The notes below the pieces were generated by a model. The model saw only the letters and a program-made list of their open reading frames with translations. It ran no database searches and was not told the origin of the DNA. The position numbers were made by a program, and so were the translations under genes. Below are positions 1-64,000 of a stretch of 64,000 nt of DNA, one piece after another. The stretch lies in contig CALIDI010000037.1 of the NCBI GenBank assembly GCA_938023035.1, positions 1 to 64,000 of the forward strand, in the 5' to 3' direction. This DNA comes from an uncultured Leptolyngbyaceae cyanobacterium (GTDB lineage: Bacteria; Cyanobacteriota; Cyanobacteriia; Leptolyngbyales; Leptolyngbyaceae). Every line of letters starts with the position of its first letter. Within the stretch, counting starts at the first letter, position 1.

Positions 1-114
1 AGATGCAAAACCCGCGCAGGCGGGTTTTCGGTAAGGGTAGAGAGGCAGCGCCCGACTTTGTTGATGTCGCAGCGGTTTCAACCGCCCGGGGGCTAGGTTT
101 TGTCAGTCAATCAG
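1..114. repeat. Dispersed repeat F0, copy 1 (truncated by the window edge)
   Basis: This copy is nearly the same as 25474-25593. It starts with a perfect 9-bp hairpin (7-15 pairing with 20-28, loop GCAG). Then come a conserved purine-rich stretch and a second palindrome GCGGTTTCAACCGC at 72-85. The first hairpin ends in TTTT, so it could also act as a terminator for a + strand gene to the left of the window. The two copies share both hairpins and the linker, so the unit is either a small structured RNA or a non-autonomous mobile element. I do not recognise the family. Confidence 0.7.
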
Positions 115-487
115 GGTCTTGCTGTATCAGCATCTGCTCAAATCTCTACTCCACAGCGTTTTGTGTAACAACGGTAGCCTCAAACCCGCGTCGAAAAAAA
201 GACGCTCTTTGACAGCAAGTTGGGGCCATGGCTGCCTTAAAGCGAGGGTGGGTGGCATGTCCCTAAGCCAGGAGCGGCCACCCTTGTATTTGACCAACCC
301 GTTGCTCTGGGAAGTACGATTGCGATTGCCCTCCGTGCCAAACGATATCCGACCTACGGGAGAGTTTATCTATCTGGTGTTACCGCTTTTCCCAAAAGAG
401 AAAGAGGGCGTGGTCAATTTCTAGGATTTGGTCGTCTGCATTTCTATACTGGCATAATGCAGCCCTGAGAAATCTACAAGTTAATGA

Positions 488-715
488 GAACTACAAGTTA
501 ATGATCGATCAAAAGGTGGTTTAGAGCTTTCTCCGATAGAGTCGCAGCGCATTTTATGGCGCTCTGCGAGACGACGGCGTCTAGACCGCAAGCAGAATAG
601 TACAGGTGCTTTATCAGAGGATCCGTGGCCAGAGTTCAGCTTTCTTCAGGACAATGGGTTTAGCGATCGCCCAGAGCACCAGCAAATCTCGTATCAGAAG
701 CAAGACTCATGCTAA
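488..715 (+). other. Open frame without an ATG, possible remnant or small gene
   Basis: From the codon after a TGA at 485-487, a frame runs 75 sense codons to TAA at 713-715. Its composition is protein-like: it opens with ELQVNDRSKGG, has an arginine-rich stretch (RSARRRRLDRKQ) and then an acidic, aromatic tail. It has no ATG, GTG or TTG at a sensible start position. A 14-bp direct duplication (474-487 and 491-504) lies exactly at its 5' end and places the stop there. It may be the broken 3' part of a gene or a chance frame. The rest of 115-769 shows nothing I can support. Confidence 0.25.
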
Positions 716-769
716 GATTCACAAGACTCTAGTTTGTTAGTTCGTTAAACCCGATCCAGTCGCATCCGC

Positions 770-1117
770 ATGGACTTTACTGTTGAGCGTCCCGATGGTT
801 TATTAGATGTTGAGGCCGTGCAAAAGGCCATTAATCGCTCGCGGGCTTCAGTGTATCGCTACGCCAATACCGATCCAAAAGAGCTAAACTTGCCCTACGA
901 CCCCAAGCGGCTCAATCCTGAACTGCGAAATAGTAAAGACGATCCTCTGCTGTTTCATCCCAACGAAGTCGCTCGGTTTGCGACCCATGTTTTAAAAATT
1001 CGTGATGTGAAGGTAGAGTTAAAGCAAGTTCCCCCTGATCGCACCCAAGAATTGCTACAAGAAATCTTGACCGAGTTGGGAGCGATTCGACAGTTGTTGA
1101 TGGAGCGTCAGCAATAG
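770..1117 (+). CDS. Small putative DNA-binding protein with an HTH-like N-terminus
   Basis: This is a 115-residue protein. Residues 12-32 (DVEAVQKAINRSRASVYRYAN) read like a MerR or resolvase-type helix-turn-helix: an acidic start, a helix, the turn NRSR and the recognition helix ASVYRY. Residues 33-70 are proline- and asparagine-rich (PYDPKRLNPELRN). The C-terminal 35 residues are predicted helical and amphipathic (QELLQEILTELGAIRQLL), suited to dimerisation. It has no signal peptide or membrane segment. The start ATG follows a spacer with no clear Shine-Dalgarno sequence. I do not recognise the exact family. DNA binding is inferred from the motif only, and an adaptor role is equally possible. 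Confidence 0.65.
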   Translation: MDFTVERPDGLLDVEAVQKAINRSRASVYRYANTDPKELNLPYDPKRLNPELRNSKDDPLLFHPNEVARFATHVLKIRDVKVELKQVPPDRTQELLQEILTELGAIRQLLMERQQ

Positions 1118-1265
1118 GGAAAACCCAACCTCGGGGGATAGTGACAACCTCTCGAGGTTCGTTAAAATCTATAAGCAGAAAGCCGTCACAAATAAAAATA
1201 AAGTTGTGTAGGCTTAGTGAAGACACAAGTGTCTGCGACTGTTGCTTATAACTATAAAAGGAAAT

Positions 1266-1448
1266 ATGCAATCTGATAGTTCATCTGGCAGTTCGTTTGA
1301 GCGACCTCGAAGTTATCTGAGCAACTTTCTTGGTACTATGATTGCGCTTTTAACGCTGGTTCTGCCATTGATGATTGTGAATCATTATTCTGATCCTGCC
1401 CGGCTACCTTCTAATCGCCCCTATTCTTCTTCAAGCGCGGAACGCTAA
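1266..1448 (+). CDS. 60-residue single-pass membrane protein, unknown function
   Basis: The ATG at 1266 is preceded by AAAAGGAAAT, a good ribosome binding site, which favours it over an upstream in-frame start at 1242. The N-terminus is serine-rich (about residues 1-18). A single hydrophobic segment follows at roughly 23-42 (FLGTMIALLTLVLPLMIV), then a short polar tail ending SSSSAER. The layout resembles small cyanobacterial thylakoid or cytoplasmic membrane proteins, but I cannot assign it to a known complex. It lies 150 bp below the HTH-like gene on the same strand, and co-transcription is possible. Confidence 0.6.
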   Translation: MQSDSSSGSSFERPRSYLSNFLGTMIALLTLVLPLMIVNHYSDPARLPSNRPYSSSSAER

Positions 1449-2124
1449 TTTACTCCATCGCTAGTCAGGCTGCTTAAGGCTAGACAAGCTGACGCATATG
1501 CACTAAGTATGTTCACAGTTGGGTATGAAGTTACGCAAGGACGTCTGGGTGAAAGGGGGAAGATAGGGCTTTGCCCCTAGCGACAGTTTCCATCCCTGCG
1601 CTCTTTTTCCAAAGCTATTTGCGATTGGCGGTCTCCGATAGTAGCGCCCCGACAGTGCAAGGTGCTCACGGGATGCTTGCCCCATTCTTCGTTGAAGTCG
1701 GCATGGCCTAAATTGGTGCTGCTGTGTTTTGACTTCTGCGGAATGTTACCCGTGGGATAGCAAGCTTTCGCTGTTTGATTGGCCTTGAGTCTTTGCGGTG
1801 CAAGGCAAAAGCCTTTAGATGCTGCTCTACGGGGGATAGGTTAGAGGGCGATGAAGGGTGGCTTTACAGTCAGGCCCGATTGCTTTTTTCAGGTTTTGTG
1901 GTAAGAGTGGGCAATATCCCCCATATTAGGGTGCGATCGCTATGATCAAGATAGACCTGAGTCAGGATCGGTGCCAGTGATTTGCCCAGTGGCAAAGTCA
2001 ACTGTTTAGATTAGGCAGGGTCTAAATGTATCCCAGTTAGCCATGACATCTTGACCGGTAGGGCAGCTCATGGGCTAACTAGGGCTGAGTGATAGGTGTT
2101 AATCGGAGCGTCTAGGACTAAGCA
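1449..2124. other. 676-bp spacer, nothing supported
   Basis: I see no convincing ORF, tRNA, terminator or copy of the dispersed repeats here. There is one HIP1 site near 1933. A short minus-strand frame at 1503-1685 has no ribosome binding site or recognisable content and was not called. Confidence 0.5.
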
Positions 2125-2778
2125 ATGACATCGTACGCATCTTCAAATGCTAAAGCTGAGATGAGTGAGCTGCGCCGCCTGCGGGGGTTGCTGCCGCCAG
2201 AGCTACAAAGTTGGGTGACTGTTGAAAGCACCACAGTGGTTAACCCCCCTTTAATTACCTGTGAAGAGATTGGCAAAGATGAGGTGGAGGTGCAAATTGA
2301 TATGCCCAAGTGGGAGCAACTCGCCACAGACCAACGCAATCTCCTGTTCTGGCATGAAGTGGCTCGGATCCAAAATGACACGATTCCCAGAGATGGGTGG
2401 GAAATGGCGGCCCTGGCGATTGGTCTGGGTGGAGCGGTCGGTGAGCTATGGGTGCAGGATGGGCTGTTGCTGGTGTTAGCACTGACTCTTTGCGGGGTTT
2501 CGGGTTGGAGACTCTGGCAAAAAAATAATAGTGACAAAGTCTTGATGGAGCAGATTGAGGCCGATGAGCGAGCGATCGCCTTAGCTCAGCGGTTTGGCTA
2601 TTCACTGCCGAATGCGTACAAGAGCCTGGGGAGTGCGCTGAAGGTGCTGATTGAACAATCTCCTAAGAAAAAGCTGCGATCGCGCTATGAGTCGCGCCTC
2701 AATGCCTTGAAAAAGAGCGCCGCTAAGGCCAAAGCTCGAATGCAGCAACAGCCACCGACAACGGGTGAAGTTTATTAG
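2125..2778 (+). CDS. DUF3318-type membrane protein
   Basis: This 217-residue protein opens with ELRRLRGLLPPELQSWV, as in the cyanobacterial DUF3318 family. A segment around residues 70-85 (RNLLFWHEVARIQND) resembles a metallopeptidase-type HExxH region but lacks that exact motif. Two hydrophobic stretches at about 93-108 and 110-130 probably form a membrane hairpin. The C-terminal third is charged and helical, with a basic, alanine-rich end (KSAAKAKARMQQQ) suggesting a cytoplasmic coiled coil. The function is unknown. A second in-frame ATG at 2161 is an alternative start. The gene stands alone, followed by a hairpin at 2866-2893. Confidence 0.75.
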   Translation: MTSYASSNAKAEMSELRRLRGLLPPELQSWVTVESTTVVNPPLITCEEIGKDEVEVQIDMPKWEQLATDQRNLLFWHEVARIQNDTIPRDGWEMAALAIGLGGAVGELWVQDGLLLVLALTLCGVSGWRLWQKNNSDKVLMEQIEADERAIALAQRFGYSLPNAYKSLGSALKVLIEQSPKKKLRSRYESRLNALKKSAAKAKARMQQQPPTTGEVY

Positions 2779-2865
2779 AGCTGACGTTTACAGAGTCTTA
2801 AGGTGTGCTGCCGCTGGGGCTAAACTCCTGCCCAATGAGAGCTAACGCAGCTTAAAACCAAGAAA

Positions 2866-2893
2866 GCTGGGTTGAGCGAATGCTGAACCCAGC
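2866..2893 (+). terminator. Perfect 8-bp hairpin after the DUF3318 gene
   Basis: GCTGGGTT at 2866-2873 pairs with AACCCAGC at 2886-2893 across a 12-nt loop. There is no T-run afterwards, so a role as an intrinsic terminator is uncertain. It could instead serve the minus-strand small gene ending at 2988. Confidence 0.4.
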
Positions 2894-2987
2894 CGTGATT
2901 AGTAATCTAATTGTAACCACTCGGTTTTATCTATTCTTATCTATCTAGTTAGGCTTTCTGTTAGAGTAACGAAATGTTATTCAAAGC

Positions 2988-3125
2988 CTAACGAGAACCC
3001 CGCTTTTGGACAGATGCCAACAATAAGGGGCGTACTTGACGCGCCCACTGCTCAAAGTCAAACCCATCGAGATGAGCTGGCTGAATAACGGATTCCTGTT
3101 CTTTTTTTTCTTTTGCTGTTTTCAT
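2988..3125 (-). CDS. 45-residue conserved-looking small protein
   Basis: This frame lies below the usual length cutoff. From ATG 3125 it encodes a lysine/glutamate-rich N-terminus (MKTAKEKKEQE), then a compact core (HLDGFDFEQWARQVRPLLLASVQKRG), then a TAG stop. The core is predicted helical, with regularly spaced aromatic and hydrophobic residues, and looks like a real protein rather than random translation. A strong AAGGAG (3150-3145 on the minus strand) lies 19 nt from the ATG but only 4 nt from an in-frame TTG at 3140, so the true start may be TTG (50 residues). The long AT-rich leader to about 3270 suggests its own promoter. The function is unknown. Confidence 0.6.
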   Translation of the reverse strand: MKTAKEKKEQESVIQPAHLDGFDFEQWARQVRPLLLASVQKRGSR

Positions 3126-3491
3126 AAAATCTGCTACCAAGATACTCCTTAGATCTTTTGTAACCCTAAACCCGGGAAAAAGCTTCCCCTATCTATGATG
3201 TAACTGCATCAATTTTATGCAGCTTTTGCATGATCAAACTGACTAAACCGGGTCTGTTATCTTATAATTCCCAACCAACCCTGCTCTTTAATCCATTTGA
3301 CCCCATTTCTTGTTATAACACCTTGGCATTGGTCGATCAGTGATTTGGCCAACACTGGCGTTGGTAAAAGCGTTGCAGGCTAATCAAATCCCCCTCAGCT
3401 AGTTGCTGCTTAGTGCGGCGCTCAACCTTGGTGCTCTCTGAGCACAAATCGCATTCCTGGGGTATAGGTTTTGTCTATGGGTTCTTTGTAA
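3126..3491. other. 366-bp spacer, probable leader of the 45-codon gene
   Basis: The spacer is AT-rich around 3180-3320, with several TATAAT-like hexamers and a small hairpin (TGCAT, loop AAAATT, ATGCA on the minus strand). It contains no ORF and no copy of the dispersed repeats. Confidence 0.4.
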
Positions 3492-4460
3492 TCAGGTGCC
3501 CGGTGCTTGGCAGTTCAGGAGTTGTTGTCGAAGCTGCTGACGAAAGTCAGGTAGCAGATACTTAGGGCGTAAAACTTCCCACGCTTGCAGAGCGGTGTTT
3601 TGCCGAGTTTGAATCAACCGATGAAATTTGGGCAATTTCACTGACTTAGGCAGATGCTCGGCCAGTAGCTCTTGTAGCACCTGCACATCCTGTAGTTGGC
3701 CTAGAGCCTCTTGGATGATGCGAATTTCTTGAACCCAGGCTTGAAACTCTGGGCCATAGAAGTTGATAAAGAACTCGGCCTGATAGCGCACATGCTTACA
3801 GAGTTTACGCAGATCGTGCAGTGTTTCGCTTAGCTCGGCGGCCTGATTGAGTGGTATCAGCCAGGCGGGATGTAACAGTAAGGCCGATAGGAGAGGGTTT
3901 AACAGGTCTGGAAGCACCAACATCAGGGGTAAATCAGCCAGGGTTGTATAGCGCGGCTGATGCAACCAGGTATCATAGGCCTCTTTGAGGTCGCGGTAGC
4001 GCGATCGCCCAAGAACATCGGCAGTGGCTGCAAAGGCTTTGCGGCGTTCCTGTTGCAGTGCTTGCACAACTTCTGCCAGAGACCTTTGCTCTGCGACGGG
4101 CAACAGGGGGAGGTATTCGTTGTTTAAGTCGGCCAGTTGCACATCCAGATCGCGCAGATTACCCAAGACTTTGGCGATTGCTTGCAGGCGTTTACCGCTT
4201 GCGGCTTTGGGTAAGTCAACGGCCCGCTCAAATACCTGAAGGGCGGTTCTCAAGCGCCGAGACGCTACCCGCATGTCATGCAAACCTTCTGGATCGCAAT
4301 CGGCCAAAACCCTTTTTTCTTGCTTGATCAGGGCTTGATACTGTTTGCGAATCAATGCGCAGGCATAGTTTCCTAACGTTTCCTGGGATGACTGAGGGTG
4401 CAATCCCCGGGAAGTCTTAGCCGATGTCGCATGACTTTTACCATTAGAAGTTCGACTCAT
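3492..4460 (-). CDS. CHAD domain-containing protein
   Basis: The protein has 322 residues. A basic, low-complexity N-terminus (about 1-30) precedes one CHAD domain covering roughly 30-310. The diagnostic helix HDMRVASRRLRTAL is at 61-74, with its conserved His and Arg residues, and further Arg/Lys-rich helices follow (RDLDVQLADL near 113, LHDLRKLCKHVRYQ near 226). CHAD domains are all-helical, strongly basic folds that bind inorganic polyphosphate, often on polyphosphate granules. Here the domain stands alone without the CYTH triphosphatase domain it is often fused to. No partner gene is adjacent, and the 420 bp upstream hold repeat F2. Confidence 0.9.
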   Translation of the reverse strand: MSRTSNGKSHATSAKTSRGLHPQSSQETLGNYACALIRKQYQALIKQEKRVLADCDPEGLHDMRVASRRLRTALQVFERAVDLPKAASGKRLQAIAKVLGNLRDLDVQLADLNNEYLPLLPVAEQRSLAEVVQALQQERRKAFAATADVLGRSRYRDLKEAYDTWLHQPRYTTLADLPLMLVLPDLLNPLLSALLLHPAWLIPLNQAAELSETLHDLRKLCKHVRYQAEFFINFYGPEFQAWVQEIRIIQEALGQLQDVQVLQELLAEHLPKSVKLPKFHRLIQTRQNTALQAWEVLRPKYLLPDFRQQLRQQLLNCQAPGT

Positions 4461-4569
4461 CGCTTTGATACCTTGTGAGCAAGAGAACCCCTTGGGTAAA
4501 AGTCCGGTCGGGTTCTAGATAACTTCCTCGACGTTGCTGAACTGGATAGGATAGAAATCACGTAATTCG

Positions 4570-4680
4570 CCTTCACCCTAGCCTTCTCCTTTTGAGAGAA
4601 GGAAGCGGGTCTTTAGCTCCCTTCTCCGACTGAGAGAAGAGTATAGCCGTGATGGGCCTTCAAAAAGGGGATGGGGGCAA
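4570..4680 (+). repeat. Dispersed repeat F2, copy 1
   Basis: This CT-rich element contains two local inverted repeats: CCTTCTCC..GAGAGAAGG, then CCCTTCTCCGACTGAGAGAAG. It ends with the shared tail AGCCGTGATGGGCCTTCAA..GGGG. It aligns with 23999-24237 and, in reverse orientation, with 46643-46798. Confidence 0.7.
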
Positions 4681-4879
4681 TTCATACCCTTCTAAGCAAC
4701 GTGATCTTCCTCTTGATGCCCTGGCGGGGAAAAGGAAAACCCGCTATTTTGCTCCAACAGAGTAGGCATGGTTGAAAGGAGGGCCAAGAAAAGCGGCAAC
4801 TACCCATTCGGCATAATTAGAGACACGTTAATCTTAACCTGGCCTTTACCTGCTTCAATCCTCCGGATGGGTTATTGAC

Positions 4880-6193
4880 CTATTCCCCTCGACCTGTAAC
4901 TGATAAACCCTCCACGATTAACGATGGGGTGTAACAGGCTCCATTCCAATCAGCATCCTGCCCAATGGCAACCAATTGTTTTAGAGCGTTGTAGACGTTG
5001 CCAGAAACCATCGTGTCTTTAACGCGACCAATAATCTGACCATTTTTGACCCGATAACCCAGGTCAACATTAATGGAGAAATCCCCAGAAATTCCGGCGC
5101 TGCCTCCCAGCATTTGATCCACAATCAAGCCATTCCCTAGGGTCGCAATTAGCTCGTCGAAGGATTGGTCTCCTGGTTGAATCAGGCAGTTAAACAAGCC
5201 CGGTGCGGGGTAGCTCCCCAAACCAGAGCGAAAACCGTTACCTGTGGTGCCGCTGCTTAGTGCCCGGCCTGTTGTAAAGTCGGTGTAGAACAGTTTGAGC
5301 ACCCCTTTGTCAATAAATGTAATGGGTCGCGTCGGAGTGCCTTCGTCGTCAAAGGGGCAACTGTAGGGGCCAATCGTTGGCGCTTGGGAGAGGGTGATGG
5401 CTGTCGAGGTTACCACTTCATTTAGGCGATCGCTCCAAGGGGAGGCCCCCTCTAGAACTTGTTTGCCGTTTAGAGCGGCTTGAACGGTGCCCCACAACAT
5501 ATCGGCTGCTTTCGACGTAAATAGGATGGGGATGCGGCCTCCGACAGAAGCGACATTTTCCCTGGCCCAATCTAACCGTTGCAAGATTTGCTGGGCGATC
5601 GCCTGGGGGTTCAGTTGACTGCGTTCGGTCTGGCCATCGGCTACATAGAGAAAGTCATCTCCCCGAACCCACTCGGCAGACACATAGCAACTCAAGGTGG
5701 TGTCAGTATAGCCACAATCTAACCCGTTTGAGTTGGTCAAGCGGGTGGTTTCGGCCTCACATTCCCACTCGGCTGTACACAACACTTCTGGATAAGTCTC
5801 TCGAATCTGGGCGATCGCAGCTCTACCCCACTCTACCAATTGCTCGACTGGCACGGGTTCACCCAAATCTGGATAAAACTGTTTTGAGGCCCCAGCCAGC
5901 TCAATGGTTTCTGCTTCATTCAGGTCACTTAGGGCGATCGCGCGCTCCACCAGACGCTCACACTCCACCGGGCCATAGGCAACGGCTAACCCGGGGCGAC
6001 CTGAGCGCCATAGACGGAGGGCCACTCCTTCTGCCTGGGCACTTTCGAGTTGCTTAAGACGATTTGCCTCAAAGAAGACGGGGCGTGACAGGGAGCGCGA
6101 CTGAAACACCTCTGCGGCTTCAGCCCCGGCCTTTGCGGCCAAATCCAGCAACTGCTCGGCCAGCGTGTTGTTTTCTAAGCTATCTAAACCCAT
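4880..6193 (-). CDS. pmbA: TldE/PmbA-family metalloprotease homologue
   Basis: The 437-residue protein matches the TldD/PmbA (U62) family over its whole length. The N-terminal half has the family's AEVFQSRSLSRPVFFEANRLKQL and GVALRLWRSGRPGLA strands. The C-terminal half has GNGLIVDQMLGGSAGISGDFS and DLGYRVKNGQIIGRVKDTMVSGN. It lacks the HExxxH zinc site of TldD, which fits the TldE/PmbA subunit. In bacteria TldD and TldE act together to degrade unfolded peptides and mature some modified peptides. No tldD is adjacent, so the partner must be elsewhere. The gene is single, with a hairpin at 6283-6303 upstream. Confidence 0.9.
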   Translation of the reverse strand: MGLDSLENNTLAEQLLDLAAKAGAEAAEVFQSRSLSRPVFFEANRLKQLESAQAEGVALRLWRSGRPGLAVAYGPVECERLVERAIALSDLNEAETIELAGASKQFYPDLGEPVPVEQLVEWGRAAIAQIRETYPEVLCTAEWECEAETTRLTNSNGLDCGYTDTTLSCYVSAEWVRGDDFLYVADGQTERSQLNPQAIAQQILQRLDWARENVASVGGRIPILFTSKAADMLWGTVQAALNGKQVLEGASPWSDRLNEVVTSTAITLSQAPTIGPYSCPFDDEGTPTRPITFIDKGVLKLFYTDFTTGRALSSGTTGNGFRSGLGSYPAPGLFNCLIQPGDQSFDELIATLGNGLIVDQMLGGSAGISGDFSINVDLGYRVKNGQIIGRVKDTMVSGNVYNALKQLVAIGQDADWNGACYTPSLIVEGLSVTGRGE

Positions 6194-6282
6194 AACCCCC
6201 CGATGCCAATCGCGCTGATTCAGCGGCTACTCCACCGCCAACAGAGAAAGGGCACGGCTGTTGCCCTTGAGTCTGTTAGCTC

Positions 6283-6303
6283 AAGCCTCATACCTTGAGG
6301 CTT
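6283..6303 (-). terminator. Perfect 8-bp hairpin below the Tab2 gene
   Basis: AAGCCTCA (6283-6290) pairs with TGAGGCTT (6296-6303) around a 5-nt loop. It lies 74 bp past the Tab2 stop and about 90 bp before the pmbA start. A second weaker stem (AAGGGC..GCCCTT) is at about 6248-6268. It has no strong T-run. It could be a terminator or attenuator separating the S1-Tab2 transcript from pmbA. Confidence 0.45.
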
Positions 6304-6376
6304 TCCCAGAAAAATCGGGGCATCTGCGGTGAAAGATGCAGGACTGATACAGGCGAGTTAACTGCTTAGACTCACT

Positions 6377-7240
6377 TTACGCCAAATTGATCCCTTGTAA
6401 TAGCCAAAAACCCGCAAATACCTCGGTTTGAGGATTTGCTTGAATCGCTAGGAAATGCAGCCCCTGAGCCGCACGTTTAGCTGTTTCAAATTGCTGCGCT
6501 TCTTGTTGCAGGGCCGGTTTAGAGAGGGTAGCCAGAAGCCAACGATCATTGACCCCGGTTTCGAGTAAGAGCCGGTCTGAGGGACTGCTTGAAACCGTCA
6601 CGGCTGTTAGCTCCAACCCCGACATCCAGGCGGCCAAAGGTACAGCTCGGGTCGAGATGATTAACAGCCCTGGAATTGTCGTATCTGGCGCTAAGTCAAC
6701 CAGACTTAGAGGAAAGGCCTCACCAAAGGCGATCGCCCACTCCCCCATCGTGCTGAGGTCAGCAGTGGTGAGGCTAACAAATTGCCACTTTTCGCCCATC
6801 AAGGCATCGGGTAAGGGTTGGGGCGGTGTGACAGGAAAGACCACACTAGGGTTGGTACCAGGTTGATAGCCAGGCGCTTGGGGGTAGACAGTGGCATAGC
6901 GCTGGGCCAGCCAGTGATTGAGTGCAGGGGTGTGCCGACTGAGCGCAACTGCCAGATCTAATTCTTCACAGGCTTTAGTGATCATATTCGTCATGGCCTG
7001 CCGAAAGAACCGAATTTTGGTGGGTGGGTTCGGAGCCTCGGCGATCGCTGCTGATAAGGCCCCTTTTAGCCAGGCAGAATTGACTTCGCCATTGGGGCAA
7101 AACTGAGCAAAACGATAAAGGCTTGCAGGGTCGCAATCAATCCGAGTCGCCCCCTCGCAAACTAGGAGTTCCCAGATTTTTTTACCCTGCTCATCCACAA
7201 TTGGGCGTGAGTAATAGTCCAGTTCCCAGATGATTGTCAT
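6377..7240 (-). CDS. Tab2/Atab2-family RNA-binding protein
   Basis: The protein has 287 residues. It starts MTIIWELDYYSRPIVDEQGKKIWELLVCE and ends LHFLAIQANPQTEVFAGFWLLQG, which are the N- and C-terminal signatures of the Tab2 (DUF1092) family. In green algae and plants Tab2 homologues bind psaB mRNA and are needed for its translation and for photosystem assembly. The cyanobacterial role is less defined. It lies 44 bp below the S1-domain gene on the same strand. That supports an operon of two RNA-binding proteins, and links it by theme to psaD at 9.8 kb. Confidence 0.9.
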   Translation of the reverse strand: MTIIWELDYYSRPIVDEQGKKIWELLVCEGATRIDCDPASLYRFAQFCPNGEVNSAWLKGALSAAIAEAPNPPTKIRFFRQAMTNMITKACEELDLAVALSRHTPALNHWLAQRYATVYPQAPGYQPGTNPSVVFPVTPPQPLPDALMGEKWQFVSLTTADLSTMGEWAIAFGEAFPLSLVDLAPDTTIPGLLIISTRAVPLAAWMSGLELTAVTVSSSPSDRLLLETGVNDRWLLATLSKPALQQEAQQFETAKRAAQGLHFLAIQANPQTEVFAGFWLLQGINLA

Positions 7241-7284
7241 CGGCTCATGCCCTATTCTGTAATGCTTCCCAACGATTCTCGCAT

Positions 7285-8181
7285 TTACCCCTGTCCCAGG
7301 GCCTTTTTGGCTTTTTCATATCGTTCTTCGGCCTCTGCCATGACCTGGGGAAGTTGCTCTAGGGTCTCGCCGGCAAACTTTTCAAACACTTTAATTGAGA
7401 GAGAAATGCGACCTTTACCAGAGTCAATATCAGCAATTAGGGCCTTAATGGGTTGCCCCACCTGAAAAATTGACTCCAGGGATTCGACATAGTTTTTGCT
7501 GATTTGATTGATATGCAGCAGCCCTGTGCCACCTTCGGCCAGATCAACAAAGACTCCAAAGGGTTTAATGCCGCTCACCGTGCCTTCTACCAGTTGCCCC
7601 AGCTCAAACTGGCTGACCGATTCTGCACGGGTGGCCAGCCGGTTGGATAAAACTAGCTTCTTAGCTGTGCGATTTAATTCTAAAATAGTGGCGCTCAGCG
7701 ATTGCCCCACCAGTGCTTCCAGATCATTGCGCTCGACCAAGTGCGATCGCGGAATAAACCCTCTCAACCCTTCGGCATCAACAGTAACACCACCCCGGTT
7801 TACACCGGTCACCCGTACTTGCAGACTGCGATTCTCTTCCTGCAGTTCGGCGAGGCGATCCCACGCTTTTTTAAAGGCGAGTTGACGCAGAGAGAGCGTA
7901 ATCTGCCCATCGGCATTCTGCTCACGAATAATCAGAAATTCCCGGTCTTCATTCAGAGGAACAACCGTCGCCAGATCGACCACTTTACGCAAACTCGCTT
8001 CTTCAATTGGTAAAAAAGCGGCGGCTTTGGCCCCAATATCGACGTATGCCCCACTGGTGTCGTAGCCAATGGGTTTACCCGTAACTACTTGGCCCCGTTG
8101 AAATTCGTAGTCATAGGCAGAGAGTGCTTGTTCAAAATCTTCCATTGAGAACGAAGCCGCAGAGTTAGAAGTCGTCGTCAT
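7285..8181 (-). CDS. S1 RNA-binding protein, short ribosomal protein S1 paralogue (Rps1b-like)
   Basis: This 298-residue protein has three S1 (OB-fold) repeats at about 29-97, 113-180 and 193-265. The third is the most canonical (GQLVEGTVSGIKPFGVFVDLAEGGTGLLH). The first two are more divergent, as in cyanobacterial and chloroplast-type short S1 proteins. The C-terminal 30 residues are a charged helix. Cyanobacteria often carry two S1 paralogues. The lack of extra C-terminal repeats, and the pairing with tab2, make this more likely an mRNA-binding translation factor than the main ribosomal S1, although rpsA cannot be excluded. It is the first gene of a probable two-gene operon. Confidence 0.88.
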   Translation of the reverse strand: MTTTSNSAASFSMEDFEQALSAYDYEFQRGQVVTGKPIGYDTSGAYVDIGAKAAAFLPIEEASLRKVVDLATVVPLNEDREFLIIREQNADGQITLSLRQLAFKKAWDRLAELQEENRSLQVRVTGVNRGGVTVDAEGLRGFIPRSHLVERNDLEALVGQSLSATILELNRTAKKLVLSNRLATRAESVSQFELGQLVEGTVSGIKPFGVFVDLAEGGTGLLHINQISKNYVESLESIFQVGQPIKALIADIDSGKGRISLSIKVFEKFAGETLEQLPQVMAEAEERYEKAKKALGQG

Positions 8182-8365
8182 AGCAGATTCATTAACAGAT
8201 TGAGCTTTATGACAGTCTTCTCAATATAGCAGTCTCTTTAATGCCTCAGGTTTGCCTTCCAAGAGTGGTTCGCAGAATACCTCATCGTTAACAATGGGCA
8301 TTAGCGGTTGAAATGTTTGAATCAGGCCACTTTCAAGCTTCCCTAATTTTAGCAAGAGCCGCGTT

Positions 8366-8490
8366 GTGTCGCGATCGCTCGGTGGCTGAGTAGATTGGGG
8401 GCTAAGGGGGTGAGGCGCTCCCCCCAGCTACAGATTCACTCCTGCACCGCTTCCTCAATTCAGCCGGAGTAGCTGATGGGGTCGATACGG
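8366..8490 (-). repeat. Dispersed repeat F3, copy 1 (reverse orientation)
   Basis: Read on the minus strand it runs CTGAATTGAGG..GGTGCAGGAGTGAA..GGGGGGAGCGCC..CCCCCAATCTACTCAGCCACCGAGCGATCGC, the F3 consensus. It ends at the HIP1 site near 8370. See the F3 finding for the full set. Confidence 0.7.
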
Positions 8491-8555
8491 ATGGTAAGCC
8501 GTGAACCATAGAAAGGCCGCAATCCCACAGGGCGAACTGCAAACCCAATGTGGAA

Positions 8556-9095
8556 TTAGGTGAGGGTGTAAAAGCTCAGGGCCGTATTGCCGTATACTTT
8601 CTGGCGACAAAGATGGAGCCTATCTGGCAAGGGTGGGCTGTGGCGGGGGTTGTGTTCAACCGCCAGTTCTCCCTGAGGCGTCAGAAGCAGATACTGGGCG
8701 ATCGCCCGCAACACAGGGGCATAGAGTTCACTCGCATAGGGCGGGTCAAAATAGATATGGTCAAAAGTCTCGCCGGCTAAACCTTTGAGCCGTTGTCGCA
8801 CATCTCCCCGTAATAACCGAAAGGTTTGCTCTGGTTGTGCTACCTGCCGCCAATTGGCTTGAATCACAGCACAAGCACGGGGGGATTGCTCAATTCCGAC
8901 CACGAGAGTCGCCCCCCGACAAAGCGCCTCTGCCCCCATGGCCCCACTGCCAGTACAGAGATCCAACCAGTGGCAGCCGACAACTGTATCTTGCCAAATA
9001 TGAAAGAGAGCCTCTCGTACCCGCGCAGGCGTAGGACGAGTAGCGTCGCCCGGTAGGGTTTTCAGCAGACGATTACCGTAGATGCGAAGACTCAT
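8556..9095 (-). CDS. rsmD: 16S rRNA (guanine(966)-N2)-methyltransferase RsmD
   Basis: The protein has 179 residues, a normal length for RsmD. Residues 18-32 (ATRPTPARVREALFHIW) are the family signature before the Rossmann fold. The SAM-binding loop LDLCTGSGAMGAEALCRGA is at 44-62. The catalytic N-methyltransferase motif DPPY is at 117-120. The enzyme methylates the N2 of G966 in 16S rRNA during small-subunit assembly. The gene is single on the minus strand. The F3 repeat downstream separates it from the S1 gene. Confidence 0.93.
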   Translation of the reverse strand: MSLRIYGNRLLKTLPGDATRPTPARVREALFHIWQDTVVGCHWLDLCTGSGAMGAEALCRGATLVVGIEQSPRACAVIQANWRQVAQPEQTFRLLRGDVRQRLKGLAGETFDHIYFDPPYASELYAPVLRAIAQYLLLTPQGELAVEHNPRHSPPLPDRLHLCRQKVYGNTALSFYTLT

Positions 9096-9480
9096 AGAGC
9101 AGACTAGCTTGCAAAACTTGCAAAAACAGGAATCGGTACGAGGAAGACGCAGATTGCTCCCTGCTCAGGAAAATATCACAACCCATCCAACCGTTGGGCA
9201 TTAGGTTCTTTCGGCTTACTGGTGCAAAAGTAGCTGGAGCGATTCTCTCATTCCCAACAAACGTCCAAAAGGGCGAGTTTGCTGATTGATAGCCGATTGA
9301 TAATGGTTGCTGATCAAGCCACTCCTTCCCAGCCTGTACCATCAATTCTGCAACGTTCATGGACATGACTGAAGTCGTGTTTGCTAAAGTCAGCACTACA
9401 AGCATTGCAAAACTTTCAATCCACTGTATGAGGAAAGCTTGACATTCTGAAAGCAAGATCTTTGCTCGGTTGTCAACCAG
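9096..9480. other. 385-bp region upstream of rsmD, no supported gene
   Basis: A minus-strand frame of 127 codons (9073-9456) overlaps the rsmD start by 23 bp. It has no ribosome binding site and no recognisable content, so it is not called. Nothing else is evident. Confidence 0.4.
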
Positions 9481-9654
9481 ATGCCAACCAGCTTGGGCTT
9501 TAGCCTCGCCATCCCAGACGTCACTGGCTTGACTAATTTAGCCAAAATGATTCTTCTCAAGAATGACCTTATTGCTTGTTTACAAATTGAGTCTATGCTT
9601 CAACAACATCAACTGGCTGATAAAAAGCCGATGGCTCTGGGGGCTTACGATTGA
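9481..9654 (+). CDS. Possible 57-residue small protein, unknown
   Basis: ATG 9481 to TGA 9652-9654 gives a protein with a mixed amphipathic sequence (LTNLAKMILLKNDLIACLQIE, then SMLQQHQLADKK). It is shorter than usual cutoffs, has no clear Shine-Dalgarno sequence and lies just upstream of the psaD promoter. It could be a remnant. I do not recognise it. Confidence 0.25.
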   Translation: MPTSLGFSLAIPDVTGLTNLAKMILLKNDLIACLQIESMLQQHQLADKKPMALGAYD

Positions 9655-9692
9655 ACCAGGTTGCTTTGGCAAAAAATCGCCTCTAAAGAACT

Positions 9693-9743
9693 GTTACAGA
9701 TCCCTACAAAACCCATAGTTGGTACCAGTTGGGGTGATAGGAT
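9693..9743 (+). promoter_or_regulatory. Candidate psaD promoter with an HLR1-like direct repeat
   Basis: GTTACAGA (9693-9700) and CCTACAAA (9703-9710) form two direct half-sites 2 bp apart. They resemble the HLR1 element bound by RpaB at photosystem I promoters, although the second half-site is degenerate. A -10-like TAGGAT lies at 9738-9743, about 30 bp before the psaD start. The assignment is by pattern only. Confidence 0.4.
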
Positions 9744-9771
9744 GCCGTAAAACACTGAGAGAGAAGCTCAC

Positions 9772-10194
9772 ATGACAGAAACTCTTTCTGGACAACCTCC
9801 TATATTCGGCGGCAGCACCGGCGGGCTGCTGACAAAAGCACAAGTTGAAGAAAAATACGCAATTACCTGGACAAGCCCTAAAGAGCAAGTCTTTGAGATG
9901 CCGACAGGCGGTGCAGCCACCATGCGCCAGGGAGAAAACCTGCTCTATGTTGCCCGCAAAGAGCACGCCTTGGCTTTGGGTCTGCGTCAACTTCGGGGGA
10001 TGAAAATCACCGATTACAAGATCTACCGAATCTTTCCCAATGGGGATATTGAATATCTCCATCCCAAGGATGGGGTCTTCCCTGAGAAGGTGAATGCTGG
10101 CCGCGAAAAGGTTAACCACAATGCCCGCGGTATTGGGGGAAATCCTGAGCCAGCTAAGATTAAGTTCAGTGGCAAAACTCCCTACACTGCTTGA
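9772..10194 (+). CDS. psaD: Photosystem I reaction center subunit II (PsaD)
   Basis: This 140-residue protein matches PsaD end to end: [20 protein letters not shown] at the N-terminus, [16 protein letters not shown], the basic ferredoxin-docking region [41 protein letters not shown], and a C-terminal clamp ending GKTPYTA. PsaD sits on the stromal/cytoplasmic face of PSI, binds ferredoxin and stabilises PsaC. The gene is monocistronic, with an HLR1-like promoter upstream and a strong terminator downstream. The start is supported by GAGAGAAG ahead of the ATG. Confidence 0.99.
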
Positions 10195-10323
10195 TCGAGT
10201 TCTATTTCAGATGACTGACTAGGGCCTGCTAGAAAAAATAGTAAGCTTTGAGTCGATTCTTTGACAGGGATTCTGTTGGAAGAAAGCTCAAGTCGTTTTT
10301 ATCGATTAGTGGATGATAGATGT

Positions 10324-10356
10324 CCGCTCCAGCTAGCCTGGAGCGGTTTGTTTTTT
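10324..10356 (+). terminator. Intrinsic terminator of psaD
   Basis: CCGCTCCAG (10324-10332) pairs perfectly with CTGGAGCGG (10338-10346) around the loop CTAGC, followed by TTTGTTTTTT. This is a textbook Rho-independent terminator, 130 bp past the psaD stop. Confidence 0.9.
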
Positions 10357-10395
10357 GGGCTTATTGACGGCTGGTCAGCAAGTTGTTTTGTGCCG

Positions 10396-10511
10396 GGTCA
10401 TCGCGATCGCCCGGTTGCTGAACCATTGAAGGCTGAGGGGATGTGGGGCGCTGGCCCGCAGCTCCAGGAATTCTACCCGGCTAGCCTCAATCAAGTGGCG
10501 ATGGCGATAGG
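10396..10511 (-). repeat. Dispersed repeat F3, copy 2 (reverse orientation)
   Basis: On the minus strand it reads CCATCGCCACTTGATTGAGGC..GGCCAGCGCC..CTTCAATGGTTCAGCAACCGGGCGATCGC, matching F3 closely. It lies between the psaD terminator and the cupredoxin gene. Confidence 0.75.
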
Positions 10512-10604
10512 CCGCGGTAGAGAGGAAATAGGGGACAGAATGTCTGCAATAAACTGAAAACTTAAGCACTCTAGAGACAGCTCTGTATACCTGTGGTTAG
10601 GTTT

Positions 10605-11084
10605 TCAGACCGATTGATCGGGTGCAGTAATTTTCACCGTACCCACCATTCCGGCTTCTGCATGGCCAGGAATTGAGCAATGTAACTCATAAACGCCGGA
10701 TTTGATTGGCACAAATACCCACTCTGCCACTGCGCTAGGTTTGAGTTCCACTTCGTGAATGGCTCCTTTGACCTCAACCTTGCCCGCCTCTACTTTCTGC
10801 GTCCAGATGCCATCAGTAAAATCTTTAGCCGTGAAGTAGTGCTTTAGCGAGCTGGGATTCTTTAAGATCAAACGATAGCGCTTGCCTGCAACGAATTCTA
10901 GGGTTGCTGGTTCAAAGACCAATGCATTTGCCTGATTGCCAAGGTTGACACGGGCTTCTACTAAAGGTGCTCCTGAAAATAAATCTTTGGCTCCGTTACC
11001 ATCGGCAACGGCAGGCGAGGTTCCGGTGAGCCAAACCAACATCACCAATAGCAGGGCGAAGGCGGAGTGAAAAAAAGCTTGCAT
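10605..11084 (-). CDS. Secreted cupredoxin (type 1 copper protein)
   Basis: The protein has 159 residues. It has a signal peptide (MQAFFHSAFALLLVMLVWL.., cleavage likely after AVA at about 27) and one cupredoxin domain at about 42-153. The type 1 copper ligands are visible: His82 (SLKHYF), Cys136 and His141 (LHCSIPGHAEAGM) and Met146. The spacing C-x4-H-x4-M is plastocyanin-like. The rest of the sequence differs from PetE, notably the inserted KDFTDGIWTQKVEAGKVEVKGAIHE stretch typical of other cyanobacterial cupredoxins. It is likely a periplasmic or lumenal electron carrier or copper-binding protein. It is not called plastocyanin. Paired hairpins lie upstream (11147-11240). Confidence 0.88.
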   Translation of the reverse strand: MQAFFHSAFALLLVMLVWLTGTSPAVADGNGAKDLFSGAPLVEARVNLGNQANALVFEPATLEFVAGKRYRLILKNPSSLKHYFTAKDFTDGIWTQKVEAGKVEVKGAIHEVELKPSAVAEWVFVPIKSGVYELHCSIPGHAEAGMVGTVKITAPDQSV

Positions 11085-11146
11085 GGGTTATTTTCCAAGG
11101 CTGGTGTTTTCGCGATCGCGCTTTTATCCTTTATAAGGACACCAGC

Positions 11147-11240
11147 GCACTTTCTGGTGCAAAGTGCTGTCCGAGCGAGCTGTGCGTATATCAGGCAGGC
11201 TTATTGCTCTTGCTGGCTCGCACTTTCTGATACAAAGCGC
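11147..11240 (-). promoter_or_regulatory. Two related hairpins in the cupredoxin upstream region
   Basis: GCACTTT-CTGGTG-CAAAGTGC (11147-11167) and GCACTTT-CTGATA-CAAAGCGC (11220-11240) are near-identical palindromes 73 bp apart. A separate CTGGTGT..ACACCAG pair lies at 11101-11107/11139-11145. Duplicated palindromes ahead of a metalloprotein gene could be operators or cruciform elements. The binding protein is unknown. Confidence 0.4.
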
Positions 11241-11400
11241 TATCTCAGCAGAGAATTCAGTATAGCGCGCCATTAAATCGGGGGGCAAAAAACAATTAGC
11301 AAAAGCGAAGAAACTTAGAGACTTGCCAGCCTAAGTAGATAGTTCTAATTAGCAGCAGATAAGAGTAAAAGCTGAGCACGGAGGCAAGGGGTTCTTACCA

Positions 11401-11422
11401 CCGCAATTGAAGCTGATTGCGG
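11401..11422 (-). terminator. Weak hairpin below ndhD
   Basis: CCGCAAT (11401-11407) pairs with ATTGCGG (11416-11422). It lies 17 bp past the ndhD stop on the minus strand, without a T-run. Confidence 0.35.
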
Positions 11423-11438
11423 GGTGCCCAGCTACTTA

Positions 11439-13031
11439 TCAGTTCAAGTTGGGTGCTTTCATCACAGTAGCGGACTCCAAAATCACTGGTTCTGGCTCTA
11501 GTTTCTGCTGCGCAATTAGCGATAGAGAATGGCGCAACTTTTCAGTGAGTTGCAAGGTTTTAGCATCGTAGATTTGCGTTAGCAATTTGGGGTATAACCC
11601 AATCCCAATAATTGGGATCAGCAGCGCACTGATGATGTAAATCTCACGAGGCTCTGCATCAACCAGAACCTGATGCTCTAGTAGTTCTTTATTTTCAGGG
11701 CCGTAAAAAATTTCTCGCAGGTTAGAGAGCAAATAAATGGGGGTTAAGATGACGCCAACCGCAGCCAGAAACACAACCAAAACTCGGAAGGGTAAACTGT
11801 AGGCATCACTGGTGGCAAATCCCACAAACACCATTAGCTCCGCAACAAACCCGCTCATTCCCGGTAAGGCTAGGGAAGCCATTGAGCAGACTGTCCACAT
11901 AGCAAAGATCTTCTTCATCTTTTGGCCAACGCCACCCATTTCATCCAGCATAAGGGTGTGGGTTCGGTCATAGGTGGCTCCCACCAGGAAGAAGAGGCTA
12001 GCCCCAATCAGACCATGGGAAACCATTTGCAAAACCGCGCCACTCAATCCCAAGTCGGTAAAGGAGACAATGCCAAGAATAACAAACCCCATGTGAGAAA
12101 TGGAGGAGTAGGCAATTTTGCGCTTTAAGTTGCGCTGGGCAAAGGAGGTAAGCGCTGCATAGATAATATTCACAACGCCTAAGATCACGAGAGCGGGGGC
12201 GACGGTCGCGTGGGCATCGGGTAACATCTCCACATTCATGCGGATGAGCGCATAGCCCCCCATCTTCAGCAGAATCCCCGCCAGTAGCATATGAACAGGG
12301 GCCGTGGCTTCACCGTGAGCATCGGGCAACCAAGTATGCAGTGGAATAATCGGCAACTTGATGGCATAAGCAATCAGAAACCCTGCGTAGAGCCAAAGTT
12401 GCAGCTTCAAGGGGTAAACCTTTGCCGCCAGGGTCTGCATGTCAAAGGAGACAGTATCCCCATAAAAGGCCATTGCCAGAGCTGAGAGCAGAATAAACAG
12501 CGAACCACCGGCTGTGTAGAGAATAAACTTTGTGGCGGCATATTGCCGCTTTTTACCTCCCCAAATCGCCAGCAGTAAGTACACCGGGATTAGCTCCAGC
12601 TCCCAGGCGAGGAAGAATAACAGCAAATCTTGTACAGCGAAAACCGCAATCTGGCCACCATACATGGCCAGCATTAAAAAGTAAAAAAGGCGTGGCTTTA
12701 GGGTCACGGGCCAAGCGGCCAAAATGGCCAGGGTGGTGATAAAGCCTGTTAATAAAATCAGGGGCATGGATAACCCATCTGCACCGACTGACCAGCGTAA
12801 ATCGAGCTGCGGAATCCAGGTGTAGCTTTCGACTAGCTGCAAATCAGGGTTAGAGAAGTCGTAGAAGTTACAGAAGGCATAGACAATCAAAGCGAAGTCA
12901 ATTAACCCAACGATGAGGGCATACCAACGCACCGTTTTGCCGTCTTTATCTGGCAGAAAGGGAATAGCCGCACAAGCTGCGATCGGCAAGAGAATGCTTG
13001 TCGTTAGCCAGGGGAAATCAGCAGTCAACAT
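11439..13031 (-). CDS. ndhD: NAD(P)H-quinone oxidoreductase (NDH-1) subunit 4 (NdhD)
   Basis: This 530-residue polytopic protein has about 14 transmembrane segments. The antiporter-like core of NdhD/NuoM is clear: the lysine/histidine channel region [36 protein letters not shown] and [14 protein letters not shown], plus the [40 protein letters not shown] block with its conserved glutamate. The pairing with ndhF and the length point to the D1 type, used with NdhF1 in the respiratory/cyclic-electron-flow NDH-1L complex of the thylakoid membrane. D2 cannot be excluded by eye. It lies 598 bp below ndhF on the same strand. Confidence 0.96.
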
Positions 13032-13629
13032 GGGGATCTTACTTAAAGCTGGTATTCAGTGGAGTGTAGCAGAGTCAAACCTAGGCTTAGCCTAGCCAGG
13101 AGAATCTCCCTGTGTGGAAACTGTCGGATCTAAGCGGAACCTAGGAATCCATTTAAGGCTAATAGGATTCACCGAAAGCCATGAATCACTCGTTGCTAAG
13201 AATTGTATCTGGGAGATGGGAATGACGCTGAGAAAAATCGCTACTTCTTAAGAGTTGCTCCTAAACCTTTACAAAGCTGCGGCTCCCCGAACGGGCGATT
13301 AGCCTTGTCGGTGAGAGCCTTCTGAACGATGTTGCTTGAGAGGATCAGCTTTGGGGCGCAAGTTGTTAGGCGCAACTAAATGGAAGCCGATTTCTGAATT
13401 GGAGGAGGAAACCCCTTGGCAGGGGGCGCAGGCTCTCCTCTTTCCCTTTTGCAAAACTTAAGAGTATCTACCTATTGGAGCTGCAAACATTTTGAGCAAG
13501 CGGCGTTTGAGGGTACTTGCGCATCAGATGGGTGGCGACAACCCTGGGAAAAGGCCTGATCTGGCTGTGAAATCGACTTGAGAAAGTAAGGAGGCCTGCG
13601 GTTGGGCAAAGGTCAGGCCTTTACTCAGG
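13032..13629. other. 598-bp spacer between ndhF and ndhD
   Basis: There is no ORF of substance. A 15-bp palindrome CTAGGCTTAGCCTAG lies at 13081-13095, in the ndhD leader. A hairpin below ndhF is listed separately. The length suggests ndhD has its own promoter. Confidence 0.4.
13586..13624 (-). terminator. Hairpin immediately below ndhF
   Basis: GTAAGGAGGCCTG (13586-13598) is complementary, apart from one mismatch and a small bulge, to CAGGCCTTTAC (13614-13624). It starts 6 bp past the ndhF stop. It is probably a terminator or 3'-end stabiliser. Confidence 0.55.
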
Positions 13630-15711
13630 TCAAGCGACGCTAGAGAAAATCACCAGTCCCAGAACGGCTGCAAAAATGATGAGGGCGTAGAACTGGGCGC
13701 GTCCATTCTCAAAGTACTTGAGAGTCTCACCGGTAAATACGGTTACTAGACCCGCTAGGTTCACGACCCCGTCTACAACCTTGGAATCAACTTCTAGCAC
13801 TTGGCGGGCTAAACGACGGCTGCCTTTGACGAATACTGCGGTGTAAATGTCGTCGATGTACCATTTGTTTTTAGACAGGTTGTAGAGGACTGGGATCCGC
13901 TCCGCGATCGCGGCTGGGTCAATTTGGTGTCGCAAATACATCATCACTGCCAGAGTAATGCCAATCAACCCAATCCCCACAGAACTGCCACCCATTATGA
14001 GAAACTCAGGTAAATCGACCTCTGACCCCAGGGCATGCACTGCTTCGCCTGGAGCGTGGACAAATTCCTCAAAGTAGTTGGCAAAGGGGGTACCTACCAA
14101 CCCTACCAATATTGAGGGAATCGATAAAAGGATAAGGGGCAGCGTCATCGATAGGGGGGATTCATGAGGCTTGTGGCCATGGTGGCCATGCCCCCCATGA
14201 CTGTGGTCATCATCGTGGCTGGCCGCATCGGCGATCGCCAACTCTTGGGAATTCATCGCTCCTGGCCCCATCGAAAAACCCTGAGCCTGTAAACGCTCAA
14301 CGCGAATGGTCTCAAGGGCCACTGCATCTTCGCCGCGGAAGTTACCCTCAAAGGTCATAAAGTACATGCGGAACATGTAAAAAGCCGTAACCCCTGCGGT
14401 TAGCCAGCCCACCAACCACATTGTTGGATTCGCCTCAAAGGTTTTGCCTAAAATCTCATCTTTTGACCAAAAACCAGCCAGAGGGGGAATCCCAGAAATT
14501 GCCAGAGTGCCAATCAAAAAGGTGATTGCTGTAATCGGCATGTACTTTCTCAGCCCACCCATCAGCCGCATATCCTGTGCATAGGCTGGATCATGACCCA
14601 CAGCCGCTTCCATGCCGTGAATAACCGAACCTGAACCAAGGAACAGCATCGCTTTGAAATAGGCGTGAGTCATCAGGTGAAACATACCAGCCGTGTAAGC
14701 GCCCACGCCCATCCCCATCACCATGTAACCCAACTGAGACATGGTGGAGTAGGCCAACCCCTTCTTAATGTCGTTTTGAGTAATAGCAATACTGGCTCCC
14801 AAGAAGGCGGTAAAACACCCCGTCCAGGCAATCACACTCATAGCGGCTGGAATAGGCTCAAACACCGGAAACATCCGTGCAATCAAAAACACACCTGCAG
14901 CCACCATCGTTGCCGCGTGAATCAACGCAGAAATCGGAGTAGGGCCTTCCATAGCATCGGGCAACCACACATGCAGAGGAAATTGGGCTGACTTCGCCAC
15001 CGGGCCAAGGAAAACCAGGATTGCAAAGAGGGCTGCAACGCCTCCACTCAAAGCTCCAGACTCTACCAGGTTTTGCAGGCGATCGCCCATGATTGCAAAA
15101 TCAAAGCTGCGCGTACTCCAGTACAGCCCTAATATCCCCAGTAACAAACCAAAGTCTCCCACCCGGTTCGTTACAAAGGCTTTCTGACAGGCATCCGCCG
15201 CCGCCTTGCGGTCATACCAAAACCCAATCAGCAGGTAGGAACACATCCCTACCAACTCCCAAAAAATGTAGACCTGCACCAAATTTGGGCTAACAACCAG
15301 GCCCAACATCGAAGAACTAAACAGGCTCAGGTAAGCGTAGAACCGCACATAGCTAGGGTCATGGGCCATATAACCATCGGTGTAAACCATGACCAAAAAC
15401 GCCACCGTTGTTACCACAACCAGCATTAGGGCCGTTAAGTGATCCACGGTGTAACCCATATTCAGCCGAAAGTCGCCGGCAGCAGCCCATTCGATCATTC
15501 GGGTGTAGGTCGGGTGTCCATTAAACTGGCTCCAAAGGGTAGCAAAGGCTAGCGTCATTGTCGCGCCCATAATCGAGACAATGAACACTGACCATACTTG
15601 ACGCAGCCGGTTGGTGAACTGGTTAAAAGAGATTAGGCCAATTCCAACAATCATTGCGCCTAGAAGCGGCAACACTGGAATTAGCCACGCGTATTCATAA
15701 ATCGCTTCCAT
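13630..15711 (-). CDS. ndhF: NAD(P)H-quinone oxidoreductase (NDH-1) subunit 5 (NdhF)
   Basis: The 693-residue protein has the full NdhF/NuoL architecture: VYIFWELVGMCSYLLIGFWY with the conserved Glu, AKSAQFPLHVWLPDAMEGPTPISALIHAATMVAAGVFL, AYSTMSQLGYMVMGMGVG, and a long lateral-helix C-terminus. About residues 493-520 form a histidine-rich loop (DDDHSHGGHGHHGHKPHE) between membrane segments. The sequence fits NdhF1 of the NDH-1L complex (respiration and cyclic flow) rather than the CO2-uptake paralogues NdhF3/F4. ndhD follows downstream. Confidence 0.97.
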   Translation of the reverse strand: MEAIYEYAWLIPVLPLLGAMIVGIGLISFNQFTNRLRQVWSVFIVSIMGATMTLAFATLWSQFNGHPTYTRMIEWAAAGDFRLNMGYTVDHLTALMLVVVTTVAFLVMVYTDGYMAHDPSYVRFYAYLSLFSSSMLGLVVSPNLVQVYIFWELVGMCSYLLIGFWYDRKAAADACQKAFVTNRVGDFGLLLGILGLYWSTRSFDFAIMGDRLQNLVESGALSGGVAALFAILVFLGPVAKSAQFPLHVWLPDAMEGPTPISALIHAATMVAAGVFLIARMFPVFEPIPAAMSVIAWTGCFTAFLGASIAITQNDIKKGLAYSTMSQLGYMVMGMGVGAYTAGMFHLMTHAYFKAMLFLGSGSVIHGMEAAVGHDPAYAQDMRLMGGLRKYMPITAITFLIGTLAISGIPPLAGFWSKDEILGKTFEANPTMWLVGWLTAGVTAFYMFRMYFMTFEGNFRGEDAVALETIRVERLQAQGFSMGPGAMNSQELAIADAASHDDDHSHGGHGHHGHKPHESPLSMTLPLILLSIPSILVGLVGTPFANYFEEFVHAPGEAVHALGSEVDLPEFLIMGGSSVGIGLIGITLAVMMYLRHQIDPAAIAERIPVLYNLSKNKWYIDDIYTAVFVKGSRRLARQVLEVDSKVVDGVVNLAGLVTVFTGETLKYFENGRAQFYALIIFAAVLGLVIFSSVA

Positions 15712-15900
15712 TACTTATGCCCAACTCAAGTTCTGGTGGTTTGGCAAAACCGTTTACATTCTGACACAGGCAAGCAAGGAATCTGTCAAAGACGAACAGA
15801 ACATTTCAAAATTGGCAAGCTCTGGTAGTTCAGACGACAGTATGTGCACAAATTTAGGGCCAGAGAGCTGTGACCCATCAAATGTTTCGGGACAGAACCC

Positions 15901-16446
15901 TTAGCGTCGCCACTTAATCGAGCAGCCTACAGGCGGGGTTGAATTGGGTTCTGTCAAATTTCCTGCCAGAACGCGGGTGATCGCGTCTCGGAGATAGAAG
16001 TGCTGCGCCTCCGCCGGATTGTTAGGGTTGTCATCAATCGCGCCCGCATAGCAGAGTACGCCATCGGCGTTGACCAGGAAGGCGTGGGGGGTCTTTTCCG
16101 CACCAAAGCTATGGGCGACATCCTGGGTTGAATCCCAAAGATAGGGAAAAGTAAGCTGGTGCTGGGCTGCAAAGCTTTTCATATGGTCAAAACTGTCTTC
16201 TGCAAACTGGCTAGGGTCGTTAGAGTTAATCCCAATCATTGTGAATCCCTGGGGAGAGAACTCGGCTTGAAGCTGTTGCAGCCGTTCCAGATAGAGCTTG
16301 ACGTAGGGGCAATGGTTGCACATAAAAATAATCGCGATCGCCCGATAATTTTCGAGATAGCGGAACAGGTGGTGCACCTTTTCATCCACCCCTGGAATCT
16401 CGAAATCAGGTGCGTATCCGCCAATTCGTGTACCTATCACTTCCAT
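15901..16446 (-). CDS. Thioredoxin-like redoxin (AhpC/TSA-type)
   Basis: The 181-residue protein reads as a thioredoxin-fold redoxin: GYAPDFEIPGVDEKVHHL, then IAIIFMCNHCPYVKLYLERL with a CxxC motif (C-N-H-C), GFTMIGINSNDP, GAEKTPHAFLVNADG with the cis-proline, and VLCYAGAIDDNP. This is the common bacterial 'thioredoxin family protein' related to AhpC/TSA and ResA. It has no signal peptide and is probably cytoplasmic. The substrate is unknown. It lies 117 bp below the speB-type gene on the same strand, so co-transcription is possible. Confidence 0.88.
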   Translation of the reverse strand: MEVIGTRIGGYAPDFEIPGVDEKVHHLFRYLENYRAIAIIFMCNHCPYVKLYLERLQQLQAEFSPQGFTMIGINSNDPSQFAEDSFDHMKSFAAQHQLTFPYLWDSTQDVAHSFGAEKTPHAFLVNADGVLCYAGAIDDNPNNPAEAQHFYLRDAITRVLAGNLTEPNSTPPVGCSIKWRR

Positions 16447-16563
16447 CGGTAGTCACCTCATGCATCCAACAAAACAACAATCGCCAGAAATTGCACTACC
16501 TGGCACCATCGACCATCAACTACCAGAATTTTTTGCAGTTTCCGGCCCGATAAGTGTCGCCTC

Positions 16564-17469
16564 TTACCAGTCTCTGGCCAGAGATTGGTACCCTATCAAT
16601 TTATAAACTAACTTTGCGGCTGTGAACTCTGAAACAACCGAATCCGTAATTGGAGCTAGCTCCATGACGTCACAACCAATGACCTCATGGGTGCTAAAAA
16701 TTTTCCGCAAGAAAGTTAAAAGGCTATACCAGTTTAAGCCCCCTGGTTCAGGTGTGCCGACTCCTGGCATCAATGTTGGATCAATGCCATCCAAATCAAT
16801 GGTGATAAAAACCTTGCGAGTCTGAATCGCGGCCCAAGCCCGTTCCATCCAATCTGGTTGGGTGGCAAGTTCTCGCGCCCGAAAGACGTTCAACCCCTTT
16901 TCTTTAATCAGATCTGCTTCCTCGCGGCAAATGCTGCGAATGCCGATTTGTAAAGTCGGCAGCCCCATATCGACAATTCGCCGCATGACACAGGCATGGT
17001 TGTGAATAGAGCCTTCATACTCATGGCGCAGATCTCCATGGGCATCAATCTGCACAACGGTAAACGATTCACCAGGATAGAGTTGGCAATAGGCGGCTAC
17101 TACACCCGTTGTGATACTGTGCTCTCCCCCCAGCGCAATCACAAATTTGGCATCGGCGGCCAGGGAGTAGACGGTCTCCTGGGTCACCTTCAGCATGGCT
17201 GCGGACGTAACCGAACCCTGACGGGTATCGGCGATCGCCGCATGGGTATAAATCCCCGCTTCCCACAGTTCGCGATCCAATTCTTCGTCGTAATACTCTA
17301 CCTGTTGAGAAGCCTCTAGAATTGCCTCTGGCCCATTCTCACACCCCCGGCGATAGGTGGTAGTTGCTTCAAAAGGAATGGGTAAAATCACGCATTTTGC
17401 TTGGTCATAGGGCGCTGCCACCTCAGCGCCTAAAAAGGGAAGAACTGCAACCGTAGCCTGTACTGCCAT
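16564..17469 (-). CDS. speB: Agmatinase-family ureohydrolase (SpeB)
   Basis: The protein has 301 residues of the arginase/agmatinase fold. Binuclear manganese ligands are visible at His117 (GGEHSIT), Asp142/His144/Asp146 (DAHGDLR) and Asp225/Asp227 (IDLDGIDP). The substrate loop SIHNHACVMRR is at 154-164. The family's normal product is putrescine plus urea from agmatine. Some cyanobacterial proteins annotated SpeB are guanidine hydrolases, and the substrate cannot be settled by eye. A 24-bp imperfect palindrome (16566-16589) overlaps the last codons and the stop, a possible 3' hairpin. Confidence 0.88.
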   Translation of the reverse strand: MAVQATVAVLPFLGAEVAAPYDQAKCVILPIPFEATTTYRRGCENGPEAILEASQQVEYYDEELDRELWEAGIYTHAAIADTRQGSVTSAAMLKVTQETVYSLAADAKFVIALGGEHSITTGVVAAYCQLYPGESFTVVQIDAHGDLRHEYEGSIHNHACVMRRIVDMGLPTLQIGIRSICREEADLIKEKGLNVFRARELATQPDWMERAWAAIQTRKVFITIDLDGIDPTLMPGVGTPEPGGLNWYSLLTFLRKIFSTHEVIGCDVMELAPITDSVVSEFTAAKLVYKLIGYQSLARDW

Positions 17470-17979
17470 AGCCTAAGAAATCGAGAGGACATCTGATCCT
17501 GACATATTCTTTGAGGAAATGGCCACTGACCCGATGCCAGCTTCTTAAATCACAAAAATTTCAGGTCGTTTAGGCCAGGCTGCGTAGAAACTATAGCTTT
17601 GCTTAGAAAGCTCAGGATAAAACCAAGTGCTCAACCACCAAGACTGAAGCTTTCTGACGCGCTGTCGCCATGAGCGGCCTGTCGAGGATGATGGTGTGGG
17701 TTGACGACCAACCAATGCTGCCCTGAGCCTTGTCGAAGGGCACCCCCAGACTGGCCCACACCTGGCAGAGACAAAGTTGACAACCCCCTCGCATCTTATA
17801 GCCATCGCCACCGGATTGAAGCCGGGGTGCAGGGATGGAATCTCGAGCGGAGGGCAGCGCCCCCACACCCTCTAACCTCCAATAGACTTAGCAAACGGGC
17901 GATCGCTCTATCCGCCGAAACCAGACACCAGGAACACGCAGGTACAAAGGCAAGTGGCGACTCTTGCTGTTTATCTGGC
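17470..17979. other. 510-bp spacer containing repeat F3
   Basis: Apart from the F3 copy at 17797-17913, which ends in the HIP1 site at 17898-17906, I see no feature. The minus-strand frames at 17545-17868 run through the repeat and are not genes. Confidence 0.5.
17797..17913 (+). repeat. Dispersed repeat F3, copy 3
   Basis: It reads TATAGCCATCGCC..GGATTGAAGCC..GGGGTGCAGGG..GGGCAGCGCCCCCAC..CCTCCAATAGACTTAGCAAACGGGCGATCGCTCTATCC. The two ends are imperfect inverted copies of each other. This is the most complete copy in the window. Confidence 0.78.
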
Positions 17980-18738
17980 TTAACGGGCGTGACACAGGCT
18001 AGTGACCGGCTCAGTTGAATAGTGTGCCAGATTGACTGACTGCAACAAACTGACCCACTGGCGATAGGCACCCTGGTCATTGGGACGGTCACAGCGCTGT
18101 TTAATCGATTCTGATAGGGCTTCTTGCCAGATGCCTGCAGCGGCATAAATTGCGGAGTAATCGCTAGGCTGAGCATTCCGCAATTGACTGAGCAGGCTTG
18201 CTGAAGGGGGGATTCGTTGCAAAACTCCACGCACGTAAGGATTGCCAGAAGGCTCTTTCTGATCGCAGAGGAGTGAAAACAACCACTCATAGGATTGGTT
18301 TGGCTTTAACAACTGGCTGGCCACATGCGCAGGAATTTGATAGCTGACGATTCCAGCTTTTCCGGTTAAGGGAATCTTTACCTGATAGAGTTCTCTGTCC
18401 TGTGCGTCTACCAGACGCAATTCGGCCAGTGCGACATCGGTAGCGGGCACATACCAGTAGAGCGTTGGACTTTCGGAGACAGTGCGCGAAAGGATGTCTT
18501 CAGGAATCAAAGCCATTAGCGGTTTTTTTTCCTTCGTCTGGGCTTTGCCGGTACTAGCAAGCACGGCTTGACAATCGCCTCGGGTGCCTGCACCAACCCG
18601 CCGACCCGGAATACCTTCTCGCTTAGCGGTGTGACGATTGGTTGAGTAAGATTGCGCAAATGCCGCCATCGGCGCTACGGCAGAAGCAAACCCTAAAAAG
18701 CAAGTGCAACTGATAGCAAGGATATTTTTAAGCATCAT
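17980..18738 (-). CDS. DUF928-family secreted protein
   Basis: With the start at 18738 the protein has 252 residues. This begins a clean signal peptide (MMLKNILAISCTCFLGFASA.., cleavage near AFA) and avoids overlap with the gene upstream. A longer frame to 18960 would run into the cyclase gene and has no export signal. The mature part carries the DUF928 features: GRRVGAGTRGDC near its N-terminus, LMALIPEDILSRTVSESPTLYWYVP, and YEWLFSLLCDQKEPSGNPYVRGVLQRI. Its function is unknown. It sits 139 bp below a CHASE2 cyclase gene on the same strand, so the two may share a pathway. Confidence 0.85.
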   Translation of the reverse strand: MMLKNILAISCTCFLGFASAVAPMAAFAQSYSTNRHTAKREGIPGRRVGAGTRGDCQAVLASTGKAQTKEKKPLMALIPEDILSRTVSESPTLYWYVPATDVALAELRLVDAQDRELYQVKIPLTGKAGIVSYQIPAHVASQLLKPNQSYEWLFSLLCDQKEPSGNPYVRGVLQRIPPSASLLSQLRNAQPSDYSAIYAAAGIWQEALSESIKQRCDRPNDQGAYRQWVSLLQSVNLAHYSTEPVTSLCHAR

Positions 18739-18877
18739 AAATTGAGTCGCTGGTGGAATAAGTATGCACGCAATACACGGATAAATGTGGGATCTCGGAT
18801 GGTTCAACCTTTCCGAGTCAAAGGCCCTGGGGCTGGGCTGAAACAGAATGGCTTTATCTTCAGTTGATGTCCTAAAA

Positions 18878-20884
18878 CTACACGGTGATTGAAGGCTCGT
18901 CCGAGCCAAAAATCTTTTGGGCATCCGGGTTGGGTTGAGGGACATCTGTTGCCAGGCCAATTACACGGTAAACTTCAACTTTCTGGCGTTTTCCTTTAAG
19001 CTCTAAGGCTCCCCATGCTTCTACGGCAAACCGATTGTCTAAGTGCACCAGGGTTTGCTGTGCGATTAAAATTCGACACAAGCTATCCTGGCGAGTCTTG
19101 TCATAGGCTTCAAGACGGGCAGCAGTGTTGACGCTATCGCCGATAACACCGTATTCCAGCCGGTCTTTTCCGCCTAGGCTACCGGCAACAATGGGGCCTG
19201 TAAAAATGCCAACACGCATCTCAATCGTTGGCAAACCGAGCTTTTGCCAGTTTTGGTTGAGTTCTCGTAAGCGATCGCCCATCGCCAAAGCACAGGCAAC
19301 TGCTTGCTGAGCATCACGGGACACCTCTATCGAACTCGTGCGATTCACAGGCACACCAAAGACAGCCAACAGGCCATCTCCGGTGAATTTATTCACAATG
19401 CCTTGTCGAATATGAACCTCATGAGTGATTTGACTCAAGTATTCATTCACCCATTCCAACAAATTTTCAGGAGACATTTGCTCCGAAATTGTGCTGAAGT
19501 TTCGAATATCGGTAAACAACATCGTGGCAATTAACCGCTGACCCGGCAGTTTACCGGCCTTTAGTAGATAATCGCGGCTGCGCCAGAGAGCAGTAGCAAT
19601 TTCTGGCGACGTATTTTGACCGAGCAACCTCATGGTCATTTGTTGTTGACGGTGCGCTCTTTGGGCCCGATAGGCCACGACCAGAGTTGCTGTCATGCCA
19701 AAGCCGAGAATGGGTACGACTGTAGGAATCCACCCCTGCCTAAGAAATACCCCATAGCTGATACCTAATAGGGTCAGGATTGTGACAGTCGCTGCACAGC
19801 CCAATAGCAGTGGGTTGCGCAGAAACCAGGCAAGCCCTCCCCCGACCATGGCCCAAAACGCTAGCCAGAGAGTCTCTTGCCAATCTGGCCAAAACCAAAA
19901 AAGGGGGAGACCGTCTAGGGTATGTTCTAACAGGGCGAGAATTATTTGCCCATGAATGACAACGCCTGGCATAGTCGGAGTCTCGCGATCGCTCATGCTG
20001 TAGGGAGTGGCAAAAAGATCGCGAGTGCTGGCTGCTGTTGAACCGATCAAAACAATGCGGCCTTTAATCCAGGCTGGATCGACCTTCCCCTGCAACACCT
20101 GAGTCAGCGAAACCTGAGGCGCGAGGTGCCGACGGGCGCGGTAATTTAACAAGATTTGATAGCCGGCTGCATCCAGAGTCTGGTACTGACCATCAGTTTT
20201 CTCTAGAGGGGGAATTTCGACGCTTCCCAGTTGGAGATGACCCTTTTCAGAATAGCCTGCGTGAATTCCCTCATGGGCAAGATAGCTAAGTGTCACACGC
20301 ATTGCAAACGAATAATCGTAGGTGGCTTCTGCAAACAGCAAACTGCGTCGGACGAGATGATCGGGATCTTTCGGAATGTCATTAAAGCCAACCCGCTCTG
20401 GTGGTACCCCTGCGGGGGGTGGGACGCCAATATCCTGCGGATCTGGCAGCTTTGTAATGACAATAACATTGGGGTGTTGGAGTTCTTGGGTTAAGGCGGT
20501 GTGTCCTGGTTCGTAAGGAAAGTCTCGATACAGATCTAAGCCAATGACGCGGGGTTGATGCTGTTGAAGCCGGCGCAGAGCATCCGCAATGACTTGGTCG
20601 GAAAGGGGAAAGCGTTGCTGTGTTTGAATATCCTGCTCGCTGATGCCAACAATCAGTAGGCGATCGCTGCGCTCAGCATCTGGACGCAGCCGCAGCATCT
20701 GGTCGTAGGCCGCTAATTCCAGCCATTCAGCCCCCCCTAAGCGCTGCAATCCCGTCAGTGCAAAGATTGCACCTGCACCTGTAAGGGCGATCGCCAGCGG
20801 CACCAGGATGATCGTCGGCAACGTAGTCAGCCGTGACCAGACCTGGCGAAAATGAGTTTGGCAACCATTAGAAAAGGTGTTCAC
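18878..20884 (-). CDS. CHASE2-domain adenylate/guanylate cyclase
   Basis: The protein has 668 residues: an N-terminal membrane helix (about 24-46), an extracytoplasmic CHASE2 sensor (about 55-325), three membrane helices (about 337-355, 360-380, 386-405), and a class III cyclase domain (about 450-640). Metal-binding aspartates are at 459 (FTDIRNF) and 503 (FTGDGLLAVFG). Lys499 precedes the second motif, and the dimer-arm motif is LEYGVIGDSVNTAARLE. Many cyanobacterial adenylate cyclases have Thr where this one has Gly in Y-G-V-I-G-D, so the nucleotide preference is uncertain. It would sense periplasmic signals and make a cyclic nucleotide. DUF928 follows downstream. Confidence 0.92.
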   Translation of the reverse strand: MNTFSNGCQTHFRQVWSRLTTLPTIILVPLAIALTGAGAIFALTGLQRLGGAEWLELAAYDQMLRLRPDAERSDRLLIVGISEQDIQTQQRFPLSDQVIADALRRLQQHQPRVIGLDLYRDFPYEPGHTALTQELQHPNVIVITKLPDPQDIGVPPPAGVPPERVGFNDIPKDPDHLVRRSLLFAEATYDYSFAMRVTLSYLAHEGIHAGYSEKGHLQLGSVEIPPLEKTDGQYQTLDAAGYQILLNYRARRHLAPQVSLTQVLQGKVDPAWIKGRIVLIGSTAASTRDLFATPYSMSDRETPTMPGVVIHGQIILALLEHTLDGLPLFWFWPDWQETLWLAFWAMVGGGLAWFLRNPLLLGCAATVTILTLLGISYGVFLRQGWIPTVVPILGFGMTATLVVAYRAQRAHRQQQMTMRLLGQNTSPEIATALWRSRDYLLKAGKLPGQRLIATMLFTDIRNFSTISEQMSPENLLEWVNEYLSQITHEVHIRQGIVNKFTGDGLLAVFGVPVNRTSSIEVSRDAQQAVACALAMGDRLRELNQNWQKLGLPTIEMRVGIFTGPIVAGSLGGKDRLEYGVIGDSVNTAARLEAYDKTRQDSLCRILIAQQTLVHLDNRFAVEAWGALELKGKRQKVEVYRVIGLATDVPQPNPDAQKIFGSDEPSITV

Positions 20885-21202
20885 GGTGCGAGATGGGGCA
20901 GACCAGTAATCCTCACAGATGCCCAGCGGCAGGTGTCACTGGGGTTGACTAGCCGAAGTGAGGGGGAGTGGCTCTAAATTCGTACATTAAGAATGGTTAA
21001 GGGGGGCCGATTCTCAAAAATGGCAACGGCTTTGATGCACCTGTATAACTTGTAGCAATAAACGGGATGCGTCATGGCATTTTTCTCTCTTTAGCCTTTC
21101 CTTCCAACATTTTTCCCTCTTTAGCCTTTTCTCCAATGCCGACAGACTTTCTTTTCATTCAGACAGCCTTTATCCTAAAAACGACCCGTGCGGAGTTCCA
21201 CT
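20885..21202. other. Divergent spacer with a 30-bp imperfect tandem repeat
   Basis: The region separates the minus-strand cyclase from the plus-strand DUF1517-like gene. Units CATTTTTCTCTCTTTAGCC.. (21078-21107) and CATTTTTCCCTCTTTAGCC.. (21108-21136) are adjacent copies of a CT-rich 30-mer. It may be a duplicated regulatory site or polypyrimidine slippage. Confidence 0.45.
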
Positions 21203-21805
21203 ATGGCTTCCTGGCGTGACCAGCTTAACCGACTTGGGGGCAAATCTCGGTTTGTCGTGTCTCGGATTTTTTTGCACTTGGCAGGAGCAGAGGCGGCCCC
21301 TCTGCTGGGTGTGCTAAATCAGGCGGCCCAGGCTGCGATCGCCTCTGAGGGGGATTTGGCGATCATGGGTGAGGGCCTGGCCGAAATTTGCCAGAGCTTA
21401 CTGCGGTACGATCTTTACTGGCAGGCAGCAGCCAACGAAGGGGATGTTTTCTGGGAAGAAGGGGATGCGGCAGATGCCATCAACCAGCTTTTTACAGATT
21501 CGGCGCAACGCTATCGGGGGGTTTTAGAAGCCGTGCCATCTTCAGAGTTAGAAGAGGATCTGGTCGTTCCAGTGACCTCCAACCTCGTGGTGATGCTGGC
21601 GATCGCCTACGAAGGCGAAGTACCCGATCTGGAGACTAACCTTGCTGATCGAGTCGCCTTGAAACAGGCACTTATCACCCTGGCAACCTTGCCCGACTCT
21701 GGAAGGTTAAGGGCCATTCAGGTGCATTTTTGCCCGGCTCACCTAGGAGAAGAATTAACCGCCGATCAGATTATGGTTAACTTCCCTGAATTAGTTCCTC
21801 TGTAA
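21203..21805 (+). CDS. DUF1517-like protein
   Basis: From ATG 21203 the protein has 200 residues. The C-terminal half (EDLVVPVTSNLVVMLAIAYEGEVPDL.., then LRAIQVHFCPAHLGEELTADQIMVNFPELVPL) matches the end of DUF1517 family proteins. The usual N-terminal membrane region of that family is absent. The first 80 residues instead resemble a soluble helical domain (MASWRDQLNRLGGKSRFVVSRIFLHLAG). It may be a short soluble version of the family. An upstream in-frame start at 21188 is possible. The function is unknown. Confidence 0.65.
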   Translation: MASWRDQLNRLGGKSRFVVSRIFLHLAGAEAAPLLGVLNQAAQAAIASEGDLAIMGEGLAEICQSLLRYDLYWQAAANEGDVFWEEGDAADAINQLFTDSAQRYRGVLEAVPSSELEEDLVVPVTSNLVVMLAIAYEGEVPDLETNLADRVALKQALITLATLPDSGRLRAIQVHFCPAHLGEELTADQIMVNFPELVPL

Positions 21806-21968
21806 AGTAGAAGAAGGGATGTGATTGCAAAAGCCTTAGCCTAAGCCAGATCGAAACCTAGAGGTTTTGCCAAAATACCGTTGGCCTATTCTGGGACAAG
21901 ATTCAAGCTCGCATTTCTAACCCACTCGATCCGATTTAATCCACTTTTTAAAACCCATAGGACAAACC

Positions 21969-22889
21969 ATGCTACATCGATTTTTAACCATCGCTCTAGT
22001 GATGCTATTGAGTGCGAGCACCCTGGCATTCAGCCAGGCTCCGCTGGCGCTGGCCTTGCCACAGCGAGTAGCCGCTAGCCCAGCCAACCCTGAGCCAACT
22101 CAACTTGCCGATGGGGAATATCCAGTGCAGCAGGTAACCTACGATGATGCTGATGGAGAGTACCGATTAGTGTTGCTCAATACGCCGCCGGGTCAACCTT
22201 CTATCTTTCGCACAACCAATCTCCCCATGGCCCGCCTCACCGACGAGGCGATCGCCGCTGGGCAAAAAAGCTACCTCAAAGTCGAGGCCAACCAGCCCGC
22301 TCTATACCTGACCGAAGACTTCAAAATCGAATACATCCACACCGTCACGGAAAATCGGCAAAATCCTCAAACGGGTCAAACCGAGGCTGTTGTGGTGCGG
22401 CGCGAGTCGAATTTTTGGACGCCCTTTGCCGGGGCACTGGCGGGCCAAGCCCTGGGCAGTCTCCTATTCAGTCCCTATTACTACGTGCCACCCCTCTATG
22501 TGCCTGGTCGAGTAATGACGGGCTACGGTGGCTATGGCAGAAGCTATGACCAGGCCGTGTCCAATTATCAAAGCCGCTACCAGGCTCCCCCGGCAGCGGC
22601 CAAAAATCGCAAAACCTTGCGGACAACCGGGCAGCTTAAGAATACTCCCACACAAGCAAATTCGGCCAAACCCGGATCTGGGTTGTTCTCGCGGCAGAAG
22701 ACAGCTCCTACAACGCGACCGACCGGCTCGGGTTACGGCACTAGCCTACTAAAGCGCTCTAACAGCGCTCCTTCTAGTGCTCCCAAGCGTCCTAGCAGCA
22801 GCTTTGGTAGTGCCCGCCCCCGTAGCAGTTTTGGGAGTGGTGGTGTGCGCCCGCGCAGCAGCTTTGGTAGCGGGATGCGGCGACGTTAG
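21969..22889 (+). CDS. Secreted protein with a basic Ser/Gly/Arg repeat tail
   Basis: The protein has 306 residues. A signal peptide (MLHRFLTIALVMLLSASTLA.., cleavage near ALA at about 29) is followed by a folded region at about 45-125 (YPVQQVTYDDADGEYRLVLLN, YLKVEANQPALYLTEDFKIEY). Then come a glycine-rich hydrophobic stretch (FAGALAGQALGSLLFSPYYYV, about 155-175) and a disordered basic tail. The last 40 residues hold three near-repeats of RPRSSFGSG. Net charge at the end is strongly positive, fitting binding to DNA, RNA or acidic polysaccharide at the cell surface. The stop overlaps the convergent hydrolase gene by 4 bp. No known family is recognised. Confidence 0.75.
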   Translation: MLHRFLTIALVMLLSASTLAFSQAPLALALPQRVAASPANPEPTQLADGEYPVQQVTYDDADGEYRLVLLNTPPGQPSIFRTTNLPMARLTDEAIAAGQKSYLKVEANQPALYLTEDFKIEYIHTVTENRQNPQTGQTEAVVVRRESNFWTPFAGALAGQALGSLLFSPYYYVPPLYVPGRVMTGYGGYGRSYDQAVSNYQSRYQAPPAAAKNRKTLRTTGQLKNTPTQANSAKPGSGLFSRQKTAPTTRPTGSGYGTSLLKRSNSAPSSAPKRPSSSFGSARPRSSFGSGGVRPRSSFGSGMRRR

Positions 22890-23788
22890 GGTTGCCCTGT
22901 TATTTGCAGTATCCACTCTCGGATCAGATGATTCACCTGATCTGGGACTTCGTCGTGGGGGCAATGGCCTGCTCGTAAATAATGCTCGGTTAAGTCAGGG
23001 TAGTGTTCCCGAAATCGTGCTCCGCGATCGCGAGCATTGATCCAGGGATCTGCTTCGCCCCAGATGAGCAAGAGCGGGCAGGCCATCTGCTTAAGCAAGT
23101 AATCAACAGGTTGACCCTGGGGAGTCCGAAACACGGAGGCAAATACCTGTGGTGCCCCCACATCACAGGAAGGACGATAAATATCCTCAACTAATTGCTC
23201 AGTAATCGCACTCTGATCTAAATAAACCTTCTCTAGAGTTTTACGAATCACGGATTTTTGTCGGACATACTGGAACAGCAAAAAACTAGCCCAGTCCTGA
23301 CGAAAGAGAATCTGTGTCCACCGGCTAATGAGTTCTCGCAAGGGACTGGCGGGTGGAGCCGATTGGGTGTCGCTAAATGGCCCGGCACTGTTGAGCAAAA
23401 TCAACCCACTGACGGCCTCTGGATGGTGGGCCGCTACACAAAGCGAGGCATAACCACCAAGCGAGTTCCCCGAAAGGACAGTGGGTTGCCCAATCACTTC
23501 CTGCACAAAGGCATATAGCTGGTCACGCCACAGCTCCCCGCTGTAGGCAAGGTCAGGCTTGGCAGAGCGGCCAAAGCCTAATAGGTCAATCGCCCAAACT
23601 TCAAAATCTTGACAGAGTCCCAGCAGGTTTTTACGCCAGTGATCGGTTGAAGCCCCAAACCCGTGCACTAACAACAAAGGGGGGCGATGGGCCTGGGGCT
23701 GCCCGACTTTCACGTAATGGATGGTCTGATCGCGCCATTGCCAGTATTGGCTGAGAATTGAACCGGTCGGTGTCGCTGCTTGAACCAT
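22886..23788 (-). CDS. Alpha/beta fold hydrolase
   Basis: The 300-residue protein has the canonical hydrolase motifs: oxyanion-hole HGFGASTDHWRKNL at about 42-55, nucleophile elbow GNSLGGYASL (Ser about 111), acid loop LLIWGEADPWI, and histidine in AGHCPHDEVPD near 280. It belongs to the broad family of cyanobacterial and chloroplast hydrolases resembling pheophytinase and haloalkane-dehalogenase-like proteins. The substrate is unknown. Its stop overlaps the convergent secreted-protein gene by 4 bp. Confidence 0.88.
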   Translation of the reverse strand: MVQAATPTGSILSQYWQWRDQTIHYVKVGQPQAHRPPLLLVHGFGASTDHWRKNLLGLCQDFEVWAIDLLGFGRSAKPDLAYSGELWRDQLYAFVQEVIGQPTVLSGNSLGGYASLCVAAHHPEAVSGLILLNSAGPFSDTQSAPPASPLRELISRWTQILFRQDWASFLLFQYVRQKSVIRKTLEKVYLDQSAITEQLVEDIYRPSCDVGAPQVFASVFRTPQGQPVDYLLKQMACPLLLIWGEADPWINARDRGARFREHYPDLTEHYLRAGHCPHDEVPDQVNHLIREWILQITGQP

Positions 23789-23998
23789 TGCCCAATAAAA
23801 AATGAAAATGCTATCAAGGATTGTATCGCGGCGATAAAGCCAAGGTGGAGACTGTGTTGGTCTGTCAGCTCTTCCAATCGGTCTGCCTTAGTACACCGCA
23901 GCACAAATGACTCGCCGATTCAGGAATTTTGCAATCTGGATCAATTGGCACTGTTTACTTTGAGTTTTGTTATTGTGAATTCCGCGTGGCGGCACTGG

Positions 23999-24237
23999 TA
24001 CAGCAAGGTGGAAATCTCTGGACTGGCCTCAGCTACCCTCATCCCCCAGCCTTCTCCCTTGACGGGAGAAGAGAAACCAGAACGAAGCTTATCCCAGCGC
24101 AAGAGATGGGTATAGCCACAGGGGTCATTCACAAGAGGGGTATTCACAAGAAAGGGGTGAGAGATGTCGCAGAGACCACACTTATGACCTATCTGAACAT
24201 TCACAAGAGGGGCATTCATAAGAAAGGGGTGAGGGCA
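23999..24237 (+). repeat. Dispersed repeat F2, copy 2, with an expanded tail
   Basis: The head CAGCAAGGTGGAAATCTCTG and the core CCCTCATCCCCCAGCCTTCT match the F2 copies at 46643-46798 (inverted) and 4570-4680. The tail is expanded: a 36-bp unit, itself a doublet of ATTCACAAGA..GGGG, occurs at 24126-24161 and again at 24198-24233 with 90% or more visible identity. Confidence 0.72.
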
Positions 24238-24413
24238 GCCAAACTAATGCCTTTGTCTACTAGAGCGCCGCTAGGGGCATGACCGATTAACTAAGTGATG
24301 GCCTGATGAAACCGAGTCTGGAGAGTCAGTTTCGTAATTGGCACTCCACTTTTTGCCGGATGCTTCCCTCGGAGGGGTGAAAGCGATTGTGTTGCGACTC
24401 ACACATTCAGGTG

Positions 24414-25292
24414 ATGAATTCTTTCAGAACTTCTTTAGTGCTCCCGGTTCTTCTCGCTAGCACCGTTGCTGGGGCGATCGCCCTCAAGAGCCAGCCCGCT
24501 CAAGCCAACCTCACCGCCGCTCAACCCTTTTCTCCCTCGATTCCCATCTTTGTGCCGCCGCCAGAACAGCCGAGCGTGGGCAATTCAACCCCAAATCGCG
24601 CAGTCGGAGGAAATTGGTTGGCTTTTGCTCAACCCAATGCCAGCGACATCGAACCGCTCAATCTTTGGGCGACTTACTACTTTGTCCATCAAGCCAATTC
24701 AACCAGCCGAGGTTATCGCCTGCTAGATATGAATGGCCGCGCCCTTGGTCCCCTTCTCTCCCAGCGGGATTGGTGTATGGCGGCGATGCAGGGGGTTGTG
24801 CAAGTCCCTAACCGCCAAGGCTCTCTGGTCACCTATGGGTTTGCAGGTCGAGGTAGCCGTCCGCAGGTCAACTGTTCTGCCTACTTCAAAAGTCTGTCTA
24901 AGGAGCTGTTAACTCGGGTTGGCAGTGCTCGCTTCAAGCTAACGACTGCCCCCTATGGTTATGCTTCGGGGCGCTACCGGGCTACTCCGTTTCGCACGAT
25001 CGCAGTTGATCGCACTCAAATTCCAATTGGTTCAGTTCTTTACATCCCAGCAGCAAAGGGCGTTACTGTTACTTTACCCTCTGGGGAGCAAGTGGTGCAT
25101 GATGGCTACTTTTATGCCGCCGATGTCGGTAGTGCGATTAAAGGTAACCACATTGATGTGTTTATTGGGCCAACGACAGAAAACCCCTTTGCGTTTGTTA
25201 GGAGTCGTGCCGCCGAAACGTTTGAAGCCTATTTGGTGAAGAATCCAGAGATTGAAGAATACCTGCGATCGCTTCATCAATTGCGGCCCTAG
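24414..25292 (+). CDS. Secreted 3D-domain protein (MltA-like double-psi barrel)
   Basis: From ATG 24414 the protein has 292 residues. The start is chosen because it opens a signal peptide (MNSFRTSLVLPVLLASTVAG.., cleavage after AQA at about 31). The longer frame to 24387 would place a polar, cysteine-containing stretch ahead of it. A proline-rich linker is followed by a domain with LWATYYFVHQANSTSRGYRLLD. The 3D signature is near the C-terminus: RTIAVDRTQIPIGSVLYIP, then DGYFYAADVGSAIKGNHIDVFIG with the three aspartates. Family members are lytic transglycosylase-like or cell-wall-active proteins. A periplasmic peptidoglycan role is inferred. Confidence 0.85.
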   Translation: MNSFRTSLVLPVLLASTVAGAIALKSQPAQANLTAAQPFSPSIPIFVPPPEQPSVGNSTPNRAVGGNWLAFAQPNASDIEPLNLWATYYFVHQANSTSRGYRLLDMNGRALGPLLSQRDWCMAAMQGVVQVPNRQGSLVTYGFAGRGSRPQVNCSAYFKSLSKELLTRVGSARFKLTTAPYGYASGRYRATPFRTIAVDRTQIPIGSVLYIPAAKGVTVTLPSGEQVVHDGYFYAADVGSAIKGNHIDVFIGPTTENPFAFVRSRAAETFEAYLVKNPEIEEYLRSLHQLRP

Positions 25293-25473
25293 GCAGTCGT
25301 TTCAACCTGTTAGAAAAAGGCCCAGCGCACAACCTTAACCCTCAATTTTGGATGCTACTGCTTTAGCCCAAAAGCCTAGTGCCGCTACGCAGAATTCAAA
25401 ATGACAAAACTCAAAGTGAAAAAGCTTGTTGGTTCCCAAAACTTTCTTCGCTGGCGGCTAGAAGTCTTACCTA

Positions 25474-25593
25474 CAGAGGAAAAACCTGCTTGTGCGGGTT
25501 TTCGGTAAGGGTAAAGAGTTGGCGGAGGCAGACTGCGTTGATGTCGCAGCGGTTTCAACCGCCCGGTGTTTAGTTTTTGTCACTCAATCCGGT
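25474..25593. repeat. Dispersed repeat F0, copy 2
   Basis: This is the full copy of the unit seen truncated at 1-114. Hairpin 1 pairs 25481-25489 with 25494-25502. The position that is C-G in copy 1 is T-G here, so pairing is kept despite a base change. Palindrome GCGGTTTCAACCGC lies at 25549-25562. It is in a spacer with no gene on either side for several hundred bp, next to an F1 copy. Confidence 0.72.
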
Positions 25594-25671
25594 GAAAAAG
25601 GTTTAGCGACCTGTGTTAGAAAATTTCTGAATAGGTGACGATTCGTAACCCACCCTGCGGGAAGCAAGCTA

Positions 25672-25787
25672 CACCCTAAATTCCTCTCCCAAGGAGGGAG
25701 AGGGACTTTGAGATGGCTCGGCCCCCCTTCTCCTAACCTGGGGAAGAGGCTAGGGGATGAGGGCCTGAAAAGGTGACATGCTCTCCT
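25672..25787 (+). repeat. Dispersed repeat F1, copy 1
   Basis: It contains two inverted repeats, CCTCTCCCAAGGAGGGAGAGG and CCTTCTCC..GGGGAAGAGG, the shared link GGGACTTTGAGATGGC, and the end GAAAAGGTGACATGCTCTCC. It matches 48903-49064 directly and 33735-33873 in reverse. Confidence 0.78.
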
Positions 25788-26003
25788 TGGATGGGTACTA
25801 ATCTGAAACAATTAAGCTTACGGTTACGTTCCCAGCCGGGACTCAGCCGCATAACCAGAATTGATGGATCGCTCATTCTGGATAGAAGTGGCTTGGGAAA
25901 ACCACGACCAAAGGGCATACTAGAAAGCAAGAGCCGATTATCACTAGAGATGCAGAAATCCCAACGTGTGACAGAATCGAGTCAACACTGAACTTGGTGG
26001 TTA

Positions 26004-26076
26004 TGGAGATAAGCGGATTCGAACCGCTGACCCCTTCAATGCCATTGAAGTGCTCTACCAACTGAGCTATATCCCC
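26004..26076 (-). tRNA. tRNA-Ala (anticodon GGC)
   Basis: The 73-nt cloverleaf on the minus strand has acceptor GGGGATA pairing with TATCTCC, discriminator A, D-arm GCTCAGTTGGTAGAGC, anticodon stem CTTCA/TGAAG with loop ATGGCAT (anticodon GGC), a short variable region and T-arm GCGGTTCGAATCCGC. CCA is not encoded. The GGC anticodon reads GCC and GCU alanine codons. Confidence 0.95.
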
Positions 26077-26124
26077 AAGCGCGTACTCCATAATGCCTTA
26101 GCTTAAAGGATTCGTCAAGGACTG

Positions 26125-26240
26125 TTATCGCTATCGTCACTTGATTGAGGCCGAGGTGTCGGGGGTTTACCCCTAGCTGGTGGCAACGCCTCCCAACCCT
26201 GCACCCCTAGTGGACTCAGCCACCGGGCGATCGCTAAACT
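26125..26240 (+). repeat. Dispersed repeat F3, copy 4
   Basis: It reads TTATCGCTATCGTCACTTGATTGAGGCC at the left, and GTGGACTCAGCCACCGGGCGATCGCTAAA at the right (shown here as consensus parts). The centre is more diverged than in copies 2 and 3. It lies between the tRNA-Ala 5' side and glyS. Confidence 0.65.
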
Positions 26241-26370
26241 ATGGAGTTTTCTGAACGGGTTTTCTGAAATAGCGAGGCAAGCTCACGCTAGATTTCCGCT
26301 ATCAAGACACCGCTTTCACTCTCTCAAACAGGTAAACTGTTTAGGTTAGCGGCTAGGCAAGTCAGGATTT

Positions 26371-28515
26371 ATGGCAACGTTTTTACTAGAAGTCGGTACC
26401 GAAGAGTTACCCGCCGATTTTATTGATGCGGGGTTGGCGCAGTGGCGATCGCGCATTCCGGCTGCCCTAGCCGCTGCCTATCTCACCCCAGCTAGCATCG
26501 AATATTATGGAACCCCTCGGCGCTTAGCGGTGTTGATCAAGGGCTTGCCAGAACGCCAACCCGACCAGGTGGAAGAAGTCAAAGGCCCACCGGTGCAGGC
26601 TGCTTTTAAGGAAGGGAAACCGACTCCAGCGGCGACAGGGTTTGCTCAAAAACAAGGGGTTGAGGTTAGTGCTTTAGAAGTGCGATCAACGGAGAAAGGG
26701 GAGTTTGTCTTTGCCCACAAAACCGTTGTGGGGCAACCTCTTATAGCCGTTTTGCCTGGTTTGGTAACAGCCTGGGTAACTCAGCTAGAAGGGCGGCGCT
26801 TCATGCGTTGGGCCGATGGGGAGTTGCGGTTTCCTCGCCCAATTCGTTGGCTGGTGTCGCTGCTAGATGCGGAAATTGTGCCCCTGGAGTTAACGAATGC
26901 CTCTCAATCCGTGCGGAGCGATCGCACCTCCTTTGGGCATCGAGTACTGCATCCTGGAACGGTAGAAATTGCCGAGGCCGCCGCCTATGTCAGCACCCTC
27001 CAGGCTGCTTTTGTCGAGGTTGACCCAGACCAACGGCAGGCAAACATTGAAGCCCAGACCAAAGCCGCCGCTCAGAAAGTAGGAGGAGTTGCTGTCATTA
27101 ATCCCGGCCTGTTGCGAGAAGTGACCAACCTAGTGGAGTGGCCAACAGCCGTTGTCGGCCAGTTTGACCCTGAGTTTTTAGAATTGCCGCCGGAGGTCAT
27201 CATCACGGAAATGGAGAGTCACCAACGCTACTTTCCGCTACGCCGCCGAGCAGAATCGCCAGAATTGCTGCCCTACTTTATTACGATCTCAAACGGTGAT
27301 CCGGCCAAATCTGCAATTATTGCCGAAGGCAATGGTCGGGTGATTCGAGCACGGCTTTCAGACGGTAAGTTTTTCTACGAGGCTGATCGTGCTCAACCCC
27401 TAGAGCACTACCTGCACCGGCTGGAGACGGTGACCTTTCAAGCTGATCTTGGCTCGATGCGGGCAAAGGTTGACCGCATTCAGCAAATTGCGGCTGAGAT
27501 TACAGCCCAGATTCCTCAGGCAGATGCCGCGATCATTCAACGGGCAGCGCTATTGTGCAAAGCCGATTTGGTGACCCAGATGGTGGGTGAGTTTCCTGAA
27601 TTACAGGGAATTATGGGAGAAACCTATGCCCGCCACAGTGGGGAACCGGAGGCTGTAGCAGTGGCGATCGCCGAGCACTATTTGCCCCGGGGGGCGGGCG
27701 ATCGTCTGCCTGCGACCTTGCCTGGCCAAATCGTTGGGATTGCGGATCGGCTCGATACCCTTGTTTCCATCTTTGGTTTGGGTCTGTTGCCCAGCGGTTC
27801 TTCTGACCCGTTTGCCCTACGGCGAGCCGCCAATGCTATTGTTAGCATTACCTGGGCTGCCTGTTTACCTTTAAACCTGTCTGCTTTATTAAATCAGGTC
27901 ACCGCTACCTTTACCCAAACCTTTGCGGGAGTCAGCAAACTTTCCTTGGTTGAACTGCGGCAGCAATTGCAGGAGTTTTTTTTGCAGCGCCTGCGAACCC
28001 TCTTAATCGAAGACCACCAGATTGATTACGACCTGGTGAATGCAGTAATAGGGGAGAATGACCCGGAATACGCCGAACGGGCACTGGCGAACCTGGGGGA
28101 TCTCCGCGATCGCGCCTTTTATCTGCAAAGTCTCCGTCAGGAGGGAACTCTGGCCCAGATTTATGAAACCGTCAATCGAGCTTCGCGGTTGTCAACAAAG
28201 GGCAACCTCGACCCGCAGCAGCGCGATCCTAAACCAGTGATTCAACCTGCGCTCTTTCAAAAAGACTCTGAGCGGGCCTTTTATGAGGCTTTACAAAAGC
28301 TCCACCAGCAAATGCAGGGCAGCCAAGATTACCGCCAGCTAGTAACTGCCCTAGAGGAAATTACCCCCACGGTAAGCCGCTTCTTTGACGGCTCTGACAG
28401 CGTCATGGTCATGGATGACAACCCAGAGATTCAACAAAATCGCCTCAACTTACTGGGTCTTTTAAGGAACCATACCCGTCTTTTGGCAGATTTTAGTGCG
28501 ATTGTTAAGGGATAA
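26371..28515 (+). CDS. glyS: Glycyl-tRNA synthetase beta subunit
   Basis: The 714-residue protein matches GlyS over its full length: [18 protein letters not shown] at the N-terminus, [49 protein letters not shown], the HD-like core [45 protein letters not shown], and the C-terminal anticodon-binding-like region ending in [14 protein letters not shown]. It works with GlyQ as an alpha2beta2 enzyme charging tRNA-Gly. glyQ is not in the window. Nothing is fused or missing. Confidence 0.98.
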
Positions 28516-29447
28516 CCTAAAAATTAGCAAAGTGCGGTGAAGCCGCCGCCTGATGGTTTCATTCACTTTAGAGGTTGCGCTGATTGGGTTGCTCGCCCTG
28601 TCGAGTCAAGATGTGATCGGAACGATCGCGGTAAGAAAGCGCGATAGAGCCAGTGTCGCATCAACGCAAAGGAAAGTACTGAAAGGGTTGTTACGAGCCG
28701 TAGCCTTACCCTAGCCCAGCAAAGCAGAAATTTCTGGACTAGCCTAGGCCATCTCCACCTCCCTTTTTGAATGCCTGCTAGGGCAACGCCCCTTATCCTA
28801 TCAAGAGAGCAGGGTAGCCAGACTGACGCCTTACCCTAGAAGCAGTGTCTAACGGCACTGGGGAGCTTTTGAGTAAACTGGCTGCCTGCTAGCGAAGCTG
28901 TTTTCGGCGAGAATCTTTAGCTGAATTACAGTAAGAAGAAAGCTTGCATGAAAAATTTATGGACGCAAGCGAAGTCATCGCAAAAAAAAGACAGCCCATG
29001 CTCAAACTTTGGCGGCAATAATCGTTAGCCATACGTCTGCTAACACTCAAGCCGACTCGTCCAGCCCTGCTGTCTCTATCGTTCATTCACCTGTAACCAT
29101 AGGCTAGCAACCCGATATGTCAAGACTATGTTTTAGCCGTGAACTTGCCGTGACAATTTTTATTATCTAACAATGGCTACTGCGACCAGGCTTATCGTCA
29201 AGGCGAAAAGGATCTGGCCGGCGTGGTGCTTGCTCTGATTTTTTTCGAGTTGATCTTGCGAGTTGTTACTTTTCTACTACTCAGATTAATTTTGAGGAAA
29301 CGTATCGTGATACGAGGTTAGGTGAGAACGGGGTGCAGGGGTAAAACTCTTGACGGGGGAAAGAGGCTGCCATTCTCCCGTATAACCCAGATGTCTTAAC
29401 ACCCTTTCGTAGTGCTACAAGCGGTCTATCAGAGGGTTGATTGCCTA
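28516..29447. other. 932-bp spacer with a degenerate F2 repeat
   Basis: The only structure I can support is the degenerate F2 copy at 28714-28817. A minus-strand 65-codon frame (28889-29086) is rich in Ser/Arg/Cys and has no ribosome binding site, so it was not called. The stretch 29100-29300 is AT-rich and may hold promoter sequence. Confidence 0.4.
28714..28817 (+). repeat. Dispersed repeat F2, copy 3 (degenerate)
   Basis: The head CCAGCAAAGCAGAAATTTCT followed by GGACTAGCC aligns with the heads of the copies at 23999 and (reverse) 46798. The palindromic core is eroded. Confidence 0.5.
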
Positions 29448-31067
29448 TCAGAAGCTTGATTTAAGCTGGGCTAGTTGCTCTTCGGCGATCGCGTACCAGA
29501 CTTGCCCAAAGGTATTGGGAGTCAGTCTTTTGCCCTGCATTTCTGGAAACAGTTGATAAAAGCGGGCATCGGCGGCAGAGTCAAGACGCTGGCTGGTAGA
29601 AGTGGTTTCCCCCAGTTGACGCAGCCAAGCGGCATAGTCTTCACGACGGTAGCGTCCCAGTTTGGTGCGGGTAGCTGGGGTGAGTTGCTCTAGGCGAGCT
29701 ATCAGGGAATTGGCGATTTGGTTCCACTCGGTTTGGAACTGGGCCTGTTGGGCGTTTTCAGTTGAAGCCTGGGCACGTAGCTGGGGATATTTTTCGTAGA
29801 ATGGCTCATTCACAAGTTGGGTAAAAAAGGTGTAATCCACTCCTAACTGACCTATGCGATCGCTCAAATGATTGGATGGGGTTTCCGTCGGCTGGCTGGC
29901 TGGCTGATTAGGGGCTGGCTGCACAGATGAGGTTGGAGCGGGTGAACCTCCGCCCAGGGAAAGGGGTTGGACGGGTTTTGGGAAAACACCTCTCCAGGTC
30001 GTTGCAACGCGCCAGCCAATCACACTGAGCAGCAAGATTATCCCCGCGCCCATCAGCAGCGAGGCGACCGTATCCCCACCAGGCGATCGCGCCAGCCCTG
30101 ACCTGTTAGCTTGCACTGGTTTAGGGCGAGGCGGTCTGGGTGCCACTGGCCGAGGGGTACTGGAGAGGGCCGTGTGGGGTGACACTGGGGGCAGAGGCGC
30201 AGGCGCATCGGTCCCTGACCAGGCGGCAGCCTGGAGTAAAGGCTGCAACCACCGAGAGATTTCCATAGCAGAGGTGGGGCGTTGTTGTACCTCCGGAGAG
30301 ACCATGCGCCTTAGCAGTTGGCGTAAACCAGGGCTGATGTGAACAGCGGGTTCCCAGATGATGGTCTGTGTTTCTGGGTTGTAGAGTTCTTCCAGAGGGC
30401 AACCCGCTAATAGGGCGATCGCGGTCATGCCCAGAGCATACAAATCACTCACCGGGCAGGGGGTGCCCCGGAGTTGTTCGGGTGGAGTGTAGCCCCACTC
30501 CCCAAGAGCTACAACCGCATCAACCGGGTGCAACTCCAACTGGGCAACCAACTCATAAACCAGCCCAAAATTCACTAGTATGGGCAGATGGTCTTCCTCT
30601 CGTTGGATTAAGCTTTTGGGAGTGACATTGCGGTGTACCACCCCCTGACTGTGAAGGTAATGTAACACCGGCAAAATCTGGGCGATCAGGTTCAAAACCT
30701 CTAACTCAGAAAAAGCCTGCCCACTCTGCTGGCACTCTTGCAATAGCACCTGATAGCTTTTTCCCTCCACATAATCCCGCACCCAAAAGAGTCGATTATC
30801 CTGGGCGATCAGTGCCTGATAGCTGGGCAACTGAGGATGCCTCAAGCGATAAAGAATAGCCGCCTTTTGATTAAATTGTTGCCAGCGCTGGTGCAGAAAG
30901 TCTGGATCCCGCTGTCGAGGCAAAAATTCTTTCAGGATGCACAGCGTATTAGAACGCTGCTGATCCCGTGCCAGGTAGGTTTGCCCAAAGTGAGTTCGCC
31001 CTGCTGCGCCCACAAGGCGGTAGCGGTCTTGCAGTAGGGTTCCAGTAGGGACGGGGAGAACTTGCAT
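29448..31067 (-). CDS. Predicted pseudokinase of the cyanobacterial Ser/Thr kinase family
   Basis: The protein has 539 residues: a kinase-like domain (about 10-280), a proline-rich linker, one membrane helix (about 335-352, LLMGAGIILLLSVIGWRV) and an extracytoplasmic C-terminal domain (about 415-539). The VAIK lysine is kept (Lys46), but the catalytic loop reads HRNVTPKS (145-152). HRD Asp becomes Asn147, the Mg-binding Asn becomes Ser152, DFG becomes NFG (166-168), the alpha-C Glu position is Lys68, and the glycine loop is distorted (GAAGRTHFG). Phosphotransfer is unlikely. It lies 420 bp below the intact paralogue on the same strand and shares its C-terminal domain, which suggests a regulatory partner. 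Confidence 0.88.
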   Translation of the reverse strand: MQVLPVPTGTLLQDRYRLVGAAGRTHFGQTYLARDQQRSNTLCILKEFLPRQRDPDFLHQRWQQFNQKAAILYRLRHPQLPSYQALIAQDNRLFWVRDYVEGKSYQVLLQECQQSGQAFSELEVLNLIAQILPVLHYLHSQGVVHRNVTPKSLIQREEDHLPILVNFGLVYELVAQLELHPVDAVVALGEWGYTPPEQLRGTPCPVSDLYALGMTAIALLAGCPLEELYNPETQTIIWEPAVHISPGLRQLLRRMVSPEVQQRPTSAMEISRWLQPLLQAAAWSGTDAPAPLPPVSPHTALSSTPRPVAPRPPRPKPVQANRSGLARSPGGDTVASLLMGAGIILLLSVIGWRVATTWRGVFPKPVQPLSLGGGSPAPTSSVQPAPNQPASQPTETPSNHLSDRIGQLGVDYTFFTQLVNEPFYEKYPQLRAQASTENAQQAQFQTEWNQIANSLIARLEQLTPATRTKLGRYRREDYAAWLRQLGETTSTSQRLDSAADARFYQLFPEMQGKRLTPNTFGQVWYAIAEEQLAQLKSSF

Positions 31068-31149
31068 TCAATACCTCCAGTGGTGTCGGAGCATATCATT
31101 TTGGATGGTAGATCTCTAAGTTAAGATTCTTAAATGCACAATCTAACCG

Positions 31150-31270
31150 TAGACACCTGATTGAAAACGGGATTGAGGCTAAAAGGCGCAGGGGTGGAAC
31201 CTTTGGCTGCGGGCGGCATGCCCCCATTTTTCTCTCCCAATGAACTCAGCAATCGAGCGATAGCAATATC
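31150..31270 (+). repeat. Dispersed repeat F3, copy 5
   Basis: It contains ATTGAGGCT..GGCGCAGGGGTGGAAC..GCGGGCGGCATGCCCCC..CCAATGAACTCAGCAATCGAGCGAT. The terminal HIP1 is mutated to GCGATAGC. It lies between the two kinase genes. Confidence 0.68.
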
Positions 31271-31487
31271 AATCTTTGGGAGTGAGGAGTATGGAATGTT
31301 GCAGGAAGGCATCGACTGCTGCTTCCTGTCTAAGAGAGTTGCGTGGAGATTGATGTTGTTGGTATAATTGTACTATATTTGCTGTTTAATAAATGACTAA
31401 TTCTAAAAAAGTCAGAATTGTTATCAGCCTTCTGGAGGAAGTGTTGAAGGGAAGGCGGTTCGGTTTAATGGTTAAAGCTCTCCGGGT

Positions 31488-33542
31488 TTATTCCTTCTTT
31501 GTAAGGCTTATTTCTTCCTCATGGGGCGAGTTGGAATCTATCGGGTTGTCGGTCGTAGGTGATGGTGAGGTGGGGGGGATGGGTTCGGCAATAACCTCGA
31601 GGGCGTAATCACTTGTTTCGGTCGAGTCGGCCACTACCACTACTTCATATAAACCTGCACTGGACAGTTGGCCTGCCCATTCTGTATTGGCGCTATCTTC
31701 GAGCAGGGGAGGGTGTTGACTGGTGGGCGGGTAAAAGGAGAGTAAAACCCCTTTTTCGGGGGCTTGCAGATTGAGTTGAACGGTTTGATCCTTTCTTAGG
31801 TCAATCAGATAGGCTTGGCCTGTTCCCGGTTGCAGGCGACCAGTGGTCTGTAAACTCGTCTTCCCTGGGGCAAATTGTAGACGCTTCAAGGTTTTGCCTG
31901 CTTTGAGGTCGGCTAGCTGATCGGTGGCGATCGCCTGCCAGAGCTGCTCCATTGAGTCTGAGCGTCGGCCCTGACGAGGTTGCTCAGGCATCAGGTGAAT
32001 AAACTGGGCATCTGTCAGGTCATTCAGGGCGCGACTACTGAGGTTGAGCTTGTTCACTTCAATGCGGCGCTTTTCTAAATCGGTCTTTGTATAGCTGCCT
32101 AGGCGCGATCGCGCTGGTTTGCTTAAGCGGGCTAGGCGCTTCAGATAGGCGGCGGCAATTTCATCCCACTCTTTGCGATGGGCGGCATCCTCGGGTTTGC
32201 GGGTGAGGCTACGGCCAATTGGATTTTTAGCGTAAAATTCTTGATTGACTAGGGTGGTCAAAAACTGGGGCGGAACCCCTAAGGCTTCTTGCTCTTGAAT
32301 CAACGCAGCTTTGCGTTTTTGTTCTTCAGCCGAGAAAGCTGGTTCGGGGGGAATATTGTTAGCTGACTCTGAGTCCGTCGGTGTTTCTGGAGTGGGAGCG
32401 ACCGCTGGCGGCCGCTTCACAGCGCGATCGCCCGCATACCAGATCCCAACGGCTACCCCTGTGAGTAAAACCCCGATACTTAGTAAACGTAGGCCCAATC
32501 GTTTTAACGCAGAACGGGGGGCGCTCACTGGGGTCGGCGCTGTCAGGGTTGCAGTTGCTTCTACCTGCCAGGAAGGCAAGTGCAGCCGTTCTCCCGGAGG
32601 AGTACCACTCATTTCTAGACCCAGGGCTTGCATGACGGTTGTCGCTGAGGGGTAGCGCTGATCTGGTGCCGAGCTGAGCATGCGCTCCAGCACATTTTGG
32701 AGCTTGGGGCTGAGGTTAACCCATGACTGCCAAGAAGAGCGATCGCGCCCTAACAACTCCTGAGGTTCTCGCCCGGTTAGCAGCACTAGCAAAGTCATCG
32801 CCAGGGCATATAAATCACTATGGGGATAGGCTTCGCCATTGCCCATTTGTTCTGGCGGGGCGTACCCTACTTTGCCTAACACGGTCGGGTTGCTAGGTAA
32901 AACGGCTCCCGGCGTTTGAGAAATTACCGTTGCGGCAATTTGCTTAACACCGCCAAAATCAATTAGCACTGGTAAGCCATCGCTGCGACGACAAATCAGA
33001 TTATCGGGTGAAAGGTCACGATGGACAATTCCCAGAGAATGCAGGTAAGCCAGCACCGGTAGAAGCTGACGTAACAGCGTGAGAACTTCTGCTTCACTGA
33101 AGCACTGCCCCTGCTGCTGGCGGTGGCGCAAAAGGGCCAGGTAAGTCTCACCCTCGACATAGTCTTGCACCAGAAAAAGCTGTCCGCCGCCAATGTCTGC
33201 TCGAAAAATCTCGCGAAAACGAGGAATCTGAGGATGCTCTAGGCGGTAAAGCACGCCAGCCTCTCGCTGAAATAATTCCTCGGCTTTGTTCAAAGCTTCG
33301 GTACCCTGCACCTGAGGCGCAAATTCTTTGAGCACACACAGTTCGCGAAACCGATTGGTGTCTTCGGCCAGGTAGGTGCGCCCAAAGCCCCCCTGCCCAA
33401 GTTGGCGCAACACCTGGTAGCGACCGCCTAAAAGCCCCAGGCTTGCCGCCGGGGTAGAAGTCATCAAGGCCTCACCACAGAGCCGACAAAAGCGGTGATC
33501 TTGAGGGTTTTCATGGCCCCGGCTGCAATAGAAAACTGTCAC
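31488..33542 (-). CDS. Membrane-anchored Ser/Thr protein kinase with zinc ribbon
   Basis: From GTG 33542 (preceded by GAGG 8 nt away) the product has 684 residues. ATG 33566 would add eight. It has an N-terminal zinc ribbon (VFYCSRGHENP..FCRLCGEAL), a kinase domain (about 35-310) with GQGGFGRTYLAED, the VLKEF lysine, the REAGVL glutamate, HRDLSPDN and DFG all intact, a membrane helix near 365-380, a domain shared with the downstream pseudokinase (about 430-560), and a C-terminal beta-rich part resembling a PPC domain. The active kinase would phosphorylate cytoplasmic targets in response to an outside cue. The pseudokinase paralogue follows. Confidence 0.92.
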   Translation of the reverse strand: MTVFYCSRGHENPQDHRFCRLCGEALMTSTPAASLGLLGGRYQVLRQLGQGGFGRTYLAEDTNRFRELCVLKEFAPQVQGTEALNKAEELFQREAGVLYRLEHPQIPRFREIFRADIGGGQLFLVQDYVEGETYLALLRHRQQQGQCFSEAEVLTLLRQLLPVLAYLHSLGIVHRDLSPDNLICRRSDGLPVLIDFGGVKQIAATVISQTPGAVLPSNPTVLGKVGYAPPEQMGNGEAYPHSDLYALAMTLLVLLTGREPQELLGRDRSSWQSWVNLSPKLQNVLERMLSSAPDQRYPSATTVMQALGLEMSGTPPGERLHLPSWQVEATATLTAPTPVSAPRSALKRLGLRLLSIGVLLTGVAVGIWYAGDRAVKRPPAVAPTPETPTDSESANNIPPEPAFSAEEQKRKAALIQEQEALGVPPQFLTTLVNQEFYAKNPIGRSLTRKPEDAAHRKEWDEIAAAYLKRLARLSKPARSRLGSYTKTDLEKRRIEVNKLNLSSRALNDLTDAQFIHLMPEQPRQGRRSDSMEQLWQAIATDQLADLKAGKTLKRLQFAPGKTSLQTTGRLQPGTGQAYLIDLRKDQTVQLNLQAPEKGVLLSFYPPTSQHPPLLEDSANTEWAGQLSSAGLYEVVVVADSTETSDYALEVIAEPIPPTSPSPTTDNPIDSNSPHEEEISLTKKE

Positions 33543-33734
33543 GCGATCGCCCTCACAGCTTACCATTTTTATTTTGCGTCAGGATGATGGTTATGGGCGA
33601 AGGGAAAGAAGGGTGAGTCGGCAGGCGAAGCTTTGAACTTTAAACGAAGCGGGGTTGCATCAGGTGGGCTTTGTCTGAAGGGTTTGCTGATGCTGTGGCA
33701 GATCCTTCTAATCGATAGCCTATTACCTTTGCAG

Positions 33735-33873
33735 GCCCTCATCCTCCAGCCCCTTCTCCTAGGTTGGGAGAAGGGGAGGCCGAGCCATCTCAAAGTCCCT
33801 CTCCTCGTTTGGGAGAGGGATTAGAGCAATCCAGGCATACCCGAAAAGAGTGAGGGCAAAAGTGACATGCATC
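33735..33873 (-). repeat. Dispersed repeat F1, copy 2 (reverse orientation)
   Basis: Its reverse complement reads GGATGCATGTCACTTTTGCC at the left, then GGTATGCC..GGATTGCTCTAATCCC, the link GGGACTTTGAGATGGC and CTTCTCCCAACCTAGGAGAAG. It aligns with 48903-49064 across the whole element. The spacer 33567-34040 holds nothing else I can support. Confidence 0.8.
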
Positions 33874-34040
33874 CTTCTACTCCCTGATATTTGCGGTGGG
33901 TAGACCATCTAGAAGACTCAAGCCTACAATTTTTGGAGATAGGGTAAAGTACCTTTGAGCGAATGCGTTGAAGAAAGCCAACCGCCCAACTCTTCTTTTC
34001 CCTTTTGTAATCCGGCTGATAGTTGACAAGGGCACCAGCA

Positions 34041-34811
34041 ATGCAGCGGCTTGTAATTTCTCCAGAGCAGGTGTGCGATCGCCAACTGACCTTAACAGCA
34101 GCGCAGCAACACTATCTGGCAAGGGTGTTGCGGTTAGGAGTGGGCGATCGCTTTCTGGCAATGGACGGCCAGGGAAGCCTGTGGCTAGCGGTACTGGCTC
34201 AGGGATACCCCCATCTGCAAGCAAAATTGCTGGAAGCGGTGGTAATGCAAACTGAATTGCCGGTAGCTGTAACGCTGGTGGCCGCCCTACCAAAGGGCAA
34301 TGGTTTTGATGAGGTGGTGCGTCAGGCTACAGAGCTGGGGGTTGCTGCGATTGCTCCTGTTATCAGCGATCGCACCCTGCTACAACCGAGTCCCCAAAAG
34401 CTGGAGCGCTGGCGACGAATTGCCCAGGAGGCGGCAGAGCAAGCAGAGCGTCTAATAGTACCAACAATTGAAGAACCCCTGACCTGGGAAAACTATCTCA
34501 GGCAAAATCAAAAGCAGTCAGGGTTGAAGCTGATCTGCGTCGCGCGGGGAAGCCACCCTACCTTGTTGCAAACCCTTGCGCAGCAATTTGCCGATCATTC
34601 GACCCCGGCCCTGTTGGCGATAGGGCCAGAGGGTGGCTGGACTGAGGCCGAAGTGGCAAGGGCGATCACAGTAGGTTACCAGCCGGTTTCCCTCGGTAAC
34701 CGGATTCTTAGAGCTGTGACGGCTCCGATTGTGGCACTAGCACTGGCGATCGCCCTAGTAGAAGACGCTACAGCAAGGGAAAATCCCCTAACCCGCAAAG
34801 AACCGGAGTAA
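34041..34811 (+). CDS. rsmE: 16S rRNA (uracil(1498)-N3)-methyltransferase RsmE
   Basis: From ATG 34041 (AAGGG 8 nt upstream) the protein has 256 residues. A short PUA-like N-terminus (RQLTLTAAQQHYLARVLRLGVGDRF) leads to the SPOUT methyltransferase fold, with ALPKGNGFDEVVRQATELGV, ISDRT, and the knotted SAM site LLAIGPEGGWTEAEV..LGNRILRAVTAPIVALALA. The enzyme methylates U1498 of 16S rRNA. An in-frame TTG at 34023 is a less likely start. The gene is convergent with the porin gene, 43 bp apart. Confidence 0.94.
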   Translation: MQRLVISPEQVCDRQLTLTAAQQHYLARVLRLGVGDRFLAMDGQGSLWLAVLAQGYPHLQAKLLEAVVMQTELPVAVTLVAALPKGNGFDEVVRQATELGVAAIAPVISDRTLLQPSPQKLERWRRIAQEAAEQAERLIVPTIEEPLTWENYLRQNQKQSGLKLICVARGSHPTLLQTLAQQFADHSTPALLAIGPEGGWTEAEVARAITVGYQPVSLGNRILRAVTAPIVALALAIALVEDATARENPLTRKEPE

Positions 34812-34854
34812 TAAAATCACCCCTACCTCTACCCATTCCTCTGCCCATCAAACC

Positions 34855-36639
34855 CTAGAAGCTAAACTGAGTTCTCAAATTACCCACAAACACAGTCGGA
34901 TTGGAGTCAAAGTTGTTGGGGTTAAAGATGGCGTAGAAAGCCGGTACCAGAGCCAAGTTGCGGTTCAGCGGATAGAAGTAGGAAACCTCTAACTCATACT
35001 GAGTGCCACCATCCCCCCCGCCAGAGCGGAGGAAACGCCGACCACTGGTAAAGTCATGGGGCATCAGGAAGGAAACGACCCCAAGTGCACCCTTCTTACC
35101 CAAATCAGGAAAGCCCAGACCCACCTGGAAGCTCTGCACCCGGACATTGCCACCGACTCGACCGGGAATCACCGGATCAATGCTGGTACGGCCATAGCCA
35201 TAGCGCCCAAAGATACCAAAACCACTGCTAATCAACCAGTCAAAGTTGACTCCAAACATCTCCCCCTTGGCGTTATTGATTGGCCCACCCAGACCGTCAT
35301 CCGCAAAACCATAGGGCAGTGGCTCGCCGACGGCACCACCGACAAAGCCAGCCGCATTGGGCTTTAGGTTTGAGCGAGTATACATCAAACGCAGGTTAAA
35401 GTTGCGGCTGGGGGAAAAAGTCAACTCCCCAGTAATCGCATTACTGGCATTAAATAAGCCATCATTGGGGCTACTGGAGGTATTAAAGCCAAAGTTTGGG
35501 TTGAGAAACTCGGTATTCTCTGCCAGGTAAGCGGCTGCGAAGCGGAGCTGGGGACTAATCCGCCAAATGGCAACCGCCCCCGAACCCCGGTCAATCGGGC
35601 TGAAGAGGGTGCTGCCGCTGGAGTTAAAGCTACCAGCCCCTGTCAGGAAGAAGGTAAAGCGGTTTGCATCAAAGTAGCGGTAGGTGTTGATTCGAGGCCC
35701 AACCACAACCTGTACCTGCTCTGCTACCGGGAAGGAGTAGGAAAACTCACGGACTGCCACACTGCTGGCACTGAGGACGCCCGTTTGATCTGTAAAGGGA
35801 GTTCCCCAAGAGTTAAAGAAACCGGCAGAAACCAGCTCGTTGGCGGGAGAACTGCCGTTGCCAGCAACCAGTTGAGTCACCAACTGGTCTTTACCCGTAA
35901 ACGAGGTGTTGAAGTTGAGGAAAGCATAATAACCCAAAGTGATTTGGGGTTCTCTGCGGATAAAGCGAGATGTTTGCCCTGTAATTGGGGTGCGGCTAGG
36001 TGCAACCAGGGTATTGGACGTTGGTGAAAGCCGCTCGGCTAGTACGCCTCGATTGCTGGTAAAAGCACCCGTCAGATTAAACCAGATCTGCCCCTGAAGT
36101 TTGGTAGTGGTTGAAAATTGTTGTTTTTCTAAGGTGGTGGTACGGGCTTCTAGGGCATCGACTCGGCCCCGGAGGGTCGCTAACTCTGCCGCAAATTCTT
36201 CTTGTAATTTTTTGATCGCTTTCAGGTCTTCTTGTTTTATGAGGTCTTCTGTACTAGCGGCAATCAGTTCATTGACCCGGTCAAGGCAGGCATTCAGCCC
36301 AGCAGCAAACTCGTAGCGTGTCATGGCCTGACTACCGCGATAGGTTCGATCCGGGTATCCAGCAATACAACCGTAGCGCTCGACTAGAGATTGCAGGGCC
36401 TGAAAGGCCCAATCGGTTGGCCGCACGTCCGTCAATTGTGAAACAGAAGTCACTTGATCGATTTCTGAGTTGGCTGCTGCATCAGGACTGGCTGGCTGTA
36501 GTGTGAGCGGATCGACAAAGATCGCCGAGGTGTTGGTTTCAGCTTCACTGGCGATCGCCCGGATCGCCGTTACTGACCAACCTAGGCTAGCAAGTATCGC
36601 CGCAACAAGAATAGTAAAAGGGGACGCAATACGCTTCAT
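34855..36639 (-). CDS. Iron uptake porin (SLH-OprB outer membrane protein)
   Basis: The 594-residue protein has a signal peptide (about 1-30), an SLH domain (about 65-125: VSQLTDVRPTDWAFQALQSLVERYGCIAGYPD..MTRYEFAAGLNACLDRVNEL), a coiled coil (about 134-176) and an OprB-type beta-barrel ending in aromatic FRTQFSF-type residues. Such proteins are the abundant cyanobacterial outer-membrane porins, anchored to peptidoglycan by the SLH domain and linked to iron and small-solute uptake. The upstream region has inverted repeats (36661-36688, 36720-36770) that could be regulatory. Confidence 0.93.
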   Translation of the reverse strand: MKRIASPFTILVAAILASLGWSVTAIRAIASEAETNTSAIFVDPLTLQPASPDAAANSEIDQVTSVSQLTDVRPTDWAFQALQSLVERYGCIAGYPDRTYRGSQAMTRYEFAAGLNACLDRVNELIAASTEDLIKQEDLKAIKKLQEEFAAELATLRGRVDALEARTTTLEKQQFSTTTKLQGQIWFNLTGAFTSNRGVLAERLSPTSNTLVAPSRTPITGQTSRFIRREPQITLGYYAFLNFNTSFTGKDQLVTQLVAGNGSSPANELVSAGFFNSWGTPFTDQTGVLSASSVAVREFSYSFPVAEQVQVVVGPRINTYRYFDANRFTFFLTGAGSFNSSGSTLFSPIDRGSGAVAIWRISPQLRFAAAYLAENTEFLNPNFGFNTSSSPNDGLFNASNAITGELTFSPSRNFNLRLMYTRSNLKPNAAGFVGGAVGEPLPYGFADDGLGGPINNAKGEMFGVNFDWLISSGFGIFGRYGYGRTSIDPVIPGRVGGNVRVQSFQVGLGFPDLGKKGALGVVSFLMPHDFTSGRRFLRSGGGDGGTQYELEVSYFYPLNRNLALVPAFYAIFNPNNFDSNPTVFVGNLRTQFSF

Positions 36640-36719
36640 AACTCCTCACAACATACGAAAGCAGAATCTCACACCTAGCGATTTCTGCTGCAAAGCTCTA
36701 CGGCAGAGCCTATACGCAA

Positions 36720-36770
36720 AAATGACGGTGTATCGTCGCACACAGTATAGAAGGATGCAAATCGTCATTT
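36720..36770. promoter_or_regulatory. Perfect 8-bp inverted repeat upstream of the porin gene
   Basis: AAATGACG and CGTCATTT are separated by 35 bp, about 80-130 bp upstream of the porin ATG. This could be a looped operator or a long RNA hairpin in the leader. Confidence 0.35.
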
Positions 36771-36902
36771 GGTGTCGTGGGTGACAAGCAGAAGGTTTGG
36801 CCGCATACCGCTTTCGTAACCGGGCTCTTAAAGAGAAGCCGCTTCGCGTCTACACCCCAAGTTCCTGTCATGGGATTTTGTCAAACAAATGACATACACC
36901 TT

Positions 36903-36952
36903 CAGAGAGGGACTTTGAATCCGGCTCCTATTTTGCCGTTTTGGGAGAACGG
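36903..36952 (+). repeat. Degenerate fragment of dispersed repeat F1
   Basis: AGAGAGGGACTTTGA..CCGGCTCC..TTTGCC..TTTTGGGAGAA follows the order of the F1 core with several changes. Confidence 0.45.
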
Positions 36953-37182
36953 ATATGACTCTGACGGGTATTCAAGTAACGGGGCTGAGGTCGATGAATT
37001 CGTAAAAGTGACAAGCAAACTGGTTTCTCCGGTGTGGGGATATAAGGGTAAATGACCAAACGCCCCAGTAATCGTTAATACCCGATAGTTCATTTGGTTT
37101 TCTCACATTGTCTTCAATCTTGCATTTTGAGTAGTCACTTTGCGGCAAGATGATGGCTTCAGCTAGGTGAAGGACTGCACGT

Positions 37183-38601
37183 ATGAGTTATCCTCCAGAG
37201 CCATTGCCGGTTGCGCCGCCTCCTTACTCAGGGTGGCAGGGTGCCGTGGCCCGCTACTTTCAGTTTGAAGACTATCGCACGAACTTCCGCACAGAGATTT
37301 TGGCCGGGTTCACTACCTTTATGACCATGGCTTACATTCTTGTCGTTAACCCCCTGATTCTGTCCGATGCGATTTTTCTCAATGCCCCTAAGGATTTGTT
37401 TGCCGAACTGGTTGTAGCTACGGCGGTCTCGGCTGCGCTGGGTACTTTACTGATGGCACTGTTGGGTAAGTACCCCTTTGCTATGGCTCCAGGAATGGGT
37501 ATCAATGCCTTCTTTGCCTATTCGGTTGTCATCGGCCTCAAAATTGACTGGCGGATTGCCCTGGCATCTGTTTTTATTGAAGGCTTGGTTTTCTTGCTGC
37601 TATCGGTCACTAATGTGCGCCGCCACCTGATTACCGCCGTTCCTGGTTCGATTAAGGTGGCAACCTCGGTAGGGATTGGCTTGTTTCTTGCCTACATTGG
37701 CCTGGGGGGTGTGCCAGATGTGGGCGGGGCGGGGCTGGTTGTTGCCAATGAAGCCACTAAAACGGGTTTTGGTAGCTTTCGAGAGCCTGCCACGCTTTTA
37801 GCAACGATTGGTATTTTTATCACAGCCGCCTTGATTGTGCGGCGGGTGCGGGGAGCATTGCTTTGGGGCATTATTGGTACGGCTTTGTTGGGCTGGGTAT
37901 TTGGAGTCGCAAAGGCCCCAACGGGTATTATTAGTGCACCGACTGTTCCGACCCATTTGTTTGGTCAAGCGTTTGTCGGGTTAGGCGGTATTAATGCCGG
38001 GAATTTGATTGATTTTATTGCGGTGCTATTGGTATTTTTATTTGTCGATATGTTTGACACGATTGGAACTCTGGCTGGAGTGGGTGCGAAGGCCGGGTTT
38101 ATTGACGAGAAGGGGCAGTTGCCCCGGGCGAATGAAGCACTGACTGCGGATGCGATCGCTACAACAACAGGAGCGGTTTTAGGAACTTCTTGTGTCACCA
38201 CCTATGTAGAGTCTGCGGCTGGTATCACCGAAGGTGGGCGTACCGGCTTTACAGCCTTGGTTACTGCTGTGCTGTTTCTCATGGCTTTGCTCTTTACGCC
38301 TCTGTTTGAGGCGATTCCTGGTTTTGCAACGGCTCCAGCGTTGTTAATTGTTGGTGTGCTAATGATGGGAGCGGTGAGCGAAATTAATTGGCACGATCTG
38401 GCAGAAGGGATTCCGGCTTTTCTTACGATTTTCTTTATCCCCCTTGGGTTTTCGATCGCGGCGGGTTTATCAGCGGGGTTAGTCGCCTATCCGATTATGA
38501 AAAGTTTTCAGGGTAAAGCGAGAGAAGTGCCCCTTGCAACCTGGATTTTGGCGGCTATCTTTTTGGCTCGTTTTGTCTTTATGACCGCTCGATTTGGTTA
38601 A
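37183..38601 (+). CDS. NCS2-family purine permease (AzgA/PbuG type)
   Basis: This 472-residue membrane protein has about 12-14 segments. Family motifs include RTEILAGFTTFMTMAYILVVNP, GKYPFAMAPGMGINAFFAYSVV, AVPGSIKVATSVGIGLFLAYIGL, DMFDTIGTLAGVGAKAGFID, and TTTGAVLGTSCVTTYVESAAGI with the conserved Ser/Thr/Glu of the substrate site. The AzgA-like branch takes up adenine, guanine or hypoxanthine with protons. The exact substrate is not readable. It is monocistronic, with a small hairpin at about 38606-38623 after the stop. Confidence 0.93.
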   Translation: MSYPPEPLPVAPPPYSGWQGAVARYFQFEDYRTNFRTEILAGFTTFMTMAYILVVNPLILSDAIFLNAPKDLFAELVVATAVSAALGTLLMALLGKYPFAMAPGMGINAFFAYSVVIGLKIDWRIALASVFIEGLVFLLLSVTNVRRHLITAVPGSIKVATSVGIGLFLAYIGLGGVPDVGGAGLVVANEATKTGFGSFREPATLLATIGIFITAALIVRRVRGALLWGIIGTALLGWVFGVAKAPTGIISAPTVPTHLFGQAFVGLGGINAGNLIDFIAVLLVFLFVDMFDTIGTLAGVGAKAGFIDEKGQLPRANEALTADAIATTTGAVLGTSCVTTYVESAAGITEGGRTGFTALVTAVLFLMALLFTPLFEAIPGFATAPALLIVGVLMMGAVSEINWHDLAEGIPAFLTIFFIPLGFSIAAGLSAGLVAYPIMKSFQGKAREVPLATWILAAIFLARFVFMTARFG

Positions 38602-38799
38602 ATATCGCTTTAGTCAGAAAGCGGACAAGTCAGTCGTTCTAATTAACGGTAAGCGGTTCAGAGTGGGGGAAAGGCGACCGCTGCCATAAGAAGTAGAGCG
38701 ACGGCGATCGCAGGCATAATTTTTGTCAAACACCTTGTGGCTGTGATCAATGCTCGGCATCTGAATGGGAAGAGCGCTGAGCGCAGCGTCATCGCTGCT

Positions 38800-40422
38800 T
38801 TAGGGGCGATTGCTCCAGCCAATGGGCAAATTTCCCAAGCCACTCGCATTGGGTTCGTCATCTAGACGCGCTTCTTCATCTAAAGCATTCACCAACCGGC
38901 GATAGATGCCTTCAGCCTGCTGCAAAGAGTTGCCGATGCAGGTCATGCCTAATTTGCCGAATTCTGAAAGGCAGCCCATCAGGTGGAATACAGCCCCAGT
39001 TTCGGTGCTGGTGTCAAAGTGGAGGTGATGCAGGGCAATAATATCCATCAGGTCATTGGGTAACAGGCCACGATATCCCTCTTTCTGGAGGTTGTCTGTC
39101 GCGATGTAGTACTTGGCCCGCCCCTGCTGGCTATAAAACAGCCCACTGGAGAGGTCGTAGCGGCCAGTGGTCAAAAATTTGAGCGTCATGAAAGGATGGG
39201 TCGTGCCTCCTTTACGCAGGTTGATCTCAATGGCTTGCAGATCCCATTCCGGCTGGCTGGTATCGTGTGGCTGATGGACGGCAACAAAATCTACCCCAAA
39301 GCGTTCAATGGCCCCCTTCTCTGCCAATTTTTTGCCGACTTTTAACCCTAGTGCCTGCAATCGTAATCGGTAGGACTCGTCGGCAGGGAAGCGACAACCC
39401 AAGTAAATTTGGCCGTTGGGGCCGCCCAGAATTTGGTCGTGGGTGGAGAGAATTTCTACCTCTCCCGTCGGGGTAATGCGCCCTTGGACGCTGGGTGATC
39501 GCTTCACTTTCCCTTCAATAAAGGCCTCCGTAATGGCTCCCAATTCGGGGATGCGGCTGCTAAAGTTTTCCCAGGTTTCTCCTTTGGCCTCAAAACTCAG
39601 ATGAGTTAGCCTGGTTTCCACGGCATTCCAGCGATCGCGGTGACTTGCAACCCCCGGAGCAAAATCACGGATGGGGCGTAAATCTAGCAGGGCGTTACCT
39701 TCTCCAGAAAACCCCTCGTTGAGTTTTACGACCATGCGTTGCAAGTCGGGGCAGCGTTCCCACAACTCTACGGTTGCTGCCACTAAATCCGGTACTGACC
39801 ACACTTCTTCACTGCCAGGGGGGTGAGGGACTTCGGCTTCTGCAAAGATCTGACGGCTACCCGCCTTAGTGCCCCAACGCAACAAATCTGGATCAACTGC
39901 ATAGAGGGGAATCCCCAGTTTCACTGCCAGTTCTCGTTCGGCTGTGGTGGAGTTATAGCAGACCATATAGGCGCGATCGTGGTTCACCGCACAACGGATT
40001 TGATGGAGCAGTCTTGGCCGTTCTAGCACTTTTTGACTCAGGGATTTGAGCGAAGAGTCGTAAGTGGAGAGCATCAACAGGCGATCGCGGGCGTGGGAAA
40101 AGGGAATACCGGGTAATAGTTGCAGGTAATAATCAATCACACTGGGGTGGAGTGGCTGTGAGGTCACATAGACGAGGCGAGTACGGGGATTGCGCAGGCG
40201 AATTAAGGAAAACAGCAGTCGCTCTTCATAGTGGTAAGCGCCTTCAATCTTTTGCAATTCGCGCTGATCTAGGCTCAGAGAAGGCAATACCACAATATCT
40301 GCCGCAGCATCGTCAAATGCGTCAACAGCTTGCCAGCGATCGCGAAACTGCTGTTTCAACTGCTGAAATCTACCTGCAATATCTGCCGCAGATGGGCTTC
40401 CTGATTGCATCGTTGTCTGCAT
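38800..40422 (-). CDS. PGM1-type peptide ligase (ATP-grasp carboxylate-amine ligase)
   Basis: The protein has 540 residues. The N-terminal half (DIVVLPSLSLDQRELQKIEGAYHYEERLLF, RLVYVTSQPLHPSVIDYYLQLLPG) and the ATP-grasp half (MVVKLNEGFSGEGNALLDL, FIEGKVKRSPSVQGRITPTGEVEILSTHDQILGGPNGQIYLGCRFPA, GVDFVAV, LQAIEINLRKGGTTHPFMTLKFLT) match proteins annotated 'peptide ligase PGM1-related'. PGM1 itself couples a nonproteinogenic amino acid to a ribosomal peptide in pheganomycin biosynthesis. No biosynthetic cluster surrounds this gene, so it may serve a core or unknown pathway. Alternative start: ATG at residue 5. Confidence 0.8.
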   Translation of the reverse strand: MQTTMQSGSPSAADIAGRFQQLKQQFRDRWQAVDAFDDAAADIVVLPSLSLDQRELQKIEGAYHYEERLLFSLIRLRNPRTRLVYVTSQPLHPSVIDYYLQLLPGIPFSHARDRLLMLSTYDSSLKSLSQKVLERPRLLHQIRCAVNHDRAYMVCYNSTTAERELAVKLGIPLYAVDPDLLRWGTKAGSRQIFAEAEVPHPPGSEEVWSVPDLVAATVELWERCPDLQRMVVKLNEGFSGEGNALLDLRPIRDFAPGVASHRDRWNAVETRLTHLSFEAKGETWENFSSRIPELGAITEAFIEGKVKRSPSVQGRITPTGEVEILSTHDQILGGPNGQIYLGCRFPADESYRLRLQALGLKVGKKLAEKGAIERFGVDFVAVHQPHDTSQPEWDLQAIEINLRKGGTTHPFMTLKFLTTGRYDLSSGLFYSQQGRAKYYIATDNLQKEGYRGLLPNDLMDIIALHHLHFDTSTETGAVFHLMGCLSEFGKLGMTCIGNSLQQAEGIYRRLVNALDEEARLDDEPNASGLGNLPIGWSNRP

Positions 40423-40509
40423 TCCTTTACTGAATCTCCCCGTACTAGCTTACTGATCCCTACCTGGGCAAAGCTGCGTGCTCAACAAGGAGGTAAAGAA
40501 ACTTTAAAT

Positions 40510-40546
40510 TCATCGGCGATCTCCAAAGCATTCGGAGCGCCGATGA
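40510..40546 (-). terminator. Strong nested hairpin between the MBL and ligase genes
   Basis: TCATCGGCG (40510-40518) pairs perfectly with CGCCGATGA (40538-40546). An inner stem CTCC/GGAG adds four more pairs. On the minus strand it is followed by an AT-rich tract (ATTTAAAGTTTCTTT). It lies 58 bp past the MBL gene stop. It is probably the terminator of that gene, or a leader element of the ligase gene. Confidence 0.55.
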
Positions 40547-40603
40547 TTAGATGCTACCGTTACAAGCCCTTTTCTGAGAAAAAAGCAAGCCCGCTCTTCG
40601 CGC

Positions 40604-41374
40604 TTAAAACCGGTAGGTGAGAATTTGAATGGCCATGCCCTCGCGCGGCAAGTCAGCGGGGCGCAGGGTGATCGTATCGCTATTGGCTCGCCGTACAGGA
40701 GTTCCCTGCATCAGTTCTAAGAAAGGATTAAGCCCATTGATATCACAGGCGTTTGCATCAGCTGCCTGGGTGCGGTAATGGGTAGGGATGACCAGGCGCG
40801 GTGATAGAACGCTAATCGCCTGCTTGGCTTCGTCGGCGTTATAGGCCTTAGGGCCACCTCCCACCGGAATAAACAAAACATCTGGACGACCCGCCAGAAT
40901 TTTCTGCTCGATTGAAAGGGGCGCTGCCGCCCCTCCCATGTGTAACAGGTTGATTCCAGCCTGATTCCATTGCCAGGCGACGTTGTTGCCAAAGCGCCTA
41001 CCCCCAACGCGATCGTGGGCAATCGAAATCCCGCGAATGCGTAGGTTAAAGACCTGATAATCCCCCGGCTCAAACAGCAAACGAGGGTTACCCTTAACGA
41101 CTTCAACCGCCCCTTCGTCTAACAACTGGCTGCTAATCATGACCAGATCTGAATCAACCGCAGAGGGACGATATTTGGCCGTGCAGCCAAGGTTACGAAA
41201 CGGATTGATCAAAATTCTTTTGCCGCCACTACTGATCAGAAAGCAGGTGTGCCCTAACCACTGGATTGTCACTGCGCCTGCGGCCTGGGCGGCTACCCGC
41301 TGACCTAATAACGCCGTTGTTGCCGTAGTCAGACAGCTAGCACCGACATAGCCCATGAGTTGTCGCCGTTTCAT
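40604..41374 (-). CDS. Secreted MBL-fold (UlaG-like) protein with a degenerate metal motif
   Basis: From ATG 41374 the protein has 256 residues. The start is chosen because it opens a twin-arginine-like signal (MKRRQLMGYVGASCLTT..VAAQA). The UlaG-type start VTIQWLGHTCFLI and later LLHMGGAAAPL, DVLFIPVGGGPKAYNADEA and RLVIPTHYRT are present. Where active MBL enzymes have HxHxDH, this one reads MISSQLLDEGAV (79-90), so two or more metal ligands are lost. It may be a non-catalytic or altered-metal family member. It is the last gene of a possible run starting at DUF3285. Confidence 0.82.
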   Translation of the reverse strand: MKRRQLMGYVGASCLTTATTALLGQRVAAQAAGAVTIQWLGHTCFLISSGGKRILINPFRNLGCTAKYRPSAVDSDLVMISSQLLDEGAVEVVKGNPRLLFEPGDYQVFNLRIRGISIAHDRVGGRRFGNNVAWQWNQAGINLLHMGGAAAPLSIEQKILAGRPDVLFIPVGGGPKAYNADEAKQAISVLSPRLVIPTHYRTQAADANACDINGLNPFLELMQGTPVRRANSDTITLRPADLPREGMAIQILTYRF

Positions 41375-41468
41375 AAACTCCCCACCGAAGCATAGTAAAC
41401 AGGTTAGGTTGGCATGAGTGCCTTCCCTGGTAGTGGCCGATGATTGCAATCGCCCGACTGAGATGTTT

Positions 41469-42068
41469 CTAGTGATGACCGGCGATCGCCGCCAAAAAGT
41501 TCCTCAACAACTGCTTGCCAGAGGTCGTCAACACACTCTCAGGATGAAACTGCACGCCTTGAATATGGGGATAGTCACGATGCCGTACTCCCATAATGGT
41601 GCCGTCTTCGACCCAGGCAGTGACTTCCAAAACCGCTGGTAGACTTTGCCGCTCGATCACCAGACTATGATAGCGGGTTGCTGTCATCGGATTATCTAAA
41701 CCCGCAAAAACACCGCTCCCAGAATGCTGCACAGCCGAAACCTTGCCATGCATCAGCACAGGGGCCGAGACGATCTTGCCACCAAATACTTCGCCGATGC
41801 TCTGATGACCCAAGCAGACTCCTAAAATTGGCAGATCTTTGCCCAGAGCCTGGATAAGCTGCATCGAGATGCCTGCATCCTCAGGGCGACCCGGCCCCGG
41901 GGAAATCACAATCGCATCGGGCTTAAGGGCGCGCACTTGGTCAACGGTAATTTGATCATTGCGATAAACCTGGATATCAGCTGCAACTGGAAATTCGGCG
42001 CTGAGTTCACCAAGGTACTGCACCAAGTTGTAGGTAAAACTATCGTAGTTATCGATGACAAGCAGCAT
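41469..42068 (-). CDS. trpG: Anthranilate/aminodeoxychorismate synthase glutamine amidotransferase
   Basis: From ATG 42068 the protein has 199 residues. The longer frame to 42233 only runs backwards into dgkA and is rejected. It is a class I glutaminase: [18 protein letters not shown] at the N-terminus, [13 protein letters not shown], the nucleophile loop [11 protein letters not shown], and the catalytic His-Glu in [11 protein letters not shown]. It releases ammonia from glutamine for anthranilate (TrpE) and possibly p-aminobenzoate synthesis (PabB). It lies 41 bp below dgkA. Confidence 0.93.
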
Positions 42069-42109
42069 GATATGGAGCGGCGATCGCACGGAGTAACGTT
42101 CTAAAAATG

Positions 42110-42592
42110 TCAGCGGGCTGACTGGTTTAAAGAGAGTAACGGCACAACTAGAAGCCACAATTTGGGTAGCATCAAAAAACCAGCCACCAGAATGGCCGCT
42201 AGGGCAGAAACCAGGACTGCCGCCGCAGAGCAATCCTTGGCAATTTTAGCCAGCTCATGATACGTCTGCTTCACAGTCAGATCCACAACAGACTCAATCG
42301 CCGTGTTTAATAACTCGGCAGCGAGAACGGCCCCAACGGTTAAACCAATGACTGTAATCTCAACAGGGGCTAGCTTCAGCACCAGTGCCAGAATAATGGC
42401 CAGGCTACCAATCATCACATGGATGCGAAAATTTCGCTGAGTTTGAAAAGCATAGGCAATCCCTGTCCAAGCATACTTAAAGCTAATCAGCAAATTCGTG
42501 GCGACTTGCCAGGAAAGATCGCGATTTGGCTTAGAGGTGGTGACTTTGCCATTGGCACTGCTAGAGGTTGAGGTCGTAAAGTTTGGAGGCAT
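42110..42592 (-). CDS. Diacylglycerol kinase-family protein (DgkA type, probably undecaprenol kinase)
   Basis: This 160-residue protein has a disordered Ser/Thr-rich N-terminus (1-30) and about three membrane helices. The signature [43 protein letters not shown] carries the family's conserved glutamates and lysines. [21 protein letters not shown] precedes the first helix. Gram-positive relatives phosphorylate undecaprenol; cyanobacteria usually have this form. It lies between ybeY (216 bp upstream) and trpG. Confidence 0.9.
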
Positions 42593-42808
42593 GGATTCAA
42601 AGAAGTACGGATCAGAGAGGCATTAGTTCTCAGTCTGCCCCGAAACGATGCATTCGCTTCTACAATCGGTCAAGGGCTTCAGAAAATGGGTCGCAATTGA
42701 GTGGTAACCAGGTAGAGTCCTTAGGCCCAAAAGTGATCTTGCCGGGTTGAGCCGCTAGAGAAGGCTAACTGGGTTTAAGTGAGTCGGCACCTCAGTTCAT
42801 GAAAAATT

Positions 42809-43309
42809 CTAGCGACTATTGCTTGTGAGACCAACCGTATTCAGCAAAACCTCTTGTTGTGCCAACATTCGGTTCAATTCATTTTCATCCGGATGATCCC
42901 ACCCTAGTAGGTGCAATAGCCCATGAGCAGCCAGCCAGGCCAGTTCGGTAATGAGTGGATGGGCTTGGGCGATCGCCTGTTTTGTTGCTGTTGGTACAGA
43001 AATGACAATATCGCCCAGGTAGAGAGGCTCTGTCGCTAAAATCTCGACTGGTAGAGGGTCTGACTCTAGAGCTGCAAAGGCCAAAACGTCGGTAGGTGAA
43101 TCGATCTGGCGATAGTCGCGATTGAGGACTTGAATCGTTGTATCATCGGTCAGTTGGACTCCGACCTCGTAGGTGTCAATGGGCGAAATATCTGGCGCTA
43201 AAACAGTGAGCCACTGCTCAAACCAATGGTGCCAGGTCGCCTCTGTGAGCGGTTGGTTGGATGCTGCGACAACTGCTGCGGTCGTTTCTAGATAGACAGC
43301 TACTTGCAC
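42809..43309 (-). CDS. ybeY: Endoribonuclease YbeY (16S rRNA maturation)
   Basis: The 166-residue protein ends with the zinc site HGLLHLLGWDH (H-x3-H-x5-H), preceded by LGDIVISVPTA and the TDVLAFA motif of the family. YbeY is a metal-dependent RNase in 16S rRNA 3'-end processing and ribosome quality control. It follows the DUF3285 gene with a 10-bp gap, a tight pair. Confidence 0.95.
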   Translation of the reverse strand: MQVAVYLETTAAVVAASNQPLTEATWHHWFEQWLTVLAPDISPIDTYEVGVQLTDDTTIQVLNRDYRQIDSPTDVLAFAALESDPLPVEILATEPLYLGDIVISVPTATKQAIAQAHPLITELAWLAAHGLLHLLGWDHPDENELNRMLAQQEVLLNTVGLTSNSR

Positions 43310-43319
43310 AGGGTTGGCC

Positions 43320-43553
43320 TCAACGGGTGAGATAGGCTAGGCCCACCAAAACCCCCAACAGAGCAATGGTGGTCAAAACAAAGTGCTTGATGGAGGTACC
43401 CCGCTTGCGCACCATATTTCGCATGGCGTGTTTGACATAGCTACCAGAAGGTGGAGTGACGGGTGTTTGCTGCGCCTTCTCCCCGGACTCGGTGGGGGTT
43501 GATGTGGCATCGGCCAGAGGCGTTTCGAGGTTTTCCATGGGGTTTATACTCAC
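43320..43553 (-). CDS. DUF3285 small membrane protein
   Basis: The 77-residue protein has a disordered Thr/Pro/Ser-rich N-terminus (1-38), the conserved basic segment YVKHAMRNMVRKRGTSIKHF, and a C-terminal membrane helix LTTIALLGVLVGLAYLTR. This is the cyanobacterial DUF3285 family. The function is unknown. It is the first gene before ybeY, 10 bp apart, suggesting a link to ribosome-related or membrane processes. A second in-frame ATG six codons in is an alternative start. Confidence 0.85.
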   Translation of the reverse strand: MSINPMENLETPLADATSTPTESGEKAQQTPVTPPSGSYVKHAMRNMVRKRGTSIKHFVLTTIALLGVLVGLAYLTR

Positions 43554-43598
43554 TCAGGGTCGCCTTTTTCAATGTATCAGGCTCTCTCTGATTTCGCT

Positions 43599-45131
43599 TT
43601 AACGATGGAGGGGAAAACGGCCAAACAATTTGGTTAAAGTGCGCAGGCGATCGCTCATTTCCCCTGTGAGGGCATCGGCCTGGTAACGCCATTCCCAATT
43701 GCCCTCGGCTACGCTGGGATAGTTCATCCGGGCTTCGCTGCCGTAGCCCAAAATATCCTGAAGGGGCACAATCGCCACATTGGCGATCGAGGCTAGGGCC
43801 AGGCGAATCATTTCCCAGTGAATGCCAGCCTCGTCAATGCCACCAATGTAATTGAGCAGGTTCCCCTTTTCGTAGTCATTCAGCTTTTCAAACCAGCCGA
43901 CCGTCGTGTCATTGTCGTGGGTGCCGGTGTAAACCACACAATTGCGGACATAGTTGAAAGGCAGAAAGGGGTTTGCTGGATCAGACCCAAAGGCAAAATG
44001 CAACACTTTCATACCCGGGAAGTCAAAGCGATCGCGGAGAGCTTCAACCTCTGGCGTAATGACGCCCAAATCCTCTGCCATGACTGGTAAATCACCCATT
44101 TCCTGGCGCAGGGTTTCAAAAAAGGCGCGCCCCCGCGCTTTGACCCAGCGGCCTTTAATAGCAGTTGTTTGCCCTCTAGGAACGGCCCAGAAAGCTTCAA
44201 ATCCTCGAAAGTGATCAATACGGATGTAATCGACATAATCGAGCAAGGTCCGAAACCGCTCAATCCACCATTTAAAGTGGGTTTTCTGCAAATTTCCCCA
44301 GTTATAGATTGGGTTACCCCATAATTGCCCGGTGGTACTAAAGTAGTCGGGGGGTACCCCGGCCATCATGGCTGGTTCTTGAGTTCTGGCATCAAGGGAG
44401 AAATTCTCTGGCCGTGCCCAGACATCGGCACTGTCATGGGCCACGTAGATGGGAATATCCCCCACAATCAAGATGCCCTGAGAGTTGGCATATTGCTTGA
44501 GTTCACTCCACTGACGGGCAAACTCAAATTGCAGGTATTTCTGGAACTGAATCTCCTCGGCTAGTTGAGATCGCCACTGCTCTAGAGCTGCCGGTTGACG
44601 ACTGGCCAGTTCTGGCTCCCACTGGTGCCAGGGTTTATTGTCTTGATGCTGTTTCAACGCCATAAACAGGGCATAATCATCCAGCCAATAAGCTTTTTGG
44701 TAACAAAAGGTCGCAAAGGCTTCCCGATATTCTCCACTGGCCCGCCGCATAAAATTATCAAATGCTCGCCGCAGGAGCGGCATTTTGTAAGCCTCTACCG
44801 CGGCATAATCAACGCGATCGGCTGGAAACTCCGGCGCACCCTGAAAATCACCATCATAGAGAAAACCATAATCCCGAATACTTTCCAGACTAATCAGCAA
44901 CGGGTTGCCCGCCATTGCCGAATAGCACATATAGGGGGAGTTACCAAACCCCGTTGGCCCTAAAGGTAAAACTTGCCAGATTTGTTGGCCAGTATCGGCT
45001 AAAAAGTCGATAAACCGGCGTGCTCGGTTACCAATGCTGCCAATGCCAAAACGGCTGGGCAACGAGGTGGGGTGCAAAAGAATACCACTGACTCGACAAT
45101 TCGCCAGGGAAAATTTGACAGGCTGAGACAT
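43599..45131 (-). CDS. malQ: 4-alpha-glucanotransferase (amylomaltase)
   Basis: From ATG 45131 the product has 510 residues. A frame extended to 45284 adds a basic unrelated stretch and is rejected. GH77 features are clear: SGILLHPTSLPSRFGIGSIG, the YIRIDHFRGFEAFWAVP nucleophile loop, the acid/base MAEDLGVITPEV, and VYTGTHDNDTTVGWF. The enzyme transfers glucan chains in glycogen turnover. The gene is monocistronic and lies 45 bp above DUF3285 on the same strand. Confidence 0.95.
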   Translation of the reverse strand: MSQPVKFSLANCRVSGILLHPTSLPSRFGIGSIGNRARRFIDFLADTGQQIWQVLPLGPTGFGNSPYMCYSAMAGNPLLISLESIRDYGFLYDGDFQGAPEFPADRVDYAAVEAYKMPLLRRAFDNFMRRASGEYREAFATFCYQKAYWLDDYALFMALKQHQDNKPWHQWEPELASRQPAALEQWRSQLAEEIQFQKYLQFEFARQWSELKQYANSQGILIVGDIPIYVAHDSADVWARPENFSLDARTQEPAMMAGVPPDYFSTTGQLWGNPIYNWGNLQKTHFKWWIERFRTLLDYVDYIRIDHFRGFEAFWAVPRGQTTAIKGRWVKARGRAFFETLRQEMGDLPVMAEDLGVITPEVEALRDRFDFPGMKVLHFAFGSDPANPFLPFNYVRNCVVYTGTHDNDTTVGWFEKLNDYEKGNLLNYIGGIDEAGIHWEMIRLALASIANVAIVPLQDILGYGSEARMNYPSVAEGNWEWRYQADALTGEMSDRLRTLTKLFGRFPLHR

Positions 45132-45369
45132 GGCAACACCGTCGAGGGAAATCGCCTTTGACTTTAACACGTCTGTTACGCCTCTGCGGCTCCTCTTTTC
45201 AGGCTGGGAAGATTTTTTCTCGGGCTTCTCTGGCGATGAACAGGCTCGACGGAGGATCAGGCATGCAAGCGGCAGCTTTACCACCCCAGGGGGCTTAAGC
45301 TAGAAACTAAAGAAGGGGGCATCCTGATGACAAGGGATGTATCCCACCATTACGTGCAGCGAGGTGTCG

Positions 45370-46458
45370 ATGGATATTGGGGTACCAAAGGAAACAAAGG
45401 ATCAGGAATTTCGCGTGGGCCTGAGTCCAGAGAGTGTGCGCGGCTTAGTCGATCAGGGGCATCGAGTATGGATTGAGGCTAATGCGGGTGCAGGTGCGGG
45501 TTTTGCAGATGCAGACTACATCCAGGCGGGTGCGACGATCGCCCAAACCGCTGCCACTGCTTGGGAGCAGGAACTCATTGTCAAAGTCAAGGAACCGCTC
45601 CCACCCGAATACGGCTTTCTCAAAAAGGGTCAACTATTGTTTACCTATCTCCACCTAGCCGCCGATCGCACCTTAACCGAACGGTTGTTAGAGTGTGGCA
45701 TTACGGCGATCGCCTACGAAACCGTAGAGTTACCCGATCGCCGCCTGCCCCTCCTATCCCCTATGAGCATCATTGCCGGACGGCTCGCCACCCAATTGGG
45801 TGCCCGCTACCTCGAGCGGCAGCAGGGGGGGCGTGGCGTTTTGCTAGGCGGCGTACCCGGCGTTGCACCGGGAAGAGTCGTTATTCTGGGTGGCGGGGTC
45901 GTCGGCACAGAGGCTGCCCGCATCGCCGTCGGAATGGGTGCCCAAGTGCAAATTCTGGATGTCAACGTTGATCGTCTCTCGTATCTAGAAGGCGTCTTTG
46001 GCTCCCGTGTGGAATTGCTCTACAGCAGCACCGCCCAGATTGAAGCCGTTGTACCCCATGCAGATTTACTCATAGGCGCAGTCCTAGTGCTCGCCAGACG
46101 TGCCCCCACTTTAGTCACCAGAGAGCTAGTAGGGCAAATGCGCCCCGGCTCAGTGATTGTTGATGTTGCCGTTGATCAGGGTGGTTGCATTGAGACAGTT
46201 CATCCCACCTCCCACAGCAACCCCACCTATACTGAGGCGGGAGTAGTTCACTACGGGGTGCCCAACATGCCCGGAGCCGTTCCCTGGACGGCAACTCACG
46301 CATTGAATAATAGCACCTTTCCCTATGTCTTGAAGCTAGCCAACTATGGCCTAGCCGCCCTTGATCGCGACCCCACCCTCGCAAAGGGATTGAACGTGCA
46401 AAACTATCACCTGATTCACCCAGCAGTACAGGAGGTTTTTCCCGATTTAGTGCAGTAA
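45370..46458 (+). CDS. ald: Alanine dehydrogenase
   Basis: From ATG 45370 (GAGG 6 nt upstream) the protein has 362 residues. The N-terminal signature [35 protein letters not shown], the Rossmann motif [28 protein letters not shown], and [13 protein letters not shown] with [16 protein letters not shown] at the C-terminus are diagnostic. It interconverts L-alanine and pyruvate/ammonium with NAD. In cyanobacteria it is often used to deaminate alanine. It is divergent from malQ. Confidence 0.96.
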
Positions 46459-46995
46459 AGCCAACCAGACAAACACAGCACTTAGGCAACGCGGCGAACA
46501 CCCTAAGAGATAAAACCCTCCGGCCCCTGCGACGGCTCTTGACTTCAGTCGAGCTAAGTTACTCAGGGCGCGATTTTGGTTCCCGCTCCCTTTAAGAGAA
46601 GGCTAGCGACAGTTATTGCTAGTAGACTAAGGTATCAGCCTAGTTACCCTCACCCCCTTGCTTGAATGCCCTTTAGAGCCATACCCTTCTCCCAGAGCAG
46701 GAGAGAAGCTTCGAGTGGCTCCACTTCTCCCCTCAAGAGAGAAGGCAATGGGGGATGAGGGTGCCTGAGGCGAGTCCAGAAATATCTACCTTGCTGTATT
46801 AGCAAGCTCCCTTAACGGTTGGCCAGAATTCTTACCCTGAGAACACAACCAAAATCCAAAGTCCAATAGCGACCTGACGGAAAGGACAGGGAAAAATCAT
46901 CTTAAACTGGCGAACACTTGCTGAAAAGCAGTTGGAAATGCCTAATGATTCTCCATCCTTTCAGAAAGAGAACGAACCCAAAGCCCAAAATGCCT
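46459..46995. other. 537-bp spacer containing repeat F2
   Basis: Apart from the F2 copy at 46643-46798 I see no gene or signal of note. Confidence 0.45.
46643..46798 (-). repeat. Dispersed repeat F2, copy 4 (reverse orientation)
   Basis: Its reverse complement reads TACAGCAAGGTAGATATTTC, then GGACTCGCCTCAGGCACCC, TCATCCCCCATTGCCTTCT, GAGAAGGGTATGGC and GGGGGTGAGGG. This aligns with 23999-24237 along the whole element. Confidence 0.75.
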
Positions 46996-47541
46996 CTATC
47001 CGTGCTGTAACTCATCTAGCTTGGCCAGCACTTCCGCACTATGCACAATGGGCTTCACCCCGGTAAAAATGGCGCGTAGTATCCCATCCGGATCCACAAT
47101 ATAGGTGTGACGCAGCGCCATCCCCCCCATCAGTGAACCGTAGGCCTTGCTAACAGCCCCACTTTCATCTGCTAATAGGGGAAACTTTAGCCCTTCTGAG
47201 TCACAAAACTCGGCATGGGAATCGACAGAGTCGGTACTAATTCCCAAAATTTGGGTATGGCGCTGCAAATATTTAGGTAAATCTTGCTGAAACTTACGCG
47301 CTTCTAAAGTGCAACCAGGGGTAAAGTCTTTGGGATAAAAGTAAACAACCACCCACTCACCGCGGTAGTCTGCCAGAGAAACCACTCCATCTCCTATGTT
47401 GGTGGGGAGCGTAAACTCAGGAGCGGGTTGATTGAGAGGGGGTTGTGGCCCACCCAAAGCCAAGACGGGAGCAGGCCATAACCAGGTTGATAGAGCGATC
47501 ATTGCGATCAGCAGCAAGGACGGGAGGCGGCGAAACAACAT
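46996..47541 (-). CDS. Exported PrxQ-type (BCP) peroxiredoxin
   Basis: The 181-residue protein has a signal peptide (MLFRRLPSLLLIAMIALSTW.., cleavage near ALA at about 29), then a peroxiredoxin with APEFTLPTNIGDGVVSLADYRG. The peroxidatic cysteine is in YPKDFTPGCTLEA, and a second cysteine 32 residues later is in AEFCDSEGLKFPLLAD. This second cysteine is not at the usual PrxQ C-x4-C spacing. It likely reduces peroxides in the periplasm or lumen. It is downstream of and opposite to the Rre1-like regulator. Confidence 0.9.
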   Translation of the reverse strand: MLFRRLPSLLLIAMIALSTWLWPAPVLALGGPQPPLNQPAPEFTLPTNIGDGVVSLADYRGEWVVVYFYPKDFTPGCTLEARKFQQDLPKYLQRHTQILGISTDSVDSHAEFCDSEGLKFPLLADESGAVSKAYGSLMGGMALRHTYIVDPDGILRAIFTGVKPIVHSAEVLAKLDELQHG

Positions 47542-48184
47542 AGAGATTTTTAACCACTGAATAAACTTAATACAAGTTTACAGTTGTTCTACGGTCCTTT
47601 TGATTGACCCGTTTGGGTTTCTTCTAGATTTCTGATAGATGGCGGGTGGAAGAATGCGTGGAGGTGTCTCACTGTCGGCAGTATAGTTAGGAGAATTGCT
47701 GGACGGATGCAGGCAAGGAGGTTTCCAGAAAGAAGCTTCTCTAGCATTGCCTCTCGACGAGCTTCAGGGTTATAAGCTAGCTGAGGGTTGTCGCAGCTAG
47801 CAGGCTGTTGAGGGATTAAAGACAAGGGATTCTTATTTGCTGTCTTTAGCCGAATCGATATCGGCCAGGCCAAAGCGATGTCCCATGCGCAGTCGCGATC
47901 GCCCCGCGACTCTCTATAGCTTTGTTCTCAAGTGCACGAAAGTTGCCCTATTCTAGGGAGTAATACCGGTTTGGATTGGAGACTCCTCTCCCCAAAGGGC
48001 ACTCTAAAAGCAATTTTGAATAATTAAGGTGTTTAAGCGGCTCCCAAATCGAGAGCAAGTAGCTTTCATCCAGAAAGGCATCAATCTTGATTTGGGTTGA
48101 GTCTATATATAAGGTGTGATTTCAGAAATCAATCTGCCCAATTGCGATTTTAAATTGGCATCAGGCTTGCAGGGACTTATTTCC
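47542..48184. other. 643-bp divergent spacer upstream of the response regulator
   Basis: The region carries divergent promoters for prxQ and the regulator. A TATATAT run at 48104-48110 is a likely -10 region for the + strand gene. A 94-codon minus-strand frame (47589-47873) has no supporting signal and was not called. Confidence 0.4.
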
Positions 48185-48841
48185 ATGCCCATGACCATTT
48201 TGGTAGCAGATGACGACCTTGGCACGAGACTCTCGATTAGTGATTATCTGGAAGCGGCAGGGTACCTGACTATTTCAGCAGAAAATGGTCAGGAAGCGCT
48301 GCATTTAGTCGAGACCTATCAGCCCCATCTGCTGGTGACTGATATTACAATGCCTCAGATGGATGGTTACGAGTTAGTCCGGCAGATCCGGCAACGTCCG
48401 GCATTTCGATTGATGCCGGTGGTATTTTTGACGGCTAGAAACCAAACGGATGAACGGGTGCGGGGCTACCAGAGTGGTTGTGATGTTTATTTATCTAAGC
48501 CCTTTGAGCTAAAAGAGTTGGGAGCTGTTATTCGTAACTTGTTAGAGCGGCTGCAAATGCTGGAATCGGAGTTGCGATCGCGATCTCCCGCCACCGAGAA
48601 GGCGTCAGAACGGTCTGGGTTGGCTCAGGGGGTATCTCTGACCGAATCTCTGCAATTAACCCAGCGGGAGCAAGAAGTCTTGAAACTCCTGGCCGAAGGG
48701 GTGTCCAATATCCAGATTGGCGATCGTCTACATCTCAGCCCCCGCACGATTGAAAAATACGTCAGCAGCCTATTGCGCAAGACCGATACGACCAATCGTT
48801 CAGAATTACTGCGGTTTGCGATTGAGCACCGGTTAGTGTAG
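48185..48841 (+). CDS. NarL/LuxR-family response regulator, Rre1 (Ycf29)-like
   Basis: From ATG 48185 the protein has 218 residues. The receiver domain (about 3-120) has the acidic pair in TILVADDDLGTRLSI, phospho-acceptor Asp in LLVTDITMPQMDGYELV, and the lysine of YLSKPFE. The LuxR HTH (about 155-215) reads LTQREQEVLKLLAEGVSNIQIGDRLHLSPRTIEKYVSSLLRKTDTTNRSELLRFA. The N-terminal wording matches the Rre1/Ycf29 group, which responds to stress, redox and light in cyanobacteria. No histidine kinase is adjacent. The longer frame to 48116 is less likely. Confidence 0.9.
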   Translation: MPMTILVADDDLGTRLSISDYLEAAGYLTISAENGQEALHLVETYQPHLLVTDITMPQMDGYELVRQIRQRPAFRLMPVVFLTARNQTDERVRGYQSGCDVYLSKPFELKELGAVIRNLLERLQMLESELRSRSPATEKASERSGLAQGVSLTESLQLTQREQEVLKLLAEGVSNIQIGDRLHLSPRTIEKYVSSLLRKTDTTNRSELLRFAIEHRLV

Positions 48842-49185
48842 CGATCGCCACAGCCACAGGAACCAGAATGCAATCAAACAAAGAGGGGACAGGTTTTTCT
48901 TGGGGTGCATGTTGCTTTTGCCCTCACCCTTTTCTGGTATGCCCGGATTGCTCTAATCCCTCTCCCAAATTAGGAGAGGGACTTTGAGATGGCCTGGCTC
49001 CCTTTCTCCTAGGTTGGGAGAAGGGGACTGGGGGATGTGTATCTGAAAAGGTGACATGCTCTCTTTTTCTTGAGAGTCGTCAACCAGCTTAGAGTTGTGG
49101 CCTTAAGCCTTCCCCTTAAACCGAGAACAGGGTGCATCCCATGGTTTGTGAAACCCGCCCCTCCAATGGGTTGACCGATTGCTGC
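48842..49185. other. 344-bp spacer containing repeat F1
   Basis: F1 copy 3 fills 48903-49064. Nothing else is visible between the regulator and the 1-Cys peroxiredoxin. Confidence 0.5.
48903..49064 (+). repeat. Dispersed repeat F1, copy 3
   Basis: This is the most complete direct copy: GTGCATGTTGCTTTTGCCC..CTGGTATGCCCGGATTGCTC, CCCTCTCCCAAATTAGGAGAGGG, the link GACTTTGAGATGGCC, CCTTTCTCC..GGTTGGGAGAAGGGG and the end GAAAAGGTGACATGCTCTCT. Confidence 0.8.
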
Positions 49186-49821
49186 CTACTTATTGGGCTG
49201 CGGTGTCATCCGCAGGTAGGGCTTAATTTCTTTCACCCCCTTAGGAAACTTCTTCACCGCTTCTTCCGTAGGAATCGAGGGCACCACCACCACATCTTCC
49301 CCATCTTTCCAGTTCACTGGGGTGGCAACTCCGTAGTTATCAGTCAGTTGCAAAGAGTCAATCACCCGCAAAATCTCTTCAAAATTGCGGCCAGTGCTGG
49401 GGGGATAGGTGATCGACAAACGCAGTTTCTTTTGGGGGTCGATGACAAAGACGGTACGCACGGTTAGGTTAGGATTGGCATTAGGGTGAATCATGCCATA
49501 CAGTTCAGAGACCTTTTTATCTACATCGGCCAAAATCGGGTAGTTAACAGTAGTGTTTTGGGTTTCGTTGATATCCCCAATCCAGCCAGCGTGAGAATCG
49601 GCATCATCAACGCTGAGCGCAATCACTTTTGCGTTACGCTTGTCAAACTCCGCCTTTAACCGCGCCACTTCACCTAGCTCGGTGGTGCACACTGGGGTGT
49701 AGTCTGCCGGGTGAGAAAACAAAACCACCCAGCTATCACCGGCCCAATCGTAGAAGTTAATTTCGCCTTCGCTCGATTGTTGGGTAAAGTTGGGAACGGT
49801 GTCGCCTAGTTGTAAAACCAT
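49186..49821 (-). CDS. 1-Cys peroxiredoxin (Prx6 type)
   Basis: From ATG 49821 the protein has 211 residues, the family's normal length. VVLFSHPADYTPVCTTELG carries the single peroxidatic cysteine (about 46). SVDDADSHAGWIGDI, YGMIHPNANPNLTVRTVFVIDP and the extended C-terminal arm (VVVVPSIPTEEAVKKFPKGVKEIKPYLRMTPQP) are typical of Prx6/1-Cys enzymes. No resolving cysteine is present. It is cytoplasmic and reduces H2O2 and alkyl hydroperoxides. The longer frame to 49863 lacks support. Confidence 0.95.
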   Translation of the reverse strand: MVLQLGDTVPNFTQQSSEGEINFYDWAGDSWVVLFSHPADYTPVCTTELGEVARLKAEFDKRNAKVIALSVDDADSHAGWIGDINETQNTTVNYPILADVDKKVSELYGMIHPNANPNLTVRTVFVIDPQKKLRLSITYPPSTGRNFEEILRVIDSLQLTDNYGVATPVNWKDGEDVVVVPSIPTEEAVKKFPKGVKEIKPYLRMTPQPNK

Positions 49822-49932
49822 GTCTAGAACTCCTATCAGTTGCAAGGGGGTGATTTCTAACAAAGGTCTATATTGCCATAAAACCCCGGTTTTTCGGTCG
49901 GATTTTAGAACATTTTAATCCTTGCTGAATGT

Positions 49933-50109
49933 TTAATTGCCGAGGGAGGTAATGTGATCGCTAAACCGCTGACTGGGCGACCAATTAGCCGCTTCGGGTT
50001 CTGAAAATTGATAGAAAACTTTAGAAAAACGCCGGATAAAGCTAGCCTTGGTTAGAAAAGCGATCGCATGGGTAAGATGCGAATGTATCGACTTAGAATA
50101 ACTCGTCAT
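49933..50109 (-). CDS. Possible 58-residue small protein, unknown
   Basis: The frame has protein-like content, rich in aromatic and amphipathic stretches: HAIAFLTKASFIRRFSKVFYQFSEPEAANW, then SPSQRFSDHITSLGN. ATG 50109 or TTG 50127 could start it. It lies about 110 bp upstream of the 1-Cys peroxiredoxin on the same strand and might be its leader gene. There is no Shine-Dalgarno sequence. The rest of 49822-50302 shows only the divergent promoter space. Confidence 0.35.
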   Translation of the reverse strand: MTSYSKSIHSHLTHAIAFLTKASFIRRFSKVFYQFSEPEAANWSPSQRFSDHITSLGN

Positions 50110-50302
50110 TGGGGGCGATAGTGACAACGCCCTAATGCGGTGTTTCTCTCAGTCGTCTGTCCAGCCGAGTTTTCTGGCATTCTTCCTGTTTGCGGATTGT
50201 AACAGTCCGCATAAAATACGGGTGCGCCCGCTCAAAAGTTCGGCAAGGTTACACAACGTTACACAAAGACGAAGAACTGATCTCTACGAGTTAGGTTAAG
50301 AC

Positions 50303-51073
50303 ATGGAATCTACAGACACAAAAGCCCTGCTTCTGGTTGATCAGCAACCGTTGTCGTTGCGCCAGTGCTTGCGTTATTTGCAGGCATCTGGCAAGCTTCA
50401 GGCTTTTATTGGCGATATCTTAAGGCAATACGTTCTGGAAACTGAGATAAACACTCGTGAGGATTTAGATATCAGTCCTGCCATGGTTGAACAAGCCGTG
50501 GTCGATTTTCGCCTGCAACAAAAACTGACTGACCAAAAGATTTTTCAGGAATGGTTAACCCGCAATGGGATCACCTACGATATCTTCCACAAGCAGATTA
50601 GCAACAGCTTCAAACTGGAAAAACTCAAGGTAGTGGTTACTGAGCCGCGGCTACAGGAGTACTTTATTGAACGTAAGTTGTTCTTTGACCGCGTTGTCTT
50701 ATCACGCATCGTGGTGGATACCAAGGAAATGGCAGAGGAGTTGCTCAGCCAAATTGAAGAAGGTGCGAGCTTTGAGCATCTAGCGCGGGAATACTCTAAA
50801 GGTAACGAGCGGATTGCCAACGGCATGATGGGGCCTGTGAGCCGTGGCACAATGCCTGATAATCTGCGGGCAAAGGTCGATTCAGCTGAGTTAGGAACGA
50901 TTGTCGGCCCCGTTGAAATTGAAAACCTTTGGGCGCTTTTTCGGGTTGAGCAGGTGCTGCCTGCTACCCTAGAGGATGCGCAATTGCGCCAAGCGATGCA
51001 AAACGAACTGTTTGAACGCTGGCTGACAGAGAAGATGCAACAGATGACAGTTAAGCTTCAGGTGACGGAATGA
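50303..51073 (+). CDS. PpiC/parvulin-type peptidyl-prolyl isomerase
   Basis: The 256-residue protein has no signal peptide, and its N-terminus (MESTDTKALLLVDQQPLSL) is soluble. An N-terminal helical region (about 10-115) resembles the SurA/PrsA chaperone arm. A parvulin core follows at about 125-220: FFDRVVLSRIVVDTKEMAEELLSQIEEGASFEHLAREYSKGNERIANGMMGPVSRGTMPDNLRAKV. The gene overlaps the ABC exporter by 4 bp (ATGA), a classic translationally coupled pair. It likely keeps the exported substrate foldable or assists the transporter in the cytoplasm. Confidence 0.88.
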   Translation: MESTDTKALLLVDQQPLSLRQCLRYLQASGKLQAFIGDILRQYVLETEINTREDLDISPAMVEQAVVDFRLQQKLTDQKIFQEWLTRNGITYDIFHKQISNSFKLEKLKVVVTEPRLQEYFIERKLFFDRVVLSRIVVDTKEMAEELLSQIEEGASFEHLAREYSKGNERIANGMMGPVSRGTMPDNLRAKVDSAELGTIVGPVEIENLWALFRVEQVLPATLEDAQLRQAMQNELFERWLTEKMQQMTVKLQVTE

Positions 51074-53652
51074 TTGCCAACGATCCGACTCTTAACTTGC
51101 CTTGGGATGCCCCACCCCTGAGCCTGCTCACCCCTGAACAGCAGGTAAAGGTAAAGCATGGGGCGCAGCTTCAGCGCTTCAGTTTGGGTGAAATGCTGTG
51201 GTCTACGGATGAGCAGCCCGGCGGCCAAATCCTGGTACTTTCGGGCAAGGTGCGCTTAGTTCCAGAATCGGGTAAGTCAATTGTGCTCAATCAGGGTGAC
51301 TGGTTGGGAGATTTATTAGAATTGCCGGGTTTCTGGAAGGCGCGGGCGGCGGATCGAGAAGTGTTGGTAGTGCGCTGGTCGAAGGATTTATGGCAGGCGC
51401 TCCAGTCATCGGATTTAGATCGATTTTGGGTGGTGCAGCGCAAACGGTACCAGCCAGAAACGGAAAGTACGCCCAAGATGGTGTACGGCTTCCCCTTTGT
51501 GCCGAGCGTGAATACGGGTGCGGCTTGCTTGACCATGGCGGCCAATCACCTGCAAAATCCTGCCCAGTTGGAATGGGTGCAAAGGCAGTTACGCACCCAA
51601 AGCCCTGCGGATGTGGTTGAAGCGGCAGAGAAGCTAGGTTTGCAGTTGCGCACAGTGGAAGCCGATTGGTTGGGGTTACGGCAGTTGGGGATGCCGGCTC
51701 TAATGCAGTGGCATGAGGTGGCTGATGCTGCTAGTAATGGTAATGGTCGTCCCTCAGGCCGGGTGCCGGTTCCCTTTCACTGGGTGTTGGTTTATGCCGT
51801 GCGTGGCGATCGCCTGATTGTGGCGGATCCGCTCAACCCTAGCCAAACCTGTGAAAGCATTCCTCGCCAGGTCATTGAGTCAGTCTGGAATGGCAAACTG
51901 CTCCAGGTTGAGCTAATTCAGAAGCAGGAGAAATTTAACCTTTCCTGGTTTTTGCCAGCGGTTCTCAAGTATCGCGGGCTATTGCTGGAGGTTTTGCTAG
52001 CCTCCTTGACCATTCAAATTTTGGGGTTAGCGACCCCCATCATTACCCAGGTGGTGATTGACAAGGTGATGGTGCAGGGTAGCCTGCCCACCCTGGATGT
52101 GATGGCGCTCGCTCTGCTGGCTGTGGCTTTCTTCGAAGCCTTTCTCGGGATTTTGCGTCTCTTCATCTTTACCCACACCGCCCGACGATTGGATCTGAGC
52201 CTTTCGGCCCAGCTCTTTCGCCACTTGATGCGACTTCCCCTCTCCTATTTTGAGGCGCGGCGAGTCGGGGATACCGTGGCGCGAGTGCAAGAACTAGAGA
52301 ATATTCGTCAATTTCTCACGGGTACTGCCTTGACTGTGGTGCTAGATGCCATCTTTGCGGTGGTTTATCTGGTCATCATGTTCTATTACAGCTCGACCTT
52401 AACCCTGGTGGCGCTGTCGGTTATTCCTTTGTTTGCGATGTTGACCCTGATTTCGACTCCGATTTTGCGGAACTGGCTCAACGAAACCTTTAACCGCAGT
52501 GCCGATAGCCAGTCCTTCCTGGTGGAAACAGTCACGGGGATTCATTCTGTCAAGGCCCATGCCGCCGAGAAAGTCTCCCGCGATCGCTGGGAGGGGTTGT
52601 TTGCTCGCTTTGTCCGCACTGGGTTTAAGGCCTCGACCACCCAAAACATTAGCAGCCACATTGGGGATTTCTTGACCAATTTCTCCTATCTGCTGATCCT
52701 CTGGTTTGGGGCCAAGCTGGTGATTGAGCAAAAGCTGACAGTGGGTCAGTTGGTTGCCTTTCAAATGTTGTCGGGGCGGATGACGGGGCCACTGCTGCGG
52801 TTGGTACAACTCTGGCAAAATCTGCAACAGGTGCTGCTTTCCGTTGATCGAATTGGGGATATTCTCAACTCGGCCCCTGAGGCCGAAGCGGGCACGGGTT
52901 TGGTATTACCTCCGCTAAAGGGAGAGGTGATCTTTGACGAAGTGTTTTTCCGCTACTATCCTGACCAAGAGCCAGTCCTGCGTGGCATTTCCTTTAAAGC
53001 AGAGCCAGGCATGTTTGTGGGAATTGTGGGTCGTAGTGGTTCGGGTAAGAGCACGTTATCTAAGCTGATTCAACGGCTTTATAACGTAGAGTCAGGGCGA
53101 ATTTTGATTGATGGCTTCGAGGTTAAGAGTGCCGATCTGGCTTCTCTGCGCCAGCAAATTGCGGTCGTTTTGCAGGAAGACTATATCTTTAATGGCTCTG
53201 TGATTGACAACATCACCCTGGGTCATCCGGATGTGAGCGCTGAGGCGGCGATCGAAGCGGCACGTAATGCTGCCGCCCATGACTTTATCAGCGACCTGCC
53301 CCATGGCTATGAAACCCCAGTCGGGGAAAGAGGGACGTCCCTTTCTGGCGGGCAACGACAACGATTGGCACTCTCTCGCTTGTTTCTTTCTGAAGCCCCC
53401 ATTCTGATTATGGATGAGGCTACCAGTGCTCTAGATGCAGAGACGGAGCAGCAGGTGCTGCAAAATTTGCAGAAAGTAGCCCGCGATCGCACCATTTTTA
53501 TGATTGCCCACCGCTTTGCCCCGCTCAAAAACGCCGATATGATTTTGGTTCTGGAGAAAGGGGTATTGGTTGAGAAGGGCACCCATGCCGAGCTGTTGCG
53601 CAGCCGAGGGTTATATTATTCGCTCTATCAGCGTCAGCAAGCGTCGGTATAA
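51070..53652 (+). CDS. C39-like ABC exporter with an N-terminal cNMP-binding-like domain
   Basis: The 860-residue protein has a cyclic-nucleotide-binding-like beta-roll (about 22-115), a C39 peptidase-like domain (about 135-280), a six-helix exporter membrane domain (about 300-590), and an ATPase (about 615-850). GRSGSGKST is the Walker A, LSGGQRQRLALSR the signature, LIMDEATSALD the Walker B, and IAHR the H-loop. In the C39 domain the catalytic cysteine position is Thr149 (VNTGAACL), though His237 and Asp253 remain, so it is a non-proteolytic C39-like domain as in HlyB. A type I secretion role is likely. No HlyD partner is adjacent. Confidence 0.93.
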   Translation: MIANDPTLNLPWDAPPLSLLTPEQQVKVKHGAQLQRFSLGEMLWSTDEQPGGQILVLSGKVRLVPESGKSIVLNQGDWLGDLLELPGFWKARAADREVLVVRWSKDLWQALQSSDLDRFWVVQRKRYQPETESTPKMVYGFPFVPSVNTGAACLTMAANHLQNPAQLEWVQRQLRTQSPADVVEAAEKLGLQLRTVEADWLGLRQLGMPALMQWHEVADAASNGNGRPSGRVPVPFHWVLVYAVRGDRLIVADPLNPSQTCESIPRQVIESVWNGKLLQVELIQKQEKFNLSWFLPAVLKYRGLLLEVLLASLTIQILGLATPIITQVVIDKVMVQGSLPTLDVMALALLAVAFFEAFLGILRLFIFTHTARRLDLSLSAQLFRHLMRLPLSYFEARRVGDTVARVQELENIRQFLTGTALTVVLDAIFAVVYLVIMFYYSSTLTLVALSVIPLFAMLTLISTPILRNWLNETFNRSADSQSFLVETVTGIHSVKAHAAEKVSRDRWEGLFARFVRTGFKASTTQNISSHIGDFLTNFSYLLILWFGAKLVIEQKLTVGQLVAFQMLSGRMTGPLLRLVQLWQNLQQVLLSVDRIGDILNSAPEAEAGTGLVLPPLKGEVIFDEVFFRYYPDQEPVLRGISFKAEPGMFVGIVGRSGSGKSTLSKLIQRLYNVESGRILIDGFEVKSADLASLRQQIAVVLQEDYIFNGSVIDNITLGHPDVSAEAAIEAARNAAAHDFISDLPHGYETPVGERGTSLSGGQRQRLALSRLFLSEAPILIMDEATSALDAETEQQVLQNLQKVARDRTIFMIAHRFAPLKNADMILVLEKGVLVEKGTHAELLRSRGLYYSLYQRQQASV

Positions 53653-53796
53653 GTTGACCAGTCTTGGGGTGAAACCGGCTCTTACCCCATTGCTTGCAAC
53701 CGTCCTTAAATCTAGACCTAGCGGTGTGCCGGTGCAGAAGCCAGAAGCTTCGAACTGGGCCTGGTTACCTTCTTGTTCTTTCATTGTGTCAGTTCC

Positions 53797-54471
53797 ATGC
53801 TGCCGGAAGAGATTCGCACCCTATTTAACCGCATCGCCCCCGTTTACGACCAACTCAACAACGAGCTGAGCCTGGGCCAGCACAAGATCTGGAAACGCAT
53901 GACCGTGAAGTGGAGCGGGGCCAAAGTTGGTGATGCTTGCCTGGATGTGTGTTGTGGCAGTGGTGATATTGCCGAACTGCTATTTAATCGCGTAGGGCCG
54001 ACCGGTCGGGTTGTGGGGGTTGATTTTGCTGTGGAGCAATTGGCGATCGCTCGCCAGCGTAACCCTCACATCACCTGGCAAGAAGGCGACGCCCTCGCTC
54101 TACCCTTTGCAGAATCAACCTTTGACGCGGTGACGATGGGCTACGGGTTGCGGAATGTCATCAACATTCCCCAAGCACTCAAGGAACTGTACCGGGTTCT
54201 CAAGCCGGGGGCGAAGGCGGCGGTGCTCGACTTTAACCGGAGCGAAAATGCTTGGGTTCGTGCGTTGCAGCAATGGTATCTCGGCACCCTGGTGGTGCCG
54301 GCGGCTGCCCGCCGGGGCCTGACAGCAGAATATGCCTACATTGCCCCTAGTGTGGAGCGCTTTCCTACCGGGGCTGAGCAGGTAAACCTCGCCAGAGCGG
54401 TTGGGTTTTCCGCCGTCACGCACTACCCTATTGCCGGGGGTACGATGGGAGTATTGGTTTTAGGCAAATGA
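53797..54471 (+). CDS. menG: Phylloquinone/menaquinone C-methyltransferase (MenG/UbiE)
   Basis: From ATG 53797 the protein has 224 residues. The SAM site [30 protein letters not shown] and the UbiE/MenG signatures [24 protein letters not shown] and [16 protein letters not shown] are present. In cyanobacteria this enzyme methylates demethylphylloquinone for photosystem I, so it links the window to psaD. The 10-bp gap to DUF445 suggests an operon. The longer frame to 53773 lies in the exporter-menG spacer. Confidence 0.93.
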
Positions 54472-54481
54472 GACAAACGAC

Positions 54482-55711
54482 TTGGATCTTGCAACCCTCT
54501 GGCTATTGCTTGCACCCCCTTTAGTGGGGGGGGTGATTGGTTATTTCACCAATGATATCGCCATTAAAATGCTGTTTCGCCCCTATCAAGCGATTTATTT
54601 GAGGGGCCGCAGGCTGCCGTTTACGCCGGGGTTGATTCCCCGCAATCAGGAGCGTCTGGCCAAACGAGTGTCAGACACCATCATGGGGTCGCTGCTAACA
54701 CCAGAGGAGATGCAGCGCCTAGCTCGGCGGTTGCTGAAAACCGAGCGGGTACAGGGAGCCTTGAAATGGTTGTTAGAGTTGGCGATCGACCAATTAGAGC
54801 CGCAACGGAATCCCAGAGCCTCTAAGGTGCTGGCTAACATTCTGCATGATCTGTTTGGCCAGTCCTTACCGCGCCTGCTCAAGGTATTGGCCCGGCGAGA
54901 AGACTTTCTGGAAGTTCAACTAAACCAGATTTTTGATCAGGTATTACTCGATTTTCAACTGAGTCAAGACCAGGCCACACGTTTAGCCGACTGGCTGCTG
55001 CAAGTGGCTCTACCTCCAGATGTGTTGCGGCAGGCGATTATTGACTTTTTGACCGATCGCAACATCCAGGTGATTGATGAAGGCTTTCGGGAAAAAACCA
55101 GTGGTACCTACTGGGTGGTTGCCAATCTCTTTGGGGTACGCAATGCCCTGACACGTCTGCGTACCTATTGCCTGGATGAAAGAGACGCCTCCAATGCGCG
55201 GCTGGCAGAGCTGATTACCTCCCTAGGGGTACGCCAACGGTTACAGGAATTGCTGCTGAATTTGTCTTTACAAAATTTGCCAGTTTCGACGGTGCGACAG
55301 CTCAGGAAAACGCTGCGGGATACCGTGCGCAGCTACCTGCAAGACAAGGGGGCCGAACTGCTAGAAGAGTTGGGCAAATCGGTAGATTGGGATAACCTGG
55401 CTGTTTTGATTCTCAACCGACTGCGCACGTCTGAGGCCGTTACCACATCTCTAGATGTCGTCAGCCTAGAATTAGCCTTAATCTTAGAGCGCTACCTTGA
55501 ACGAGATCTGGCTAACATTGTGGCCCAGGTGATCCCAATTTTGAATGTCGATCAGGTCATTATCGAACGGGTAAAGGGGACTTCTCCCCAAGATTTGGAA
55601 AAGGCCATCAACGGCATTGTGAAAAGTGAACTTCAGGCGATCGTTAATTTGGGCGGTATTCTAGGTTTTGTGATTGGTCTGCTGCAAACGGCAACCTTGC
55701 TGCTACGTTAG
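54482..55711 (+). CDS. DUF445 membrane protein
   Basis: The 409-residue protein starts with TTG at 54482, 10 bp after menG. It opens with a membrane helix ([31 protein letters not shown]) and the DUF445 signature [21 protein letters not shown] long cytoplasmic helical region and a C-terminal helix ([19 protein letters not shown]) follow. The family is widespread and uncharacterised. There is no neighbour besides menG to hint at a role. Confidence 0.9.
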
Positions 55712-55938
55712 GAGCGAGGGTGTAATCGCCTGTAAAACTCACTACAACGACACAAAGGATACAAACCACCGCTCAATTACCCGAACCCCCGCAGGTTCAA
55801 GCCAAATAGCAATCTTCGTAACTGGCATCAGCCGGTCTTGTCTGTAGAGCAGTGCAGAGCCTGATGTAGGGCTTTGAGCATTGTTGCCAAGACTGAACTG
55901 TTCGATCAAATTCTAAAGTCGTCTCCTAGCCAGCCGCC

Positions 55939-56634
55939 ATGTCCAGAGATACAACCATTGCTCACACTATGATGTTCCTCTGTCTGGGTGCAGCAGCCCT
56001 GATGTTAGCGGCTTACCAGTATAAGCCTTCGACAACATCCCCAATGGCTCGTGTTCGTGCAACGCGGGGTGCTGCAAGTTCCTCTTTGGCAACTCAAACG
56101 ACTCCCTCTTTGGCACCAACGACCTCATCCCCCCAATTTTTGCAGCCGTTGGTGGAGTGGTTCGGAGGAAATCCGTTGCGATCGCAGCCGAGGCCAACGA
56201 TCGCCCAACCCATGGCCCAGTCAGCGAATCCACCGGTGCAGAGGGCGGAGGTAAAGTTGGTTGTTGATTTGAGCGATCGCCAGGTTTTGGTCTATCGCAA
56301 CACAGCCGCCGTGGCTCGTTATCCCTTGGCAGTGGGGCAGTCTGGTTGGGAAACACCCACAGGCTCCTTTCAAATCAACCGGATGCAACGAAACCCCGCC
56401 TGGCAGCACCCCATTACAGGCGAAGTGATTCCCCCTGGAGTCAACAACCCCCTAGGAAATCATTGGATTGGGTTTACTCACAACGGTAAAACTGAAATTG
56501 GCTTTCATGGCACCTATCAGGAAGATCTGATCGGACAGGCGGTATCCCACGGCTGCTTGCGGATGCGTAATCAGGATGTCGAGGCGTTATATCGCCAGGT
56601 TGCTCTGGGTACTCCTGTGTTGGTTCGCCCTTAG
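55939..56634 (+). CDS. L,D-transpeptidase (YkuD family)
   Basis: The 231-residue protein has an N-terminal signal or anchor (TMMFLCLGAAALMLAAY, about 10-26), a disordered Ser/Thr/Pro linker (about 32-95) and a YkuD domain (about 104-231). It has VVDLSDRQVLVYR, WETPTGSFQINRM and the catalytic SHGCLRM motif with Cys about 206. Such enzymes form 3-3 peptidoglycan cross-links or attach lipoproteins in the periplasm. A near-copy of the last 23 bp, including the stop, lies 62 bp downstream (56676-56698). Confidence 0.92.
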   Translation: MSRDTTIAHTMMFLCLGAAALMLAAYQYKPSTTSPMARVRATRGAASSSLATQTTPSLAPTTSSPQFLQPLVEWFGGNPLRSQPRPTIAQPMAQSANPPVQRAEVKLVVDLSDRQVLVYRNTAAVARYPLAVGQSGWETPTGSFQINRMQRNPAWQHPITGEVIPPGVNNPLGNHWIGFTHNGKTEIGFHGTYQEDLIGQAVSHGCLRMRNQDVEALYRQVALGTPVLVRP

Positions 56635-56889
56635 GATAAGTGATCTAATGGTAGAGGTTGAGCGGAAATGACCGCCCTGTGTTGGTTCACCCTTAGAATC
56701 CTTAAAATGAGAATGTTACCCTGAACTGATACCACGGAGATACAGAGAGCACAGAGAAGCCGTACAAGCTAAGGTTAGGAACAGGTGAAGGGGCGGAAGC
56801 TCTGGCTAGGGAGAACTTCCTCTACCTCCTCTTTAACTCAGGTGGGTTAAACGCTTGTGTGCACTTATCGATGGATTTAATCAAACAAA

Positions 56890-57576
56890 TCAAACAGCAA
56901 GTTGGGTTACTGCGATTTTCCCTGCAAAGCAGGTATCCACATCTCCCCCTGGGTCACGGTTGCGCTTGCCATATTCACCGGTATAGATAAATGCTTCGCC
57001 ATCAAGTTGGTAGGCAACGGGGAGGGGCTGGGTGCAGGGGCGACACAAGACGATTTCTGGTTCTTTGGCCCCAGGTTCTAAATGGGGCAGATTGACATTC
57101 CAATAGCGGCCTGGAGAAAGGGGCTGCTGATATAACATCAGTAAAACTTTGGCGGTCAGGTGAGCGGCCAATTCCCAATCAATAGGGCGTTTTCCTTGCC
57201 GGTAGTGAGAAATAGCAATTCCCGGTAGCCCGTGTAAGGCGGCTTCTCTGACTGCTGCAACGGTTCCTGAAAGGTAGACATCAGCACCGAGGTTGCCACC
57301 TGCGTTTACGCCTGATAAAACCCACTGGGCGTGGGGACAAAGGTGGGTTAAAGCCAAGCGAGTACAGTCGGCGGGGGTGCCGGCGATCGCCCACTCGTGC
57401 TCAGCCCAGCGCTCAACCTGAATGGGGGTGCGGGTCGTAACCTGATGCCCACACCCCGATTGCTCGTGTCGGGGGGCAATAATGACAGTTTTTTGTCCTA
57501 ACGCCGTTGCTGCTGCCAATAAGGCTCGAATGCCCGGAGCAGCAATGCCATCATCGTTGGTTAATACAAGAGTCAT
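56890..57576 (-). CDS. surE: 5'/3'-nucleotidase SurE
   Basis: The 228-residue protein has LVLTNDDGIAAPG (the DD metal site at 8-9), APRHEQSGCGH, GTPADCTRLALTHL and VLSGVNAGGNLGADVYLSGTVAAVREAAL, all SurE hallmarks. The enzyme removes phosphate from nucleoside monophosphates and some polyphosphates. It is the last gene of the minus-strand run avtA-folK-dsbA-like-surE, 50 bp below the dsbA-like gene. Confidence 0.96.
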   Translation of the reverse strand: MTLVLTNDDGIAAPGIRALLAAATALGQKTVIIAPRHEQSGCGHQVTTRTPIQVERWAEHEWAIAGTPADCTRLALTHLCPHAQWVLSGVNAGGNLGADVYLSGTVAAVREAALHGLPGIAISHYRQGKRPIDWELAAHLTAKVLLMLYQQPLSPGRYWNVNLPHLEPGAKEPEIVLCRPCTQPLPVAYQLDGEAFIYTGEYGKRNRDPGGDVDTCFAGKIAVTQLAV

Positions 57577-57626
57577 GGGGCCGGCGTCGAAAAGCTATCT
57601 CATTTTTCTTTTGCAGAATACCATTT

Positions 57627-58430
57627 TTATTGATTGGCTTGGGCCAGAAGCGCCTCCAGGTCAGGCAATTGCACAGGCCCGGCAAATTTTTCCCCGACTA
57701 CCATCAGAAAAGGGGTACCATCGACGCCCAGTTCTTCCCCCAGCTTGATGTCGGCTTGAATGGCATCATTGGCGGCTTGACTGGCGCGATCGCGATCAAA
57801 CTTGGCCCGATCTAGCCCCAAGGATTGGGCGATTTCTTTATAAAGAGACTCGCTTAAGCGAGGTTGTTGCTGAAACAAGGCATCATGATATTCCCAAAAC
57901 TTGCCCTGCTGCGCTGCCGCCCAGGAGGCCTTGGCCGCCGGCAAAGCCTCTGGATGAATGCTCGTAAGGGGAAAATGCTTATACACCAGGGTGAGCCGGT
58001 TGGGAAACTTGTCAATCAGTTGTTTGAGGGAGTCACTGGCTTTGGCGCAGTAGGGGCACTGAAAGTCAGAAAACTCTACGATGATGGTTTTGCCGTTTTT
58101 GATGCCGGCTCCTTTGCTAGGAGATTGACCAACAACCTGGGCTGGTTGTGTTTTTAAGTTCTGGACAAAGGTGTTGCGGGCATTATCTTGAGATTGCTGT
58201 TGCTGCCGTTGGTAGTTACGCACAGAGTCCAGAATCACTTCTGGATTTTCGCGAATTACTTGAATCACCTTTTCCTTAAAGTCAGTATCGCTTAACCCTG
58301 CCCCGAGCTGAAGGCCGGAGCAGCCGACTAGGAAAAAGCTAAGGCTCAGCAAGAGCGGGAGCAGCGATCGCCCCTGGAGGAGTGCCGTAATCTTTTGATT
58401 GATGCCCCGCTGGGGTTTTTGCCCACTCAT
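57627..58430 (-). CDS. DsbA/DsbG-type thioredoxin-fold lipoprotein
   Basis: The 267-residue protein starts with a basic stretch, then a lipoprotein signal (LLPLLLSLSFFLVGCSG, lipobox LVGC at about 34-37). A helical spacer (FKEKVIQVIRENPEVILDSVRNYQRQQQQSQ) is followed by the thioredoxin fold with CPYC (FSDFQCPYCAKASD) and the cis-proline in DGTPFLMV. It would be anchored on the periplasmic face and oxidise or isomerise disulfides of exported proteins. It lies between folK and surE. Confidence 0.9.
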   Translation of the reverse strand: MSGQKPQRGINQKITALLQGRSLLPLLLSLSFFLVGCSGLQLGAGLSDTDFKEKVIQVIRENPEVILDSVRNYQRQQQQSQDNARNTFVQNLKTQPAQVVGQSPSKGAGIKNGKTIIVEFSDFQCPYCAKASDSLKQLIDKFPNRLTLVYKHFPLTSIHPEALPAAKASWAAAQQGKFWEYHDALFQQQPRLSESLYKEIAQSLGLDRAKFDRDRASQAANDAIQADIKLGEELGVDGTPFLMVVGEKFAGPVQLPDLEALLAQANQ

Positions 58431-58498
58431 GACTCACTCCCATGCTCAGTTACATTCGCCATTCCCAATTGTGGCATAAGAAGGCAAAAGCCAAGACT

Positions 58499-58987
58499 CT
58501 AGAGCGGTTTCACTCCTGATGGCTCAATCGCCTGGGAGAGTTGGGCGATGGTTTTGCCTAAAACTGGATGCCGCCAGTCGGGGGCGATCGCCGCTAGGGG
58601 AATCAACACAAAAGCGCGATCGCCCATACGGGGATGGGGCACTTGTAAGGTGGGTGTATCAATGATCTGGTCGGCGTAGAGCAGCAAATCGAGATCTAGG
58701 GTGCGAGCGGCCCACCGCTCTCGCCGGACGCGCCCAAACTTTGCTTCAGTTTGCAACAATACCGCCAGCAGTTGTGGCGCCGTGAGGGTGGTAAGCAGTA
58801 GGGCGCAGCCGTTGATATAGTCGGGCTGGGGTGGCCCAATGGGCGCGGTTTGATACCAGGGAGAGCGGGCCTTTAGGGTAATGCCTGCGGTTGTTTCTAA
58901 CCGATCTAAAGCGGCTTCGACGGTCGCTAAGGAATCACCTAGGTTGCTGCCGAGGGCGATCGCGGCTAAATGAGTGGGTGCAGTCAC
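58499..58987 (-). CDS. folK: 6-hydroxymethyl-7,8-dihydropterin pyrophosphokinase
   Basis: The 162-residue protein has IALGSNLGDSLATVEAALDRLE, then SPWYQTAPIGPPQPDYINGC, and the catalytic segment RTLDLDLLLYADQ with PHPRMGDRAFVLIPLAAIAP, all canonical HPPK motifs. It transfers pyrophosphate from ATP to the pterin in folate synthesis. Three exact 9-bp copies of CTCAGACTA (59001-59027) separate it from avtA. Confidence 0.97.
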   Translation of the reverse strand: MTAPTHLAAIALGSNLGDSLATVEAALDRLETTAGITLKARSPWYQTAPIGPPQPDYINGCALLLTTLTAPQLLAVLLQTEAKFGRVRRERWAARTLDLDLLLYADQIIDTPTLQVPHPRMGDRAFVLIPLAAIAPDWRHPVLGKTIAQLSQAIEPSGVKPL

Positions 58988-59000
58988 AGGGTCTACATGG

Positions 59001-59027
59001 CTCAGACTACTCAGACTACTCAGACTA
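59001..59027. repeat. Three tandem copies of a 9-mer
   Basis: CTCAGACTA occurs three times back to back in the 42-bp gap between avtA and folK, ending 3 bp before the avtA stop. It is a short variable-number candidate. Confidence 0.85.
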
Positions 59028-59029
59028 CC

Positions 59030-60298
59030 CTATTTTGCATAGGCTTGAGTGACCACTTCGGCCAAGCGCTGTACCGCCTGCTCGAGTTCGCTATCGCTGC
59101 CCGTCAGACTAATGCGTAAGCACTGTTGCTGATGGCTCCAGGCTTCTTGTAAGCCAGGAAAGAAGGTGGAGCCGGGCACCACAATCACACCCACCTGCTT
59201 TAATTCCTGATAAAGCAACCAGTCGCTGATGGGTAACCCATCAAACCAAAGCCAGGCAAAAATGGCTCCTTCTCCCTGGTGGAGATACCAAGGCAAATCG
59301 GCGGGCATGGCTGCATCCAGAGCCGTTGCCAGAATCTGAAATTGACGTTGATAAAAGGGGCGAATCACGCTCTCGGAGAGCTGGGCTAGAGAACCAGAGG
59401 TAATGGCCCGGGCGGCGATCGCCTGTCCATAGCGGGAGGAATGAATACACAGATTGGTTTGAAAGTTTTCTAGTACTCTAATCCAATGTTCGTTGCCGAT
59501 GGCAATACCAATGCGTTCACCGGGTAACCCCGCCTTCGACAGGCTCATACAGTGAATCACATTCTCGGCAAAGAGGGGCTGCATAGCTGTAAAGTTGAGC
59601 GCTGGAAAGGGCGGCGCATAGGCAGAATCAATCAAAACAGGCACGTCATAAACGGCGGCTAAATCAGCAATGCGTTTGGTCTCAGCATCGCTAAGCACAT
59701 TGCCTGTGGGGTTGCAGGGCCGCGAAAAGACCACGCACCCCGTCTGCTCACTGATCACAAGCTGCTGAAAATCTGGACGATACTTAAACCGATGGGTGGT
59801 GGCATCCATTTCAATCGTGGGTTTGTAGGCAATCAGGGCTTCGGGGACGAGTGTGACTCCCCCGTAGCCTGTGTAGTCAGGGCAGAGGGGTAATACAATC
59901 TGCTTGAGAGTACCCATCGGGTTATAACCACCAAAGGCATTGGCCGCCAAAAAGTAAAGGCTCTGGCTGCCAGGGGTAATCAAAATATTGCGATCGCTGA
60001 GGGTGAGTCCGTAGCGCTGGTTAAAATCCTGCAAGATTGCCTGAATCAGGGGTTGATAGCCCTGACTAGAGCCATAGCGGCCGACCACTTGACTAAACTC
60101 ATCACTGGCCAACAGGTCATTGGTGCAATTGCGCCAGAGGGCGTCAAGTTCTGGCAAAATCAGCGGGTTGCCCGCACTTAAATTAATGAAGGCGCGATCG
60201 CTCCCAGCTCGCAGAGTTTCAATAATGTCTTGCATAATGGCGCGTACCCCAGAGATGCGCACCATTTCAGAGCCGATGTGAGAGAGGGCAGGATGCAT
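59030..60298 (-). CDS. avtA: Valine-pyruvate aminotransferase (AvtA-like, PLP-dependent)
   Basis: From ATG 60298 the protein has 422 residues, the usual AvtA length. The longer frame to 60454 is judged spacer. Fold-type I motifs: FINLSAGNPLILPELDALW, GRYGSSQGYQPL, ILITPGSQSLYFLAANAF, VVFSRPCNPTGNVLSD, DSAYAPPFP, and the PLP lysine in CMSLSKAGLPGERIG. AvtA exchanges amino groups between valine or alanine and 2-oxo acids. It is the first gene of the run avtA-folK-dsbA-like-surE. Confidence 0.88.
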   Translation of the reverse strand: MHPALSHIGSEMVRISGVRAIMQDIIETLRAGSDRAFINLSAGNPLILPELDALWRNCTNDLLASDEFSQVVGRYGSSQGYQPLIQAILQDFNQRYGLTLSDRNILITPGSQSLYFLAANAFGGYNPMGTLKQIVLPLCPDYTGYGGVTLVPEALIAYKPTIEMDATTHRFKYRPDFQQLVISEQTGCVVFSRPCNPTGNVLSDAETKRIADLAAVYDVPVLIDSAYAPPFPALNFTAMQPLFAENVIHCMSLSKAGLPGERIGIAIGNEHWIRVLENFQTNLCIHSSRYGQAIAARAITSGSLAQLSESVIRPFYQRQFQILATALDAAMPADLPWYLHQGEGAIFAWLWFDGLPISDWLLYQELKQVGVIVVPGSTFFPGLQEAWSHQQQCLRISLTGSDSELEQAVQRLAEVVTQAYAK

Positions 60299-60839
60299 AG
60301 ATTTCAGACCAGCGATAGGTTTCAAGGCTTTGCCATAGGAATAGACCGGGTTCTCAGCCAAGCCCAGTTTAAGCCGGTCACTTTTGGGGAGACCGTACAC
60401 TAGTTTTAGACTTTGACAAAACTTAGTATTCCCCCGGTCTAGGGGCGAAATCATCAGCCTCGGTTCCGCTGGAAGCCGTTCATTTTGGGCAAGTCACGCA
60501 CGTGGTTTAAGGCGATCGGCAACCATCAACAAACTTCTACAACCTGCGGAGACAGGGTTTTGTCCAGATAGCTGCAACTTTAGTCGTCAGGGCTACCAAG
60601 GAATAGGATGCCTAGGATGCTAGAACATCCTCATAAAACGGGTCAGGGGCAAAGGAGAGCCTGGGTTCTCGAGAGCCTCAAGTGATCCGGATGCCATTGA
60701 AATCCTTTATCCTAATCGTTGTTTGGGCATTGAGGATTCAAGCGATGAGTTGATGCTTGAAATCCTAAAAGCTCGTTCAGGGTTTTGCAAAATCCACATC
60801 GCTATGCAGCAAGACCACTGTGCATTCACGAACTTGCTG
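60299..60839. other. 541-bp divergent spacer upstream of avtA and the NYN gene
   Basis: Part of this is open in both directions (60299-60454 minus, 60723-60839 plus), but the encoded sequence has no protein-like features. I take it as promoter space. No repeat copy is visible. Confidence 0.4.
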
Positions 60840-61652
60840 ATGCCGTCATTGCCCAAAATTTTGCCACGCGCTAACGGGAGCCGATCAGCAGATGCGAGAC
60901 GAAAACAGCCCCGGCTAACCAAGCTGGCCGTGTTAATCGATGCAGATAATACCAGTGCTGATCTGGTTGAATCACTCCTGAGAGAAGTGGCGAAATACGG
61001 CACGGCCCATGTTAAGCGCATCTATGGTGACTGGACAACACCGCAACTAAATAAATGGAAGGACAAACTCAACCAATTTGCGATTCAGCCCATTCAGCAG
61101 TTTGGCTACACAACGGGCAAAAACGCCACCGACAGTGTTCTGATTATTGATGCCATGGATTTACTCTACACCCAGAACTTTGATGGTTTTTGCATTGTTT
61201 CCAGCGATAGCGACTTTACCCGGTTAGCCAGTCGCATTCGGGAGGCGGGTTTAGTGGTGTATGGGTTTGGCGAAAAGAAAACTCCTAGGGCGTTTATCAG
61301 CGCCTGCGACAAGTTTATCTATACCGAAATTCTTGACAGAAACTCCGGAACCAATGCAGAACCCTCTAGGGTGAGCAAAAATGAAACCGGGGGCGCGACC
61401 AAAGCCAGGGGCGATCAGAGTTTAACCGATGACCAGAACTTGCTGAACCTCCTCAAGGATGCCTATGAGGCTATTTCTGAGGAAAATGAATGGGTGCATT
61501 TGGGGTCATTCGGAGCGCAACTGACCAAGTTATCTTCTTCCTTTGATTCTAGAAATTACGGCTACAAAAAGCTGAGTGCCCTGATCAAGGCGATTGATTT
61601 GTTTGAAGTTAAAACGGATCCTGGCTCTCTACACATCAAACTGAAAACGTAA
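60840..61652 (+). CDS. NYN-domain protein with a C-terminal LOTUS/OST-HTH domain
   Basis: ATG 60840 gives 270 residues. The frame is open up to 60723 with no good ribosome binding site, so the start is uncertain. The NYN ribonuclease fold covers about 27-160: KLAVLIDADNTSADLVESLLREV, GYTTGKNATDSVLIIDAMDLL and FCIVSSDSDFTRLASRIREAG carry the conserved aspartates. A Ser/Gly-rich linker leads to a C-terminal LOTUS-like domain (about 195-270: LLNLLKDAYEAISEENEWVHLGSFGAQL..YGYKKLSALIKAIDLFEV). The pair NYN + LOTUS suggests an RNA-cleaving protein. It is 6 bp ahead of nadE. Confidence 0.88.
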   Translation: MPSLPKILPRANGSRSADARRKQPRLTKLAVLIDADNTSADLVESLLREVAKYGTAHVKRIYGDWTTPQLNKWKDKLNQFAIQPIQQFGYTTGKNATDSVLIIDAMDLLYTQNFDGFCIVSSDSDFTRLASRIREAGLVVYGFGEKKTPRAFISACDKFIYTEILDRNSGTNAEPSRVSKNETGGATKARGDQSLTDDQNLLNLLKDAYEAISEENEWVHLGSFGAQLTKLSSSFDSRNYGYKKLSALIKAIDLFEVKTDPGSLHIKLKT

Positions 61653-61658
61653 ACTGTG

Positions 61659-63383
61659 ATGAAAATTGCGATCGCCCAGCTCAACCCTACCATTGGCGAC
61701 TTAACAGGCAATGCCCAGCAGATTTTGGCTCTGGCGCACCAAGCCGTATCGCAGGGAGTCAACCTGCTCTTGACCCCAGAGCTATCGCTTTGTGGCTACC
61801 CCCCCCGAGATTTATTGATGCATCCTGGTTTTGTAGCGGCCATGGCCGCTACCCTTACCCAGCTTGCCCAAGACTTGCCAGCCCAACTAGCAGTGTTAGT
61901 CGGCACCGTTACCCCTAACCACGCCGCGGCAGCAGCAGGTAAGAAGCCCCTCTTCAACAGTGTGGCCCTGCTGCACCAGGGCAGTGTTCAGCAGGTATTT
62001 CACAAGCGGTTGCTGCCCACCTACGATGTGTTTGATGAAGACCGCTACTTTGAACCTGGGGAAGTGACAGGCCATTTTTACCTGACCCTAACCCCAGAAG
62101 TTCCCCCGATTCATATCGGTGTCACCATCTGCGAAGACCTCTGGAATGACGAGGAGTTTTGGGGACGGCGGCACTATGAGATCAACCCGATTTCTGAGCT
62201 GGCAGCCCTGGGTGTAGATTTTGTGGTGAATCTTTCAGCATCACCCTACACCGTCGGCAAACCGCAACTTCGCCAGACGATGCTACAACATTTGGCAACC
62301 CGGTTTGACCAACCCCTGCTCTATACCAATCAGGTCGGGGGTAATGATGACCTGATTTTTGATGGCACCAGTTTGGCCCTTAACCGCCAGGGCGAGGTGA
62401 TCAGCCGCGCCTGCGCTTTTGAGGCTGACTTAATGGTGGTGGAATACGATCAACAAAAGCGAGACTGGGTCGCCATGGGGGCATCGACGATCGCCCCAGT
62501 TCCAGCAACTGCCGATGCCGAAATTTGGTCAGCACTGGTGTTAGGCGTGCGTGACTATGCCCGCAAGTGTGGATTTTCTAAGGCAGTCATTGGCCTCAGC
62601 GGCGGCGTTGATTCAGCACTGGTTGCCGCGATCGCAGTCGCCGCCCTGGGCAATACCAACGTGTTGGGTGTGCTGATGCCCTCTCCCTACAGCTCCGAGC
62701 ACTCCGTCAACGATGCCCGTCAACTAGCCGCAAATCTAGACATGCCAACGCAACTCCTAGCGATCGGCGAGTTAATGACAGGCTATGACCATACCCTGGC
62801 CACACTCTTTGCCGGAACCGAATTTGGTCTGGCAGAAGAAAACATTCAATCCCGGATTCGCGGCAATCTGTTGATGGCGATTTCCAACAAGTTTGGCCAT
62901 CTGCTACTGTCAACGGGCAACAAATCAGAAATAGCCGTGGGCTACTGCACCCTCTACGGAGACATGAATGGGGGTTTAGCCGTAATTGCCGATGTGCCCA
63001 AGACGCGAGTTTACTCCATCTGCCACTGGCTCAACCAGCAGAGCAATCAATCCGGTCGGGGGGAGATCATTCCCACCTCCATTCTGACCAAACCCCCCAG
63101 CGCCGAACTCAAACCCGGCCAGGTCGATCAAGACTCCCTGCCCCCCTACGACATTTTGGATGACATTTTGACACGCCTGATACATGAGCATCAGACCCCC
63201 GATCAGATTGTGGCGGCAGGCCACGCTGCCGATGTGGTAGCCCAGGTGATTCGGCTCGTCAGTCGAGCTGAGTTTAAGCGCCGCCAAGCCCCGCCCGTGC
63301 TCAAAGTCACCGATCGCGCCTTTGGCATTGGCTGGCGCATGCCCATTGCCAACCGCTGGTTGCCCCAACCCCGTACAACCTGA
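61659..63383 (+). CDS. nadE: Glutamine-dependent NAD+ synthetase
   Basis: From ATG 61659 the protein has 574 residues; a GTG one codon earlier is possible. The N-terminal nitrilase-type glutaminase has the Glu-Lys-Cys triad in LTPELSLCGYPP, FHKRLLPTYDVFDE and GVTICEDLWNDEEFWG. The C-terminal synthetase has the PP-loop GLSGGVDSALVAAIAVAALG, then STGNKSEIAVGYCTLYGDM and ILTKPPSAELKPGQVDQDSLPPYDILD. It amidates deamido-NAD using glutamine. It is probably co-transcribed with the NYN gene. Confidence 0.97.
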   Translation: MKIAIAQLNPTIGDLTGNAQQILALAHQAVSQGVNLLLTPELSLCGYPPRDLLMHPGFVAAMAATLTQLAQDLPAQLAVLVGTVTPNHAAAAAGKKPLFNSVALLHQGSVQQVFHKRLLPTYDVFDEDRYFEPGEVTGHFYLTLTPEVPPIHIGVTICEDLWNDEEFWGRRHYEINPISELAALGVDFVVNLSASPYTVGKPQLRQTMLQHLATRFDQPLLYTNQVGGNDDLIFDGTSLALNRQGEVISRACAFEADLMVVEYDQQKRDWVAMGASTIAPVPATADAEIWSALVLGVRDYARKCGFSKAVIGLSGGVDSALVAAIAVAALGNTNVLGVLMPSPYSSEHSVNDARQLAANLDMPTQLLAIGELMTGYDHTLATLFAGTEFGLAEENIQSRIRGNLLMAISNKFGHLLLSTGNKSEIAVGYCTLYGDMNGGLAVIADVPKTRVYSICHWLNQQSNQSGRGEIIPTSILTKPPSAELKPGQVDQDSLPPYDILDDILTRLIHEHQTPDQIVAAGHAADVVAQVIRLVSRAEFKRRQAPPVLKVTDRAFGIGWRMPIANRWLPQPRTT

Positions 63384-63406
63384 TACAACCTCAGACAAGC
63401 CAACGG

Positions 63407-64000
63407 CTACCGCAAGGCCAGCCGAGAATTGAGGGTCAGCGTTAAATCTCGATTAGGATGAATCACAATCACCCGCTCTCGTTTTTTACCCAGAACAGCC
63501 CCCCCCGCTGCCCCGACCCCTGCACCAATCAAGATTTTGCCCAGGGTAATGCGGCGGCGCCCCGTCACCCCAGAGAGAATCGCCGCCGCCCCAGCCCCGA
63601 TCGCGGCCCCCTTAAGAACAGAATTTGTATCAATGCCGGGGCGCACTTCCTGCGTCGTAGTCACCACATCCGAAGAAGCATTTAAAGAGTAGCGGCTGCC
63701 ATTGGTCAACACCAATTCTTCTGCCACAAACTGAGAGCCATCTTGCACTGGCTCCAGCCGCCCCCGTACCTCACTCCAGGCCGGAATCAGCAATTGCCCA
63801 GAGGCCGAGCGAATATTCCTGGAAACCAACAGAGTCAGGGGTAAGGTTTCATTCGGCGCAACCACAATCTTCTCAGCCTGGTCGTAGCGCACGGGGATAC
63901 GGGTACCTGCTGGAATAGCCACTAACTGATGCGAACCAGAGCCAGGAAAGAGCTGCGCCACCGTTTGAGGCGTCGGGCTAGCCTGAGCCGTGGCCGCAGT
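63407..64000 (-). CDS. Conserved secreted protein, 5' end cut by the window edge
   Basis: The frame stays open to position 64000, so the visible 197 codons lack the true start. The residues just upstream of GTG 63961 (ATAQASPTPQT) read like the end of a signal peptide. The visible part has a beta-rich region with SHQLVAIPAGTRIPVRYDQAEK and RGRLEPVQDGSQFVAEELVL, then a glycine-zipper stretch (VLKGAAIGAGAAAILSG..ILIGAGVGAAGGAVLG). The layout recalls TrbI/TraB-like or envelope proteins, but I do not recognise the family. It is convergent with nadE. Confidence 0.7.
   Translation of the reverse strand, partial: TAATAQASPTPQTVAQLFPGSGSHQLVAIPAGTRIPVRYDQAEKIVVAPNETLPLTLLVSRNIRSASGQLLIPAWSEVRGRLEPVQDGSQFVAEELVLTNGSRYSLNASSDVVTTTQEVRPGIDTNSVLKGAAIGAGAAAILSGVTGRRRITLGKILIGAGVGAAGGAVLGKKRERVIVIHPNRDLTLTLNSRLALR

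Follow-up and report, generated by a model that had tools for sequence, protein, structure and literature searches.

A conserved pseudokinase paralogue of a membrane Ser/Thr kinase in Leptolyngbyaceae cyanobacteria, probably a non-enzymatic signalling partner

The window analysed here, a stretch of 64,000 nucleotides from an uncultured Leptolyngbyaceae cyanobacterium, carries on its minus strand two complete open reading frames for related kinase-like proteins: an upstream gene for an active-type Ser/Thr kinase of 692 aa (positions 31488-33566) and a downstream gene for a pseudokinase paralogue of 539 aa (29448-31067). The intergenic gap of 420 bp between them (31068-31487) makes a shared transcript not obvious in the window itself, and the two sigma-70-like matches in it on the minus strand are weak and do not constitute promoter evidence. 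Over the 549 alignment columns that run from the kinase domain into the C-terminal domain the proteins share 36% identity, and with the Pfam Pkinase model, whose gathering score is 31.7, they score 117.1 bits (kinase) and 81.2 bits (pseudokinase). The 692-aa kinase comprises a kinase domain (about residues 50-313), a hydrophobic helix (about 357-375, coinciding with its hydropathy peak), the shared helical domain (about 420-555; 31902-32309) and a further tail; its N-terminus is Cys-rich and ribbon-like, with a Pfam Zn_Ribbon_1 match below cut-off only. In the 539-aa protein a pseudokinase domain (residues about 11-285; 30213-31037) is followed by a predicted membrane helix, at residues 333-358 in the model (29994-30071) with a hydropathy peak of 2.26 at 333-351, and by its copy of the C-terminal helical domain (399-536; 29460-29873), which is modelled with pLDDT 92.5 and pTM 0.86 and is 33% identical to that of the kinase. 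The AlphaFold2 model of the pseudokinase domain has the kinase fold, with block means of pLDDT between 69 and 98 and the last block alone below 84, and VIA-align superposes it on 7mxj with Z 25.3 and rmsd 2.9 over 253 aligned residues, rows within 1 of the top being regarded as tied. Pfam score and model together identify the protein as a Hanks-type kinase fold.

On alignment of the two proteins, the upstream kinase was found to retain every catalytic residue, as a first-pass annotation of this DNA had stated, and all four substitutions which that annotation had read in the downstream protein are seen: the catalytic loop HRDLSPDN (D184, N189) has become HRNVTPKS (N147, S152), with loss of the HRD Asp and replacement of the Mg-binding Asn by Ser, IDFGG (D203) has become VNFGL (N166), and the alpha-C segment FQREAGVL (E102) reads FNQKAAIL, placing a Lys (K68) in the position of the Glu. 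The beta3 (VAIK) Lys is present in both (CVLKEF, K80; CILKEF, K46), and the pseudokinase also keeps the predicted membrane helix and the C-terminal domain common to both proteins, again in agreement with the annotation. A published definition recognises pseudokinases by loss of the beta3 Lys, the HRD Asp or the DFG Asp (PMC12599244); the window protein falls within it through Asn147 and Asn166, Lys46 being retained. Three further points had not been remarked on earlier, namely the intergenic gap of 420 bp, a broken Gly-loop, AGRTHFG for LGQGGFG in the kinase, and an activation segment that is shorter and has lost the Thr of the TxLGKxGY motif.

Of the 42 genomes of the family, 39 have the pseudokinase. 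It was not found in the remaining three (G016, G019 and G041), each of which has an active kinase with the helical domain and no second match to that domain; here the motifs were read in 20 of the 58 hits obtained with the pseudokinase profile. In 37 of the 39 genomes the pseudokinase is accompanied by an active kinase from its clade, with intact motifs in 35 (those read include the kinases of G004, G015, G020, G023, G028, G030, G032, G035, G037 and G039) and a partial reading in G017, where a contig end cuts the gene before the helical domain, and G022. In G026, a single contig, the pseudokinase is present and an active kinase with the helical domain was not detected: a single match to the domain reaches E 0.05, and the domain is missing from all five non-pseudokinase matches to the active kinase. 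G034 presents the same picture, but its genome is 69% complete.

A same-strand tandem of active kinase followed by pseudokinase occurs in five of the 39 genomes (G000, G001, G002, G012 and G027) and, among the genomes listed, in three of a second family, f25 (G065, G079 and G091); the adjacent pairs include one from a named strain, Leptolyngbya sp. FACHB-36 (L085). The other 34 family genomes are without it, although contig ends may hide some cases, and in G018 the two genes are on opposite strands with about 2.5 kb between them. The suggestion that the pseudokinase serves its neighbour as an allosteric partner or scaffold is at most partly supported, given the few tandems, the 34 genomes without one, and G026. 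Tandems in which both kinases are intact also exist, on Nostoc contigs and in the f32 genomes G126 and G134, and hence an inactive member is no requirement for a tandem. Conserved neighbours gave no clue to function: among 22 regions, no gene family except that of the kinase itself recurred in more than three. In genus g4 a small gene often follows the pseudokinase.

The pseudokinases have a single origin. With the motif columns omitted, 39 rows are separated from 70 others on one branch (SH-aLRT 100), and a tree made to unite the f25 kinase with the f25 pseudokinase was rejected (p-AU 0.004). The group alignment holds 41 rows, two of its pseudokinases (L138 and L130) being among ten rows removed from the final tree, along with L179, L110, L102, L108, L109, L106, L178 and the second L123 row; the first tree had omitted rows with a kinase stretch shorter than 230 or longer than 400 residues, duplicates, and L006, L009, L010, L012, L099, L100, L103-L105, L111-L115 and L117-L119. 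The tree covers neither the own-genome loci L013-L030 and the loci from L181 on nor the intended outgroup L007. Degenerate rows also occur outside the group, namely L108 and L110 (both with Asn for the catalytic Asp), L109, L179, the Moorena rows L099 and L103-L105, and both L113 rows. The short kinases found in tandem on Nostoc contigs L095-L097 were considered as possible orthologues with intact motifs and ruled out, as they fall in the active clade and outside the pseudokinase branch.

Within the group the catalytic Asp is absent from all 41 rows (Asn in 36, Ser in 2, and Ala, His and Tyr in one each) and the metal-binding Asn is retained in one, whereas the DFG Asp position holds Asn in 17 of 41 and still Asp in five. 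Of the HRN and NFG variants named in the first-pass annotation, HRN is conserved and NFG is not. The VAIK lysine, present in the window protein, survives in just 20 of the 41 rows, with Glu in 16 and Gln in four; these counts come from the group alignment, since rows added to a fixed alignment had the beta3 Lys misaligned in some rows of genus g7. Because Glu or Gln so often replaces this Lys, ATP binding is probably dispensable across the group. In the main subgroup the Lys is kept in 19 of 21 rows, and seven residues (R97, K103, S104, L169, L173, L179 and H180) are invariant in 21/21 and different in active kinases. The activation segment measures 25-26 residues against 28-47 in 26 active rows, and Thr228 of the active kinase, present in all 26 of those rows, is found in three of 41 pseudokinase rows. 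As judged from these columns, the constraint on the pseudokinases has shifted onto residues specific to the clade and onto a short activation segment.

Loss of so many catalytic residues might also mark a decaying duplicate without function, and the three genomes where the pseudokinase was not found would fit with this, as would the genus g7 copies without the APE stretch and the G011 copy, which is in two fragments of different frames near a contig end and may carry a frameshift. G011 excepted, however, the pseudokinases read as open frames. In four genome pairs from two genera, dN/dS was 0.081-0.133 for the pseudokinase domain and 0.038-0.073 for the active partner; the window pair with G001 is saturated and gives no dN/dS, and the selection result accordingly applies to the lineages measured. 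In every one of 66 genome pairs the active domain is better conserved than that of the pseudokinase, which counts against a partner role, and the identities of kinase and pseudokinase correlate (r 0.91), as explained by shared species history. Decay was rejected on dN/dS and distribution; with values of 0.08-0.13 in the pairs measured, occurrence in 39/42 genomes, one origin for the group and residues fixed within the clade, it appears close to refuted for the measured lineages and is highly improbable overall. The earlier view that several lost residues in a retained fold point to selection for a non-catalytic role thus gains from these data: 0/41 rows have the catalytic Asp, the group arose once, purifying selection is seen where it was measured, and clade-specific residues have become invariant.

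The C-terminal domain is helical with two repeats in both proteins and found no clear match in Pfam, PDB or Foldseek (best Foldseek E 0.48), a poor match which does not show the fold to be new. An apparent complementary split in some genera, where the active kinase keeps repeat 1 and the pseudokinase repeat 2, was dropped, since faint traces of repeat 1 persist in some of these pseudokinases and G065, G079 and G091 have single-repeat kinases beside the long kinase. Many other cyanobacteria have a single protein with the helical domain, its kinase part intact, degenerate or missing, and L247-L249, L253-L258 and L179 depart more strongly from the kinase motifs. As the domain occurs elsewhere without any kinase domain, conservation may bear on this extracytoplasmic part. 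One could then regard the helical domain as the working part and the kinase domain as optional, with the pseudokinase a receptor, anchor or envelope adaptor without particular tie to its neighbour and its kinase fold a structural leftover or docking platform. This reading, possible though somewhat doubtful, agrees with the family of L110's genome, in which 43 of 50 genomes have the domain, all 12 short domain ORFs read (327-363 aa; L220, L223, L228, L234, L236 and L240-L246) are without a kinase domain, and 14 of the 25 domain-bearing kinase ORFs read have Gln for the beta3 Lys; it also agrees with the loss of the APE stretch and retention of the domain in 7/7 genus g7 pseudokinases read. Against it, purifying selection on the pseudokinase domain is similar in degree to that on the C-terminal domain of the protein (dN/dS 0.133/0.132, 0.094/0.031, 0.081/0.095 and 0.083/0.117 in the four pairs), and the main subgroup gained invariant activation-segment residues, unlike a leftover. 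That the protein is still an enzyme, either a weak kinase working with Asn in the catalytic position or a transferase of atypical kind built on a kinase fold, seems unlikely. Its beta3 Lys and that of 19/21 main-subgroup rows would suit such a role, and the literature offers precedents in SelO and SidJ (PMC12599244) and in SpkE, a kinase without catalytic Asp (PMC2176072) first reported inactive and later active (PMC11863333); yet the window protein is changed at the catalytic Asp, metal Asn, DFG Asp, alpha-C Glu and Gly-loop, and 16/41 relatives carry Glu for the Lys.

The pseudokinase has the same architecture as its neighbour, its catalytic Asp is lost in the whole branch, it evolves under purifying selection where this is measurable, and its activation segment has been rebuilt. 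Selection has kept the twin in its relatives, and it is probably a non-enzymatic signalling partner rather than a dying gene. Our main reading, to which we would give a probability of about 0.5, is that a conserved, single-origin membrane pseudokinase arose from a duplicated receptor-like kinase, pairs with an intact kinase that also carries the helical domain, and governs the activity or location of that kinase. A cyanobacterial receptor-like kinase with an uncatalogued helical domain beyond its membrane helix would have duplicated to give the pseudokinase; the helical domain, presumably outside the cytoplasm, would sense or anchor; and the pseudokinase, phosphorylating nothing itself, would pair with the intact kinase through this domain, kinase-kinase contacts or both. 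More tentatively, the two might form a receptor-like heteromer sharing an extracytoplasmic sensor domain, in a manner resembling ErbB2/ErbB3, within a domain-defined family whose kinase part was repeatedly disabled or discarded.

In the ErbB2-ErbB3 pair and in JAK JH1-JH2, a pseudokinase whose HRD motif is altered controls a relative or neighbour with intact catalysis; likeness in one motif does not imply kinship. Among the literature matches listed there was no paper on this kinase/pseudokinase pair, although a bacterial kinase atlas may list the family. A cyanobacterial likeness by description is SpkE (Slr1443) of Synechocystis sp. PCC 6803, a Hanks-type protein which is described as missing several conserved residues, the catalytic Asp among them, was classed in a 2007 survey as cbSTKI-other and not cbSTKI-TM (PMC2176072), and is disputed in its activity (PMC11863333). 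Possible SpkE relatives are L247-L249, which lie outside the tree; in their three genomes (3.7-4.0 Mb) the sole helical-domain protein is a degenerate kinase-like one of 603-629 aa with a hydrophobic helix. The CP1 pseudokinases of cyanobacteria and proteobacteria, as described, show varied loss of catalytic motifs in about 40%, are linked to a COG3899 domain and have no membrane helices (PMC12599244); the window pseudokinase differs in its predicted membrane helix and helical C-terminal domain, and among Pfam models it matches two kinase families only. ActPs2, GLW, ActPs3/MviN and EssB/YukC, from actinobacteria, proteobacteria and Firmicutes, are set apart by other motif changes, and the excerpted descriptions mention no tandem with an active paralogue. 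Bacterial pseudokinases are described as little studied (PMC12599244). The window pseudokinase has an internal control in its intact paralogue, which shares its architecture and is still adjacent in a few lineages, and cyanobacteria offer a natural series from intact kinases to kinase-less proteins with the helical domain, which together make the role of a bacterial pseudokinase without catalysis directly testable; it also points to a widespread helical domain for which the libraries searched here gave no clear counterpart.

Two paralogous kinase genes were found in tandem on the minus strand of the draft genome from which the window comes (4.75 Mb, 62 contigs; cyanobacterial by its named relatives): an upstream active kinase of 692 residues (31488-33566) and, 420 bp downstream of it, a pseudokinase of 539 residues (29448-31067), with 36% identity over 549 aligned columns. 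In the alignment the former retains the Gly-loop, Lys80, the alpha-C Glu102, Asp184, Asn189 and Asp203, and the corresponding positions of the latter are AGRTHFG, Lys46, Lys68, Asn147, Ser152 and Asn166. By hydropathy a hydrophobic helix lies C-terminal of the kinase domain in both proteins, and both share a C-terminal helical domain (33% identity), so that the first-pass annotation had described the motifs and architecture of this pair correctly. A further kinase paralogue in the same genome (L021, G000:C53:23916-24686), with GFV aligned at the DFG position, is possibly a second pseudokinase. The convergent neighbour of the pair (26371-28515, plus strand) is presumably glyS, the gene for glycyl-tRNA synthetase beta, by resemblance. 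SpkB is reported to phosphorylate GlyS in Synechocystis (PMC10651672), and the presence of a glyS-like gene beside the kinase pair is probably a coincidence.

Relatives for alignment and tree were taken from the genome set and named contigs, and in the resulting kinase tree of 119 rows the pseudokinases form three subgroups of 4, 16 and 21 rows (41 in total). None of the 41 has the catalytic Asp (Asn in 36, Ser in 2, Ala, His and Tyr in one each) and only one retains the metal-binding Asn; five keep the DFG Asp, with Asn found instead in 17, Glu in 9 and Gln in 5. Twenty retain Lys at the beta3 position (Glu in 16, Gln in 4, Arg in 1), and 20 retain the alpha-C Glu. Amongst the variants named at first pass, these per-row counts thus uphold HRN as a conserved change, whereas NFG and the kept Lys vary across the group. 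Pseudokinases of one genus (g7; L127-L129, L131, L132, L134, L135) carry Glu in place of the beta3 Lys and lack the APE stretch, but of the helical domain they retain the second half. In G011 the pseudokinase (L139) is read in two pieces, each in its own frame, close to the end of a contig and is possibly frameshifted. Quick trees without bootstrap, computed after exclusion of the motif columns and of ten rows that were uncertain or long, separated 39 pseudokinase rows from 70 others by a branch with SH-aLRT 100, which indicates a single origin of the group. A tree grouping the kinases and pseudokinases of another family, f25, together was rejected (p-AU 0.004). Motif loss is also seen in related kinases outside this branch, namely L108-L110, L179, L113 and four Moorena rows. 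The Moorena kinases (L099, L103, L104, L105) retain HRD and have NLG at DFG, no helical domain was seen in them, and their sequences indicate an independent degenerate lineage.

The C-terminal domain profile matched all 42 genomes of the window's order, which represent one family only. By motif reading the pseudokinase is present in 39 of these; it was not found in G016, G019 and G041, where the single domain match, even at E 0.05, is an active kinase. The same-clade active kinase occurs in 40 genomes: in 38 the motifs read as intact, and in two, G022 and G017 (where a contig end truncates the gene), the motif reading is partial. It was not found in G034 (69% complete), nor in the single-contig genome G026, where all five active-kinase matches were read and only the pseudokinase bears the domain. 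Both proteins co-occur in 37 of the 42 genomes. A same-strand tandem, active then pseudokinase, is seen in five (G000, G001, G002, G012, G027) and in all three f25 genomes listed (G065, G079, G091), and the tandem is therefore probably the original arrangement, which would have been dispersed afterwards; in G018 the two genes lie ~2.5 kb apart on opposite strands. Tandems of a short and a long helical-domain kinase, both motif-intact, occur on Nostoc contigs and in two genomes of family f32 (L095, L096, L097, L173, L180).

Modelled alone, the helical domain is all-helical (pLDDT 92.5, pTM 0.86) and by our own reading would comprise two similar halves. No Pfam match was found for the window's domain, and other members gave scattered weak matches, of which the strongest was to FliX (one member of 28, E 0.00026); the best PDB sequence match had an E-value of 0.0098 over 42 positions and the best Foldseek match 0.48. 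The domain was detected in 79 of 156 genomes drawn from the class; outside the window's family, 48 of the 63 domain-bearing genomes have a single match, and the proteins read there are mostly intact kinases of 500-860 residues. In the family of the genome carrying L110, 43 of 50 genomes have the domain. Of 25 kinase ORFs with the domain that were read there, 14 have Gln at the beta3 Lys position and several show further degeneration (L238, L239, L247-L252), and no kinase domain was found in any of 12 short domain-bearing ORFs fetched. L253-L258 and L179 have altered canonical motifs, though four of them keep HGD and DFG. These 12 short ORFs (L220, L223, L228, L234, L236, L240-L246) and the likewise kinase-less L176 are of 327-363 residues, with a hydrophobic helix N-terminal of the helical domain in L240 and L176. 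Two further ORFs of 369 and 377 residues (L159:1871-2977 and L160:2056-3186, both minus strand) carry the helical domain as well, alongside a hydrophobic stretch and a different N-terminal region. Such degenerate kinases and kinase-less ORFs indicate that the domain outlives the kinase in some lineages.

The pseudokinase domain itself is predicted to retain the kinase fold. The AlphaFold2 model of the 539-residue protein, built from a 32-row alignment, has a mean pLDDT of 83.7, mostly 84-98 in the kinase domain and below 50 in most linkers; the kinase domain is the region matched in the best 50 Foldseek and best 50 VIA-align rows, the top VIA-align row, tied with others, being the kinase domain of a PknG (253 residues aligned, rmsd 2.9, Z 25.3). 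For four pairs of genomes, drawn from two genera, dN/dS of the pseudokinase domain is 0.133, 0.094, 0.081 and 0.083, against 0.073, 0.038, 0.055 and 0.039, respectively, for the kinase domain of the active partner; silent sites were saturated between the window and G001, giving no value. It is less conserved than the active kinase domain in 66 of 66 genome pairs, and R97, K103, S104, L169, L173, L179 and H180 are invariant in all 21 main-subgroup pseudokinases and differ from the active kinases. This subgroup has an activation segment of 25-26 residues, against a mean of 33 (range 28-47) in 26 active rows. The Thr at position 228 of the active protein is present in all of those 26 rows and in 3 of the 41 pseudokinases. 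Constraint on the pseudokinase is thus shifted in position and weaker than on the active kinase.

On sequence evidence the pseudokinase appears to be non-catalytic by its motifs, is under selection and has the same architecture as the active kinase, and it most likely acts as a non-catalytic membrane signalling subunit. Its helical domain would sense or anchor, and its pseudokinase domain would dock on, and set, an intact kinase bearing the same helical domain; the pairing, any regulation of the partner and the orientation across the membrane are our inference. The chief rival explanation would make the helical domain the only part that counts, with the kinase dispensable. Evidence against a strict coupling to the neighbouring kinase comes from G026 and from the dispersed gene positions.

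Among the papers listed by literature searches on bacterial and cyanobacterial pseudokinases none dealt with this pair. PMC12599244 defines pseudokinases by loss of one of three residues and describes the families ActPs1-3, GLW, CP1, DYD and DLHK. CP1, described there as mainly of cyanobacteria and proteobacteria, is said to be without membrane regions; the window's pseudokinase, with its predicted membrane helix, differs from it in that feature. SpkE of Synechocystis, whose activity is disputed (PMC11863333), is like the window's pseudokinase without the catalytic Asp (PMC2176072), and its possible membership in the helical-domain family is offered as a lead only.

Follow-up and report, generated by a model that had tools for sequence, protein, structure and literature searches.

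Gene pair and its conservation

The window (i.e., the whole 64,000-nucleotide stretch of DNA that was analyzed) belongs to a genome assembly of 4.75 Mb in 62 contigs and contains two overlapping forward-strand genes between positions 50303 and 53652. The first (50303-51073) encodes a PpiC-type peptidyl-prolyl isomerase of 256 aa, and the second (51070-53652) encodes an ABC exporter of 860 aa. The 3' neighbors of the exporter gene are a ubiE-type methyltransferase gene and then a DUF445 gene. The features of the region are as follows, with the basis of each in parentheses.

49186..49863, minus strand: 1-Cys peroxiredoxin, divergent, upstream of the pair (domain match)
50303..51073, plus strand: PpiC/parvulin peptidyl-prolyl isomerase with an N-terminal SurA/PrsA-like helical module and no signal peptide (domain and structure matches)
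51070..51073, plus strand: ATGA overlap formed by the isomerase stop TGA (51071-51073) and the exporter start ATG (51070-51072)
51070..53652, plus strand: ABC exporter, HlyB-type (TIGR01846 above cut-off)
51070..51459, plus strand: predicted cyclic-nucleotide-binding-type fold, residues 1-130, ligand cassette not conserved (predicted model and alignment)
51484..51924, plus strand: degenerate C39-like domain, residues 139-285 (domain match, alignment, and predicted model)
51514..51516, plus strand: Thr149 codon ACG, in the column of the catalytic Cys (alignment)
51988..52794, plus strand: ABC transmembrane region, residues 307-575 (domain match)
52978..53637, plus strand: ATPase domain, residues 637 to about 856 (domain match and alignment)

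In all 25 of the loci compared, the window among them, the isomerase gene directly preceded the exporter gene in the same orientation. It also did so in every named locus whose exporter was complete; these named loci came from Leptolyngbyaceae, Nostocales, and others. The pair is conserved across filamentous cyanobacteria, and its retention in every examined orthologous locus with a complete exporter indicates that it is not a chance arrangement. The initial annotation had described the two genes as translationally coupled; the ATGA overlap is real in the window, but an identical 4-base overlap occurred in only 6 of the 24 other loci. The conserved feature of the pair is the gene order and not the four-base overlap. 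A peroxiredoxin homologue occupied the same place in 18 of the 24 other loci; this gene is a conserved neighbor that probably lies outside the system.

We also conducted a wider survey composed of the orthologous loci and 40 loci of more distant exporters. An upstream isomerase accompanied 116 of the 124 distinct exporters without the catalytic Cys of the C39 domain (Cys-less exporters) versus none of the 16 exporters that retained it (Cys-intact exporters). The Cys-intact exporters formed one side of a single branch in a quick tree (support, 98), and the association between Cys loss and the isomerase therefore represents one historical event. Cys, triad, and isomerase counts were all made on distinct sequences, with duplicates between collections removed. 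In three loci (L200, L206, and L214), a Cys-intact C39 exporter was accompanied by HlyD, downstream of which lay a weaker match to the isomerase. A long-branch subgroup (L210, L211, L212, L215, and L216) consisted of isomerase-ABC-HlyD exporters of about 1000 aa with Asp or Tyr in the Cys position.

Isomerase and exporter domains

The isomerase was assigned by a Rotamase/PpiC match (E value, 1.2e-12), and it scored under the cut-off for TIGR04500 PpiC-related peptide maturation proteins (71 versus 180 bits). Its AlphaFold model (pLDDT, 88.6) yielded the foldases PrsA and SurA as the best Foldseek matches, with a superposition that was poor over the whole length (TM, about 0.3 to 0.5) and good for the parvulin domain alone. 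The protein shares with PrsA and SurA the combination of a parvulin domain and a helical chaperone module. The known members of this foldase type act outside the cytoplasm, whereas a simple hydropathy check of the isomerase detected no hydrophobic leader, in agreement with the initial annotation, which had described the protein as having no export signal. Given the lack of a hydrophobic leader, a cytosolic location can reasonably be assumed.

The exporter exceeded the cut-off of TIGR01846 (type I secretion HlyB; 771.4 bits versus 725.55), and HlyB proteins were the closest solved sequences. Its Pfam-type domains were ABC_membrane, ABC_tran, and Peptidase_C39 (E value, 1e-6), and a cNMP_binding match was sub-threshold (21.2 versus 27.5 bits). 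The ATPase motifs (i.e., Walker A Lys660, Gln702, signature Ser759, catalytic Glu783, and switch His814) were invariant in the orthologues, indicating that the exporter gene is not a decaying copy.

In a predicted model of the first 290 residues of the exporter (pLDDT, 87.9), residues 1 to 130 superposed on cyclic-nucleotide-binding domains with a Z score of about 14 over about 125 residues. The cNMP-binding-like domain that had been suggested for this region is thus supported as a fold. Gating of the exporter by a nucleotide-like ligand, which had also been suggested, was unsupported by the sequence comparison: at the position of Arg92 in the phosphate-binding cassette, 51 of the 87 distinct orthologues have Val or Ile, and position 81, the acidic contact of the cassette, was variable. 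With the canonical Arg replaced to this extent, a conserved cyclic-nucleotide switch in the N-terminal domain is unlikely.

In the same predicted model, residues 139 to 285 superposed on the C39 domains of both PCAT1 and ComA (Z, about 17.8) and likewise on 3zua, the HlyB C39-like domain (Z, 14.1). The C39 nucleophile is missing, with Thr149 in place of the catalytic Cys, exactly as first reported. A survey of the orthologues, in which an intact Cys had been named as the refuting case, detected Cys in none of 87 distinct sequences (Thr, 75; Ser, 7; Ala, 4; Pro, 1). Among the distinct Cys-less exporters of the wider set, the catalytic His was kept in 38 of 124 and the catalytic Asp in 44 of 124, while each was kept in 16 of 16 Cys-intact exporters; the window exporter itself retains His237 and Asp253. 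The Cys-His-Asp triad of peptidase-containing exporters of the PCAT type (HetC, PteB, and ComA) is therefore incomplete in the window exporter. Because the loss of Cys is clade-wide, a private mutation or sequencing error at Thr149 was ruled out. Cleavage supplied by another C39 exporter was also ruled out, as this genome contains only one C39 match. Visual inspection of the listed downstream ORFs (at least 80 to 90 aa) showed no cargo with a double-glycine leader.

Partner proteins and candidate cargoes

No HlyD, TolC, or RTX gene was seen among the ORFs around the pair in the window. This agrees with the initial annotation as far as the vicinity is concerned, but both HlyD and TolC types are encoded elsewhere in the genome, which contains several HlyD-family genes and one TolC-type gene, the latter on another contig than the pair. 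One of the HlyD proteins (G000:C51, about 88313-89786, in the window genome) was 81% identical to one in a genome of the same genus. We examined its co-occurrence with the exporter in 23 genomes of the same class outside the family. Orthologues of this HlyD (56 to 58% identity) were present in exactly four genomes, all of them exporter bearing (G036, G037, G053, and G057), and the other 19 had neither the exporter nor the HlyD orthologue (Fisher P, 1e-4). In G053, the HlyD gene was located 102 bp from the exporter gene in convergent orientation. Furthermore, in 11 named loci HlyD was within the 20 kb of DNA that had been fetched, and paralogous exporters with 65% identity had a sister HlyD within their own cluster. 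Four genomes (G008, G025, G030, and G034), two of which are incomplete, had HlyD without an exporter orthologue among the matches listed.

The HlyD genes elsewhere in the genome, the co-occurrence, and the adjacency in G053 together rule out the absence of any fusion protein. The description of the pair as lacking a membrane fusion protein was not supported, as the co-occurring HlyD sits on another contig. HlyD and TolC-type genes are thus present in the window genome, with HlyD co-occurring, yet they are unlinked to the pair. The absence of a fusion protein and of a substrate at the window locus is a local gene-order effect. As neither HlyD nor a cargo gene lies beside the window pair, the partnership was deduced from other genomes.

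The lack of an obvious substrate gene, also reported initially, did not extend to related genomes, in which a large protein that is not a leader-peptide substrate recurs immediately 3' of the exporter. In 12 of the 24 nonwindow loci, the exporter gene was followed by a same-strand gene for a protein with a PPC-type N terminus. Most of these proteins were >2300 aa or ran off the fetched DNA, and they carried FG-GAP and cadherin-like repeats. The large protein was absent downstream in half of the 24 loci and in most Nostocales loci. Several copies of large PPC/FG-GAP proteins occur per genome, and the evidence therefore consists of the linkage and not of the presence of such proteins.

In a genome of the same genus (G001), a large PPC/FG-GAP protein begins 226 bp downstream of the exporter. 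Its counterpart in the window genome is encoded by an unlinked gene (G000:C2:55213-62163) for a protein of 2317 aa that contains PPC, FG-GAP, and Cadherin_3/4 domains, and the two proteins were 54 to 55% identical over the first 400 aa. The candidate cargoes lack signal peptides, and no hydrophobic leader was detected in the 2317-aa candidate. RTX nonapeptides, i.e., GGxGxDx(hydrophobic), numbered zero in eight candidate cargoes; a search for RTX genes, which had been proposed, thus found none among them, and the downstream candidates were rejected as RTX proteins.

Several other proteins were encoded near the exporters or their partners. A PPC/FG-GAP-type frame of 842 to 851 aa was located about 2 kb from the co-occurring HlyD in two genomes (G004:C93 and G020:C93). 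In L062, the same-strand gene 3' of the exporter (10786-12774) encoded an N-acetylmuramidase/peptidoglycan-binding protein (Pfam), and a protein of similar sequence was in the same position in L063 (5765-7588). In five loci with the 65%-identical paralogous exporter (L067, L068, L071, L072, and L073), the proteins encoded downstream of it had a common '..H.SFQP..' N-terminal region, and all three that were scanned contained a subtilase domain. The C termini of these proteins were mutually unrelated, and some resembled swappable toxin-type ends by eye. Nonsubtilase proteins of 306 and 330 aa that start like '..QQSASFQPPS..HSSS' were encoded beside the paralogous exporter in L069 and L070.

Proposed role and relation to known systems

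The subclass of exporters represented here is intact and conserved. Its engine is ordinary, and its unusual features are the linked cytosolic foldase, the cyclic-nucleotide-binding-type domain, the non-RTX candidate cargo, and the scattered genes. From the genes and their domains, the loss of the catalytic triad, the gene order, the HlyD co-occurrence, and the downstream linkage in relatives, we infer chaperone action, cargo docking, assembly with HlyD and TolC, and the identity of the cargo. We propose, with a probability of roughly 0.7, that the exporter is the inner-membrane ATPase of a HlyB-like type I system for uncleaved giant non-RTX surface proteins and that the isomerase is its dedicated cytosolic foldase. 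The PrsA/SurA-like isomerase would hold a very large, repeat-built cargo in an export-competent state in the cytosol, and the degenerate C39-like domain would dock this cargo and not cut it. The ABC core, together with an unlinked HlyD-type fusion protein and a TolC-type channel, would then thread the cargo to the outside. The main cargo here is likely the unlinked 2317-aa PPC/FG-GAP/cadherin-like protein. An unprocessed, folding-sensitive substrate, which the initial annotation had suggested, remains the best current reading of the Cys-less C39 domain and of the isomerase without an export signal.

If this proposal is correct, filamentous cyanobacteria share an overlooked route by which giant cadherin-like proteins reach the cell surface, with possible relevance to adhesion, mats, and biofilms. 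Type I secretion would gain a dedicated cytosolic prolyl isomerase, and the association reported between C39-like domains and RTX cargo would have an exception. Within the literature collection that was searched, no paper combined all the terms for a prolyl isomerase linked to type I secretion, which is not proof of novelty.

A broader reading is more tentative. Isomerase-linked Cys-less C39 exporters could represent a distinct type I class in which an uncleaved N-terminal signal or domain is recognized in place of a C-terminal RTX signal and the foldase delivers the cargo to the C39-like domain. In the paralogous clusters, the first 55 residues of the candidate cargoes were 30 to 87% identical, while the last 100 were unrelated (13 to 29%). 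Such a shared N terminus with unrelated C termini would, at the level of sequence, fit N-terminal recognition.

We considered three alternatives to the proposed HlyB-like system with a giant cargo. The same type I system might have a different main cargo (i.e., small PPC, muramidase-like, or other proteins), with the giant gene being a hitchhiker. PPC-type proteins of 583 to 800 aa in L141, L155, and L045, the two same-strand N-acetylmuramidase-like proteins of L062 and L063, and the many loci without an obvious cargo are consistent with this possibility. We consider it unlikely, given that the protein with the PPC-type N terminus was the most recurrent same-strand neighbor of the exporter (12 of 24 loci), mostly at a distance of 75 to 550 bp.

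According to the second alternative, the protein is a HetC-like exporter that transports an unprocessed peptide or protein over the inner membrane only, without HlyD or TolC, and is regulated by a nucleotide (e.g., ppGpp) that acts via the cyclic-nucleotide-binding-type domain. HetC of Nostoc PCC 7120 has the same order of cyclic-nucleotide-binding-type, C39, and ABC domains, its N-terminal region has been shown to bind ppGpp in vitro, and no fusion-protein gene is located near it (PMC10986499); the window pair likewise has no HlyD beside it. However, HetC retains and needs the catalytic Cys and His of an active peptidase, whereas in the clade of the window exporter the triad is gone and an isomerase gene is linked. 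A specific HlyD co-occurs with the exporter and adjoins it in another genome, and the residues of the ligand cassette are not conserved. These differences make a HetC-like mode of action quite improbable. Finally, an active peptidase with an unusual nucleophile (Thr149 or the neighboring Cys153) that cuts a leader is exceedingly improbable: the window protein has His237 and Asp253 and Cys153 is conserved, but most orthologues have lost His and Asp, the nucleophile position is Thr, Ser, Ala, or Pro, Cys153 also occurs beside the true Cys in Cys-intact C39 domains, and no double-glycine leader cargo was seen among the listed ORFs.

The proposed HlyB-like system can be compared with further exporters. 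PteB of Synechococcus elongatus is likewise a cyanobacterial C39-family exporter for secreted proteins (PMC4997328); unlike the exporter described here, it needs the catalytic Cys, and its cargo consists of small double-glycine proteins. Sll1180 and Sll1181 of Synechocystis are described as HlyB and HlyD analogues for the export of the S-layer protein Sll1951 (Agarwal et al. 2018), and by that description they resemble the proposed system as exporters of a cyanobacterial surface protein. In Rhizobium, the PrsDE type I system exports the Rap proteins, which belong to the matrix and are cadherin-like (PMC9298526); the likeness is again one of description. The closest relationship is with HlyB-type exporters (TIGR01846). 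In HlyB, the C39-like domain serves to tether unfolded cargo and leaves it uncut; large uncleaved proteins are the cargo of exporters that have this domain, which has been correlated with large RTX cargo (PMC8277102). RTX cargo is usual for these exporters and not strictly defining, and it was not found among our eight candidates. HlyB and the window exporter both have a C39 fold without the catalytic Cys; the window exporter differs in having an unlinked HlyD, candidate cargoes without RTX repeats, an additional N-terminal domain of the cyclic-nucleotide-binding type, and an upstream gene for a cytosolic foldase.
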